From: Kappaphycus alvarezii
Lineage: Eukaryota; Rhodophyta; Florideophyceae; Gigartinales; Solieriaceae
NCBI GenBank assembly: GCA_002205965.3
Contig: NADL03000004.1
Location: 558,001 to 622,000, forward strand
DNA: 64,000 nt
Direction of reading: 5' to 3'
Shown: piece by piece, positions 1-64,000 of the stretch
Position numbering within the stretch: position 1 is the first letter of the stretch
Layout of the letters: every line of letters begins with the position of its first letter
The notes under the pieces: generated by a model
What the model was told of the DNA's origin: nothing
What the model saw: only the letters and a program-made list of their open reading frames with translations
Database searches by the model: none
Position numbers and translations under genes: made by a program

Positions 1-515
1 GAAAGAATCTGTCAGGTAGTCGGAACGGGCGAAGAAAGACGAGGACCGCGAATAAAGTAGAGGAAAATCATTATATTAGCTCTGATACATCTTGTCAGAA
101 TAAAAAACCCAAACTTTCCTCTCCTTTAGTTCTTATTAGGTTTAGTTCTCTATTGTTTCCAACCGCTATTCAACATTTAACTAATCTCGTTCGCATTTTA
201 ATTTGTTGGAGCTTCTGATAGGGTAAAAATAACGCCAACGGAAAACGGAACCACCAATTACCCGAGATGAGCCTCGTTGCAAGCGACTAGAGTGCTACAG
301 TGGACGCTAACGGGCGATGGAGAGGAGCTTGCATGATAGCTGAGTGACTGCTCTAAGAGCAAACTCTAAAGGAGCAGGCTTTACTAGCTATGCTCTGTGA
401 TTGGCGTAAGAGAAACGATTCTTGGGTCCGAAGTTGAGTCCCAACTTCCTAACTATTTGGGACTGGACTTGGAAGTTTTCTGCCCACTTTCTTTCCGTCC
501 TCATGGAGGAAGTAA

Positions 516-1328
516 TTAACTTAGCTTATATAGACTTTTTCCCCAAACTAAAATATTTACAAATCTAGCAGAAGCGCCAGAAAAGGTAGGAAAATATCTT
601 GTATGGACGCAAAGAGTTTGACATAAGATACTTGAAAGAAAATAAATGAATCTACTCCTAAAATTTTCATCCTCTGGATCAGAAACTAGCAATTCCCGTA
701 AGACATCATAAGTAACCATATACTCCCCACATACCCCTGCGTGTGGCCCACAATTGTCTGCCCCTCCCTGCAAAGAATAAAGATCACATGAATCCTCCCT
801 AACAGGTTCCATGGCCGGAACCACTTGGTCCATCCAGTTCATTCCCTCCCCTCCCATATGACCCAGTTCGAGGCCTCTTCCTTCGTCTACGGGCTCCTCA
901 TCTTCTTCTCCTTCCTCCCCGGCTTCCTCTTCTTCTTCCTCCTCTCCGCACTGTTCCTTGGCCCTTTGTTCATCCCGTAGACAGGCTCTGGGGCCACCCA
1001 CTCCTCGAAGCACTCTTCTGTCTTACCATCCTCCTCCCTAGAGGCCCCCGACCGATTCCTGTGCCTCGATCTCCACCAGGTGACGAGCTAAGGGCTCCGT
1101 CAAGCGTTTCCTGGTTTGGCGACGGAGAAAGTCCTCGACTTCGGTTGGACTAGAAGGTAATAAAGGAGAGAAAGTAATGAAGCGAGGGTAACGGAGATTG
1201 CCAATGGGGCGAGAAAGAGGGAGTCGGTGCATAATAGGTGTCAAGGGGGGGTGTGAATTTTCGAACCTTTGTTGTTGTAGGGACAAAAGAAATTTTAAGT
1301 GGCGCCCGACGTGTTTAAATAGAGCCAA
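516..1328 (-). pseudogene. Degenerate acidic protein remnant
   Basis: Two adjoining minus-strand open stretches in different frames (1328 to 1038, then about 1013 to 516) look like pieces of one coding region. The first carries a charged segment ending in VEDFLRRQTRKRLTEPLARH. The second has a run of Glu/Gly/Asp at about residues 24-45 and a less biased tail. This segment is richer in GC than its flanks, which also suggests old coding DNA. I do not recognise a family. Position in a transposon-rich region makes a retroelement gag fragment possible, but no zinc knuckle or protease follows. No convincing start codon is visible. Confidence 0.25.
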
Positions 1329-1329
1329 A

Positions 1330-2900
1330 TGGTTCAGTTATAAAGGCCCGCTGAATTAAAAAGAAATTGAAAATTAGCCCTGTAGTGGGATTTAGTGAAA
1401 ACCGCGCTAAAAGGGTGATTTATGGTGAAAATCAAGAGTACAGATATTGATTAACGAAAAAGATGTATAGGGGCGAAGAAGATCAATTAAAAGGAGAAGA
1501 CTAAAAGAATTACTATCAAAGGGGAAGGCAATAGCTCATAAAAAGAGAAGCAAGAAAAAGGAAAGAGTATAAAGAAATGTAAAATTCGTGACGCAAAAGA
1601 AAAATAAAGTGAAAGTAAAAACAAAGAAAAAAGGAATGAGGAAAGAGAAAGGCAAAAGGGAATGAATTTATGCGCGTAAGGATAATACCTCCAATATCTC
1701 GCTTAACAGCTTCATTTTCGATTTAGTAACATTACCTACCAGAGCATTGGGATGATCCATACAGTTGGAACAATAGATTGATACACAACGGAGGCAACTT
1801 CCTCTGGGCTTCTTGAGAAGACACTGATTTAAACAAGCTATGGCCAAGGTTAACATCTAGTATAGCGAGTAAGGAATAGCCTGAATTAACATTGAAGTAT
1901 TCATCTTAAAGGGCTAATAACTGGATAAAGTGTCCATAGAATTATAAAGATAGACCAAAAACACTAAAGAAATTATGGAAAGCCATTTAAGATGAGTTCA
2001 TGCCATCTAACATAATGGGTAACGCTTGAGTCAAGCTAAGGGACTTCAATGAAAGATTATGGATCCATAAAAGAACAGAAATGATCTTTTAGAGAACTGA
2101 GCACGCTATGAGTGAAAAAGATGTCGCCGAATTTCGTTTGGTCAGTAGTGTTCCTAAGATGTAGAAACGACAGATATTACGGAAAAGCGCAAGCTTCACA
2201 ACTACTCGTGGTTTCCGGTAATTATTCGATTTAGCCAACAAATAATTACGCAAGAACAATAGAGCTGTCCTTTTAGCTCGCTAAAGGGATAGTAGTGTGA
2301 TATACAGAAGGATCATAATCTCAAGAAGCGAGAGACTTCACATGACCAACTCCTACAGTGCTCATCAGACAGTAAATATATCAAGAAAATTACGATTTCT
2401 AAGGAAAATGAAAGTTAGGCGTGTACGTGAGGAATGATAGGTGCTTCATATGCGTAGAGAAAGGGTGGATTTATTCCCATTATTCGTGAAGGAATCAGAT
2501 GTTAGGAACATAAGAGTCCCAGCCGCTCAAAAATACTTCTGTCTTTGAACTTTAAGCTCTCAGCCATCGTTCTGAACCAGTGCAAGCTTTAAGTTACCGT
2601 TCAAGACTGTTCAGCTCTTCAATTTACCTTTCAGAATTGTTGAAGCTTCTAATTTATGCTAGCACCGAACAAGTTAGGTCTTAATCGCGATATATTTCTG
2701 GTGAGATAATTTCATGAGTTTCATTTCTGTTGTGTCTGGACCTTGGTATCTCACTGATGTTCCTTACAGATTTACATCTATTAAATTGGATGGACACATC
2801 ATCACGCTAGCTGAAAGGTACTGTAATATTACAGCAAAGATGAGTTGAAAGGCGCGGCTAGCCGTTGTCGACCAAGTGGATCTCCTTGCCTTGAGGTAGC
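1330..2900. other. AT-rich stretch without a recognised gene
   Basis: Purine-rich and AT-rich DNA dense in stop codons. The only item of note is a 62-codon minus-strand frame at 1856-1668 with a cysteine pattern (CLRC, then YCSNC and an H) that could bind zinc but is too short to assign. Around 2530-2650 there are loosely repeated words of the type aagctttaa.ttaccgttca, which look like a degenerate short tandem repeat. Confidence 0.4.
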
Positions 2901-2909
2901 TGTCAAGTA

Positions 2910-3242
2910 GTGAAGATGCTTTACAGCACAGTGCGTACAGCACTGACTATAGCGGACATCCACAGGCCATTGTTAAGCCGACTAGACATGACTTGCAGAG
3001 ACTTGTGCCCTACAGTAGATTGCTGGGTGGCAGTGATATTGTATTGTGAGCCCAGTAGTGCGATAGCTACTGTTTACCGTACTACTGCTTTATGGATATC
3101 CGAACGGCTATTTAAAACAAGGAAGAAAACGAGGAAAGAGTTGATTGTGACAAGATGTGAGTACATCATTCGGAGATCTGTCGTGCGGTGGTACATTATT
3201 TACACGCTTGCAGTATCAATTGCTATCATACTGGTATATTAG
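2910..3242 (+). CDS. Small hypothetical frame with a C-terminal hydrophobic helix
   Basis: A 110-codon ATG frame. Its last 17 residues (from WYIIYTLAVS) form a hydrophobic stretch after a basic segment rich in Lys and Arg, as a tail-anchored protein would have. No family is recognised, the codon use is not distinctive, and the surroundings are decayed DNA, so this may be a chance frame. Confidence 0.15.
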   Translation: MKMLYSTVRTALTIADIHRPLLSRLDMTCRDLCPTVDCWVAVILYCEPSSAIATVYRTTALWISERLFKTRKKTRKELIVTRCEYIIRRSVVRWYIIYTLAVSIAIILVY

Positions 3243-3394
3243 GTACACATCTACATCAGATTTTAAAATGATTGATGGATGTACTCCAACAACTTCTGTA
3301 TTACGTCGAGATACCTCTAAGGCGAAGAAGATGTTTTAAGCTGCCAAGATTTGGGCTTCCTGTGCAGATGAATTTACCCTAAGAGAACAAGGCG

Positions 3395-4506
3395 TTGAAT
3401 TTTTCTAAGGGACACATTCGGAGGTTCTATAAGGCGATGACAGACAATAGCGGGAACGATGGAGATCCATTTACCGGTGGGAATGGCGGGGGAAAAATAT
3501 CAGAAATTTTTGAGGGTCACATGGGTCAATCTCATGCCAGGGAGAATGGACTATGGCGCATTGTTTACCAAGCTGAGAGCTTATAAGTTTGTAGGAGAAG
3601 GGAAATGTTTTGAACGGGGGCTACATGTACCCTCTACTCGCGTGGATTACGTTGAATCCCTGGCAGCATTAATTTTAGAGCTAAAGATCAAGGACTAACG
3701 AAACTCTGATGGCTGAGTGTACATAAATGATGCAAATGTATCGACATAGGTTTGATTGTTGGAGTTATAGATAAAGAGAGATTGAGAGAGGAGTGTAGAT
3801 GAGATGGGAAGAAGATTTCAAGTTGTAGAAATGTATATAGAGGCAGTAGTTGAGGTCCTTGTCTATGAGGGACCTGTACTCGTTAAATCACGAACAGGGT
3901 GTGGAGACTGCTGGGAAGATGGAGTTCTTGACCGAGCAGAGGCATGATACCCAATTACTAGAGTCCTATCGCACACGAACGGAGGCTTTGAAGACGAATC
4001 TTGAGGTCGAAAAGACCAACATGGTGGCCAAGGCGCCACTAGAGACGGCTAGAAGCCATGAAATTTGATGGCCTGGCGTAGGCTGCAGATGGTGAGTGAT
4101 GTCAAGATCGAGAAGTGGGGGGGAGGAGGTCGCAAATAGAGCCGAGGGACAAGCTTTGCGGCGGAGTACGGCGCGTACGAACGAAGGATGGGGCTAGATA
4201 TTTTGTGGTCAGAGGTTGATGGCGAGGTCATTTTAGTTAGAATTACGATATATGAGAGACATGCCCTTCATCTATGATTTTGAACAGGGGGATATCCTTT
4301 AAATGGAGGAAGCAAAATATGCAAGCATAGATCTAGGGAAGTATGTAGTCCAAGGGGTGTCTGATAAGGTGAGCGAAAATTACGCGAGGAGGGCAGTGCA
4401 AGTGGGGAAGATGGTGTCGCCTCTCTTCACGGTAGGGCAGAGAGAAGAAGAGAAGAAGAAGAAGGTTAGGTGTGTGGTGACTGTCAGCAGGAAGAGCAAG
4501 AACTGA
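3395..4506 (+). pseudogene. Broken coding remnant with coiled-coil character
   Basis: Successive plus-strand open pieces in changing frames (3395-3586, 3459-3698, 3850-4068, 4303-4506) are separated by stops. The piece at 3850 is rich in Glu, Lys, Leu and Thr with heptad-like spacing (TEALKTNLEVEKTNM) and would form a coiled coil. The last piece is charged and ends in a Glu/Lys run. Higher GC than the flanks and repeated opening on the same strand suggest one old coding region, perhaps the gag side of a retroelement. No zinc knuckle, protease or polymerase motif follows, so the family is unknown. Confidence 0.25.
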
Positions 4507-5600
4507 AGAAGGGTGAGTGTAAGGATGGAAACTATGTATGTATTAGCGATGGAGATTGGGAGAGGGAAAATGATGATGGTTTGGGAAAGAAAAGGTGGAT
4601 ACAGGCACTGGCATCAATATTTGGATGTGCAGGACTAATTTTTATTTCATTAACATGGATATTTATACCTTTTCATCGCTCAAACTTTTGAGTTGGAAAG
4701 GTTTGACCTGTGTTTCTTAAAGCTTCTGCGAACATTTTCGCAGTATGTACAGGAGCGAGTACAGTGCGGAGTGCTCGCGTAAATCGAAAAATTTCTTCTC
4801 TTGCTGCCCCCAACCGGCAGGGCAGCAACTGAGAAGGACCGAATGCAGGTCAGCGTTGCCGAAGGACCGCATTCAGGCAACGTGCAGATTGGAGGGACTG
4901 TTTTGATGGCTCGGTATCGTCCGCCATCCAGAAAAGGAGAATTAAAAAGGGCCAAGACGGCAAGGACATCTGGGGGCTCGGGTCGATACCGAGTTCAAGA
5001 GGGTATACGTGGAGGATAAAAGGGTAGGAAGGGTTCGAAGGATAGCACGAAAGCCACCAGCTTTGGCGCGAAAAAACAGCAAACTGGTTCCATAAGTTGG
5101 TTCGTCGTTTTTGTGGGGTCCTCATGTCTTTTACCATCACCCTTCCTATGGGTCGCTTCTATATCCGCTCTTTTCACTCTGATATGACCCTATTGGAGCT
5201 TCCGCTTGAAGAGAGCGAGGAGAGATGGAATAGTCCACAGTGAGGCGAGAGCAGATCTCTGGGCTCCTAATGGCAAAGGAATTAATGATCTGTCGTAAGA
5301 TCCGTACGCAGTGTTTTCAAAGGGGGAATGGTACATTAGCAAGGCGGGTGCCCTGCCTCAAGAGGCAGGTCAGGAAGGTGGGAGAATGCGGGAATGTGGC
5401 CAGGTCACACGTAACTTAGCATATTGGTGTTTGCTAACGCGGGAAGAGGGAGGAGATCTGGTTTACCTGCTGCCACACATCAAGATGCACAGCGAGTTAA
5501 CAGATATTGAAAGTGAAGGATACTGATTTCTCATGAACTTTAATGGGGAGCAGCGAGCTAGTCGTTACCAGCTCTGCGTTCCACTTTTATTGCTTTTTGA
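4507..5600. other. Mixed-composition stretch with no recognised gene
   Basis: Short frames on both strands and no family motif. An imperfect internal repeat lies at about 4838-4885, where two near copies of a gaccg(a/c)atgcaggtcagcg-like word occur. The plus-strand frame 5311-5526 has an ordinary amino-acid mix but no match I can name. Confidence 0.3.
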
Positions 5601-5620
5601 GATCTACGGAAAGTGTACGT

Positions 5621-5720
5621 GGTCACTGTCGGTCAGACTGAATTCGAACTCATGCATTTTACAAACTTACGTTAGGGCAACCGATAGTGCACTGTTAAAA
5701 TAACAGTTGGGCTACGTACA
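5621..5720 (-). repeat. tRNA-like stretch, possible SINE head or tRNA pseudogene
   Basis: Read on the minus strand, TAGCCCAACTG resembles a Pol III A box and, about 60 bases on, GAGTTCGAATTC closely resembles a B box (T-loop core TTCGAAT). A six-base hairpin CTGTTA/TAACAG sits where the D arm would end. The acceptor and anticodon stems do not pair cleanly by eye, so it is not a functional tRNA call. Confidence 0.3.
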
Positions 5721-5865
5721 GAGAATTAATCATTAAAGATAAAGCATAACATTAATTTGATACACCCTATACATGCTTAGTTCCGAGTCGGGAGCTTAAC
5801 ACGTATGACACATGTTAAGCCCGAAAAGGATGATTGATCTCCCAAAGTAGCTCCCGAATAACAAA

Positions 5866-5930
5866 CGTGGGGTATAGTGGTACACTTGCTTTCGGCTCAA
5901 ATCGGAGGTTGTCGGGTTTATGGAGGGCCA
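5866..5930 (+). repeat. Second tRNA-like stretch
   Basis: The plus strand reads GTATAGTGGTACACTTGC, resembling the D-arm region and A box of a tRNA. It continues with a CGGCTCAAATCGG segment and a degraded T-arm-like GTCGGGTTTAT. The B box is poor. It lies about 150 bases from the other tRNA-like stretch and in the opposite orientation, so a tRNA-derived repeat is more likely than an active gene. Confidence 0.25.
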
Positions 5931-8900
5931 TTGTTTCTGGGTAATTACGGAAAGATTAGAACAGATTAAATCGCGGATGTTACGCGCTATTAGTCTTCTT
6001 CTTTAGAAAGTGGTCTCCGCATATGTGTTCGATACCCGTGGCCGCTCTTTGTTGGTGCCCAGGGATACCTAGGCCGTGTTTTGCGTACTGAAAGCGTCAA
6101 AAGTATTGGATCTTGAGCCCCTGTTCTTTGAATACAAAAATTCGCACGAAAATACTGGACATAGCCGAAATGAGTTCTTTCTTAGGGATGCATAAAAAAT
6201 CAGGACTTCGTATTGTAGCAGCAATTCACATGGGATAAAACTTGCTCGTTTGTCTTCAAATTGTAGACATGATATCGAAAACTTTCATGATATCCTTAAA
6301 GAAATTTTACAGCCAATTTATATAATTTTAATTCCACAAAGAATGTCTTAGCCCTTACCAATCGCAAGTAGTACGCTTTATTTCCTATTTCACCCTAAAT
6401 AATCCATGAATCCATATGATTTACTCCGCTTGGCTCTAGAGATAGGAAAAACTTCACCTAAAAAACAACCATCCTCCAGATTACCCTATTTTACTGCACC
6501 CATGAATGTCTCATCGAAAAATGTGCTAATTGTGAAGTGTCTGGGGTTTGCTTTTGACGAAAATTTAATTTATGGGGCTCTTTATCTATTTTTTGAGATA
6601 AAACATTTTAAGAGTTCCTATGTATACCCATATGATAAATTTTGCAGCTTATTTCATCGCAAAAGCAATGAAAATATCCTTTTACCCCCAAATATTTCTT
6701 GCTGGGAACAATTGACATCATGTCCCTAGGCTGAAAGAAATAAAAGTCAAGCTACAGGTATTGATTGAAAACATGTGGAATGCAGCGACTTTTCTCCGTT
6801 AGAAAGACCATTTATGGTCACCAGATCCTTTATTAGCAGACCTTTTGCTCTCCAATACTTTGCAGATCGTCATTTATTTGCTCCATGGAGAAAAGTACCT
6901 GGATCTATCGGGATTGAGAAAGAGGAAAATATTTGTAAAGAAATCAGCCTGCTCTATCATTTTTTTCGTAAGTTTCTATTCAAAAATATTTCATCAAACT
7001 AAAAACTTTGGCGATTTACGTACAATTTTGTAGTTTCTCAATAAAATTAGAGAAAAATTTTAGTGAAAACTGTGTGATCTTATGAGTGTTTCCAGTATGT
7101 GCCACCCCAATAGTGCCATTTACGCAGAATTATGCTCCATGCATGTTGCGAGAGCCTAAAGCTGCTCAGGAAAGATCCATGTCAAGTAATACATTGTTCA
7201 GGAATCATTTTATATTCCTGCAGCTGGTCTCTCCATACTACCTGAAAGAATTTTGCCAGTGACACATTCTTACTCAGTTGCGCTTAATTTTTTCTTCTCA
7301 AATTGCTAGCCGGAATCATGAAGGGTAACCGTATTGAAGCTTTCTCCAGATGGATCTATTCTATATTGGAATGGAAAGCACAGATTGAAAGTCGGTGGAC
7401 CTCAGCTCTAACATAGATCTCGATTTGATGTGCACAGATTAATGCAAAAATATTTTCTAAACGTAGCAGTTGAGAAACAGAACTCTTTGCAACCGAGCTT
7501 TGGGGATGAATAAATCACTATATCTGTAAAGAATGATGTAAAAATTGCACACTCGTCCGATTTTAGTAAATATGCTCCGTGCTACACTAAATATAAATTT
7601 ACAGAATAGTGCCGAGTGAACTACTCTACTCGGACCTTATATATCCATTAAAAAGCCCTATAGTTGAGCTAATCTTCACCCCATCTTGGTTCACAGAGTA
7701 ACTCCACCACACTTTTCAAAGGTTCTTGCAATGAATTTATAAAATACAAAGCAATATTTTAGAATTTCATGTAAATTAAATACGCTTTCCATATTATAGG
7801 TAATGAAGCTGTCTGCTGCATATGTATGCTACATGATTATCAGCGCTCCTAACTGATAATGTAATCCAGTGATGGTATTCACCTATCTCTCGGTTGTCAA
7901 CAAAGACTCGCCCGGCCGGGTGCACTTCACTTCATTGTGCATTTATTTCGAACCCTTGTTTTCTTTTTTTTCCTTTTTCGAGCACCGTTTTTGGTTCCCA
8001 TTACGTGTTAAGTCGACGATCTCCTTTTCTTTAGAGATTTTTGGCTTTAAATTTTACCAAGCCGGATAGGTAATAGCCACATTTAAACGTTCGTATCACT
8101 TCGAAATACCATTTCTCACTCTAGAGTCATTTCAGTGAAATACTTATCTTGTTCCTCTTTCTATTTCTATTCAATTATGTCCTACCGCTTAAGATATACA
8201 GCGTATATATTCATGTTGAGCCTACATTTAGAGTGTGTACGGATCATTCACTGCAACGTTAAGAAGCCTGCTACGCCAATTATTCATTGAAAGAAACAAT
8301 CAACTTCCGTAAAAGGTGTTCTGATTCCATTTCGCCAATTTTTGCCACAGATATCGCCTATAATCGAGACTGAGTCACGCGAAACCAAGTTTCCACATCT
8401 TTCCACCTCTTTTTCGCTACGAGTTCCATCTTTTGAATCAAGTAGTACCAATTTAATAAACTTTCTGCAGAAAAGCTATGTATTTCCTTTTTTATCCCTT
8501 TTGACGTGACATGAATAGCTTAAATACAAAAAATTCGATTTAGATCCAAAAGTACAAATATATGAAGATTTAAATTCGTATTACTATTGAAGCTACGCAT
8601 CGGAGGGGACTTTTTACCGAGAAAATAGTTTAGGCCACAATATAAATCTTGATAGGCCTCTACGAAGATTGCAATGAAAAATATACATCGCTGAAAATTG
8701 TAGAGTTTCTTCCGTCATCAGAATGTATCGCCGAATTTCTCCGTAATTAACTTCCTCAGCAGCACGTAATGTCCAAAAAGCATTTAAAAAATTTTCGCAC
8801 TCCGTGTTCTTATCAAATTATCTGAGTTACAATCTTTCGAGAAGGTAACGAAAGACTACCTTAATACCCTGAACTGGACGAACACCGAGAAGAATTAAAC

Positions 8901-9354
8901 GCAAGTCTCTTTATTTGCCCTGGTTGTCGGCTCTGTTGGTTCAATGAAATATTCACCCTGTCAATTGTCCAAGAATACAAGGATGTGAACAGTGTCCCAC
9001 CAGCACAAATGATTACAGGTCGCACTGAGACTAACCTCGGATAGTCAAGTGGAAGTACGGTGCATTCTATAGCATTTGTTACATATCCTTTGCCGATTTC
9101 ATACCCCATCGAAGACTCTCCTCTGCCATTCCAGCAATTATATGAACAATACTTGCTCTCAATGAGGTAACACCATTATTAATTTTTCTCCTAATTCTGC
9201 GAAAATGTTTAAATCTATAGGTATCTGAAGCATCTTTTGCAAGAAGTGGAATATATGTGCGAAAGCCTCCCACTGTCAAAACATAAGCAATGATATAAAG
9301 TTCTTAGGGGTCATGACTAAACTTCTACTGTAAATATTGACTTTTAAGGTGTAA
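5931..9354. other. AT-rich gene-poor DNA
   Basis: More than 3 kb with only short frames (for example 6406-6729 plus and 8861-9279 minus), none with a recognised motif. A small inverted word, ccgagtgaactactctactcgg, lies near 7610. I see no gene here. Confidence 0.4.
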
Positions 9355-9400
9355 AGAGTATCTCCACCGGGTGGATGTCAAATTATCAAATCACCTAAAT
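9355..9400 (+). repeat. Left terminal inverted repeat
   Basis: Starts agagtatctccaccgg and pairs with the complement of 10935-10978. The outer 16 bases match perfectly, with looser matching inward. Confidence 0.5.
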
Positions 9401-9559
9401 TTTTCACAACATGGCGCGTTATTAATGGTCCGACTGGACTATACAGCTTTTTAAAATTTAGTGATTTGATGGTAAAAATGGCTTCCCCCACCGGTCTCGG
9501 TGCAGAGGTAAATAGGGAAGAAGAGACGGCGAACGACATGGACTTCTTCCAGCAAGCAG

Positions 9560-10676
9560 ATGGAAACAAGCTGTCCCATCCCAGACGCCCTCCGCAATGG
9601 ACTCGTTGGATCCGAAATGAGAAATTATGGTAGCCCGATGGAATACCTGTGGCCTCAAAACCTCCTTACTATCAATCCGCACTCTCCTCCCCACCACCAA
9701 CCCAGACATCCTAATCGCCACAGAGACCCGTACCGACCCAGCCCCACTATTGTGCTGAGCTTGGACTCAGGAAACCGTCTCACAGATCCCCCCACGCAGC
9801 ACCACCATAAAGACCCCCCCTTCGCGGTGGCGTTGCAATCGCAGTAAGACCTGGGCTCCGTGCTATCACTCACTATGTATTCAATGCCTACCATCCACCT
9901 ACCAATTCAATCCTACAAATCCTCACTCCCAAACTGACCCATACACCCATGTATCTGAAGCCTAAGTCAGCCCGAAATTACCAGCCCATTCGTTCGGGTC
10001 ATTACTCAACGACTTCCTCCGCCGTTCCCCACTGCTTGCAATCCCAGCAGGAGATTTGAAGGCTCGATCTCCCTCTGGGACATAATAGCCAACCCAAGGG
10101 GATGTTCGCTTGTGAGAGTAGTCCATGACACACGATTTAAGATATTCGCATCTACTCAACCCTCATTTCACACAAGAAGGGCAGCAGGCTCAAGAAACCC
10201 GGATATCTTCATTCCCTCCGACCACATACAATGCAACACCCACACAGAGAGCTGGACCAGCTGCTCAGAACACCACCCTGTAATAGCGACGTCCACCTGC
10301 ACCCTCCTGACCAACAATAAGATGAACCCCAGGAGGATAACGAAATCAATGCTCACCACCCCGGCGGTTTTGCAGGAGGCAGCGGAAACCTACAAACGCT
10401 CACTGCCATCACTCATAGACGCGCTCTCCAACTGCACTGTAATTCGCGCTCTTGTCATTTACGACCGTGTCACATGCGCCATCACCGAACCATAGCAAGT
10501 TATTGCAAACCGCCGGCTCCGTTGATTCAAAAAGTTTTGGACCCAATCATTGGATGTGCTTGCGGCTAAACGTAACAAGGCATATAAGAAAGCAAAACTT
10601 AATGGAAGATATGCGGATTACCCCGAGTTCAAACGAATTCAGGCCGTCGTCCGACAACAAGTCCGAAGAGAGAAAT
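9560..10676 (+). pseudogene. LINE-type (non-LTR) APE endonuclease fragment, broken
   Basis: Motifs of the apurinic-like endonuclease of R1/Jockey-type LINEs appear in order but in changing frames. These are GGVAIAVRPGL near 9827, AGDLKARSPSG (the family's GDFNA box) near 10045, and then the C-terminal half with GSRNPDIFI near 10190 and the EHHPVI box near 10272, equivalent to the family's SDH-P-I. Downstream (about 10568-10676) is an Arg/Lys-rich segment, AAKRNKAYKKAK and VVRQQVRRE, typical of the linker between endonuclease and reverse transcriptase. Several frameshifts and stops show it is dead. The polymerase domain is not found, so the copy is truncated at its 3' side. Confidence 0.6.
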
Positions 10677-10934
10677 GATGGTTCTAAAAGCGAACCTTGC
10701 TCGACCACATAGACATGCCCAAAGAACACTTTACCAAGGCATTAGCAACTATCGACTGGAAACCGCCAGGAGGAAAGTGTCTATTGCCACGACCACACAT
10801 ATTAATGTGGGTGCTAAACTGCGAAATCCAGGAGGCAAATGTTTTGGGTTTGCCTCCTCAATTTTACCCTTTGACACCGTTGCTAATTTGCTCCCGCGTT
10901 GGAGTGCGGAGCAAAAAGACACCAAATCATTAAA

Positions 10935-10978
10935 TTTTACCAATTTGAGAATTTCCCACCGACCGGTGGAGATACTCT
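10935..10978 (-). repeat. Right terminal inverted repeat
   Basis: Inverted partner of 9355-9400, ending ggtggagatactct just before TAA-containing flank. Confidence 0.5.
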
Positions 10979-13900
10979 AAGTTTCTTCAAACAGTCTTTA
11001 ACAGTTTCAGAATGCTCGATTCCCCATCTGGTACTTTCTTGGAGCCGTTCAAATATTATTACCCGCTAATACCACGAGATATGCGCCTTATCATGATAAA
11101 TGAATGTGTCTCTAATACCGGACAGCTTAAATTGAGTTGAGCATTTAAATTTCCCTGCAATAAACTTCGTGGAAGCACTATGGATGAATGAAATATCAAA
11201 AATCATTCCAATTTTGGTTTTGAGCAACAGCAAGAAAATGCCCCAATACCATAAATATTTTTGAACAGATGCCCATAACATGGACCCGCCTGGCAAGAAT
11301 GTTCCGGATTTCCAGTTTTGTTTACTGCTTTCTTTTCAGGTATTTTAGCGCAAAATGATTGTACCGACGCCGTATGAATCCATAAAAAAATCTTTTCAGC
11401 CCATTAATTTCACCGCAGAAATCATCTCCGAGGATAAGAATCATGCGATTAACATCAAGAGCTACGAATCTCGAGAGCTACGGTAGAACTCTCCTCGAGA
11501 ACCTCCGTAGCCTCAAACCCCTACTCCACGGCGGTTAAATTTAGTGGTAATTCTAGAAAGTATAGAATGAACTTCTTTTACAGACAGTAACAAAAAATAA
11601 GTTATATCGATTGCTGCAAATGTAGACCTCAATGTTGGACTCCAGAATATCAATGCCCGCCGGGTGCACTCGCACTGTTGAAAATTATGGTATGTAGCTG
11701 ATCAAATTTTAGCGAGCACAATGCTTTACTTTCAGAAAGACGGAGAAGAGGTAAATGGAACAAATACAATCGATCAATATAAGAACCATACTAATCTAAG
11801 AAATAATGTTTTGCGTTTGAAACACTTTATATACGCTCAGATGATAGGAAGAATGAAAAGTGACGAATGCGTTCACTTCAAACACTTCGTTGAGTACTTA
11901 CACCAAGTTTAGGGTGCGGCTCGGAAAAGTGCTACGAATCTCGTTTCAACGACTAAAACATTTGGTGCTCATTTTACAAATTACCCTCCGTCCATTTTTG
12001 TAAATTTTGCCCCAAATCCTGCTTTCCTTCAACAGAAATATCTGATTGGGGCAAACCAGTGCTTATGGCGAGCTTATTCTTTAATAAATTGAGTAAGCCA
12101 AGAGGACCCCATTTTTTGTATTTTTTTTCCGATATGAGCGCCGCTCACAAGTTTTTTTTTGAGATGCAGACAACTGAATGTCATTCTGGGTGCACTTTTA
12201 ATTTACGATAAAAATATCTTTCCAGCTGAAACCTCTTCTGGTTCAACTTTTACCATCATTCAATTGGATCTATTTCGCGTTACACGCAAACTGCAAATTT
12301 TATCATGTCATTCTTTTTACTGCGTAGTTGCTGTGGACGCATTAGCAATCTTAATCACTCTTCGCGCCGCTTCGAACCGATTTATGCGCCGCATAATGCT
12401 AAATTAAAAAGATGTACTTTTCTTCTACGTGGAAAATGGTTTATCTAGATGGAAATATCTCCAAGCAACTGCAAATCGTACTAAATCTTGCGAAAATGCT
12501 GAATTTTGTCTCTCGTTAGTATCTTGAAGATGCAAATCTAGAGACGTGAAACTCTCTCCCGTACATTACCAAGCATTCCGATCTGTTTCATAGGATAAAT
12601 CATACATAAGACTGATTTCTAATGTCACTTGTATCTGGGAACATTTGTCCGAACTAAAATTCGACTAGAAGTCAATTACATCAAAAAGGAACCAGTGCAA
12701 CACTTTTTTCGAATTTAAATGATTTTTTGCTGCCTAATTTATCCTTAAACTATCATCTAATAACATCTAGAAGAATATAATCGAGTAATTGGGGATCATA
12801 TATGACGGGATACCGAGTATGGTCCTCGCAGACAGAGGATCCGCGGTTGGCCAAAGGATTGATTTATTAGCAAAGTAAATGAACATTAAAGTCATCCTAA
12901 CAGGTGTAGGATCCCATTAGGCCACTCGTTATATAATGTTCAATTTGGTTTAAAATCAACTCTTCGACCCTTACAACAAATCATATCTAGCAAAAAACTA
13001 AATACAGATCGACCCAGGCCTTTCACGATCGTCGAAGTCAAGAATTATCTTCCTCCTGGAAACTTAGGGTATAACTTCGGGGATATACTTCGCGAAAATG
13101 TTGGATAGGGTGTAAAGTTTCCAAGTTGCCCCCTGAACACCCAATTTTGCTTTAGAAGTATAAAGACAATATGATGAGCGTTTTCAGGGCCCCAAATTGG
13201 ACGACGCTAAGAAGGATATTATTTGTCTTAAAATCCAAGGAACTATCAGGGCACTAATTCTTGAACTAATATCATCCGACGTAAACGTCCTGCCCTAAGT
13301 TCAAATTTGTCTACTTAATTTATAATCGACAGTAATAGGGCCGGGTATTTAATTGGAGACCATAGAGATAATTTTAAGAGTAATACAGTACTTAACGAAA
13401 ATTCTTTTCGTGTACTACTGGTTCTGGAAGAAACACTTGGGTACAATTTAAGTACATCAGGCTTTAAAAAAAGCGTAACTACAACAAACGTAGATCATAT
13501 ATCCAGATGTACACATATCCTATCCTGCGCATGAGTTTCAGCATGATACAGATCTGTGCCTAAAACCCCGTCGTCTTTTGCATGTGTTATACAATTTTGG
13601 TGGTGCATTTACGGCCACAATGATGAAATATCTTCTAAACAGCGGTTTTCATACGAAATCAGTGGAAAGTGAGTTGATTTATCTTACTAATACACAATCA
13701 AGATTCGTCAAAGTAGCAGAGGAAATCAGTAAGTGATTTGAAACTAAGCCTAATGAGTCGCCTTTATAGCTCATTGATTGATTGAATTCATTTATTGTTT
13801 ACCAATAGAATCTTTGTTCCCACATTCAAGTACCATTCAATTGAAGCCTTTTTACTTTCAAATTCAATTCCAGAGTGTCCATTTTAAATCTCACCACAAG

Positions 13901-14880
13901 CGTTGATCACTGGTAGTTTATATCAAAAGAACATTAATTATTCATCAATTTACTTAAGTAAGCCGTCAAAGGCGAGTAACCGAACCATCAAACTCTCCGA
14001 ATTGAAATTGTCGTTACTGATTTTCTTCGCATCATCAATTTCTGAGCAACCTGCTTAGCAAACACCTGTGACTGACCCTTGCATTCAGGTCACGTTTTTA
14101 TCGTAGGAAATAATTACAAAGCACTTGTACGTATTTCGCTTAATTCTGGCAAAGGGGATCGACTCACAGTCTATGCTACGTATATATTGTGAGATCAATG
14201 CTTTAGCTATTTCGGGTGTCAGATGGTACTCGATTACTCTCAATTACCATTTTTATATTTGCAGAAGCATTCTGATTATTTTTTCGCTGTAATTGATAGT
14301 GAGAAGGTCATAATTCGTATTTGCATTTCATTTACCAATTTTTATAGTTTCCATACTTATTAGGCACCCTTTCAGTAATTTTTCCTTTTTTACTGAATTG
14401 AGCGATATTTTAAGGCAGCTGCTGTCCCATACTGTTTTAAGAGCCCCTTAGTGTACATTTGTAGCTTTTTCGTGCAATCATCTTTGCATATATATATGGA
14501 TCATGCCTTATAAGCCTACGTTTTTATATTTATTGGGCTCACCGTAATGATTTTTTTTGTCGTAGTTGTAATGCTTACACTTTTTCTTTGCAATTAATTG
14601 TCCGATAGCTTTGATTTGCAAGAATATTACCTTTTGTACGTTTAAGGAAATAAATGACGCTACCTTATACATTATTTTCGGTCTCTATTTAGCAGAATTG
14701 GTCCGGGTGACAGAACCTATTCTGTTTCGAAGCATATTTCGAGCATTGTATGGTAATTATTTAGATTGCAGTCTTTGTCTCCGATGTAATTGGACTCAAG
14801 AAAAGATAAAAAGAGAGGAATAATGCAAAATTTAATACCATCCATTGCAACTTCGAGACATCAGCCAAGCAATTCACCAA
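10979..14880. other. AT-rich gene-poor DNA
   Basis: Nearly 4 kb of AT-rich sequence with only scattered frames shorter than about 80 codons (for example 11721-11912, 12159-12407, 14611-14823, all plus). None shows a motif and none is flanked by recognisable signals. I see no gene. Confidence 0.4.
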
Positions 14881-15048
14881 TAAACACACTTGCCATTTCG
14901 CAATATGCGCCCTGCTTTAACCATGTCTAACGCTTCCCCACTGAGCGCTGCGTGCCAAGAACTGTCCTCAAGATACATTCTCCACGGACAAAGGTGATCG
15001 ATCGAACCACGCATTTGTCGTCGGATCGTGGTTGATACCGATGCTGAT

Positions 15049-15504
15049 ATGGTCGGATACGGTCGGGCTGGAATCAGACCGGCCGTGATGGTGGGTGTAC
15101 AGATGGGGCTAGGTGGTGGGAAGGCGGACCTGGGACAACAAGAAGGGGAGGAGCACAAGGAGGAAGGGGAGGATGAAGTGGAGGCTAAGAAGGCGATGAG
15201 GACTGAGAGGAATCGGCAGAGTGCCGCCGCGAGTCGGGAGAAGCACAGGCATTATATTCGGGAATTGGAGAGGCGGCTGACCATGCTATCGCAGGAGAAT
15301 GCAGAGTTGCAATGTAGCCAATTGCAAGTAATTCGGGAAAGGATTGAAAAGGAGAGACAGCTGTTGTTGAAAGGAGAACATGGAGTTGAAGAGGACGGTC
15401 AGGGCCAAGGATCAAACCCCCCCCCTCACGCACGGCCAAGCCCCGACATCTCCAGTACCACGTCCCCCCTCCCCGCTCCAAGTCCTCTCCTCCACAAACG
15501 CTGA
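15049..15504 (+). CDS. bZIP domain protein, probably truncated
   Basis: The frame contains a textbook basic region, ERNRQSAAASREKHRHYI, with the invariant Asn and Arg in the N-x7-R spacing. It is followed by a leucine-zipper-like helix (IRELERRLTMLSQENAELQ). Such proteins dimerise through the zipper and bind DNA in the nucleus. An acidic stretch (EEHKEEGEDEVE) precedes the basic region. In-frame ATGs lie at 15049 and 15088; I give the first. The frame after the zipper becomes Pro/Ser-rich low complexity from about 15415, where a run of nine C begins. From there on the DNA is LINE-like, so the true C-terminus may have been lost to an insertion. An upstream exon is possible, since an ATG frame at 14924 ends near an AAG/GTGATC donor at about 14995. 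It could be a live host gene, a relic, or an ORF carried by the LINE. Confidence 0.6.
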   Translation: MVGYGRAGIRPAVMVGVQMGLGGGKADLGQQEGEEHKEEGEDEVEAKKAMRTERNRQSAAASREKHRHYIRELERRLTMLSQENAELQCSQLQVIRERIEKERQLLLKGEHGVEEDGQGQGSNPPPHARPSPDISSTTSPLPAPSPLLHKR

Positions 15505-15579
15505 CACACCACACCCCACGCATCGGAGAACACCGATGCGTCCATGACAACAACAGCCCGCACCTCGGCGGCCCCCGAA

Positions 15580-17160
15580 AACCACCATTAGAATCGTATC
15601 CTGGAATGTCTGCGGGCTTACAAACAGCCTCTATCAACTACAACTGATACTCGATTCCCTCTCCTCCGAGACCCGGTGTCACGCATTTCTCCTGCTCCAA
15701 ACAAGAACCGTCCAACTCCCGAACAGCCTCTCAATCAAAGGGGGCTTTGTCAGCCCGCGGTTCCCGACGCCTTCATTCTCACTCGCTCTCCGCAACCGTC
15801 TACGCTCCCCTGCCCTCCATCACATCATTTTTGGCGACCTCAATACACGGCACTCCAGCTGGGACTCTCACACAAATGCACGAGGACGCGCTATCGTCAC
15901 TGGCGTTCCATCGCACAGAACTCCTCGAGTCGGGCCCCTCCTCAGCTCTCTTCCATGCGATCTCCACTGATCGCCGAAACGCAGAATGCAGAATGGCACA
16001 AGTTCATCGCCCAGGGACCCAACTCGCGCCAAAATCATTCACCAAATACTGTACATGCAAACGGTTCATGACCAAGAGCAACCTCTATTAACACTAGTCC
16101 ATTCAAGCCCGCACAACTTGCCGACCTGCTCTCGAAACAAGTATCCGTCTGGCACCAACAGGCCGGGCCGTGTGCACGGACAAAATCCACATCGAAATGC
16201 TGAAAATAACCCCCCGTCTTTCCTCCTCCCTCCTGCTTTCCTGGTGGAGTGCAGTTGGACGCACAACGCAGTACCCGTTTACGCTCACTATACAAGATCC
16301 CGGATCCCGGATATAGACACCCTCTTCACCCGGCAGGCTCACCACTTTGTCGAGTCCCTTCGGACTAAATTCCACTCCCCCGTCGACCGTATCTGTCAGG
16401 TTTCCCGAGACACCTCCGCTCACTCCCCTCACGCTGCCCACTTCACTCTCAAGACAGCCACGACCCCACTAATTCGGCGTCCGCTTTCGGCCACTGTCTT
16501 ACTACAAATCTGGAACACCCGCAGCCAGCCCGGAGCCCACATTGACTCTCATACACACACTCCACCAACTCAAGCAACTCAGAAGTACCCCCCTCCATGT
16601 TCCCTCTCCTCCACGACGCACTCTCCCCGCACGTCGCCCACCCAGATGCATGTCTAAGGACTACCTACATAGTTTTGATGCCGTGATTTCTCTATACTGG
16701 CCACAGCAGGACCCCACTTCCGCTTAACCTTCGAAGGGTACACAGAGCTCGGGCTCCTGGGCCTCCCCGAGTGTTCATAGCCTCCGAAGGCTCTTTACTG
16801 GGGTATTAAATAAAATTTCCGACGGATCTCGCGATCATATACTCAAACGCACTAATCGCGGCCAAATCAAATGGTGTCTCCTCATCCCCAAGCTTATCCT
16901 CCTGTTTTGCCGAGCTGGCCTTGTCCCCCTCCTTGTCACCTCCCCGCCGTTCAACGGACCCTTCCACAGCAAATGGGGCGAAGCGCCCCCGACCACCTGT
17001 ACCTCCAATCTGACTTTGGTCCCTTCGAACCTGCCGCCTTACCTTCATCAATTATCAAGGGTGTCCTTGATGAAATTGAACATCCAGCAGCCGGTAGGAA
17101 TCCACTACTGCATCCGTGTCGAACCGCTGGTCTGTATATCACGGCACGGACCCAGTAGAC
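15580..17160 (+). pseudogene. Second LINE fragment: APE endonuclease start and degraded downstream part
   Basis: The region opens with RIVSWNVCGLTNSL (15591), the N-terminal strand of LINE endonucleases with its catalytic Asn. It continues with FLLLQ and, near 15829, IIFGDLNTRHSSWDS and NARGRAI, the GD-N-R-W box of the family. The frame then breaks repeatedly. Between about 16100 and 17000 only GC-rich coding-like pieces remain, including a segment near 16830 (SRDHILKRTNRGQIKW) that resembles the start of a LINE reverse transcriptase, but no polymerase active site is seen. The strand and motif set match the copy at 9.56-10.68 kb. Together they show that at least one R1/Jockey-like LINE family has been active in this genome. 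Confidence 0.6.
17041..17085 (+). repeat. Arm 1 of an inverted repeat coding for IIKGVLDEIE
   Basis: About 42 bases around tcaattatcaagggtgt and tgatgaaattgaa recur in inverted orientation at 17553-17598. Both arms encode related peptides when read in their own direction (SIIKGVLDEIE here, QIINGVFDEIE there). Only a handful of mismatches separate the arms. Confidence 0.55.
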
Positions 17161-17260
17161 TGCCCCTTTTTTGAAGACGTTGGTTTTACAGCCGAGCAGG
17201 TCTTGAGATTACCAAGGACTGTCAAAGAGGCTTTGGACTCACCTCTGAAAAAGGAGAAAG

Positions 17261-17322
17261 GGCGTGCAGACAGGGAAAAGGGCGTGCAGACAAGAAGAAG
17301 GGGCGCGCAGACAGGTATGCCA
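17261..17322 (+). repeat. Short tandem repeat, three units of about 20 bp
   Basis: Three consecutive copies of gggcgtgcagacaggaaaa-like units (the third reads gggcgcgcagacaggt) lie between the two arms of the inverted repeat. Confidence 0.6.
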
Positions 17323-17456
17323 CATTGTTGCCACGACATGGTATCGATTTGGATGATGAAATCGATCCATCTGCTGGGAAAAGGCCGGTTGGCAGGTCAC
17401 CGCCTTCTGGGAACCGAGATGCAAGATACGGTGGTAGTTCTACCTGCGGTTCGCCG

Positions 17457-17700
17457 TCACAGAAATCGCCAGACAGGAAGAGGGAGAAGGAGTCTTAGAT
17501 GGGCAAGGGGCATGAGGAAAGACCCATTCCCCTTTTCAGCTCGTCCGGGATCTCCCCCTTCAATTTCATCAAAAACACCGTTGATAATTTGCGAAGGTTG
17601 TGTCACCCTCAAAATCACATGGGAATCCAAGTCGTGTCTCGGTATAACTGCAACGAGGTTCTCCTTGTTAATTGACACACCTTTGGGGCCAACCCCAAAA
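17457..17700 (-). CDS. Hypothetical remnant downstream of the Uma2-type domain
   Basis: A minus-strand frame of about 73 codons reading SINKENLVAVIPRHDLDSHV, then the IINGVFDEIE peptide, then a charged Gly-rich tail. I do not recognise a domain. It lies just after the Uma2-like region on the same strand and shares its peptide motif, in opposite orientation, with 17041-17085. It may be part of the same gene or element broken by stops, or a duplicated exon. No start codon is evident. Confidence 0.25.
17553..17598 (-). repeat. Arm 2 of the inverted repeat
   Basis: Inverted partner of 17041-17085, with aattatcaacggtgt and tgatgaaattgaa on the minus strand. The roughly 470-base spacer would allow a long snap-back. 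Confidence 0.55.
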
Positions 17701-17732
17701 AAGAGTCACTATCGTAGGCATGTCTCGGCTTA

Positions 17733-18472
17733 ACTGGAACAGACCAAACCCAGTGTCAACGGAGTGATGGCAGCGGGTCGGACCCGCCGGATGCTGGATG
17801 GTGATGGCCGACGGTATCCTGAGTCACTGGGCAACTGATAGACGATGACATTTTCGTCTTTGCGGCTGTGGAGGTCGCGGTCCACAATGACATACGTTTT
17901 CTCACCGACTGATTCATTCTCAATGTGCTTGGGACCCAAGTCTCGTTCTCGGGAAGAGCCAGTGCTTGTGTATTCCACTACCAGGTCGGGGGGATAGCCC
18001 CTCGGAAATAAATCCTTTCAGATGTCGAGGAGAGCCTACCCCTCTCCGCTTCAAACTGTCCGTTACAGATAGCAATTTCCGGACGACGTATTATGGCTGA
18101 TTTGAGGGATCTGTGTTTAGGTCTGGCCTTGTCGGAGATGTCGACGCTCTTTGAGGTCACGATGGCCCAGTTGTTATCTTTGTCCGCGCAGTTAGCACGA
18201 TACAGCTCTGAAGCGATACGCTCTACAGCTTCATCATGTTTCTTGTCGCCCATGTCACTTTCTCGCACAAGAATGCCTTGGACAAGTTCGTACCTGTCTT
18301 CAGCATAGTATGGCAGATCAAGGTACTCATGTAATGTGCATGGAACAAGGTGAATATTCCCGGGGCGATGGTGCAGATTTAGAAAGGCGTCGGAGAGAGG
18401 GAGTGGAAACGAGATAGCAGGAGGTTGATGAGTGTCAGGTTTACATGCAATTGCATGAATTATACAGGTTGG
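17733..18472 (-). pseudogene. Uma2-type (DUF820) PD-(D/E)XK nuclease domain, one frameshift
   Basis: In order on the minus strand: LHEYLDLPYYAEDRYELVQG (18324 to 18265) with the family's conserved E-x3-G, a His-containing helix (KKHDEAVERIASELY), RRPEIAI (near 18090) at the place of the first acidic strand, then PPDLVVEYTS (near 17990), then RERDLGPKH, and finally EKTYVIVDRD. This matches the Uma2 layout of P-D/E, LVVE-S, R-D-K and the YWIVDP strand. These domains have a restriction-endonuclease fold and are most familiar from cyanobacteria, where their role is poorly known. The frame changes at a run of six C (17988-17993), exactly inside the PPDLVVE motif, so one base has been lost or miscalled. 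The open frame runs from 18472 with no early ATG, so a start is unclear. Total length of about 245 codons exceeds the usual 180-200. Confidence 0.6.
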
Positions 18473-20932
18473 TCATTTCGACATGGACGCACGCGCATTT
18501 GTTCACAGCGAGGCATTACCAATATCAAATGCATCTGTACTTACAACATTTGTTATGTGAAGGTGATTACTTCAGCAACGTACTAAAGCTAGTGATTTAG
18601 AACTTTATATATGTAGGTTGAGCTATCCAAAGTCACTGAACTAAAAGTAACGAGTACGAACTACTTTACTTGACATTTAAGTTCAACACGACCAAGACTA
18701 ACACCTTGATCACCGTAAGTTTCGTACCTGGACTAACCGCCAGCTTTTGTTCAAACCCCATCAAAAATACCACAATGAGGAGAATGATCTCTTGTGAAGA
18801 ACAGGAAGGAAGGGACTGTGGCGGCGATGAGGAGCCGGTCGTTTCCATTTTCCAGCCTCTTCCGAGCTTCTGTTTCTGTGCCAGAATGGGCGGCTTGATA
18901 TGTGTCAAGTCTTGTGCAGTACTGTACTGTACTGTACAGTATAGTAGAGCAAACCCTGAATAAGATAACACTAAATCGTTTATGTGTTGATCTGTGGTAT
19001 GCACACACTACCAGATCTACAGTATAGTATACGCTAAGAAAAGGCAGATAATGTACTGTACAGTAGTGTCAAGAGTGAATCGGAGAATTCTGCGGTATCA
19101 ATACGACCGAACAATGGATTAAATCCTTTTCGCTGGTACCCTAAAGTTACATATTTTAAAAAATGACGTATCTTCAGTACCGATAGATCTAAGGCAATTC
19201 TGACTCGGTAAACTATAGAGCAAAAAATTAAAAAACATCTATTTAACACCGAAGCCTCCTACATGCAGTAAAAAAGTCTCTGAACCTTTGTTATTTATCA
19301 TTTTACCAACTTTGACGCAACAAACAACCAAAACAAGGAAGTCGAACCATCGTACCGCTACAGTATCGCTAGAAAGCATGAGGATCTTTCCGGATACCAC
19401 TGTTTTGCGCCTTTTTTTACTCCTTAGACTACCGTTTGGATTAAACTGCTACGAATAGATGTATCGTAAAGACCTCGGCGATTTTGGTTTTAAAGTTTAT
19501 GGTCGCAGTTGTTTGTGATTTGCTTCCAATAGCAGGCGAACCTTGTCTTGAGGTGTTTAAGACCACTTTTTTTAATTTCTGTCGATTTTTCGGGTCAAAA
19601 AATTTCGTCCTGTGGATTGAGAAAATGATCCTTTCACGGAATGGTCTTTCGGATATTTTTATCCCGTCTGAGCCTGCGGAGTCTACTCTGAGTAGTTCAT
19701 TCTGGCACCTTGTCTTACGTTAAGTGTTTTTCCATTCATAAATACAAAAAAATATGAGTTGATCTATTCAAAGAGGGAAACGTGGGGTTGGACAGGATTT
19801 GCGCGTTCTAAGCGACTTGCATCGCAATCATGTATTTCTAAGGGGATGTAGTTGACCTTTGGATAGCAGTCCCTCGCTCGGCTAGCGACAGATCGTGCCA
19901 CCTCCGTCAGACGGGATAAGGCTATTAAGGTAAAAGAGTGATGAACATTTGAGACCACCTTCGAACAGTATCGGATAGTCAAAAGGTGATTTCATCCGCT
20001 CCGCCTCTAGTTTTCCATTGTCAGATCGAGATTGAGTATACTACTGGAGAGATGAACTCGTTTCAAACATATGCCGGAACTAGATTCAAAACGTAACCGT
20101 TTTGAATTCCGTACGTAGTCGTTTGTTGCATTTGATAGCGTGCATTGCAGTCGCAGCTGATGGGTCGAAAGTGTTTTGGAATGAACCTAGTAATTGAGTT
20201 TACATGGGCCTTCGCACTTGGCCGTAGAAACGAGAGTGTAGTGCTTGCTCGTTCACTGTACATAACATTACGATGAAATATAGTTCATGCGATTATTGGT
20301 TATCAACTGGCGATCAAACCGGTCCTGAGATAAGTCGTGGTGAATTTCGGAATCGAGATGTGGTAGTGGATAGCAAGATTAATAGGGAAAGGTTCCGAAT
20401 GCTCGGTGCAGCAAATTGTCAGATGCTAGAATATTTTTTTTGTTTTCGCGAATGGTCAGCGGATGATTCTCCATGCCCGTAACCTGGTTTACGTGGTCAG
20501 TTAACAATCGCCTCGGCACGAATCCGTGCTTCAATATTGAGACACAGAGACAAGGGCAGCCCTCATCGCCACTGATGCTGGCTCCTTTTTTGTTGTAATG
20601 AAGTTGCTGCCATGCATGGAACGGGCAAGATGAGTTGAAGTGGACTTTAAATTGACAAGCCAGGCTGCGTTTGCTGATTTAATGGAATTTGTCTGCTAGC
20701 ACACATCTGATGTCGCGACATGTCTAAATTTTGGTATCAAGACGTGCAAAGTGTGAAGGTTGATTCCTCGCTGTTTTGAGACTGAGCGGGGCTCTGTAAA
20801 TTCAAGTCGGCCGGCATTACAGTATTATGTAAAAGACTGCTGTGGGACTACCTTGTGGTTACTTGATGATCTGCATACAATTCCATTCGCCACACGAAAC
20901 GTTCAAAAATCAATGGAAAGCTGCAGAAACGG
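18473..20932. other. Gene-poor stretch with isolated TACTG motifs
   Basis: No gene recognised. Pentamer motif arrays occur at 18916-18945 and 19051-19064. Frames such as 19484-19723 and 20273-20482 (plus) are short and without motifs. Confidence 0.4.
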
Positions 20933-21288
20933 TGTAGAGGGCGTATTTTGGAACGCACGAAGGGGTGCGGGCTGATGTATGCGCTGACGAAGAGGATAGC
21001 TAAAGCAGAGTAGTTTTTTTGGTGGTAGTTTGTTGCCGGTATCCCCCCCTTGATGGGACTGGCCACCCTAATATATATTATTTAATTTGCGCCGTGCGGC
21101 TAGCGCATAGCGCCATAAAAAACAGATAAAGCTACCCAGAATGAAAATATCTAGAATCAGTAGCTACTGTAGTCCCCACAACACCTTCCGGCAGTGCCCC
21201 ATAGCGCTGCAGTGCGTGGAGTGTGGTTAAATGGCGAGATCGCATTTGCGGCACCCCTTCCACAAACAAACCCAGAACTGGCGCAACA
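20933..21288 (-). repeat. 3' LTR of the gypsy element
   Basis: Direct copy of 27772-28129. The best conserved part is the 100 bases around cagaatgaaaatatctagaatcagtagct and the following cacaacaccttccggcagtg. The sequence just inside (21289 onward) is G-rich on the minus strand, as a polypurine tract would be. Confidence 0.8.
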
Positions 21289-21612
21289 CAATCCCCATCC
21301 ACATCACACCACGAGGGGTGACTGTTCCTTAACACCATCTACTTTCGGCCGGCCTCCTCGCTTACCGTTTTCACTCCTTTATCAGCCCGCCCGCGCCATC
21401 GGTCGTGATCCCTTCGACGTGTTGGTTTGTTCCTTCCGATCGGTGACCGTAGATGGTGCGGACTAAACAGACTGCCCGTTAACCTACGAGTGGTAAGCAG
21501 CCCTCGAAGGAGTTAGCAACAGAGGCTGCAAGGATGGCGCGGGGAGGCTAGCGGGTTCTTTCTCAAGCGAGATGGGAAGGTAAAGTCTAGTTGGGCGCAC
21601 GAAGGCGTTCCC

Positions 21613-22864
21613 GTGAGAGCGGGGGAGACAGACTTCCGGACGGCAGGTAACGAAGAGCTAGCTGAAGTCCTATGGCTCTTGTGCGGGCGCCGAGATCTCG
21701 AGGAAATTGAGAGCACCTTAGAAGGAGCGGTCAAGGTCACCTTCGTGCGGACAGAAGAGAACGAGAGATCCAGAGACGAGTTATCGAGGGTGTTCTAGTG
21801 GAGTTCGCTGCAGCGTCCCCCAGGGCTCTTGACAAGAAGACCATTGCGAGAAGCGGCCTCACAGAGTCCGTACTCGACACCGAACAGTACGGGGCCCTGG
21901 ACCCAGATCCGGACTTTGTCATGTTGTGCATCTGGCTTTCCTTTGGGAACGGTAGGGAGAGGGAAGGGTCATATCGCGCTCGTTCAGAAGAGGACCCTAC
22001 TCCCCACGCCATCTTGCCGTACACCACTGAGTGGCGCCCTTTGGGGCCTACCCCTGGACTATCCGTGGATACTATCGCTGCCATGAACGAAGTGCCCAGA
22101 GCTCGCTGTATCCACGAGAGAGACGCTTGGTGCACGAAAAATCCAGGGAGGGTGAAGGAAGTCAACGTCGCGATGGATCGTCCCCCTTCGCCTTACCCGC
22201 ACCTTAATTTCTTCAGGGATCAACCCGTTTCCATCAAGCACCGCACAGACCAATACATGCTGGAGGCGGTAGTGAACGGAATCGCCCTCCTGTGAGGAGA
22301 AAATCAAGCTCGGACTCTTTGGGAAACGGCCTACAAGACCTTGATTGACCAACGGAGAGAAGGAGGTTACCCCAAATCGCTTCGCGCGTTCGATGATATC
22401 TGGAAGCTTCTCCGCGGGATCCCATCGACCCAGATATTATTAGACAGGCCCAATAATATGGAGGGGAGTTCTTCCTAGGGTCCATATGTGGTCGACTTCA
22501 ACTTCGAGTGGCTGAGACGACTGCATTGTCGGCCGGAAACGGCGGAGTTGTACGTCCTGCGGATTCAGGCCCGTGGCGGGCTCAAGAACGCTGCTTGTGT
22601 CGACCTTCGGACATCCAGTTCCGTCCTTATTGATTGCGCGGAAAAGTATGCGATGCGGCTTTCCATGAGTCTTTTAGTATTTGCGCTTGTGGTAGTACAC
22701 CCTCCCACTTTGGAAGCTTCAGCGATGTTCGCAATATACGCTGTAGCGGCTTGACCGAAGCTGAGCTAGAAGCGAAGAAGGAGCGGAAAAGACAGCACAA
22801 AAGGCAGTGCAGGGCCTCCAGGAAACTCGCTCGTATCGAGCCGGTCAATTCCGGTAGCGCGTAG
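21613..22864 (+). pseudogene. Antisense additional ORF (aORF) of the gypsy element, disrupted
   Basis: On the strand opposite to gag-pol, coding-like sequence runs for about 1.25 kb. Its pieces are 21613-21795 (ELAEVLWLLCGRRDLEEIES), 21798-22292 (165 codons, with LTESVLDTEQYGALDPDPDF and FFRDQPVSIKHRTDQYMLEA), and, after a TGA but in the same frame, 22296-22475 (QARTLWETAYKTLIDQRREG). After a further TAG the same frame continues from 22488 (FEWLRRLHCRPETAELYVLR), then switches near 22634 to a very basic tail (AKKERKRQHKRQC) ending at 22864. Polyadenylation-like AATAAA follows at 22931. The longest minus-strand frames here are shorter and less protein-like. I find no known domain. Some plant gypsy lineages carry an antisense ORF in this position, so this could be a comparable accessory gene, now decayed. 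Confidence 0.55.
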
Positions 22865-22930
22865 ACTTAGAGAAGATGTTTCATTCAAACATTGATGCAT
22901 TCCCCTGGTTCATGTTACGCATACATAAGG

Positions 22931-22943
22931 AATAAAGAATAAA
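22931..22943 (+). terminator. Tandem AATAAA polyadenylation-like signals after the antisense ORF
   Basis: AATAAA at 22931 and AATAAA again at 22938, 67-74 bases past the antisense ORF stop and on its strand. The gag-pol strand has no use for them. Function is inferred from position only. Confidence 0.35.
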
Positions 22944-23106
22944 AGGGACTTCTTGGGTGCTTTTCGCGTAGGTCGTCCCTAGACTTGATACTATAGGAGG
23001 CCTTCCGGCCGCAAATGATATTTGCGGAGACACCGGGAGTGAATCTCCTGGCGCGAAAATCTCCCATGCGGGAAGCGTAAAACATAACGAGGGTGCGACG
23101 CGCGCA

Positions 23107-24000
23107 CTACCTCACAAGGGCCAAAGAATTTGACTGCAGAGTAGGCCACTTCACCCCTGGGAATACCCTTCCATAAGCAACCAAAACTTGATCACCGTTA
23201 GAAAAACGGGTTCCTTCAGCATCTTTATTCCCCGCATTCCCGGATCTCAACCTTCGTTCTGTTCGCTCGTTCGCGAGCCCCAATATTTCAACACGACGGT
23301 CCTCTTTTCTTAAAGCGAGAACCTTTTTCCGCTCTTCCGAGCCCATAAGGCGGGGCTCGACCCAGTAAAGAAGTTCAAAGGGGGACACTCCATTGGTGAC
23401 CGGACGGTGTCTATATCCAAAGACGCACTTGTCCAAGGCGTCTGCCCAGTCCATCACGTCGCGAACCACCTTACCCGCACTTGACTTTAACGTTAGCCCC
23501 ATCCTTTCGGCCCGGCCGTTAGACATAGGGGAATAAGCCATTACCGTACGCCACTTGATTTAATGTTCTCTCATGAAGTTTACAAGTGCAGCTGCGGTAA
23601 AACAGCTGCAATTGTCGCTGATAATTGTGCGTGGTGGTCCAAATGGCCTGATGATCTCCGCAGTTATAAACCTTATCACTGTCGGACCCGTGGCATCGCG
23701 TGTCGCGCGCGCGATTGGCCACCCTTTCAGATGCTCCATACATATCAAGATATGGCGGTGGCCCTCCCTTGATGAGCTCATCGGGCCGGCGAAGTCAATA
23801 GAAAATGTAGAGAAGAGTCCTGTGAGCGGTAACCCCAGCATACGAACGTACTGAGGGGTTCCGCGCATGCGTTGGCACGCGTAGCAAGAACTAACATACT
23901 CGTGGATGTCGGAAGTCATCGTGGGCCACCAGAACCGCTCCTGCACGAACCGACGGGTGGTCCGGACATCCTAATGGCCTACATTTTCGTGCAGAAACAT
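23107..24000 (-). pseudogene. Gypsy integrase
   Basis: Integrase inserts the cDNA copy into the host genome. The H2C2-type zinc region is visible in its second half (WWPTMTSDIHEYVSSCYACQ, C-x2-C near 23885). The catalytic core follows with SIDFAGP (first Asp), TIISDNCSCF (second Asp) and NGRAERM (Glu), so the DDE residues are all present. An in-frame TAA at 23560-23562 splits the domain just before MAYSPMSNG. The C-terminal part (FSNGDQVLVAYGRVFPG) matches the small beta-barrel region that follows gypsy integrases. The frame ends near 23107 with no chromodomain that I can see. Confidence 0.85.
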
Positions 24001-24101
24001 TAAAATATCCAGGCACTTAGTAGTTTTGGCGACGACTTTGGGCCCTGCCTTGGTTCGGCGAAACAGGCGTCCATCCCAGATTAGAAAATTATCGGCCATC
24101 A

Positions 24102-24698
24102 TTATCGCTTTTTTCGTTCTTCCGGAGGAGCGTCGGATATGTCCTCTGCGGACAAATAATTCCGCACGAGCACGAGGTAGGTCTCAAGTTTCCCGCCGTC
24201 GAGGACTTCAGGGGATTCCCCGACTAGCAAAAGGTCCCCTTCATCGTTTTTAGTCCCCTTTTCCACCTCTAGCGCCAGACGGGAGTGCTCGTCCGCGGAC
24301 CCATTAAATTTTTCTGACCGGTAACGGATAGCATAATCGTACTCCGCCAAGAGTTTGGGCCACCGGGCCAGCCTACTATGTACGTCCTTCCTCTCGAACA
24401 CATCCCTTAGAGATCTATGGTCGGTGATCAGTTCGAAGTGGTGATGGGAGAGGAGATAGACGCGGAAATTTCGCAATCCAAAAAACACTGCTAAAGCTTC
24501 TCGCTCACACGCCGAGTAGCGCTTTTCGGCAGGGTTCATTGTGCGACTTGCATATTGTACGGGGTGTATTTCCCCGTACAATTGTTTCTGGGACGGAACG
24601 GCGCCAACTGTTGTGCTTGACGCATCTGCTTCCACTATTAATGGTTTCTCGAAATCGGCGAAAGCGAGGAAAGGCGGGGAGGTCAGTGCTTTCTTCAA
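24102..24698 (-). pseudogene. Gypsy RNase H domain
   Basis: RNase H removes the RNA strand during reverse transcription. Recognised from LIVEADASSTTVGAV (catalytic Asp with the family's DAS box), PVQYASRTMNPAEKRYSACE (with the conserved Glu at its end), LITDHRSLRDVF (TDH) and ADEHSRL near the end (the family's AD-LSR box). It follows directly on the RT connection region (24983-24729, with LLGHIVNKNGVQVDP and AGYYCRFIKDFA) in the same class of frame. Confidence 0.85.
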
Positions 24699-24728
24699 CG
24701 TACTGAAAGACTCCTTTTGTACCTCTTC

Positions 24729-25474
24729 CTATCCGAACTTCTTCTTCTTCGAATTCAAAGCATGCAGAACGGCTGCTTTTTCTGCAAAGTCCTTGATGAA
24801 TCGGCAGTAATATCCGGCCAGACCCAGGGAACTACGGACTTGTGTAGCGTTAGCTAGGCTCCAGATGTCCTGTATCGCCTGTATATCCCTTGGGTCGACC
24901 TGCACGCCATTCTTATTGACAATGTGTCCCAGAAGATCAACCTGATCTTGTGCGATGTGGCAATTAGTGAGCTTCAGCTTCAATCTATGCTTCTATATTA
25001 CGCTATGACAGCTGACAAATGCTCTAAATGATCCTCTAAGGAAGTGCAAAACACCACTACGTTATCTAAATATGCTCGGGCGAACTTTATGCCCTCCAGA
25101 ACTTGGTCCGTCATCCTTTGGAACGTCGAAGGGGCGTTCATCAGGCCAAAAGGCATGACCTCAAACTGATAGGTCCCATACCTGCAAACGAAAGCGGTTT
25201 TCTTCTTGCATGATTTCTCAACTCGAACTTTCCAAGAGTCACTGAAAATATCAAGGGAAGTGAACACCGTTGCACCCCTCAAAGCATAGAAGATCTCTTC
25301 TGCTTTCGGTAGGGGCCAGCGGTCACCCTTCATCCGTTGGTTCAACGTCTGGTAGTCATTACAGAAACGAGGCTTGCCATCTTTCTTCGTTGCGATGACC
25401 ACTGGGAGGTACCATGCGGATGATGCAGGCCTGATTATCCCAGCTGCTAACATTTTGTCCAGCCTTTCACGCAC
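24729..25474 (-). pseudogene. Gypsy reverse transcriptase with mutated active site
   Basis: RT copies element RNA into DNA. Motifs in order: SAWYLPVVIATKKDGKPRFC (fingers), VFTSLDIFSDSW (first catalytic Asp, D in SLD), TYQFEVMPFGLMNAPSTFQ (the family's FG-NAP box), then YLDNVVVF where YLDD is expected. Loss of the second Asp should abolish polymerase activity. A frame change lies between 24998 and 24983, within the connection to RNase H. Confidence 0.85.
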
Positions 25475-25663
25475 GAGCTAATTCTGTTTCGGTGGCAGAT
25501 GACGCCTCCGGTGTTAGATGCGTGTGTCGTCTGTTAATACGAAAGAGTGGTCAGCCGACACCTTGGAGGGGCGCAGATCGAACAAAGATTCAGCGACAAC
25601 TCCGCTTCCTAATATGACCTCCTTGAACTGTTCCTTCTCTACATCGGGTAGGTGAGACAGCTT

Positions 25664-26332
25664 CTACTCAAGTGCGTCGGTGAACTTCGCCATACTTTCA
25701 TATTCCCCCAAGGGCTCATCGCAACTACCCTGGATTGTCAAAAAGAGTCCCACATCTTCGGAACTCTCATCTCCACTTCCGGAATTCCCTGAACCTTCCT
25801 CCTGAGATGGAACTACAGAGGACGACGAAGTGAAGTCCTCGCTATCAGTCCCCGCTCCTCCCTTGACAAGGTCTTCTGAGGTCAAGCGGGCGAAATCTGG
25901 GAGCCAATCGAGCACGGTAGTCCTTGATTCGTTCCCCAATGCCACAGCACTCGTCCGGTAATCTAAGATGACCTGGAAAGCTTCCATCGTCGGCTCACTA
26001 ATTAGAACGTCGAAAGGTCATCCTTCCACGACTATAAAATCCAACCGAACCGCTAGTCCCCCGAAGGATACAGGTGTAATCTTCAAGATAGCGTTCATTT
26101 GGCACTTCAAATCTGTTGCCACGGTGATGGTGCGGTTAACCACCTCCGGCGTCACATCCAGTTTTGCTGCAAACTCAGCCGAGACTATATCCGGCATTGC
26201 TCCTGTGTCGAATAGTGCATGCGCATTCGTACCAAAGACGTTAACTTCGACAACCTTGAGGCAACGTTTCCTGCCCTGAGGCCTTCCCCTAACTGCTCCG
26301 ACAGTTGCACCACTGAATAGGTCCTTGAGCAC
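25664..26332 (-). pseudogene. Gypsy aspartic protease and linker
   Basis: The protease that would process Gag-Pol is identified by ALFDTGAMPDIVSAEFA (26224-26174), equivalent to the retropepsin D-T/S-G-A motif, after VEVNVFGTN. The linker at 25987-25664 is acidic and Ser-rich (SGDESSEDVG). The protease frame opens only at about 26341, after the gag frame has stopped at 26359. There is therefore no overlap that would permit an ordinary gag-pol frameshift. Confidence 0.75.
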
Positions 26333-26358
26333 CCCTTGCTACCTTATACCGTCGCCCT

Positions 26359-27750
26359 TCAAGAGTTACCCGAACGATATGTTCGAGGTAGCATTGGCGA
26401 GAGCATTGGGAACGTTCTACTGTACTTCGGGACATACTCGGAGATATCGCGTATTTCAGTGGTCGTCATATCATTCTTCTCGGTGTTCTTCTTTTTGGAC
26501 TTTTTGTCTATCGGCTTCTTCTTTTTACCAGTAGCTTTCTTCTTCCTCTCCATCGAAGCAGCTGGGCGTCTTAGAAAGAAGTCTAGAGGATCCGAGTGCC
26601 CTACAAGTGGAGGTTTCAGTATTGAAGCGATGGGGACACCTTGGACCCTACCGGGCAGCCGCCGTGACGGCTCCTCGCCCGCGTCGCGTGTAACACATAG
26701 ATCTTCTTCACTTTCCGAGCCACCGATAACGACCGAAACAGTCTCCTTTCCGTCCTCATCGTCTGATTCTTCTCCATAGGAATCAGCAATTGCGACGGAA
26801 ACCTTCTGCGGAGGAAATTCCTTCCTCCTGCGGCTCCAAAAACTCGCTTTCGAATGCTCTTTCTTGCCACACTTCAAGCAACGGATATTGCGATGGGGGT
26901 TATCAGGGCAACGGTTTGGTCCATGCCCTGTCTTATGACAAAAAGAACGAAAACGGTCACAAACCATTTGTGTCGGGTTAGCTGCCCCAAGATTGGAGGT
27001 TTTAATCGAATCTTGTTGCCTCTGCTGCTTTTTGATCATCAATTAAAGGTCTTGGAAGGCAGTGACAAGACTGTCAACCTTACCTTCGACCTCTGCCAGG
27101 CGAGATTCGGTTCGGACCAACGACCGGGGTGCCTTCTTTTCCGCGGCCATGATCAGGATCCTTTGATTCTCTACCTCATTGCATTCGCTCATCCCCGCGC
27201 TACGGGTCAAAACAGGGCCATAGTTCTTTTGAGCCGATGAAAATGCCTTTATATAATCATCGAAGTCGGAAATGACTTTCTTCAAAGCCTCATAGCTCTT
27301 AGAACTACGTTAGATAACGTACGGAACGAGATCGGAAATTTCTATTGCGGCATTAGGAAGGAGTCCGAACTTAGCTTCCTCGTCAAACCTTGCCAGCCCG
27401 TAGAGGTAGTCCATTCTCGAATCAGATTCACTTAGACGCATTAACCCCAGCCTAGCGTCAATTGCACGACAAATTATGTCGTCCGGCTCATGTTTCTTCT
27501 CGAATTTATCCAGGAATGCTTTTTGAACGACAGCGTAGTTCTGTCCTCCTGCCAACAGTGATTCATTCTCGCCTGTAAACCTCTGATAAAAAAAGTCGAA
27601 CGCTTCTTCGTCTAGGTGAGATAGAAGCTCGAGCGACTTTTTTTCGTCATCTTTACCGCGCATCGCGACGTGTTCGAAGAAAAGGAAAAATTTATTCACG
27701 TCGGAGTCCTCAGGGAAAGTATGGGGTCGACGCTGACGCGGACGCATCAC
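26359..27750 (-). pseudogene. Gypsy gag with degenerate zinc knuckles
   Basis: Gag forms the particle shell and binds RNA. The capsid-like N-terminus (FPEDSDVNKFFLFFEHVA, then ESLLAGGQNYAVVQKAFLDK) begins about 20 bases inside the 5' LTR. Stops at about 27310 and 27043 cut the frame into three pieces in one register. The nucleocapsid part has FCHKTGHGPNRC and CLKCGKKEHSKASF. Each is a CCHC zinc knuckle missing one cysteine (the first Cys in one, the last in the other). A Lys-rich tail (KKKATGKKKKPIDKKSKKKN) follows. Confidence 0.75.
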
Positions 27751-27771
27751 CGTTGCTCGACAGCAGTAACA

Positions 27772-28129
27772 TGTTTAGGGCGTATTTTGGAACGCGCGGG
27801 GGGTTGAGGGCTGGTGTATGTGCCGACGAAGAGGATAGCCAGAGAAGTGTACTTTTTTGGAGGGAGTTTGGCCCCGGCTCCTCCCCCCCGTTGATGGGAC
27901 CGGCCACCCTCATATATATTATTTAATTTGCGTTGTTTGGCTAGCGCACAGCCCCTTAAAATACAGATAAAATTACCCAGAATGAAAATATCTAGAATCA
28001 GTAGCTATAGTAGTCCCCACAACACCTTCCGGCAGTGCCCCATGGCGCTGCAGTGCGTGGAGTGTGGTTAAATGGCGAGATCGCACTTGCGGCACCCCTT
28101 CCACAACCAAACCCAGAACTGCCACAACA
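27772..28129 (-). repeat. 5' LTR of the gypsy element
   Basis: Direct copy of 20933-21288, with the same TGT and ACA ends. In element orientation it lies immediately before gag. The 20 bases between LTR and gag do not obviously match a tRNA primer site. Confidence 0.8.
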
Positions 28130-28870
28130 AACGAGACAGAGTACAACAACTGAGACGGGCAGAGCGAAGTCGCTTTGCGCCAGTACAGTACAGTACAGTA
28201 CGGTACCTTTACAACACATTGTTCAGACGGAACACAGTACTGTACTGTAGTACAATAAATTACAGTACACTGTACTACGAGCTTTGTGGAGAAGGGCCAA
28301 TGCAACAGATTAGGGCACCCAATACAGTATCTTACAGTGCAGTCCTTGGTGCCAAAAATTTATGAACGTCAACGGCAAGAAGTATGATAGTTTGTCAGGG
28401 TTGATATGAAGGGAGGGAAGATTTTCCATTAAAATTTGGGGGGCTTGCGCGAGGTGCTGTTAACAGCGAAAAAAAGGGAGGGTAAAATGGGGGCTCCAAA
28501 ATGGCAGGGTGCCAGTGGCCCAATTTGGAATGACATCTAGTGATTGGGTCATTAGTGTACAGCCAATAAGAAGTCGACAATGGAAGCAAAACGGAGATAC
28601 TGCGTTCAACATTACAGCAGTGCATAATCAGCGGAATAAAAATGCTGTTTTGGATGCTTGCAATGGTGCTTGCGCCGCTTCAGTTGCCTCGTCACAGACC
28701 GCCATCCACCAATATAATTACAGTACTGTAATTGTGGCACCGTATTCGATGCTTTTGCTCATACTCTGCTACACCGCACCACCCACATTTCAGGACTGAA
28801 ATGTACTAGTGTACTGTACCATGCGTACAGTACACCACTCTTCTCGTGCACCAGCCAGTCAGCCCAGCAC
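28130..28870. other. Spacer with dense TACTG arrays
   Basis: Pentamer arrays lie at 28187-28204, 28236-28254 and 28262-28276, and again at 28720-28732 and 28804-28835 (GTACTGTAC and its tandem forms). No gene is recognised. It forms the upstream region of the RING gene. Confidence 0.5.
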
Positions 28871-28993
28871 ATGCCAGACCTCGACCTTCCTTCCCCACCC
28901 ATTTTCCAACCTCGCCATTCACATAACACCTCTCCCTCCACTTCTCTCACCTCCGCTCCAACACACAAACCCCCCAAAGTTACAACCCGCGCC

Positions 28994-30357
28994 ATGTCTA
29001 CCCCCCCATCCAGCCCCCCTTCCCGCCATCGCGCCCGCCCCCGTCTCACCGACCAGATTCAAGTCATCCGTGAGCTGTGGCTTCTCCGGGAACAAGCCCG
29101 CGTTCAAGCAGCCGAGAGATGCTTCCTGGCCGAGTTGGAACGTCTTCTCACAGGTCGCATGCCTCTCTCCGATGAGCCCCCCCCTCAACCTCCGGTCCAT
29201 CCTCACCCGGTCCATAGCCCCGTCGCACATGTACCGCCACCGCCCCACCCCCCAGAGGCACAACCCGAACCTCGTCCACAACCGCAACCTTCTCAGTCGT
29301 TGGTATGCTAGATGACGGCCATATTTATGAAAGTCACCCACCGCCTCGAGGTGACAGAGGTCCTGCGCGGGAGAGATTGGGCGTGGTGGATGAGGAGGTG
29401 GAGAGACTCCGGTCGCGTCAGAGTGTCACCGTGCGTGCAACACACCCCGCCTGTTTTTCTCCCCAATCCCCGACACGCAACTCTCCTCCTCGACTCTGTC
29501 CCGCCATTCTGACCCGCGTTTGCCTGTCCTGTTTTTGTCTGTTTTGCGTTGCCGCGCGCTCACCCCCTCGGCGCACACCGCTTCTTCATGCCGTTGCGCG
29601 CAACACATGGCTCCCTGTGTACATTTCGTGTGTTTAGAATCTGAGCCCCGAGTTCCGCGCGCTGTTAGAGGGCAATGGCCCACCGTCGGACTTTCGCTCC
29701 ATGGTAAGGTCGCAGTCTTTCGGGCAGTTGAGCAACCAGCGTACTGTATCATCGTTGCTAGAATCTGAATTCCGACACCAGCTAGAGGGCATGTTAGTAC
29801 GACGTGGGGACGCGAATGAGACACCCGCGCTCGGCGGGTTATACAACCGGGCGCCGGACACAGCGGATGCGGCCATGACGGATGATTACGCGGGGGCGGG
29901 GGGTGGATATGAACCGAGGTCAAATAGGGCATTGGAAGCCGTGGTAAGGGCATTGAGAGACGAGGTTCAGGTGCTGAAGAATGTGATGTCGGCGTCGTTT
30001 GACCTGCAGTTGGACATTCAGCGGTCGATTCGGCAGGAGGTTTCGGCGGCGATGAACACGCCGGCAAGGTTGAGTTTGGGGAAACAACCAGTGTTGGAAA
30101 CGTCGCATGTGACGGCGGAGGATAGCTCGCATACGCGCAGCACGGCTGTGACAAGGAGGGAGAGAAGGGCGGAGGCTGTACAGGCGGGGATGTGTACGAT
30201 TTGTTTGGAGAATAGAATTGATTCGCTGTTGTACGGATGCGGGCATATGGCGACTTGCGTTATGTGTGGGAGGCAGCTTATTGCGAGTGGACAGTGTTGT
30301 CCAATCTGTAGGGCGCCGGTGAGGGATGTAGTGCGTGCTTTTATGGTGACCCCGTAG
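28994..30357 (+). CDS. RING-finger E3 ubiquitin ligase of a plant/algal type, probably three exons
   Basis: The C-terminus is a clear C3HC4 RING (CTICLEN, CGHMATCVMC, CPICRAPV; about residues 308-347), which binds ubiquitin-conjugating enzymes. Upstream are ALRDEVQVLKNVMSASFDLQ and LDIQRSIRQEVSAAMN, a helical stretch closely like that before the RING in land-plant RING proteins of this type, and two related segments, SVTNLSPEFRALLEG and TVSSLLESEFRHQLEGML. My exon model is 28994-29302, 29374-29430 and 29638-30357. The second intron (207 bp, GTGCGT to TTTAG, phase 0) is well supported, because the reading and the S/T-V repeat join cleanly. The first (71 bp, GTATGC to GGGAG) is a guess, and a frameshift would serve equally. 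A start at 28871 is also possible. The N-terminus is Pro-rich with RVQAAERCFLAELERLL. The partner proteins are unknown. Confidence 0.7.
29431..29637 (+). other. Probable intron of the RING gene
   Basis: Starts GTGCGT, ends TTTAG, and is pyrimidine-rich. Removing it joins RSRQSVT to NLSPEFRALLEG in frame and rebuilds a segment resembling the second S/T-V-x-L-x3-FR repeat. Without removal the frame runs on into unlike sequence and stops at 29637. Confidence 0.6.
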
Positions 30358-31036
30358 GAGGGTGTGACGCGGGGGGAGGGGGGCGGGAAGTTGAGTTGTT
30401 GGTGTGTGAATGTGTGCGTGGTGCAAGGTACTATTTTTTCACAAAAGTATGTTGGAGCAGTTGGAGCAGTTCGCGGTTGGGTATAGGATGGCAGTTGAAT
30501 ACGGAGTTTATTTGCACCTTTTATCGCCGCCTTAGTGCCGCCGGTGTAGTGGTATGTACGATACACATGTAAGCGGGACAATGCAATCTGAGAGTCGCAC
30601 AAGTTGGATGCAAAGTTATTTATGCGAGCAGGCACTCACACGAGGTAGGACAGTTGATCAAGACAAGCTGGACATTGTAGACCAGTATGCACGATAAAGG
30701 CACTTTTGACCCTAGTGTGGCAAATGCAATATCAAACGCAAGGACGGCAAAACATGAGACCTGACTCACTCACACCACTGCACCGCTCAATGGCCAGAAT
30801 TCAGCGGGCAAGACAAGGAACGATGTAACTTGTCGTCCGGCATAGGGTGAGCTAAATTCATAATGTGGCGGTGAACAGATGGGGTATTGTTTGTCACGGT
30901 GGCATGATGATGGGTGCGGATGGGAAGTGTTGAAGCGCAGTTGCGCCACGGACTGCGTCGGCTGTGCAATGGGTGATGGGAGGCTAGCTACTGGTTACGA
31001 TGGCGTGGCTTTGATGAAGGGCATCGTTGAGAGTGA

Positions 31037-31086
31037 TACTGTACTGTACTGTACTGTACTGTACTGTACTTTACTGTACTGTATGT
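31037..31086 (+). repeat. (TACTG)n pentanucleotide array
   Basis: About nine tandem copies of TACTG with one interruption (tttac). It is the longest array in the window. Because the unit contains GTAC, the array partly reads the same on both strands. Confidence 0.9.
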
Positions 31087-31760
31087 CGTGGCATTGGTGT
31101 GTGGAGGTAGCGTCGAAATACTGTATATTGCATTTGGGATTGTCTTGGGGAAACGTGGATGATGGCAATGGTACTGTGCTCTGAATGAGGAGTAATGCGT
31201 ATGATGATCGCTGGGTTATGGATTGGTTGGGGGGGTAAGTGTTTCTTCTTTCCTCAGTGGTGTTAGAGAATACAGTTTAATGAATGTGTTGAGGTAGTAC
31301 AGTTGTCAGTTGAATGGCTTGCACTTGCAGCGTTGATCGAGATCATGCAAAGATCCGATCCATATTGAAAGGATGGCTCTCAAAAGGCACGGAGCATCGT
31401 ATGCACAACTATTGTAACAGCGCAGGAAGCGAATGAAAACCTGAATGCAAGAGTCCCATGCGGGACAACTGGACGCAACTGCACGTTGCAACGATCTACC
31501 ATGAATGCAGCAGTTAGGGAAAGGACTAGGAAGCGGCAAAGGCGAGAGCAATGCAGAAGCGGTACATGCATGCGGAAAATAGGCGACAAGGACACGGACA
31601 ATGAAAGAGCGCACGGCATTGAATTGGCCCTGGAATGAGCGAGCAAGACGGAATGCAGGACGAGCACGCAAGCATTGGGCACAGACCGCAGGTGAGCGAA
31701 TGCAAGAGCACGCATGGATGAGAGCGAGAAAGGCAATAGCAAAGCGAGCGTTGTAGAGGC

Positions 31761-31768
31761 TATATAAA
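31761..31768 (+). promoter_or_regulatory. TATA-box-like element without a clear gene downstream
   Basis: TATATAAA inside ggctatataaagg. The preceding 350 bases are rich in purines with repeated aatgca/gcaag words. No protein frame of note begins within several hundred bases downstream on the plus strand, so it could drive a non-coding RNA or be fortuitous. The long minus-strand frame across 31892-31380 is Leu/Ser-rich and unconvincing. Confidence 0.25.
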
Positions 31769-31943
31769 GGATAGCATAGCGGCTGACCGGAAGAGAAGCG
31801 GAAGGCAGCACGCCGGCGACTTGTGCCGACTCATCTTGCCACAGCCCACAAACCCCTATTACCTCCGTTGAGATTCTATCCTCTGCCAGCAAGTCCAGTT
31901 ATCAGCTTACAGCATTCTATTGTCTACAGCCCTATTCAACAAC

Positions 31944-32262
31944 AGTACTGTACATTACTCTTATTCAACTGTGGTGTGGTACAGTACTGTACAGTATGCT
32001 TGAACATTGGTGTAAGAATTGTCGAGACGACGGAAAAGGGATTGTACATATTTGTTTGAATAGCCCACGTGGGTGCAGTGTTGTCAACATGCCGAGTCAA
32101 TACTGTACTGCACAATATGGCGCCTTTTGCTGCTCTGCAGGCAAAGCCCTTTTCAGAATTTGGATCACCATAGGAGATATGGAAAAAAATCAAAGATAGG
32201 CCAAAACTGTTCAACAAGTACTGCACAGTACAGTACAGTACAGCGCAATACTGTACAATGCG
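31944..32262. repeat. Cluster of TACTG / GTACAGTAC motifs
   Basis: Arrays at 31944-31953, 31980-31997, 32100-32108 and 32219-32262. They mix both orientations and are embedded in otherwise unremarkable DNA. Confidence 0.8.
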
Positions 32263-32399
32263 TAGCAATCACCAGCACAAGCAGCGGCAGCAAGATTGCA
32301 AATACTACAGTATTGTATGGTACCAAGAAAGTAGCATTGGCAGCGCCAACGGCACCACACAATGGCTAGTCGACCTAGTGCCTTGTTTCCGTTTCCTTC

Positions 32400-33200
32400 T
32401 CTACTTTATCCGGTAGATTTCATTGCCGACTGCTCGCAATGCATTACACCTCGTGGCAGCCAGCCATTGCCCGTCACGTAACTTACCTGAGAAATTATCC
32501 CAAAATCGTCTACCGCCACTTTTGTACCAAACGCAACCTTCGTCCTCTTTCCCCCAACTCATCCATCCCCGAAAGTGGAATATCCCCCACAAAAGCGGAG
32601 AAATCCACTGCATTATCACCGAAACAGCAAAAAAAAATTGCATACACCTTCTTCCTCCAGTACCCGCACTCGTCAACACGAAAAAAAAAACACGCATCAA
32701 ACAAAATCCCCCTCCACTTTCAACCACAACTTGCCGCACACGTAACACCACCCGACCCAACCCCCTCCAATACTCCCATAAACTACACACCACACCACAA
32801 CATCACCACCATCTTCACCGCAGCACACACTAACTCCCACCTCCTCACTAAACCCTCCTCATCCCTCCTCACTAACCCCACCACACTCGACACACCCGCA
32901 GAGAAAAACTCCAATCACAACACCCCGGCCCACCCCACACCAAACCATCCACACACCTCTTACCCACTAAACCCTCTTTACCATACTCACTCCCCACACA
33001 CCCAGCACATACCCCAAAGCACGTACACCCCATCCAATAAACCCTAGTATGTACCGTCGCCGCGGCAGCCCGCCCACGCCAAACCAAACCCGCCATCCCA
33101 CCTCCTTTCACGCCCCGTGAAAACGCCGCTCCACTCCCACAACTTGGCCCACATACCTTGCCCTCGTACACCACACTACACTACACTATGTGCCCCGCCC
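32400..33200. other. C- and A-rich stretch, no gene recognised
   Basis: The plus strand is almost free of G for long runs (cacc, ccaa, tcc words). It holds a 202-codon frame (32439-33047) that is Pro/Thr/His/Asn-rich and looks compositional. On the minus strand the same DNA is G/T-rich, like the distal halves of the neighbouring genes, so it may be 3' sequence of the minus-strand gene at 33.5-34.9 kb. Confidence 0.3.
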
Positions 33201-33538
33201 GCTGGGCACCACATGCCGTCCGCCTCGTGTAGAAAGCACGTTGACTTTCTTATTCCGTCATAACCAGTATTGACTTGCATCCACTTTGACGAGCAGCACG
33301 CCGATCCATACACAAGTGCCACTTGAAAATTGCTACACCAGTTGCTTGTTCCGGCGACGCGATTCCATGCAGTTGATCACGTTGCGATACTTTATTGCCT
33401 CGAGCCTATACACACAGAATGGAAATGCATGCAAACGCATAAAACCAGTTATCCGCAAACAAACCATCACCCCGACTCGGCCTCTTCAAAAATCTCAGCC
33501 GAATGACAATAACGAGAAAATATCTACCACACAATTCA

Positions 33539-34879
33539 CTAATTCGTCTTGGTACCCTCCATCTTAACCTCTGGTACTGTAGCAATCACCCTCCCCTTGC
33601 CCGCCCTACCAACCTTTGTCTTTGGCGACCCAGAGTCCGGATACGGTATTCTACCACCGATGTGATGGTACACTGCACTTCTGCCAACTCCATACCGCTT
33701 TCCGTTCCATTCTCCCCTCCCACCCCAGCTGCCCCAGCCGGTAGTATCAAACTTATAGTGTGCGGCTGACCACAGTCTCCCCACTCTCCATTCTTCTGGC
33801 ACACGCCTTGACACTATTCACCGCATTAGCCGCGTCCTACAAAGCACATACGAATAATCCGGCATCTCCCTCTCCTTCACATCCGCCCTTGCCACCACAT
33901 TTGCCGCCTTTTCATCTTTCACATCCACAAACATCTTATCCCCCCGATCCGTCTCCTGCTTCCTACCGGCCACCACGGGCTCCTCCTTCACCACCTCCAT
34001 CCTATCATCTCCCTCCCCATTGGTTCCACTAGGCAACTGTTTCAACTTTCTCAGACACTCAGGTTGCCAGGTAACGGTGCCACTTGAGCCAACCTCGGAA
34101 TCGCAGGTGCCACAGCCGTCTCTGCCCCACTCCACACGGCCGGCAAATTCCCATCCGTCCTCGTCGACCCCGAACCCGATTTCAACAAGCCAGGCGTTCC
34201 AACAAACGCCCCCCACATAAACATCACACATGCCATCGTAGTAGCCGCACCAGTCATACGTTTCCTCTTCTTACGGTCCCTAGTATCATCATGAGAGTCG
34301 GATACAGTCAATGCCGAGGTGAGTCGCTGTGCGACGTCGGTGGATACATGAGCGAGGCCCAGGACGACCGGAGGAGCAGTAGCGGGTTGAGAAGCGGCTT
34401 GAGCGACTGCGACGAGGCGAGCGTTGGCGTGATCGAGGGCTTGACGGAGGCCGCGGTTCTCGGCGGTGAGGCGGCGACTCGTTTACGAAGGGCCGAGGTC
34501 TCGGAGACGGCCGACTTGAGACGAGTGTTGAGTTCGGAAATTAGATCGGGGTCGGGGGAACAAGGAGGGGAGGGGTTGGAGGATGGGGCGTTGTCATGAA
34601 GTGTGGTGGAGGTGTCGGAGGGGTGGAATGGTGGGAATTGGTGGTGGAGGTGCAATGGGAAAGCTTTTCGGTGGAGAGATCGGAGAGAGGGGGGTTGTAG
34701 ATAGGATGGTCGAGGGGATGGTCAAAGGTGGGCTTTGCGGGCGGGTTGGAGGCGGAAGAGTCGAGGGAGAAAAGATCGAGAAGTTCGACGTCGGGAAGAT
34801 CATTCGGAGATGAGGGGGACAGGGTGGAGAGAGGGGGGAGGTCAGTGATGCAGTCTTCCCAAGCGATTTCGGAGTCCAT
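33539..34879 (-). CDS. Hypothetical protein with zipper-like helix and one membrane segment
   Basis: Pieces on the minus strand, in order, suggest one gene. An ATG at 34879 starts an acidic Ser/Pro-rich region (MDSEIAWEDCITDLPPLS). At 34540-34480 comes a helix, LISELNTRLKSAVSETSAL. In another frame at 34470-34420 follows RRLTAENRGLRQALDHANAR, which looks like a leucine zipper. Next is a basic cluster (RDRKKRKRM, near 34275), then a hydrophobic segment AATTMACVMFMWGAFVG (34250-34200). The C-terminal pieces (34129-33821, acidic, VKEEPVVAGRKQETDRG; 33804-33586, VQCTITSVVEYRIRTLG) are in yet other frames. Zipper plus membrane helix recalls membrane-tethered bZIP factors, but no basic region precedes the zipper, so I do not call it one. 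Frame changes imply short introns or indels; the exons are not resolved. Confidence 0.4.
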
Positions 34880-35560
34880 TGCTGATGTTGAGTTTGGAAG
34901 AGAGGTAGGGTGGGGATGCGATAATGGTTGAGAGAACGGCAAGTGGTTGAGGAGTGAGTGGGGTGTGGGAGTCGAGGCAGGTGGAGAGGATGGTTTAAAT
35001 GTAGGGAGTTGAATAATTATACGGAGGGTGGGGAATGTTTCGAGAATAGCAGAGGGTGATGAGTGTAGGGAGAGGGCAGAGGGGAGACAGAGTTTATGTA
35101 AGTGGAGGGTGTGCGGAGGGCAGGGCAACGGCGGGGAGACAGACGTGTGGCGCGGGAGGGAATAGGGCGCAGAAAGTGAATCAAGGAGGGTATCGTTAAT
35201 GGTGGTTTGATGATTTTGGTCAGGATAAGTCGTGAGAGGGTGGGACGAAGGAACGGATGGATTTCGCTTGGGAAAAAGGAGGGCGAAGGAGGAACAGAAA
35301 GGGGGAAAGGATCGACGAGGGGTTGGTAAAGAAGGAAAGTGGCGACAGGAGTTAGATGTTGTACAGTGTCTTTCCGTATATTTTTCTCTTGTTTTTTTTT
35401 TCGGTAGCGGTCTCGGATTTGTGCGCTGGCTACGGACAGCACAACATCGGACTCGTGTGGACACTGCGTATGAAGAGGGTGAAAGTGGGGTAAAATAAAA
35501 ATGAACAAATTAAATAATAGTGTGGTTTATTTCGTTTAGGAATGAGAGTGTCGTCATGTT
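34880..35560. other. Strand-asymmetric region upstream of the minus-strand gene
   Basis: The minus strand is very pyrimidine-rich. The open frame extending from 34879 up to 35464 is Pro/Ser/Leu/His-rich without a motif and is better read as 5' leader or promoter DNA than as protein. Confidence 0.35.
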
Positions 35561-35697
35561 TTGTCCGACTGGCAGTAAATAATGAATGCACCAGTGCATC
35601 GCTGTATTCATGTTTTGGCCAATCATCATTCCCGTAACCAAAACAAAACAACAGCCCTCGATTTTCGCTTTGTTTTTTGTGATTATTTGGATATGAT

Positions 35698-36478
35698 ACT
35701 GTACAGTACATGTAGGGCAACCCCCTCCTTTGTTCTTGCGAATCTACACAAGAAGAGTGCCGCTCTGTGTCAGCCATAGCTTGGATTCGATTCATTTCAG
35801 CCGACAAGACATTTTATTTTTTGGTTCAGTTTGTGACTGTGTTACACAAACGCAAACGGTCCAATTCCTTTTGTATTTGGCCATTTCTAATCCAATTTTC
35901 TACTTTTAAGAATAACACTACCGACAACAAATGTATTTGAAAAGAATCAAATCAAATTACAAAATCTTCCAATTCCCCATCCAATCAAACGGTTTACTGG
36001 AACTATTTTAATTTGTATCACAATCTTGTAGATATATCGCAAATCTTTCCCAAAGGGCATCGGAGGGGGACACATATGCTTTTGCGTAAATTTATGCTTG
36101 GTCCGCAGAGGCCTCAATTCCAATGTGCCCTTTCATTTTCATTCCCAACCCTACAAATAATACTGTCTTGTCCTGTTCCATCTGCAGTACAGTACAACAC
36201 GATAATATACTGTAAGCCTATACCATGCAATTTATTCAAAGCCGCATCCCGTACAGTACTGTCGTACGGTACAATCTAACCCCCCGGTCACCATCATTCA
36301 GTTCAACTTACTGTACGTAAATCATCTCCAGACAATAATCCATTCGCCCCAAGCTGGAACGCAATACTGTACCCGTACAGTACAAGACAGTAGTATACCG
36401 TAGAATACCGTACAGATCCATACAGAGTACAGGACAGGAGAGGACAGTACAGTACAGTACAGTACAGTAAAATAACCC
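35698..36478. repeat. TACTG-rich region upstream of ALG1
   Basis: Motifs at 35698-35709, 36184-36192, 36250-36272, 36364-36384 and a perfect (CAGTA)n run at 36446-36470. The last lies about 95 bases before the proposed ALG1 start at 36567, so it falls in the promoter or 5' leader. Confidence 0.8.
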
Positions 36479-36566
36479 TAACGGAGACAAATTGCCATGG
36501 TCATTCGTCCTTCCGCCGACGGCCCATGCGAGTCCATGCCGTCAATCTCCCCATCGCCTCCACCTC

Positions 36567-37905
36567 ATGGACCTGCTGTACGTCATCCTCCTCCCCTTTG
36601 CACTAGCACCGCCCATCCTACTCTACCTCCATCTCCGACCCCCCCTTCGCCCAAATCCAAAGCTACTCTAGTCATCACTCACACCCCCGGCAATCACTCC
36701 CCGCGCGCCCTTGCCCACGCCCATTCACTCCTGCACCACTCCCCACATCCCGTAGTCTTCCTCTCCCTTCCCCCGGCCCCCGCCCCACACCCCTCCCTCA
36801 TCCCTATCACCATTCCCCCGCCCCATCCAACACACACCTCCCGTTCCCCACTTTCCCTCCTCCGAAAGCTCTTTCACCATGCCCAAGCCCTCACAATCTC
36901 CCTCTACCACGTCTCCCGCCACACCACCCCCACCCATCATCCTCAACACCCCCCCATCCTCCCCATCCTCCCCCTCCTCCTCCTCCTTCGTCCCCTTCTC
37001 TTCCCTCACGCACATCTCACCATGGATTGGCACAACCTCGCCTACTCTCTCATGCGTGTCAACAATGTCCATCCCATGCTAGTCTCCCTCGCCAAACTCC
37101 TCGAACTCCTTTTACCACGCGCTGCACACAACCACTGGACCGTGTCCAACGCCCTACGACATCATCTTCACCTTTGCGCCGCTCTCGAGTCTACAGTCGT
37201 GTATGATCGCCCTCGACATCCCGCCCCCTCACCTCTCACCCCGCGCTCGTGTATCCCGTAACCACATCTTGCATCGTGCCGGTGCACATGCTACTGTATT
37301 CGGGCCTCGTTACGAGTTTAACCCAAATGACGCGACGTCCACACATGCGCCGGCTGTCGTTATTAGCAGTACTAGTTGGACTCCAGATGAGGAGTTTGAT
37401 ATGCTCCGTGGATGCCATTCGAGATTGGGAGAAGCGTGGGAAAAGAGTCGTCGTATTGATTACAGGCAAGGGGCCTTTGCGTCTGCAGTTTGAAACAAAG
37501 ATCGATGCTATGGGTTTGAAGAGTGTGGCCGTGTGGTTTGTGTGGGTCAAAATAGAAGAGTATGCGCCGTTGGTGGCCTCTGCAGATGTGGGTGTATGTT
37601 TGCATGCCAGTTCGAGTGGCCTGGATTTACCTATGAAGGTGGTGGATATGTTGGCTTGTGGTGTGCCGGTCGTCGCGAGACGGTTTCAGTGTTTAGATGA
37701 ACTTGTGAGAGAGGGTGAGACTGGGATTATGTTTGAGGATTGGCATGGGTTGGTTGATGGTGTTGATAGGATCGTTTGGAAGGGGACAGGCGCTGAGTTT
37801 CGAAGGAAAATAGAAACATTGTTTGAGGGCCTGACGTGGGAGAAAGAATGGGAGAGGCATGCGTTGCCAACGTTGGTGGGCTTGGAGAGGAAGCAGGAGA
37901 CATGA
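36567..37905 (+). CDS. ALG1: ALG1-type beta-1,4-mannosyltransferase (GT33), frame changes three times
   Basis: ALG1 adds the first mannose, from GDP-mannose, to dolichol-PP-GlcNAc2 on the cytosolic face of the ER in N-glycan assembly. An N-terminal membrane helix (MDLLYVILLLPFALAPPILL, from 36567) is followed by THTPGNHSPRALAHAHSL, HPPILPILPLLLLLRPLL, the signature LTMDWHNLAYSLM (about 37020), WTVSNALRHHL and VVYDRP. Then come VVISSTSWTPDEEFDML, VVVLITGKGPLRLQFET, the donor-site block LHASSSGLDLPMKVVDML, and FQCLDELVREGETGIMFED. All family landmarks are present and in order over about 445 codons, the usual size. The frame shifts near 36639-36668 (beside a run of seven C), at about 37241-37245 and at 37403-37408, with no residue lost or gained in the alignment I can make from memory. 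Introns do not fit at the third site. Either the sequence has indel errors, the gene is recently dead, or frameshifting occurs. Confidence 0.85.
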
Positions 37906-40600
37906 TAACGTACAGCGGTGCAGCAGAAGGGGAGTTGAGGGTGAATGACTGGGCAATGTGCAAAACGTGGAGGCTGTCGCGAGACGGAAGATTTGTCGAG
38001 GGTAAAGTGGACGGTGTAAATAGGGTATTGGTGTCATGAAGGATAGCTCCTAGATCAGGTGAACGTGATATATCGCCGATCTTTTAAACGCAAGTGCTCC
38101 CGGAGCTGAATGAGACGAATGTGATTTCCAAAACGCGGTGTTGGTAAACCTGGTATGGGGATAGCAAGGGAATTGGAAGGCTGTGATTCGATGCGCTGCG
38201 CTCAAAGTCGTTTCTACCCCTGCCACCTGGCACGCTTCGTGAAGGATGTGGGAAGCATGGCAAAGATGAAATAGAGCTGTGGTTTAAAGGTTGACGTAAG
38301 AGAGATGAGTATCGGAGAAGGTGCGAGAAACTCGCGACAGCGGTTGCGGTTGGTATAGTATGAGTGCGGATGGGGTTGTCTCGTGGACTGTGTCTGGGTC
38401 ATCTCTCAATAGAGATGTACAGGCTCGGTGTGAATGATGGGTCACATGTTTGTTGCGAAAGTGGAGAAAAGATACAGAAGATGAGATGTAGGGGTTGTGT
38501 GTGTGGAATTAATGGTGGAGCAGAGATGGGAGGCGAGGGGGCCGAAATGGAGAGAATGAAATGGGGTGCTGCTTGCAGATTATAATCTAATTCGTAATTG
38601 CTTTGGGTGGTTATGGTTGAGTCTTGTGCAAAGTCACAATGCGGTGAGATACTCTAGGTACGTAATGCACTGTACAGTACTGCACAGGACAGTAAAACGT
38701 AACCGCTACCTGATCCAAAATAATCTAGCCCAAATTATGGTAATTCCGTAGATGTGTGGTCACTCTAAGCTTATTATTTCCACTGCGTGTAGTCAACTAG
38801 AGCTCCCAGACTGCGAATCATCTGAATCCAAGAAACCATGTCACGACATAAAGTCCAAATGCAAACTGACCCTCGACGCAACCGTTTCGTAACACTACTG
38901 TTTCCCGGCGGTACCATGAAACAATCTCACCAACTGCAACACGTAAAGAGAAGGTATCCCAGAGGGGGCGCACCATTGCCCACATGTTTCAATAACACAC
39001 GCCATCTCCCTTGTGTAAGCTACATGTCCGTTACGCAAGATTCTATTCCCCAACCAACCCCCCTGCACCACCATTGCAACCCGCATTGTCGCACGCCACT
39101 ACCGACTAGACCCTCGCGTCCATTCCCTTTGTTTCATCATGCGTTTTGATCGTAGATTACTCTATGACCATATGTACTGTACTAGCGATCCCCGCACACA
39201 ACTCGTACATGTGCGCGTGTACGCTAGGGTATTGCAGTACAGTGTGACATGTATCGGGGCGTGTGCGTCTGGTCGGGGTGTGCGAATTGCTTGGACAATG
39301 CCGCGGATGTGCGGTGGGGCATGGATGTGGCGTTTGAAACGCTGGTTTGCGGTGTGTTTGGTAGGAGGGGGGTGTGACGTTGGGGGATGCGTCTAGTGGG
39401 GGTGGGATTTCACATTGGATATGGTTATATTTGCGGAGATTGGGGGATGTTTTGAACCGCACCGCTGGTGAGTTGGAATCTTTGCTTGGTGGGTGTGGGC
39501 GGGTTTGCACTGGTGCCTGGAGTGGGGATGGGAATTGGGGGTCGCTGAGGTTTACTGTAAGACTGTATTTACTGTATGTTTTGGATTTTTTGCTGTATGC
39601 ACGTGGCCGACGTGGAACATCTGATTGAGTTTGTAACCGTAATTCGGATCCTTCAGTGAACACGATACTGTACGGTAGATGGTAAAACTTCGCACTGTAT
39701 TACCGTGCATGTTCCTTTGCGGTGGCTGTTGTTGACGTCAGCAACAATGAGCTTGCTAATGTTGGCAATTACCGAGCCAGGATATTACTGCACGGTGCTC
39801 CTGTGAAGTACCTATAGTGCAGTACTGTACAGGACTGTGCAGAATGTAGAGGTAAGCAGGTATGTATGTATGTAGGTAAAAGTGAGTGCCGCCCGTACCA
39901 GAGACAATGAGGACATCATTTACTTATCTACTTGTACTACTGTACTATGGTGATTTGCGCCCCTACACATACCGTGCTTTGCGGCCCGCTACCACACCAC
40001 CGCTGCTACGATTCGCACACGCATCTACCAGCGCCTCAGTTGTGCGCTTCGGCCATTGGTGTGGCCAACACATCTCGGGCTTCACTGCACGTGATTGATG
40101 TGAACCATCCAGTTACGGCAAATCTCAGCGACACATTCGGTCAGTCTGTGTACATTTCAAGAGCCGCAAGGAGTGAATAATGCTGTTGTTTATTTCGTAT
40201 AAGCTGTAGGGATATAATTTATTTAGTAGCGCTCTTCTGTTCATGTGAGAATGTACCAACACAGACTAAACAGTGCTACAACTAATCATAACTTTCATTA
40301 CACAGTTCTGTACTGTACGGTACAGTACATGGTACAGCCCTGCCGTACAGTATCTGTGCAGTACAGTATGGGCACGGTATAGTACAGCGCGCGAAACATA
40401 GCGTTGGCACTGTTCCCAAAAACCTGTGAGGGCGACGGCATGGTTCAGCCGTCAACTGAAAATGTCCTCAGTCTAGTCTAGCCCAACTCCTGCATGGGGC
40501 AGGTTTCTGACCACATTGAAAGAAACCTCCACAAAAGCTCAACTTCCCCATGCACTCATCCATATTTCACGGTCCAAGAACGCATATTACAGTAACAAGG
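37906..40600. other. Spacer with TACTG motifs, no confident gene
   Basis: Motifs at 38669-38682, 39173-39181, 39235-39242, 39664-39672, 39821-39831 and the cluster at 40308-40386. Between 38960 and 39600 the plus strand goes from C-rich to G-rich, as within the neighbouring genes. A frame at 39374-39628 includes ISHWIWLYLRRLGDVLNRTA, but I recognise no family. Confidence 0.35.
40308..40386. repeat. TACTG / GTACAGTAC cluster at the island edge
   Basis: Reads tgtactgtacggtacagtac and, after a gap, ccgtacagtatctgtgcagtacagtat. It marks the last dense array before the AT-rich transposon block begins. Confidence 0.85.
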
Positions 40601-41296
40601 GGAAACTGGGATCTTTTCGTTCAGTTTTAAGTGGGCCCTTAGACAGACACACTTCGGCGAAGGCTTAACCCATGACTACTCCGGCAAAGGGGATCTCAAG
40701 GAACGTAAGATGGTCACCGAAAATATAAAAGGAGATTCAGGAGTTGAGTCTACCTGGGCACGTCGAAACTTAAGCGGGAGGGATCTTTTCTGAATCAATT
40801 TAATTGCTGAAGAAAAACCCAACCTTGATTGTCAAGAAGGCCTCTAAACATTCCTAGAATGATCTGGGTTTCAAGAATGGGCGTCTCTATCGTCTATGAA
40901 ATCGAGGTACAACCCTAATCTGTGGGTTGCAATTTTTTCCGGGGGTGCCAGAATCGGTATTTTTTGAACGAGAGATAAATATAGCAAGCTTTTCCAGATT
41001 TATGAGCAAAAAGTTCCCCCTTTCCCATGTAGTCAGCAGCCTTATCCCTATCTTCACAATGGACGAAGGAAGACTTTTATATCGTAAGTCGCACATGTTA
41101 GTAACAAAGCAATCACAGACAGAAATCCCCCCAATCCTGACTTGTGTCGTGAGCGCCACTCATATTTCATCTCCCAGTTATTCAGTAACATGAAATGCCC
41201 CCCGGTCGGCCTGTGCGCGACCTGAATTCTTGTTGCAGTAGTTTTTAACTTGGTATGCCCATATTCTGACCAAGACTGATCCCATTTACTTGATGT

Positions 41297-41480
41297 CACA
41301 CGATGTTACAAATGCCTATATTCACATAAACTCGAAAAAGCGACCAATCTATTACTATCCCTCACACGAGAGATTCTCAATGGATACAGACAAGTATCGC
41401 TTCGTGGGGAAAGTAAATGACCAGATGTACTAGGAAGTCGAAGAAGGTCTTCAATAATAAGGAAAAATCGTTCCTAGCAT
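41297..41480 (+). pseudogene. Ty1/copia-like reverse transcriptase scrap
   Basis: The frame reads HDVTNAYIHINSKKRPIYYY, matching the D-V-x-x-A-[FY] catalytic strand and the following R-x-I-Y segment of copia-type RT. It continues to YRFVGKVNDQMY, then stop codons. About 55 codons remain. It is too short to place in a lineage. Confidence 0.4.
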
Positions 41481-41784
41481 ATGAGAAAATATCCCAGACT
41501 TCAAGAAATTCCTGTACAACCAATTTTTATTCAGCCCCAACAAAAATCGCCGCAACTACATTCTGTTTGATTACTAGTACATAGGACTGCCAACCTTTCC
41601 ATTACTCGCAGTAAACCAACCAAATTTACCTCCTCTGCGCAGATGAAGCTTCTATTAAAATACTGACCTTTACAATCGGCGAGTAATCCAAGCTGGCACA
41701 AAGTTTATTATTTCGTGCCGTGCAGCATCGTTTAACAGACTTGAATAATTTGAAACATTCACAGAATGATCTAAACTAGACATA

Positions 41785-42171
41785 TTGCTAAAAGCTATCA
41801 TCTTTATTCCAAAAATCGCAGATGATATCGATAAGCAGAAAAAGAAGAGTTGGTTCGCTACCCTGAATACCGAAGAGATTTCTAAGCTTCTCCCTTCAGC
41901 CTGGAAATTGAGTTACTATCGCCGTGGAATGGCAAATTATCTGCTTTCCAATGTAGCTTTGTACCCAAGCGAAACAAAGATTAAAAGCCATGCAGATTAT
42001 CTGTTCGTTGAAAAGATTTTCAGATGTTTTAAAATTCCAAAAGCCTGGCTTTGTCGAAAAGCGATATTTTTTCCGGTCCAAAATCCGACAAGTTTCGATC
42101 CTATTTCTGAAAAAATACCTGCAAACCACTCAGAAGTGGGCTTCATCTCTGTCGTAAGGGATTGGAACTAA
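41785..42171 (+). CDS. Hypothetical 128-codon frame
   Basis: The longest uninterrupted frame in this AT-rich stretch, with an ordinary mix of residues (SWFATLNTEEISKLLPSAWK). It starts at a TTG rather than an ATG, has no recognised domain, and lies between a copia-like scrap and an LTR-like repeat. It may be a leftover of the same element. Confidence 0.2.
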   Translation: MLKAIIFIPKIADDIDKQKKKSWFATLNTEEISKLLPSAWKLSYYRRGMANYLLSNVALYPSETKIKSHADYLFVEKIFRCFKIPKAWLCRKAIFFPVQNPTSFDPISEKIPANHSEVGFISVVRDWN

Positions 42172-42576
42172 AAGGTCAAAGTAGTGCCCTGGTACTGTTC
42201 GAGTGCCTTTAGTCCTCCCAATTCAACGGGAGAGCCGCAACTCATGGCTTTTGATTCTGATGATTACAAACCATCTCTTCGAAAATATTTGTTCCACTCA
42301 AGAAAAGTGTAAAAATTGCACTTTTCATCGCTCAGATTGGTTACAAACACATATTTATAAGTAATTGAATGAACGGAACTGCACCGAATATAACAGAAAT
42401 TGGATAAGACTTCCGAGAGTGTGTTCTTCAGAAGAGTTTCTTCCGAATTTATTATCCCTTCAATCTCTCATTCAAAATCATCGACGTCATGAAAAAATCC
42501 AATCTTAGACTTTCCTTAGAAAAATACATCGCATCAAAAGTTTGCAACATACAAGAAAGCTGTAACGGTTCAGCAG

Positions 42577-43039
42577 TGTAACTTACTTTTGGTGTGGTCC
42601 TTGAGAACAATGGTTGGATTAATGATAAAGGAACAAGGGTCCAACTGAGGCTAGACCGACGCGGAGACCTTATTCATACAGATTATAGCTCGCCCTTGCA
42701 GGGATAAACCCACTCTTGAAGATAATATAGACACAGTTTCTCTACAAAACCAGCACAGCAGATACCAGGCACAAACATTTTTTGCCCTGAAAACCCCTTT
42801 TCTACTGCCTTTTTGCCGCAGAATCCCGCACAGAATCCCCTTTTCTACTTCAATAAATGCCTGATTAGTTTCTGCGTAGGCCATAGACTATCTATAGTGT
42901 ATATAAAACAAGGAAACAACGCTTTGAAGTCTGACTACGGTACTAATTTCTAGAAGAAGCTAAACTAAAAAGCTCAATAAGTGATAGCAGACTGTAGAAT
43001 GTTCAATAAAAGCCTTTAGTTAAGGCGTGAAGAGACACA
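42577..43039 (+). repeat. LTR-like repeat, copy 1
   Basis: Begins TGTAACTTAC and ends GACACA. It contains a TATA-like gtgtatataaaac at about 42897 followed by caataag and caataaaag signals, the layout of a U3-R-U5 LTR in plus orientation. A diverged copy in the same orientation lies at 55916-56442. The pentamers outside the two copies do not match. Confidence 0.55.
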
Positions 43040-43799
43040 GACTATTCAGTTAAAGCAATATTAGTCTCGAGCGGGTTATTGTTGAGGGGTTTGGGGATGT
43101 GCATGAGTTCGCAGTATTCGGAAGAATAGTGAAACGAATTTATGGGTTTCTGCGACGGCCAGATTGTTGCGAACGTCTTCTAATCGATCCGAAGTACAGT
43201 TTGAGCAGGTATAAATGAAAATTAGGATGGAGCCAGTCCATGGTAAGGCGGAAGATCAAGTCTATAGGCGTCCCCAGAAGCTAATTTTAGTGATTTCAAA
43301 CGGTTCCTTTATTTTAAAGATAATTTCTTAAAATATATGTTTAAGGAGTGAAAAAGCAGTAGGAAGCGGACTGTAACTATTTTGCCCACTTCTTGTTGCG
43401 AATCTTGACGATTACGGTTATAGCTTTATGTACTTCACGTATTTAAACTTATCATCGATAATTTCGCTAGGTTAGTGACCTCCTTGATATTTATGAGGAA
43501 ATCATTAACTGCGGTATTAATATATTCTGGCATGTGTGAATAAAAACACCAGATATATAGAGAAAGGGTGTTGTCCAAATGTTAGGAAAATGGTGAATAC
43601 TTTGTCAATTCATAAGTATGATTATTATAAGAGAATTATAGCCCTGGTAAGAACTTATCCCAATCCTTTTGTATATAACTGACAAAGCAACGAAGCAATT
43701 ATTCAGTTACTCGAAAGGTTCGTTCTGATTGCACATCGGTCTGGGGATAGAATTCTATTGAAAATTTTAGTTTAACTCGCAGAATCTTCATTAAATCTG

Positions 43800-44330
43800 T
43801 CCAAAGTTACTTGTAAAGCGAGCGTCACGATCAAAAATTGTAGTCCTAAGAAACCCATGACGTTTGTAAAAATTATTGCAGTAGACCTAAGCAACCTCTA
43901 CAGCATTAATTTTGGAAGAGCTAAGAGGAATAAAGTGGAATTGTTTTGAAAGCTTGTCTAGAACTAAAGATTTTCCAGATTTTTTCTTTTAGCTATGGGA
44001 GGATCGAAGAGAAAATCTATAAATAATTCTTCTAATTTATTCACAGGAGGAGGAAATGGATTAAATTTTCCCATTGGTTTTATGCTCAAAATTTTTGGTT
44101 GCTGGCGTTTTTGGTAACTTCGAACATATTTATTGACCTACTGTTTCACAAAGGGCCAGAAGTAGCGCCTAATGTATGTTAGGGGTTTACGGAATCCTCG
44201 GGGACCACAGTAGAGATAAGTATGTTTATCTTGTAAAATTAGTTTTCTGATCTCTCCTTCCCAAACACATTTTTTTTCTGCACAGTGCAGTCAGGAATTT
44301 CTAATTAAGTATGGTTCTTTTGAAGTTTGG
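43800..44330 (-). pseudogene. Relic gypsy integrase
   Basis: The zinc-region remnant (GPRGFRKPL, RYFWPFVKQ, SYQKRQQPK) and catalytic core pieces LEELFIDFLF (first Asp) and IFDRDARFTSNF (second Asp) are readable. The catalytic Glu region was not identified. Confidence 0.65.
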
Positions 44331-44869
44331 TAAATATTTCTGAAAAAAGGCTTTTTGCGGTATTCTTCTGTTAACTTCTTTATGTTTTCATCACTTAATC
44401 AAGCAGTTGTTAATTGTATAATCTTACTGATTTCTTTGGAAGGTGTTTCAATTAATTAATTGGAATGTACAGATAAAGCGTCAGATCCTTTGTTATCTTT
44501 TCTTTTCCTGGAATTTATTTATTTTGCAGTCAAATTATTGCATGAATTCAACCCATCTTCCTTGACAACGTGAAAGAATCTTTTGTTTATCAAGGTAATT
44601 TAATGGATGGTGGTCTGTCTTCATAGGAAATTTGCTTGCATGAAGATAAAGTATCAAAGTGTGGAGCGCGTATATGATGGCAAGCGGCCCTCTTTGGTGA
44701 GTCAAATAAACTTACTCTGCTTCATAAAGTTCTCTATAATTATATAAAAACCGGTCTACTTCCTTGGTCATCTGTTTTGGAAAATAATTCCCCTATTCTA
44801 GTTTCGGAAGAGTCAGTAGTGATCTCATAGGGTAGATTGGGATATGCACTACGCGAAACATGTTCAATC

Positions 44870-45310
44870 GTTACTTTTTGCTTTAGATTATTAAAGGCAC
44901 TCTGTTCTTCATCGTTTCAAACGGGCTTCACTTGCCTTTTTGTCAAATATGATAGCGGTGCAGCTATCATTGAGAAGTTCTCCAAAATTTTTTGGTAGTA
45001 GCTACAAATTAAAATAAAACTCTGGACTTGAGCAACGTTGTGTGGTACATTTCAATTGTTTATTGATTCGATGTTCTTTTTGTCTACTTTAATTCCACTG
45101 TATTACACTATGTGACCCAATTGTGCCACTTTCTTGTTTCATGAACTCTAATTTCGAAAGCTTTTGAGTATAGCTTGTTTTTTCTTAGTACTTCCAGTAC
45201 CTCCGTTAAATTTTATATATGTTCGTTTTTTTCTGCTATTTATCAGAATATAATCGAGGTGAACAGGAAAAAGCTGTCTGTAAAATGTCTGATGTTTATA
45301 TTAATTAAAG
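44870..45310 (-). pseudogene. Relic gypsy reverse transcriptase, C-terminal half
   Basis: DYILINSR (in place of the family's DD-I-V-YS) near 45250 and the connection motifs LGHIV, YYQKILENFS and APLSYLTKR follow each other in phase with only a few stops. The first Asp of the active-site pair is retained in this reading and the context is clearly gypsy. Confidence 0.6.
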
Positions 45311-46659
45311 TACAAAAGCACACAGGAGCTTCGATGAGTCTAAATGGAGTAAGTACATAGCAAGATTGCTCAAATCTTGTTCTGAATGCGATATTAGGGA
45401 TTTTGGATTAGCGTATAAGAATCTCTTGGTATCCATACTTCATATTATATCATTGAGAAATGTTTTTATTCTACTATTTAGTCCTATGTTTCATAGATAA
45501 GAGGAAGCGGTACTTAGTTTTTAAATTCTTGTTTCTTTAACGCCTTATAGTGTATAAACATACACATTCCTCCCTCTTTTTTACATAAATTGAACTGGAC
45601 TTCCCCAAGGACCAATAATAGGTCTATATAACCCCGGACCAAGAAGAGTTTCTGTTTGCTTTTTCTTTTTTTCTGATTCAGTTTTTGATAGCTTATAGAT
45701 TGATCCCATTTTCGGTTTGGTGTCGATCATCAATTCAAATTTAATTCCGCTTTTCTCTTTGCAGGAATTGCGTTGGACAGTTTTCTAGAAGGACATTAAC
45801 ATAATGTTTCAGTACTTTTTATACCTCTTTTGGGAGTTTTTCGTTACAATTCTCTTTTTCTCCTTTTGACCTAAATAGGAATTGGTTATCCATTCTTGTC
45901 CTTTCGCACTAACCTGGGGAGCTGCTTATTAGTGCGTATTTATGTCGGGAGCGATGCCCCATATTCACTAGACTCTGCTTCCAAAGGTATTAGCCTGCTT
46001 TCTTGCTTTAGGAGCATACGGCTCGATTTCCAATTGATAATTGGGTTAATATTACGTAGCCAAAATTTACCAAGAATGATTTCACATGCTATCCAATCCG
46101 CTTTGTATGGCCATACATGATTGGTTGCTTAATCAATTCGTATGTTGAGGCTCTTAATACATTGGTCCATTGGAACTAATGTATCATCCCATAGTTCTGC
46201 CTTCAGAATAGTTTTTTTTCTCGTGGAAGTTTCAAAATTTCCGCCCTTTCTTTTGGAAGTACTATCTCGTTACACCAACTATCTAAAAGCACGCTACATG
46301 GGGAATTGGCGGTTTATCTCGTAAAAAACTTCCCCTTAAAGATAATCAGCGCTTGTCTTCTGGACTTCCTTCTGTCTCTAAAGGAGGAGAATACGCATAT
46401 TTTGACTAAATAATCACTCGGGGTATCGAAGTATCTCAAAACGTTTTCGTTGCTTGAAATATTTGCCATTTATGGTTTTTACTATTTTCATGTTTGGTGT
46501 TTTTTTCATTTTTGGAACTTCAATAGAATCTGCTACGGTAAAATAGTCCGGAAATGCGCTGATTTCATTTCGTGGTTGATTTAGTTTGTTATCAAGGGGT
46601 GAGTACTAGATCCCCTGAATGGTAGTCTGAATTTGTGAATACGTGTAATGCAGTTTGTT

Positions 46660-47460
46660 TTACCACACAAAAAGCATAACTTGTGGCCTATACGACGCTT
46701 CTTCTGTACAGGTGATTATATTCGTTGATTTTAGTGTCAAAGTTCCCAATTTGCATGGATGTAGGTCCGTTACTTGAATCCGCCATTTTGTTGTTACAAA
46801 ACCCAAAACTACTGAAATTACTACTGAAAGGCTATCTAATTGTTCAGTTATTCTCATAGCATCATATGAGTTGGAAGGGTCCATTATTTCTACCATTACA
46901 CGAACTCTTGTTTTTAATCCTGATGTATAGAGAAAGATTTGTTCAGGTGCAGACTTCGTAGGGACCTGCAATACCCATCTAGATTGGTTGTACGACTTGA
47001 TTGAAGTCAAATTTCGCATCTGCTTAACATTACTGAAATTTAGTATTGCATTAAGTTCCTTGTTCACAGGTTCAAAATGGTGAAGTAAATTTATTTTAAA
47101 ATCAGAAAACGTGTTAACAGTCACTTGCTGTAGTGATAACAATTCCGATCATTGTATGCCGTCACCAGTGATGTATCTAACAGCATATCTGGTTTAGACT
47201 CGTCGTTTATATCTGGACTCTGGACCCCAAATTAATTCTCTAGACTGTGAAGCCAGCTTCGCACATTTCCCCGTAATAATTCTCCGGGATATCGACTTTT
47301 AGACAACTTCGTGAATGGGCTTTTTTTCGATAAGCTTGAGTAGCCTGATTTATGGTTTGTCTCGCCGAGGCTTTTTGCTGCTGTAATTAATTGATTTGCT
47401 CCTGCATTTGTTGCAGTTGAATGATTGCCTGATGGGAGGTATCCTCCATTACAGTTAGAT
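46660..47460 (-). pseudogene. Relic gypsy gag
   Basis: A 160-codon open stretch (47142-46660) carries the retrotransposon gag core (FSDFKINLLHHFEP, QMRNLTSIKSYNQS and TSGLKTRVRV). Upstream pieces toward 47460 are Gln-rich (IIQLQQMQEQINQLQQ) and would be coiled coil. Zinc knuckles were not found. Confidence 0.65.
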
Positions 47461-47775
47461 TTATAGACGAATGTTTTTGAAAAAATCCAAATTTAGTGTA
47501 AAATAGTCGAATACTCAAGGATTAAAGTTTTTTATGAACTCAAAGCAAAACGGAATCACTCGGTACTAAAATAGTCTAAGTTACTTAAGTATTAGGGGGT
47601 TTCAATTAAGGAAAATCAATGCTGTCTTTTCCTTAATTTAGTGTATCCGAATATAGCCTGTTTAATTTGGAACTCGAAAAATGATGAAAATATCGGCTAT
47701 TCTGATTTAGTCTAAGAAACCACTAAATTAGTCCGTTCGAGCGAACCTGTCATCACTAATTTCCATCACTACGTT

Positions 47776-48760
47776 TTGTCATACACAAGTATCACGACGT
47801 ATTCCGCTTCATGCCAATGTCTACACCACCACCACCCCCAAACCACCACTATCACCACCACCTCCAGCACCTCCCTAGCACCTCCAACACCCCCCCACCA
47901 TCACCAAAAGTGGGAGGAGAATCATTCATACCATGACCGACTCAGCCCCTCCCCCCCTCTCCTCCAGATACCGCTACTTCGGATGAAAAACAAGCTGTGC
48001 CGACGACAAATGAGAACAATCTTACATCAGCATCGAGATACGCATGCGCTTCTGTTCTCGAGCCCAGCCTCGTTAAGACCAAAGAGGCCAGACTCTTTCC
48101 GAATAAGGTCGAGAAAGCGTGGATTATAAACCAACTTGCAGCGGTTTGAAGCTACGGTACAGAAAGGGGAAACTTTAGAAGGACTTTATTTGACAGTTGC
48201 ACGAAATGCAGCCACACAGCACATTACAAATGCATCGATTTTGCATGAGCAGGAGACATGCGGGATGTCATGACGTCGCTTATACATGGGTAAAATTAAG
48301 TCTGCGAGCGTCCTTTATTTCGCTAACGCTGCCATGAAAAAAGCACGAATAGTTCAAACGGATGTTGCAGAAGACGGTGACGACTCCCCATTCGTTGCTA
48401 TTGTTCGCACCTGTGGAAAGCAAGGGATGCTAACCATCTGTAGGATCAAGCTCTGCTTTTTTATCTGCATGAGGCTTCCAAAAAGGCATCATAGTCCTCC
48501 GACGGAACGGAAATGTTGATATGGAGGAAGAAAGAGGCTCGTAAAGGGAAACAAAAGCGTTTACTGAAATGCAGAATATATTAAGAAAGAGTTAGAGAAG
48601 GAAAAGCGAAAAAAAACAAGAGAAGACTGGAAGAGATGCGCGCTGCAGAGCGTCATCACTTTAAAACGGAAACTAAGACCGCAAAGGCCATGGCGCCTAG
48701 CGTAGCCATATCGGCAGAGCAATGTGAGAAATTTGGTGCCTTCGTGGCTCTGTTTGAAAT
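47776..48760 (+). pseudogene. Broken coding remnant beside the Harbinger-like transposase
   Basis: After a (cac/acc)-rich low-complexity start there are plus-strand pieces in shifting frames: EKQAVPTTNENNL, LEPSLVKTKEARLFPNK, a Cys/His patch CTKCSHTAHYKCIDF (48190-48240, zinc-finger or PHD-like in spacing) and a charged helix (KKNKRRLEEMRAAERHH). The order suggests one old gene. Its placement next to a PIF/Harbinger transposase on the opposite strand would suit the accessory ORF such elements carry, but there is no MYB-like domain to confirm it. Confidence 0.3.
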
Positions 48761-49217
48761 GAAGAAAAAACTATCAATACCCGTTCCCCCCATGTCCGGA
48801 CTACCATAAACAAGCGAGCAACCAATAAAACTTGATCCTTAGCTGCTCGCTCCAACAACTGCACCTGGGGCACAAAAGAATTGAAGCGACGGGAATAACA
48901 ACGTCGCAACAAAAACCAGTGAAGCTGATGACTGTCATCAGGTGGAAATGTCAACTTAAGAGCCGTCCTCAGACGGCGGATTGCGTTCTGGTTTCTCATG
49001 ATACCTCTCAATTATTTGGAGCGCAACTCAGCGTCTGTCAAATATACAGTTCGACAGCATTGAAACACTGTAATAAGCAAGAGGGAAAGAGGGAAGAGCT
49101 CCGTGCTAATCGGCCAGGGACCAAAAAAATTCTATACCAATTGTTGATAGACCCAATTCCCCATTCGTTGACCATCCTTTGACTTCTAATATCGCGATTT
49201 TAAACGGTTTGATACGC

Positions 49218-50190
49218 CTAGGATGTACTTTCGTTTTGCCTAAACGGGACGGTAACGTTCCCTTCTCCCGCAAGTACCATATCAGCCATAATATGCTGTC
49301 CGGGGGACAACAATTGTTCCCTGTTTTTGTATACGTCTGAATTTATGTACATATTTTGATTTAACTGTGCTCCTTTGTTGGTTATATCAATGCGAACGAA
49401 TCGTCCAAAAAGATCACATAACACTGGTAGAGAATATCAATGGGATTTTTTAGAAGCACAATATGCCCTTTCTTGGTCTTCCACATCTTGAGTGCGCCAT
49501 CGACGGTTCTTGTTCCCATCCACAAACAAATGAATCGCGGAAAAACTAGAAGCAGCCCTTTCATCAATTGGCGCTCCGATTCCCTTGGCCAACGGAGAAG
49601 AGCAGGAGATGCGGATAAAAGAGCGGAACATAGAGCTGTAATGCTGTGTTTGAAGTAGTTGGAAACAGATCCAGGCGAAATCTCGTATCTTATTGCAATG
49701 TTATCCACTCCTATACTCACTTCGTTTGCACCACTCAAGACGTCAAGGTGAAAGAATAGCAACTCCTGGCTGGATAATATACGTTTTAAGGGTACCGTGA
49801 TGTGGTTATCATCTTTTTCGAAGTAGTTTATAGGACGAAGCTGGGCCTTTTTCGTTATCGTGTGTAACTGGTCAAAGTCTGTTCGGCTCATATGAGTAAT
49901 TTTCTCAAACAGAAGTACGTACGCGTCTTTTTCACGGATATACTTGTAAATATCTGAGAGCTCTCGACGAAAATGGCGTCTTTTTTCCCGTTGATGGCAT
50001 TGCCGCGTCCAGGTTCCGGTGTATCTCTTGAGGATGTCTCAGAATCATATGAGCACTTTCGTTTTGTTTCTGCACTGCCACCGTCAAGATGAAGAGTATG
50101 TTGTACTTGAGAGAGGAACTGCGCGTGCATGGCAAGAGCAGTTGCGACTTCGTCATTTCCGAACATTATGGATATGCTGGATTGCCAATA
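49218..50190 (-). pseudogene. PIF/Harbinger-like DDE transposase, broken
   Basis: Minus-strand pieces fit the DDE_4 type. The N-terminal region (50166-49888) is charged. Then FDQLHTITKK and NIAIRYEISPGSVSNYFKHS, the helix-turn-helix-like segment with the family's V-x-x-Y-x-x-S-x-x-S-V pattern, are followed by SPALLRWP. A frame change gives AIHLFVDGN (first catalytic Asp in the G/V-D-G box), and later PGQHIMADMVLAG (second Asp) followed by VTVPF. The catalytic Glu is not seen. The gene is truncated at its 5' end by the copia LTR that begins at 50192. Confidence 0.6.
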
Positions 50191-50191
50191 G

Positions 50192-50462
50192 TGGGCTTTC
50201 TTACGATGGAAAAAGGAATTACTTTTACATTACTTACCTTTTTCTCTACCAAGGACACTGCTAATAAAGCGTTGGGTCAGACAACTCTAAGCGACCTTCA
50301 CTAGCAAAAAAACAGTTACTTTCCAGCTCAGCTGCGATAGCTTAACGCAGCTATCTTCTCCATAGTAGAATGCATGCGTACATAACATAATCGTCATCCT
50401 CCACTACGGATCAAGAAAATGAACCATCATTATTCATCGTATTTACTCCCCAGCTCATAAAA
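50192..50462 (-). repeat. 3' LTR of the copia element
   Basis: Matches 54748-55038 closely across tgggtcagacaactctaagc, ctgcgatagcttaacgcagc and cgtcatcctccactacggat-like segments. Its outer end has ataaaa where the other copy has ataaca. Confidence 0.8.
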
Positions 50463-50494
50463 TTCCCCCTCGAGGAGACATTTCCATCGCTATG

Positions 50495-50960
50495 TTAAGG
50501 GTTACATTTGAGCATTCTCATCAAACAAACCATCGACGCGAATTTTTGAGTCCCTAAGTTCTTCGTTAATATTTCAGCAACCATTTCGTTGGTACATACA
50601 TAGCATAACTTCACACCACCCTCTCGAACATGATCAGTAACAAAATGATACTTAATACCAATATTTTTGGAGAGCTCAGACAAAAAAGGATTCTAAGCAT
50701 CAACAATACACACCTGGTTATCCTCCCCAATCTTGATACCGAATAAGGCGTTAAATATTCCCTTGTAAACTATCTGTGCCAACATGGGGCAAAACTTCCT
50801 CATCCATAAAACTTCTCTAATACAGTCCCCCAAAGCACCAAATTCTGTTTCTTTCGAGCTCTACAACGGTCCGTCTTTTAGAACGCCAACTTATTGGAAT
50901 ATCAGCGCATATTACACTCATGTCTGAGATAGACTTTCTGTCAGGCTTCTCTTGCCCTCA
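50495..50960 (-). pseudogene. Copia RNase H, C-terminal part
   Basis: IGIKYHFVTDHVREGGV and EMVAEILTKNLG (50660-50540) are the end of a copia RNase H (family pattern I-K-Y-H-F, then A-D-I-L-T-K). The upstream piece includes the region of the family's CIDNQ motif but is broken. Confidence 0.75.
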
Positions 50961-51002
50961 GCCGGCAGCAGAAAATGCGTCTAAATTCTTTTCTCCTCCT
51001 GA

Positions 51003-51981
51003 TTAGTAGCAAATCCCAAGCTCACGGGTTCCCTGAAAGTAGCGGAGGACATGTTTCGCTGCCTTCGATATCTGCTCTGTTGGGTTATGCATAAACCTGC
51101 TCAAGTACCCGATTGCATATGGAATGTCTGGTCTCCCTTCATTTGCCAAATGTAACAATGCGCCAATTAAATGCTTAAAAGGCATTTGATCACTTATCGC
51201 ATCATTCGAATCAGTATTTAAATCTAATGATGGCGGCAGAGTAGTAGATGCGGATTTACAATTCATCATCTGAAAGTGTTCCAAAATATGCTTCACCATG
51301 GGAACATTCTGTAGCTTGATGTAGTTACCTGCATCATGAAATGAAAACCCTAGAAACTTGTCAATATTCTTAGACACGCGAATCTTAAACTTTCTATTAA
51401 AATGCGCAGTTACGTGACAAATAGACTTGTCAGTATAGGACAGCAACAATATATCTTCCACATAGATAGTAAAAATGAAAAAATTTCCCTTATTCTTCTA
51501 GAGGTACACCTTCGAGTCTGCGCCCAAACTGTACCAGAAATTAATTTAGATGCTTTTTCAGCTCCCTTGATTCTTTCTTTAAACCGTACAGGGTTTTCTT
51601 TAACATATATACGAAGTCTTCTTTTACATTCCGCACAAAGACATCTGGCTGGCCCACATAGATTTCTTCTTGTAGCGGAGCATTTAAAAAAGCAATCTTA
51701 ACGTCTATCAAAATTTTCTTCCAGCAAAACAATGCTACCAATGCTAGCATGAGATGCACAGTCGCATATCTAGTAACAAGAGAGAAAAAATACCCATAAT
51801 CTACACCCGCAAATTGCGAGAAACCCTTGGTGACTAACCTTGCCTTATAGCTGGAAAGAATCCCACCCCCGTCTTTTTTAATATTGAATACCCATTTATT
51901 TTTGATCTCTTTCCTTCCAGAAAGTATTTTAGCCATCTGCCAAATCTCTATATCAGTCAATATTTTGAACTCCAAGGTCAC
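51003..51981 (-). pseudogene. Copia reverse transcriptase, active site altered
   Basis: WVFNIKKDGGG, YKARLVTKGFSQ, ILIDVKIAFLNAPLQEEIYV (first catalytic Asp) and YMLKKTLYGLK are followed after a frame break by VEDILLLSYTD, where Y-V-D-D is normal. They continue to KFLGFSFH, RPDIPYAIGYLSRFM and AAKHVLRYFQGT. The Asp-to-Glu change in the pair would cripple polymerisation. Confidence 0.85.
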
Positions 51982-52287
51982 TGACTCCTTCTAGTTTGCA
52001 GAATACAGTCTCTGCATTGCATTTTGATATGTTTCCGGCATTTTATTCGAGCCTAGCTCAGGTTCCAACACTAAAAATGCATGTTCTGGATCTTCGTACC
52101 CAAATCTACAAGGTGGTTTTCCAGCAGTACAACGTGTGCTGCGACGCAATGCAGGATAGTACGTCAAATCAGTAATTGAGATGCCATGATCTTGATGATG
52201 TTGTACGCCTCCAGCTCACGCACAATTATTCAAATCAGGCTCGGCCTGCCTCAAGTTGGAAATACATCCCTCTCTTTCATTTAAATT

Positions 52288-53480
52288 CTACGGCTCCACG
52301 ACCCAATTTTGCTCTCCTTCTCCTTTATCGTCATTAAAAATTACTTTTGGGTCGGACAAGTCAAACTCAACGACGTCATCTATTTTTACGCCTTTCGGAT
52401 CAGAAGTGTAATAGAATATTACATCCTTGCTCTCCACAATGCACTTGTCGCTCAACATCATGACACGGTAAGCTTCACCTCGGCAGAAGCCTACTAGAAC
52501 GCCTTCCTCAGCACGTGTATCAAACTTTCCGTTCCTTTTCTGTGTGAGCTTGTAGACAAACGCCCGACTGCCAAACACTTTAATAAATACCACATTAGGT
52601 CTCCGTCCCCAATGATTTCGTAAGGCGTACTGTTCTTTTTACAGCTGCTTGTAATCAAGCGGTTACGAATGAAGCATGCTGTATCAATCGCCTCTGCCCA
52701 GAGTTCGTGAAGCGGATTTCTCATATTGATTTACAATGTACGGGACATGTCGAGGGGTGTTCTGTTCAGCCGTTCAGAACATCCATTGGACTCTAGCTAG
52801 TAAGCCGTTGTAGTCTCATGCATAATACCGCGCCTGTCTAACTGTTCGGTGAATTCATTGCCGATATACTTTAAGCCACCATCTGCGCGCAGCCACTTCT
52901 CTGCGTTGCGCCCAGTCGACCTCAAAATTTTGGTCTCACTCTTGAACACCCCTTCTATCTAACTAATCATAATAATAACAGCATCTCCCGCCTTACTCTT
53001 GCGATCTAAGAAACATATTAGCGATAACCGCTGTAGGAATCAAGCAGCGTGGCAAAGTACTTTGCCCTCCCTAGTGAACTTTGTTTCATTGGTTCGACAA
53101 CGTCGGTATAAACGCGTTCCAACGCGTTTGCAGCGGATGCGTCCTTGATTAAAACAGACTTTCGTGGTGCTCTAGTAACCTTATCAAGTTCGCGTGAATC
53201 GCACTATCTAGTGTTCTTCACGTCCTTTTCTTTTAGTCCACGGACGTGGGGAATAGAATTTATCAATACAGCGTTACTACATTGACCGAGCCTCTTATGC
53301 CAAAAATTTGCCTTATTGACACGCGACACATGCGCTTGTTCTTGAATTTTGACTTAAATAAATTACCCGTAAAGACCATCCTAGGTCTCTTGCGCAGTTA
53401 GTTTCACAACTTGAGTAGGCATGTGAAAAATATTCATCCACCAACCCTCCCTAGGGTCTTTATCTTACACATCTATAATC
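52288..53480 (-). pseudogene. Copia integrase
   Basis: The GAG-pre-integrase segment ANFWHKRLGQCSNAVL (near 53310) is followed by the core. It includes KWLRADGGLKYIGNEFT (second catalytic Asp, in the position of the family's R-x-D-x-G), GIMHETTTAY and ESNGCSERLNRT (catalytic Glu in SERLNR). The C-terminal part (FGSRAFVYKLTQKRNGKFDT, then GVLVGF) is typical of copia. Stops break the frame near 52790 and elsewhere. Confidence 0.8.
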
Positions 53481-53522
53481 ATCTGGAAGTTCTTCTTCCG
53501 TAGGCATGATACAGAAATTAGG

Positions 53523-54651
53523 TTAAAACACCATCTTTGGAGTGTACAATACGTCCTGTAACTCTACGTTGTGCTTCCCGCCATGCACAAATGTCTCAGC
53601 CAAAACAGAACCACAGCCGAAGGACTTTACAGTTTCGTTGTTGTCAACTTGCATAGTTCCCTGACTTGGATCGTATGTTGCAAAATGAGAGCGGTTATAT
53701 GAAATATGCCTAGTGCAAGCAGAGTTTAGCATCCATTTTCCGGAATTCTTTTTGTCTGCCATTGCCGTGAGTGCTAATGGAAATTTCAGCATTGCCGTGT
53801 ACGAATCTCTTCCCTCACTAGACTCCCCTAGATTACAGTCTTTAGCAATGTGTACCATCTGCCCACACTTAAAAAAATTGTGTTTTTCCTTGTAAACTTT
53901 GGTTCTGTTACTATTCTTACCCCTGTGGTAACATTGTTTGGCAATGTGGCCCTTCTTGGCGCATATGAAGCACGTCCTAGTACACTTTATGGTCTCAGTG
54001 ACCGAGACCTGATGTGTTACAGTATTCAGCTCCTCTAACCGCGTTTGTCGACAATCATTTTTGCAACTGCCTCTTTGAAGTCGCACTTCATGCTCATAAT
54101 CATCTCTGCAGTTACATCGAACTCCTTAGGTAATCTACGAAGCAGTGCACGCTTCAATTAAACTCTTGAAACGTCTTATCCAGCAATTTGCAGCTCACTT
54201 GCTAACCCTAAAATGCGATTAGAATACTCAGCAAAGCCCTCACCTTTTTCAAGAAAAGTGGTCTGCAGCTATATCAGCTTTGCGTCGATGGACGCCTCAG
54301 ATACTACTTGAAACTTGCACTGTAGAGTATCCCCACACCTGACGCGGGCACTGAATCTTTCGCATCATGGCCTTGAAAAAGCAATCGATAGACTTCAGTA
54401 GTAGAGCAAGAGCCAAGTCACGCTTTTGGGGAATGAGATTCACTCAGGACTTCTGCCACGGTGTGCTCTGGGGTTACATCATCTGTAGTATAGCTGGAAT
54501 TAGCAGTTCCTGTTGACCGAGTATCAATTTTCTCAACCTTTTTCCATAGAAAGCTCCGTCATAATACTACCTCCATGTCGTTTGACCATGTGAAGATGTT
54601 ATTGGCTGTCAACGGGGCCTTGAGGAACTTCATAATATCCTTCTCGTCCAT
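53523..54651 (-). pseudogene. Copia gag and protease
   Basis: Starts at an ATG at 54651 (MDEKDIMKFLKAPLTANNIF) and shows broken gag pieces (FDVTAEMIMSMKCDFKEAV near 54110). An intact CCHC zinc knuckle, CFICAKKGHIAKQC, comes next, then a second one with its first Cys replaced (FFKCGQMVHIAKDC). The protease motif WMLNSACTRHIS stands where W-x-x-D-S-G is expected, so its catalytic Asp is Asn. Confidence 0.75.
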
Positions 54652-54747
54652 AGTTATAATAAAGGAAACGGGAATATCACTTGTCTCAGCGTGTGTGTAG
54701 TCAAATCCGAAACTCTCTATACGTCGCGGTGGTCAGTGGCTCGCAAC

Positions 54748-55038
54748 TGGGCCAATAAAATCTTACGATGGAAAAAGGAATAAGTTTTACTTCACTTATA
54801 TCTTTCTCTCCCGAAGACAGAGCTAGCCTTACACTATTAATAAAGAGTTGGGTCAGACAACTCTAAGCGACTTTCACTAACAAAAAAAGAGTTGCTCTCC
54901 AGCTGAGCTGCGATAGCTTAACGCAGCTATCTTCTCCATAGTATAATGCATGTGTACATAACACAATGGTCATCCTCCACTACGGATCAAGAAAATGCAC
55001 CACCATTATTCACCATGTTTCCTCGCCAGCTCATAACA
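54748..55038 (-). repeat. 5' LTR of the copia element
   Basis: Direct copy of 50192-50462, starting TGGGCCAATAA and ending ataaca on the plus strand. Confidence 0.8.
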
Positions 55039-55110
55039 GGTTTTCGGTATTGGACATGTTGTGGTTGACTCGTTCTTTAGTGGGACTTTCTTTTTGCCAT
55101 GTGTTACGCT

Positions 55111-55150
55111 CAATAAGTCGGCCGGGAATGCAATAAGTCGGCCGGGAATG
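55111..55150 (+). repeat. Perfect 20-bp tandem duplication
   Basis: caataagtcggccgggaatg occurs twice, back to back and without mismatch, in otherwise diverged DNA. Confidence 0.9.
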
Positions 55151-55915
55151 TACAGCTATCTGAAATTAAGAAATGAGCCAAAAACGGAGGACTGACTTTA
55201 TTTGTGATTTTCCCTAATCAAAAACCTCTACTGTCAACCTCAAAATGTTTGATAGCTTTCGATGCTATACGAGCACTCGAATGAGGAGGCTTTATGATTT
55301 TATTCCACTTCTGAATTGCTCTTTTCTGAGCAACTAGGCTCGAAAGCTTTTAGTGCTCCTCTTTGCGAAGATGGTCTTATTTTTTCAGTAAAATGAATAT
55401 TTCACTGTGAAATACTCATTTTTTTGATCCCAAATAAAACGCACCTATTGTTAGATATGTGTCAAAGACTTCATTGAGATATAAAAAGCTGAATAGAACC
55501 CGAAATTATCGAGGAAACCCTGCACGTGGATACGAGAGCATTTGTGATCCTCCCACAGCTGTTTTCCAGGCTTCTCACCACCACAGGTTGAGCACTTCTG
55601 AAAGGAAAAGTTGTCTTCGGGTTTGAAAGGGTGACCGGGTTAGTGCTTTTCCTACTCGCTCTAAGCTTCTAAAAATCAGACTGATTCGCCAGTCGCACTA
55701 CAGTACTGTTGAAAGTCTCGCTGTATTTTATGTGGGATCCAGAATGGATCTGCAGTTGGTCAACTGGTTTTTTATTTAAAGTAAAACTCGGTTTCGGAGA
55801 GGTTACGGGGGTTGAAGGCTCAACAGGAGCTATTTCACAGTTATTCAAGTTTATAAATAGGTTACAGACCGTTGGGGATGCTGCCAATTCGTAGTAGATC
55901 AGTAGTGTAACTTAC

Positions 55916-56442
55916 ACTCGGTCCGGTTATTGGGAACAATAGTTGAATAAAAGATAAAGGAACAAAGGTTCGAGAACGCTTTGGACTGTAGGTTGGAAGG
56001 CTCCGGTGTTTAGCGGTGGTCATGCTTTAGTTGTCTTTTTCCAAATGAGGCTAGAACGACAAGGAAAAATTACTTTGTACATATTCAAGCTCTCCCTTTT
56101 TGAGATAAATCCACTCTTAAAGATACTATATACAAAGGCTTTCTACAAAACCTGCACAGAAGGTACCAAGCATAATAATTTTTTTTGCCTTCACTATCCC
56201 TTTTCTCCTGCCTTTTGCCACAGAATCCCGCGCCTAATTCCCTTTACTACTTCAATAGATGCCAAATTAGTTTCTATGTAGGCCATAGAATATCTAGCGT
56301 GTGTATAAAACAGGGAAAAACGCTTTGAAGCCTGACTCCGGTAATAATTTCTAGAACAAGCTTAACCAAAAAGCTCAATAAATGATATCAGGCTGTAGAA
56401 TGTTCAAAATAGAAGCCTTAAACTAAGGCGAGATGCGACACA
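55916..56442 (+). repeat. LTR-like repeat, copy 2
   Basis: Diverged direct copy of 42577-43039 with insertions. It shares the TGTAACTTAC start, the gtgtataaaacaggg TATA region, the ctcaataaatgatatcag segment and the GACACA end. No matched internal coding region could be assigned to it. Confidence 0.55.
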
Positions 56443-57340
56443 ATCCCGCGTCCAAGATTGATGTTTAGGCTTATTTGCAATTGGAATAAATGTACTCGAA
56501 GATACATTTGAGGATGTGGATTCATCTTTTTGGCACTTGGGAAATCTGGGATACTGAATGCACAAACTGCATATATTCACCAGAATTTATCTATAGTTGC
56601 CTCTTTGTTTGAGAGAAAATGAACAATTGGAGGGATTTCACTCAGATCCGAAGAACTCAAATGGAAGAAGACTCAATAAGCCTACTGGTTTACAATTCCT
56701 AAACTGTTTTCGGCACATACTTTTAAAAGGGTATCTCACAGGAGAAAGGTTTAATGGATCATAATTGTTGGCTGCGGAAATAGTATTTGACTCATTTAAT
56801 AATGAAGCTACCATCAAGGAACTTAAATACTTTTCCATATTGATAGTTGAAAATCAATCTGAGTAATCCTTTAGAAAAGGATAGCTAGTTTTGGCATGGG
56901 AATGATTACAGTGTATTTTTTTGATGTCCTAGGCGTTGCAAAATTTTAAATTATGGTAGTATCTGGGGAAAATGTATAGGTTTCAGCTGAGATCGACAAT
57001 GTGGCAACTGTTCAAACGTCCTGTCCTTAGAATTAGCGATCGGAATAGCGAATTACACAAAAATTTGTTACGAAAATATCTGTGCACGATGCTTGAAGAA
57101 CCATTTGTTGTGTGAAAAGCTTCTTTTTCCCCCAAGAAATCCGGGAATTTTTTTGCAAAGTTTTCAATGGCTTTCTCTTTAATAAAACGGACAGTAAAGG
57201 CCACACATAATTCTATGATTCCGTATTTTGCTTTATTTCTTAACCTTTATTCTCTTTCGTTGTGATCCGTGAGTAGTGTAAGTCCAAGGCGGAGCAAAAA
57301 TTTCATATTCGTACCCATGAGTATATAGCGCGAAACCTGT
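56443..57340. other. AT-rich stretch without a recognised gene
   Basis: Short frames only (for example 57204-56983 minus, starting MAFTVRFIKEKAIENFAKKF). No motif seen. Confidence 0.35.
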
Positions 57341-57390
57341 TTCTCTGCCTGTACAGCCCGACACAGGCTGCTCCCTGTCCAACGCCCGGG

Positions 57391-57806
57391 TCACTGTCAA
57401 ATCGGTCGCATATGAAAAAGGTTGGGGTCATGGTGTGGTCAGCTCCGTCGCCCGCACCAAGATGGTACCGAGGGTGCTTCATGGGGTTTGGCTTCAGATT
57501 CCTGTCTACTACCCAGAACAAATCCACGATTTGTGAATGGAGGTTCTAGCACATCATCATGGACTGAATGGCATAGTCACGTTTACTATTATCGATCAGC
57601 TGTACATCCGCATCCCCGACAAGCAGATCCAGGACATTCTCTTAATTACTTTTACCACCCACAAACTGACTCTATGCATAGGAACGCTCGTTGCATATTG
57701 ATTTGAAGGGTCCCATTCCGGTCCGTAAAAGGCTTGTAGGCCACTTCTGCCCCTGAATGGAGCGTTCCGCAGCTATGTAATCTCTTAGGAGCCCGGTTAG
57801 ATCGGA
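57391..57806 (+). pseudogene. GC-rich coding relic of unknown family
   Basis: One plus-strand frame reads as protein despite three stop codons: ARVTVKSVAYEKGWGHGVV, PRVLHGVWLQIPVYYPEQIH, then after a TGA GLNGIVTFTIIDQLYIRIPD, KQIQDILLITFTTHKLTL and CIGTLVAY, then ACRPLLPLNGAFRSYVIS. Codons are GC-rich, unlike the AT-rich flanks, and the frame is held across the stops. This points to a gene or element ORF that died by point mutation rather than indels. I do not recognise the family. The minus-strand frames over the same DNA are less protein-like. Confidence 0.4.
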
Positions 57807-57954
57807 GGATCCTTCGCCACCACTACCGATCGACCAGGGGCGGCGCTGAACCGTAGATGTGGGCCGATGAGAGAGATGGCAGAATAGGGGCTTTTTGTGT
57901 TGGGCTGGGAGTTGTAACAATGGCGTTGTCAGAGGAGTGGTTCGCGGACGCCCC

Positions 57955-58115
57955 TGTCTGAGAAGAGGGGTGGGGAGAGGTCTCTTTATGAGCTGCCCCG
58001 GGTTTCTACATTTGCGGTGATGGATTGCGGTGGGGATGGGGAGTAGCAGGAAGTGTTAGGGAGTGGTAGGGGTAATGGGGAGTGGCGGTCGCATTGATCA
58101 GTGGCGGGGATAACT
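57955..58115 (+). repeat. G-rich low-complexity tract
   Basis: Repeated ggggtggggag, gtggtaggggtaatggggag and gtggcgg words on the plus strand. Four or more closely spaced G-runs could form a quadruplex. Confidence 0.5.
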
Positions 58116-58199
58116 TGACGGTGCCGGTGATGATCTGAATATTACTTGAAAGGATCCAAAGGCCATATAATTAATCAGAAGTTTCGAAGAGTCAGGATA

Positions 58200-59640
58200 G
58201 TCGTAAGAGTATCTCTGAATGAGTAGTTTTAAGAGCTAGAGTTTACGGCATTTGATTGATCGCCTCTTACACTCCGTGGATGCGTGGGTGTCTTCTTTTC
58301 AATTCTTCAAGGCGATAAATTACCCTATAGCGACTCTTTATACGTCCAATTAAACAACAATCAAACGACAATGATATTGGACTGAAAATTTGTAAACAAA
58401 AATACTGGCGGAGGTATCATTCTGTTCTTAATTGTCTTAGAAGATACGAAAATATACGCGTATCTTTTCAAATTATTCCTTCTAAAGATAACAGGAATCA
58501 CTGCAAATCTATTCATAAAAGGCTATAATAAAAAATCGAAAAAACAGTTAAGCTTCGCAATTTTGTCCTATAAGCGAGAAGAAGTACTCCTTTCGAAAAT
58601 TTAATCTTCCTTTAGTTGCGCCAAGTCAATTTGAGAATTAGTAGCATATAGGACAATAATTTTAATTCTGGAAGGCACAAAACGTAACCCGTAGTTTAAA
58701 GCCGACCTTTTCGGTGTACTTGACGATTATTTAGAGATTTTGTAAGTGCTATTACATTCAATAAGATATTTACACGATATAATTCACTTGAAAGGGAGCT
58801 AAGGGTATAAGTTTTATCCATAATTCTCTGGAGAGTAGACGGGGCGCGTTCATCAGAACATGTAAAATAAGCCCTAGTTTGATCGTATTGTGGTGAGTAA
58901 TAAAGGTCAACATTCAATGAACTTCTGTTATCATGTAAATACGCAAGATACCAAGAGTAGCAAATACCGAGATACATTTGAATTCATCAAATAGATCTTC
59001 AGTATTCGGTAGATTTCTGCAATTGGACTTCATGAACATGATCTTCAAATACAGTAGGGTAGATTTTAAAGCTGAGTTCTTTTTGCTGACATGAAAATAA
59101 TTGCAAAAATTAGTGGCTTATGACTAAAAATTTTAATATTTCATATTTTAACCCCTTTAGTTGTGAATCAGCTACATTTGATAGTACGTGTTGATAAAAC
59201 GTTCTTTAATGATACCAAATGTATGTTTTGCCAACGAGGATGAGTTTCGAAATATAAAGATTGTTCTCGAGGCGATTATAATTTAGCGCTGGGATATATT
59301 TATCTTCTAATGAGTACTTTCATGAAGATAAGCAAAATAGATACTCACTTACCCTTGCATCTCAAATTTTGAATATTAGTCCTCAGTTTCCCTTTTCGCA
59401 TCTACGGTTTAAACTTAGTCCTCATTTTTCGTTGCATGTATGTGATTTAGTTTTCTCCTCCTTTTTAAATGGAGAATTTGAACTCATCTGTTGACTAATT
59501 ATCAGATTCAATATTAAATTCGCGTAAATCATTCTGGATAGTTAGTAACAACTTTTATTCGGAATTATCTGTTATTAGATCTCCAATTCAGGCACTACGT
59601 AGATACTTGAGACGACTGACATTACAGAAATAACAGTTAT
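58200..59640. other. AT-rich gene-poor DNA
   Basis: No gene recognised. Frames are short and without motifs. Confidence 0.4.
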
Positions 59641-59822
59641 TTTGACTAATGGCCGAATTTAGCCGACAGAAGAGAATGAATATACCTAAACACGATCTTT
59701 TGGCACCAAAACGTAATGAAAATATTTTAGATACAGTAAATCAAAATTTACCGAGGGAAGTACTACTGACTCAGCTAATGAGAAAATCAAGAATTGGAGA
59801 AGCCCCTTCCTCCATACGAGCA

Positions 59823-61020
59823 CTACTTCCTAGCTCCGCTGACATCCTTTCCCTGCTTTCGCACAATAGTGCTGCTGGACCAGTCTGCGTTTTCTACTTT
59901 TTTCAAGCCCGCCTCCCTCATTTTTTCCCCGTATAATCTAGCCATCTCACCATCTTCATCACGTAGCGGATGCCACTTCACATTCAAATTTGTTAAAGCT
60001 AAAAAAAGCCTTAAAAATGTCATACCATTCCTAGTCCCATCTCCAGCGGTTACCCATAACAGACCACAGCGAAAATAAACGCCTAAAAAATTCTGGACAA
60101 TGATGCCGTCCGAAATGTTCTCCTTATTTACCCTAATATCTTCACACGATAATACACCACCGATAGGCTTCTTCCTTGGATGAACAACCCTTGCTACGCT
60201 CGAGCCCCCTAGTATCCCTTATCCACCAATATAGCCCAGTTGCTGGGGTACATCCCTACAAGTAGTCCCACAATCGGAATTTCTTGAAGCTCTTCATTCA
60301 TCTTGGAGGTCGTATTTCCATGAAATATAAGATTTTCATTAAGAATTATAAGGTCAGCGACTGAGCCAGCACAAAGAGGGAAGCACCTAATGGCTAAGCC
60401 ATTGAGAAGAACAGAAATCTCAGACTTATAGCCATAGAGTATGTTCTTATTGCTGAAGTATTCCTTTGCTTCGTCATTATTTCCACTCGGTCGATTAGTG
60501 CTGTGGAAAGTCGCGTCAGTAGCATAAAGCGCATACTTGTAGTTCTTGAACGTATTTACTTCTTTAACAAATCGAAACATTGTAAATATCCTTTCATACT
60601 TCTGTACTGCTTTTTCGAACAAAAGCGGGTAGTTCTTATTGACGAATAAAAACTCCAATCTTTCGAATGTAGAGCCTTTTATTCTGAAAATTCGTCCATT
60701 GAAATCCCATTTTCCATCATGCTTGATTGTTGAAAGAACCATGTATAAAAAATACTGAACACGGGTAGGTTATTCTTTATTTCGCCATACAGCATCAAAT
60801 TCCAAATCCCAAAAGTTGGTCATTTCCAAAACTGCCCCAGATACTACAGATTTTGCAAAAGCGTCCATAACAGGGAACCCAGACTCCTCAGTATCCGACT
60901 TTGACTCATTCTCTTCTATGTCTTGTAGTAGTTGGTGCATTCCTTCATTTGTTCTGCTCTTTCTTCTGCCATAAGTCGCAACATTCTTGAGGCTGAAGTT
61001 TTTCCCCCATTCTTGCTGCT
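59823..61020 (-). pseudogene. Second PIF/Harbinger-like DDE transposase, catalytic Glu lost
   Basis: A 177-codon open stretch (60742-60209) carries YALYATDATFHSTNRPSG (first catalytic Asp), YFSNKNILYGYKSEISVLL, CFPLCAGSVADLIILNENL, and WAILVDKGY (second Asp). The reading continues past a break with RKKPIGG and IIVQNFLG, where the family has V-E-N-F-[FW]-G, so the catalytic Glu is now Gln. LALTNLNVKWHPLRDEDGE closes the domain. Upstream (61020-60780) acidic and Asn-rich pieces could be the N-terminus (SGFPVMDAFAKSVVSG). It belongs to the DDE_4 type, as does the copy at 49.2-50.2 kb, but the two are not close. Terminal repeats were not found. Confidence 0.7.
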
Positions 61021-61029
61021 TCTGTCTCT

Positions 61030-63490
61030 AATTTTTACCTAAGGTCGTATAGCCGAACTCCTTTATATTCAAAGGTTCATTTTACGTTTGTAGTATTTAT
61101 GGCAATGAGATATTTGGGCGGCATAAAGATTCGACTTTACAGTTTTTAAAAATAAGCGGGTTAATTTCTTCAAGTTTCTTAATTTTATAAGTTTCGTAGG
61201 GGTTGGCGATATTTTTTCCCTGCGGTGTTACTGTGCTTTGGCGGGAGCATGTAAACCTCTCTAAGTTAAGCGCAAATCTTGTTTTCCAGGTCATAAAAAT
61301 GCCTCTCTAACCTAACCTTGATCGTTTACTTTTCACAATGGCCGTTAGCGGTACTTTATTGCCTAATTTTAGTTCACTGTACAGTCAACTACACCTTACC
61401 ACACGGTACTACTGTATTGGCACTCGTCTATGCCTAAAGACAGGGACTTTACAGAAGTACTCGAACATTTACAATTAGGCTGTACTCTTTTGTACTATTA
61501 CTAAAACAATTTTTAGAGTACCGTAGAATTTTAGCCAAAGACAATTCTTCTTAAATTACATTTTTGCACTATGCCATACTTGCATTTCACCTTGGCGCAC
61601 TGCTATTTCGTGTTTAACACAAATGTTTTGTACCCTCTCTTGTCATATCGAGAAAAATGAGTATTTTCGCTAAATATCTATTGCAAGACATACTTTCAGG
61701 GACTTTTTAACTATTAAAATTGATGAAACACGTAATGTACTGCGACGGACAACAAAGAACCTGACTTTATAGCATGAGATGGTTCCGACTGAGCGGTAAA
61801 AGGTGTAACTGAATTGAGCGCTCATCAGTTGTGTTTTTACACTAAAAATGTCAATGATTATGTCATTTTCTTCCACAGAAGCGATTTAACAGAAATCGTC
61901 TGTGAGGTACGATGTGCTCACAATCTATTACAGGAAATTTGAGAAGCTCAAATGTCTAAAACATTAACCGTTCAATATAACTTGAGTGATGCAGCTGAGA
62001 GGAGAGTATTCTAGGCCTAATTCGCTTTAAGCATGTGCCGATGTGCTATCATTATTTTTTCAGTGAGTAGTGGTTTTCACCTTTCTGGCTGCGTCACAAT
62101 GAACTCATGTCTCTATGGAAGCTTAAAAATACGTACAGAACAACATATGCTAATATTCGATTGGCTGCTAATTTCTACGTGGTCTCTGCAACTCCCGTAA
62201 CCTTCATACGCGAGGGATTGCTTGTAAACCGATTTAATTCGGAAAAATCCACTTTTATTTTAGCCCCACGCCTATTGCATCGAACAGTGATGAAAAATTA
62301 CTCAAGTCCGCCGTTAAAGGTCCATGGAATTGATTATCGCTATCATTGCCTGATTGAATTCGTGCAGCAACAATAGCTTCACTTCAGGTCTGCAGACGTA
62401 CTAGATACAGTTCCCCTGCAGTAAGAGGAATAATTTTATGAACTCTCTCAAAGCAATAGATCGCGCTGTGGACGCCATGCTTCGGAAATCATGACCGCAA
62501 AATTTCTGAGTTCCCTTCTTCTATTAAAGCGCAAGCGTATCACTGTAATACACAACCGTCCAATCTTTATGCATTTATATTTAGGGCTTCTTCATTCTAA
62601 GCTCTCTTCCTTCCCCACGCGTTAACGGACGCAAGTACTCGAGGTAACTCAAAGAATCTTTGCTTTACAGCATTCTTTTCGAGAATTCAAGCCACTTTAC
62701 ATCTCTATACTGCTAAACCCAATTTGCTGCCGAGACTAACGCTCTCCTTCGACTTTTGGAAACATCTAATCTTGTGAAAGTTACCTCTTCTGCCTGGTCG
62801 TCATGGGCAACGACTACTCCCATCCAGAAATTTCGAAGCAAATTGGTGGCGTATTTAACAGAGCCAACAAGAGCGAGAATATCATAATGGAGAACACCCC
62901 ACTGAAACACGCTGTAAACTTAGCGGTACCAACTTTTTGCTCCAGTAAGTGAGAAAAATAATTTTTTGTAACAAATTTAGGCCCTTTTACAACCTCTTTC
63001 CAGTTTCAAAAACTTTCATAGATTTTACATCAAGTAAGATTTCTAGATATCACAGCCTTTTCTATCCTACCCATTTACCATTGACCGGATACCGTGCTTT
63101 AATTGTCTATGGCCCCTTTCGAACGATGTAGCAATTAAAGGATGGAATTAAGTAGTAAACAAGTATCACGTTGCACAATAACCAATAGAAACGCATTTAG
63201 TAACTTAGTGTGATGGGGATAGATAAAGGAATGTGTAAAAAACTAGATGAAATGAGATCACTAGCGCCTTTATAGGTTAACGAAAGAGCTTTTAGTTGGG
63301 ATTGACATCTTGGTTGGGATTTACATTCGTTCTGGCAATGTTTGTACTTAACCTGTTTGAAGTGCAGAAAAAAACTTTAAGAAAAGTATAAAAATATATG
63401 AGTAGATATTTAATCTTATACCTATATGTAATTAATGGACGGAGCACAATAAAAGAAATATTAAAGACTGTAGAAACTTCTCAAGACGCA
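61030..63490. other. AT-rich gene-poor DNA
   Basis: No gene recognised. Short frames such as 62107-62376 (plus) lack motifs. A single actgtacagt word at 61377-61386 is the only island-type motif here. Confidence 0.4.
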
Positions 63491-63499
63491 CGAGACTTA

Positions 63500-64000
63500 T
63501 CACCTCCTCGATACATGTTTCACCACCTCTTCATATGTGTCGACATGCCTTACGGACCCCCTCGACATATTTTCGCCCCTTCGACATAAGTGTCACCCCT
63601 CACTCACACCTCTTGAAACATGTGTCACCCCTTCAACACATGCGCCGAGTGAGTGACTCAGCATGTTACACCAAAAGTAATTGACTGGCGATGAATCTGC
63701 CATTTTGCACCTCCCCGAAACATGTGTCAGAATGGCCACAAATGCGGCGCAAAGACGACAACATTTTGAAACTTGGGCGATGTATTTATTTCACTACCCC
63801 ATTATCCCTCCACCATCATTACTGGATGTCCCCCCAGCATCATCACTGGATGTCCCCCCAGCATCATCATACATATCCCCCCTCGGCACAATCGCCTGCT
63901 CTTCCCCCACGGCACAGTCATCAACTCTCCTCAGACTGCATCATCATTCGCTCCCCCCACCGGCACCATCATCTGCTCCCTCCACCGGCACCATAATCTG
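63500..64000 (+). repeat. Minisatellite-like region at the window edge
   Basis: Three kinds of units are present. Degenerate gacatgtgtcacccctt-like words occur over 63510-63640. A roughly 24-bp unit, catcatcactggatgtccccccag, is repeated at about 63810-63865. A ccaccggcaccatcatctgctccc-like unit runs to the end of the window. The plus strand is C/A-rich throughout. The array probably continues beyond the window. Confidence 0.75.

Follow-up and report, generated by a model that had tools for sequence, protein, structure and literature searches.

A broken allele of a nuclear Uma2-family gene in the red alga Kappaphycus alvarezii, with a second group of copies inside a non-autonomous LTR element

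The window analysed here, a 64-kb stretch of the Kappaphycus alvarezii genome, contains one broken copy of a gene that would encode a Uma2-family PD-(D/E)XK domain followed by a C-terminal tail of charged repeats. We read this copy as the dead allele of a nuclear gene whose relatives in the genome form two clades, group A, which includes the window copy, and group B, which is carried as cargo by an LTR element; the probability of this joint reading is, in our estimate, roughly 0.8. We infer that both groups encode a metal-dependent DNA endonuclease, which would have been under selection for some time and whose copies would now be mostly decaying. Group A would have spread by segmental and tandem duplication, and group B would have been copied by gypsy enzymes acting in trans. 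All positions given without a contig are window positions, obtained from coordinates on the window's contig (C4) by subtracting 558000, so that the window corresponds to C4:558001-622000; numbers with the prefixes C and L denote contigs and loci.

The window copy and its unbroken allele

A Uma2-type nuclease domain had been proposed in an earlier note on this DNA, and Pfam profile searches bear the proposal out. Two minus-strand reading frames match PF05685 independently and in profile order, with frame A (17978-18472) covering profile positions 2-69 (E=1.8e-5, 24.8 bits) and frame B (17730-18017) covering positions 95-151 (E=1.1e-4, 22.2 bits), each half alone being slightly below the curated cut-off of 27 bits. 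The match is not a chance one, because an unbroken allele on contig C679 (L030:205-1593, read from stop to stop, 463 aa) matches profile positions 2-148 at 1.2e-16 and 61.2 bits. When aligned with the known family (PF05685 / COG4636 / DUF820; PDB 1wdj, 9y1l), the proteins keep E, PD, E, K and Y-V-I-V-D, and the catalytic pattern PD...E...K is present in L030 as RRPDIAI, PDLVVEYTS and the K of DLGPKHIEY; PE replaces PD in the window copy. In phmmer comparisons with PDB 9y1l, group B reached 1.2e-10 and group A 0.1, none of seven proteins matched the NCBIfam profiles, and Rfam and tRNA scans of the 64-kb window found nothing. Downstream of the domain, the unbroken C679 protein continues with F-x-x-V-G-F-T-A-E-Q-V-L-R-P-P, about nine heptads (eight of them EKGRADx), YATLLRRHGIDVDDDID and a serine-rich end.

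The window copy is larger than the span of 17733-18472 first assigned to it. Pieces that align to the C679 protein lie at 18780-19007, 17984-18472 and 17772-18011 on the minus strand and at 17080-17307 and 17238-17492 on the plus strand, and window DNA at 18781-19218 matches the C679 stretch immediately upstream of the Uma2 block. The parts of the gene and the neighbouring features are collected in Table 1.

Table 1. Features of the window around the Uma2 gene
Feature	Position	Strand	Evidence or remark
LINE debris (endonuclease-reverse transcriptase fragment), 3' of gene	15017-17042	+	common to C679 tandem units, 95.5%
40-bp inverted duplicate of 17559-17598, source of DEIE peptide	17041-17080	+	85% identity
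Inverted segment, rest of Uma2 gene	17081-17782	+	gene orientation in C679
Uma2 domain, C-terminal half (frame B): P-D-L-V-V-E...K...Y-V-I-V-D	17783-18017	-	PF05685; 90% aa identity to unbroken allele
Uma2 domain, N-terminal half (frame A): catalytic core start, R-R-P-E	18018-18432	-	PF05685; 82% aa identity to unbroken allele
342-bp TG...CA insertion, read as solo LTR	18433-18774	.	not in C679 allele
5' part of Uma2 open frame (N-terminal ...SSPPQSLPSCSSQEIIL)	18780-19007	-	90% to residues 1-71, C679 frame
Ty3/gypsy element	about 20940-28140 (approximate bounds)	-	LTRs about 20923-21288 and 27763-28129
Glycosyltransferase gene (ALG1-like by eye)	36400-38000	+	PF13692 5.2e-14 for 37207-37905

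Comparison with C679 reveals three kinds of damage. The 342-bp insertion, flanked by a 5-bp target duplication (ATGAG, 18428-18432 and 18775-18779), interrupts the reading frame close to its 5' end, in the N-terminal coding part, and the end of this insertion matches 30 other places among the 40 matches listed. The two halves of the domain are separated by a frameshift; the earlier note had joined them at a run of C, but this run is identical in the unbroken allele, and the frames part about 15-20 bases upstream of it in the window relative to C679. An intron in place of the frameshift was considered and rejected, as the unbroken allele reads straight through. Finally, the 3' part of the gene now lies on the plus strand because the block at 17081-17782 is inverted. 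This block encodes the F-x-x-V-G-F-T-A-E-Q-V-L linker, heptad-like EKGRADK repeats and a YATLLxRHGID tail, and about 670 bp that follow in C679 are absent from the window past the inverted block. Since contigs C460 and C619 hold the 17081-17313 part of the block in the C679 arrangement, and it is inverted in the window only, the window's haplotype is probably the one in which the inversion took place. A DEIE peptide next to the domain, also pointed out earlier, does occur twice, but its reading as a protein repeat is rejected, as it derives from two copies of a 40-bp inverted DNA repeat. With these three lesions, the window copy is a dead allele and, taken by itself, an ordinary case of decay.

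The assignment of C4 and C679 as allelic rests on the glycosyltransferase gene, which occurs at exactly two places in the genome, C4 and C679:1214003-1215589 (96%), together with a similarly spaced group B Uma2 gene on the same side of it, at about 145 kb on C4 and about 154 kb on C679. C679 carries a tandem array at 1224700-1246800 (L029-L031) of three full-length Uma2 copies and one partial copy, spaced by about 7.1 kb and 92-94% identical in DNA to the window copy, and the 7.1-kb unit contains Uma2, LINE debris and a Harbinger transposase. The four copies are the unbroken 463-aa frame, a copy whose frame changes once, in the repeat tail, another whose frame changes both near residue 85 and in the tail, and a fourth without its 5' part. 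This arrangement is an allele-specific tandem amplification; the window allele has a single broken copy. Both of the neighbours between which the gene had been placed, LINE debris and a gypsy element, were found. The former matches PF14529 at 3.3e-5 for 15548-15970, slightly below the family cut-off, and the latter has a reverse transcriptase (PF00078, 1.2e-18 for 24998-25477), but the gypsy element is present on one allelic contig only, C4 and not C679, and is independent of the Uma2 gene.

Copies in the genome and their origin

In the 336 Mb and 884 contigs searched, PF05685 exceeds the family cut-off at 21 places, nine of group A (four on C679, two on C558 and one each on C715, C733 and C710) and twelve of group B (two on C595 and one each on C813, C784, C21, C137, C837, C668, C679:1060k, C735, C635 and C4:739k). 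The window copy is missing from these since both of its halves fall below the cut-off alone; with it and further group A copies on C204, C460 and C619, the copy count that had been suggested as a check comes to at least 25 places. A DNA search found single window-like copies on C460 (88%) and C619 (87%), both with stops. After merging of alleles by the author, there are about 12 Uma2 loci, about five of them in group A; the sequence of C4:739130 and C635 (group B) and of the second C710 pair (group A) was not read. The group A locus L069 (C204:37300-39500) holds a 483-aa open frame with its own 21-residue tail repeats, which are near-identical in DNA (98-100%). Greatly expanded paralogues are common to the known Uma2 family and to this genome. 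Relative to that family, group A differs in its long C-terminal repeat tail and group B in its N-terminal extension and its position in an LTR element, and the copies described here are nuclear and in a red alga.

Selection on these copies was assessed by Nei-Gojobori counts. Old pairs (L036-L069, L041-L046, L041-L047 and L040-L041) give dN/dS of 0.28-0.33, with dS near saturation for L036-L069 and L040-L041. The other, recent pairs give 0.50-0.77 and one fragment pair 1.40, and the allelic pair L040-L045 has zero changes in 135 codons. The four window pieces range from 0.28 to 0.86 against the unbroken allele, rough values based on few changes. One of these pieces meets a shifted stretch and the L030-L030b pair meets a frame change, which makes both ratios rough, and five pairs have saturated dS and hence yield no ratio. 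Given the ratios of the recent pairs and of the window pieces, present constraint is weak or gone, and the family seems to have been long kept and to be now loosening or dead in most copies.

A phylogeny, likewise suggested as a check, was built from 38 rows comprising five group A and six group B sequences, L049 (described below) and 26 hand-picked bacterial sequences; the other A copies, the broken-frame B loci (L039, L042, L045 and L048) and the planctomycete rows L052 and L054 were left aside. It places A and B separately. Group A and L049 form a branch supported at 95/94, and group B forms one supported at 98/95 within a strongly supported group (100/98) that holds Chroococcidiopsis, Stanieria, Nostoc, Thermomicrobium, Methylocella and others. 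The row nearest A has a long branch and belongs to an actinobacterium, Mobilicoccus (87/70), and not to a cyanobacterium; A and Mobilicoccus, with planctomycetes, fall in the same part of the tree as the cyanobacterial 'LTAEQ' class (Trichormus, Oscillatoria, Microcystis) with weak support (78/88). A tree that forces A, L049 and B into one clade costs 40 log units, and the AU test rejects it (p=0.0014); the test does not reject a single clade of A from which L049 is left out (p 0.37). The earlier note had raised a transfer, ancient or recent, and the tree calls for two separate origins from bacteria-like sources. Within the sampling used, this number of two is likely, not certain, because the tree program warns of long branches. 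The source of group B would lie inside the class that holds Chroococcidiopsis and Nostoc, and that of group A, weakly placed, beside the 'LTAEQ' class.

The strongest competing account of this origin derives both A and B from the cyanobacterial ancestor of the plastid through endosymbiotic gene transfer, with later capture by transposons. The host has a primary plastid, as is established for red algae, and B belongs to a class with many cyanobacterial members while A lies beside another such class; however, the class holding B covers several phyla beyond the cyanobacteria, and the tree and the AU test speak against A and B as one clade, so that we regard a common plastid origin as unlikely. 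Identity between group B proteins and those of cyanobacterial plasmids reaches 38%; from two listings of plasmid records, 12 of 39 and 9 of 72 were used, chosen by hand. In tblastn searches of plasmids, neither the group A protein nor L049 had any match, and group B had none among phages; searches of viral contigs gave 69 pattern matches for the group A query and 9 for the group B query, none of which was confirmed.

L049 (1080-2778 of the locus) is a 352-aa protein related to group A, with which it shares the N-terminal motif, the linker and the repeat tail. It lies close to one end of JALZUS010000051.1, which is assigned to a Bdellovibrionales MAG. This contig is likely chimeric with eukaryotic sequence because G+C rises across the L049 gene from about 0.32 to 0.53. 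A search for L049 DNA in the present genome found no match, which is a weak empty result. If L049 does belong to a bacterium, it would be a close bacterial relative of group A, and the transfer that gave group A could have been more recent, with a source lineage outside the sampling.

Mobility of the two groups

The possibility that the gene is the nuclease of an undescribed mobile element, also raised in the earlier note, is not supported for the window copy and group A, where no flanking direct repeats were found, and is supported for group B, which was found in a non-autonomous LTR element. For group A, an autonomous or cut-and-paste element with Uma2 as its nuclease would be in keeping with the roughly five loci and with the Harbinger transposase in the C679 tandem unit. 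It would also fit the movement of a gene-sized unit, read from the sequence in common between the C460/C619 copy and C679, which extends over only about 1.1 kb around the gene. Against such an element, flanking direct repeats are absent from all eight group A stretches (four loci after merging of alleles and near-copies, with 2.2 kb covered at L069 and 6 kb at L037) and from around the Uma2 gene in the window. A comparison of the flanks of other copies, also suggested as a check, found the group A subfamilies to have no flanks in common, other repeats aside, in stretches of mostly 9-10 kb. In addition, the C460 copy is truncated at its 3' end within the repeat tail and Harbinger is not beside the window copy, and we hold a mobile element of this type to be quite improbable for group A. 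Harbinger and LINE elements were both rejected as carriers of group A.

Group B Uma2 genes lie inside a non-autonomous LTR element and are antisense to it. At L040, direct repeats of 332 bp (97.9%) stand on either side of Uma2 and define an LTR of 329 bp, and at L041 repeats of 241 bp (96.7%) define one of about 237 bp; between loci that are not alleles, LTR identity is about 70-83%. The LTR ends read TGAAACA...TGTTTCA. The complete element measures 4,189 bp at L040, between CAGAG and CAGAG, and 2,799 bp at L041, between CTCAA and CTCAA. A genome search with the group B LTR gave 18 matches, including single LTRs on C692 and C513 flanked by CAAAC/CAAAC and TCCCC/TCCCC, so that perfect 5-bp target duplications are present in all four group B insertions with both ends intact, two of which are solo LTRs. 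Intact ends were not found at the candidate LTR on C119 (L084). The allele of L040, L045, has a truncated LTR pair, and seven of ten group B loci show one LTR or fragments.

In the direction antisense to Uma2, one LTR leads into CTGGTAGCATCGC, which has the TGG form usual for a primer-binding site (PBS), and a purine tract, GGGAGGAGGCAATGG, stands just before the second LTR. The PBS/LTR junction was present in all ten group B loci read, several of them with mismatches, and the purine tract/LTR junction in four of the ten. The PBS/LTR junction pattern, loosened to fit the mismatches of all ten, was absent from all other loci compared, a set that excluded L001-L008, which cover the same places in shorter form. 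As a 20-base sequence with at most one mismatch, the junction occurs 177 + 206 = 383 times in the genome, and its reversed control 0 + 0 times. For 19 of the 100 junctions listed from these 383, the matching strand has a Ty3/gypsy integrase at a distance of 4,503-4,764 bp downstream, and no integrase in any other arrangement was found within 6 kb of the 100; this pairing used 150 scored of 616 candidates, minus three self-hits, and when the integrase positions were moved by 50-150 kb as a control, 0-2 pairs resulted. Two gypsy partner copies are identical to L040 over 24/24 bases at the LTR end and PBS; the 0.7 kb examined did not reveal the start of the partner LTR, and the rest of that LTR is unlike L040. 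Since the ends and primer site are shared with this gypsy family, group B is presumably copied in trans by Ty3/gypsy enzymes.

An open-frame listing found no frame of gag-pol size in L040 or L041, and two internal L040 frames had no match in Pfam. The only gag-pol trace in L040 is a Ty3-like integrase remnant (Ty3 chain 7q5b, E=0.0098) on the same strand as Uma2 and against the PBS orientation, which the author reads as a probable nested fragment. Although this remnant opposes it, the antisense orientation is favoured by the PBS and the partner integrase, and a group B gene in the same sense as the retroelement was rejected. The element resembles LARD-type elements in its TG...CA LTRs, 5-bp target duplications, PBS, purine-rich tract, solo LTRs and ends common to an autonomous Ty3/gypsy family, and differs from them in carrying an antisense bacterial-type nuclease gene. 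Were the direct repeats merely scars of tandem duplication around ordinary host genes, one could point to the group A array on C679 as proof that such duplication occurs and to the seven of ten group B loci without a visible full LTR pair. The TG...CA ends with perfect target duplications in 4/4 intact insertions, the PBS and purine-rich tract in place and the junction shared with a gypsy family at a fixed distance from its integrase leave that account very little room.

Two further observations concern these ends and LTRs elsewhere in the genome. At C312:1757-14203, C523:237624-243865, C588:394668-400784 and C467:2078970-2085057, the PBS/LTR junction is repeated at regular intervals of about 3.0-3.1 kb, in runs of up to five, as head-to-tail arrays of a short element that has these ends. 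C1 holds a diverged LTR related to that of group B, and a copia-type gag (L082, 3206-4071) is found about 2.8 kb downstream of it.

Nuclear setting and possible role

The assembly contains 22 matches to light-harvesting proteins and 17 to phycobilisome linkers, several of the two kinds on contigs of at least 1 Mb; a plastid genome is far shorter than 1 Mb. Nuclear light-harvesting and linker genes together indicate a red alga, and the PDB entries matched by one light-harvesting gene, L070, include 7y5e, the Porphyridium complex. Linker genes are located on the Uma2 contigs C460, C619, C813, C837 and C668, each of about 1-2.3 Mb. These five contigs and the allelism of C4 and C679 bear out a bacterial-type domain in a eukaryotic nuclear genome, and because of them assembly contamination, which the earlier note had named as one of two outcomes that would undo its reading, is excluded. 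Contamination by a cyanobacterium or another associate, the least credible of the alternatives, could appeal to the mainly bacterial distribution of Uma2 and to the identity of group B with cyanobacterial plasmid proteins, but it is contradicted by the five linker-bearing contigs, by the allelic pairing of C679 with a contig that carries eukaryotic transposons, a RING gene and the glycosyltransferase gene, and by a WGR/PARP gene adjoining the group B element L040. The latter gene (WWE/WGR/PARP, L040 6927-9290) has an open frame that continues into the LTR.

In the literature, Uma2 is described as a likely solo toxin that is greatly expanded in cyanobacteria (PMC2701414), DUF820 as a PD-(D/E)XK nuclease with the structure PDB 1wdj (PMC1913061), and a cyanobacterial Uma2 gene as serving as a marker (PMC11603126). 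Uma2 has also been reported in eukaryotes, as endonucleases listed in a table of horizontal transfers to Diversispora epigaea (PMC8227670) and as F2SXP0 in Trichophyton rubrum (PMC4102429). As far as those accounts go, these cases resemble ours in placing a bacterial Uma2 in a eukaryotic genome, with transfer invoked for Diversispora, and differ in concerning fungi and giving no mobile-element context, where we find two clades in a red alga. Among literature titles and the opening parts of abstracts, a range that takes in few subscription papers and no bioRxiv preprints, none placed Uma2 in red algae or in a retroelement, and Uma2 and a retrotransposon were mentioned together for strawberry fruit only.

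With regard to role, there are weak grounds for thinking that a captured DNA-acting nuclease benefits its element or locus, or acts as a stress or defence factor, rather than serving a core cell function. A bolder version, which we find doubtful, is a red-algal selfish retroelement with the antisense Uma2 gene as a working part whose product would cut chromosomal DNA and thereby open sites for integration or recombination, or would act like a toxin that punishes loss of the element, copied in trans by gypsy, with group A as an older branch of such selfish nucleases now resident in the host. On our preferred reading of a dead window allele in a nuclear family of two clades, the presence in a red alga of two apparently separate Uma2 clades, one of them the antisense cargo of an LTR element, would provide a eukaryotic setting in which the role of Uma2 can be tested, and it suggests that bacterial genes can spread within a nucleus by way of a retroelement.
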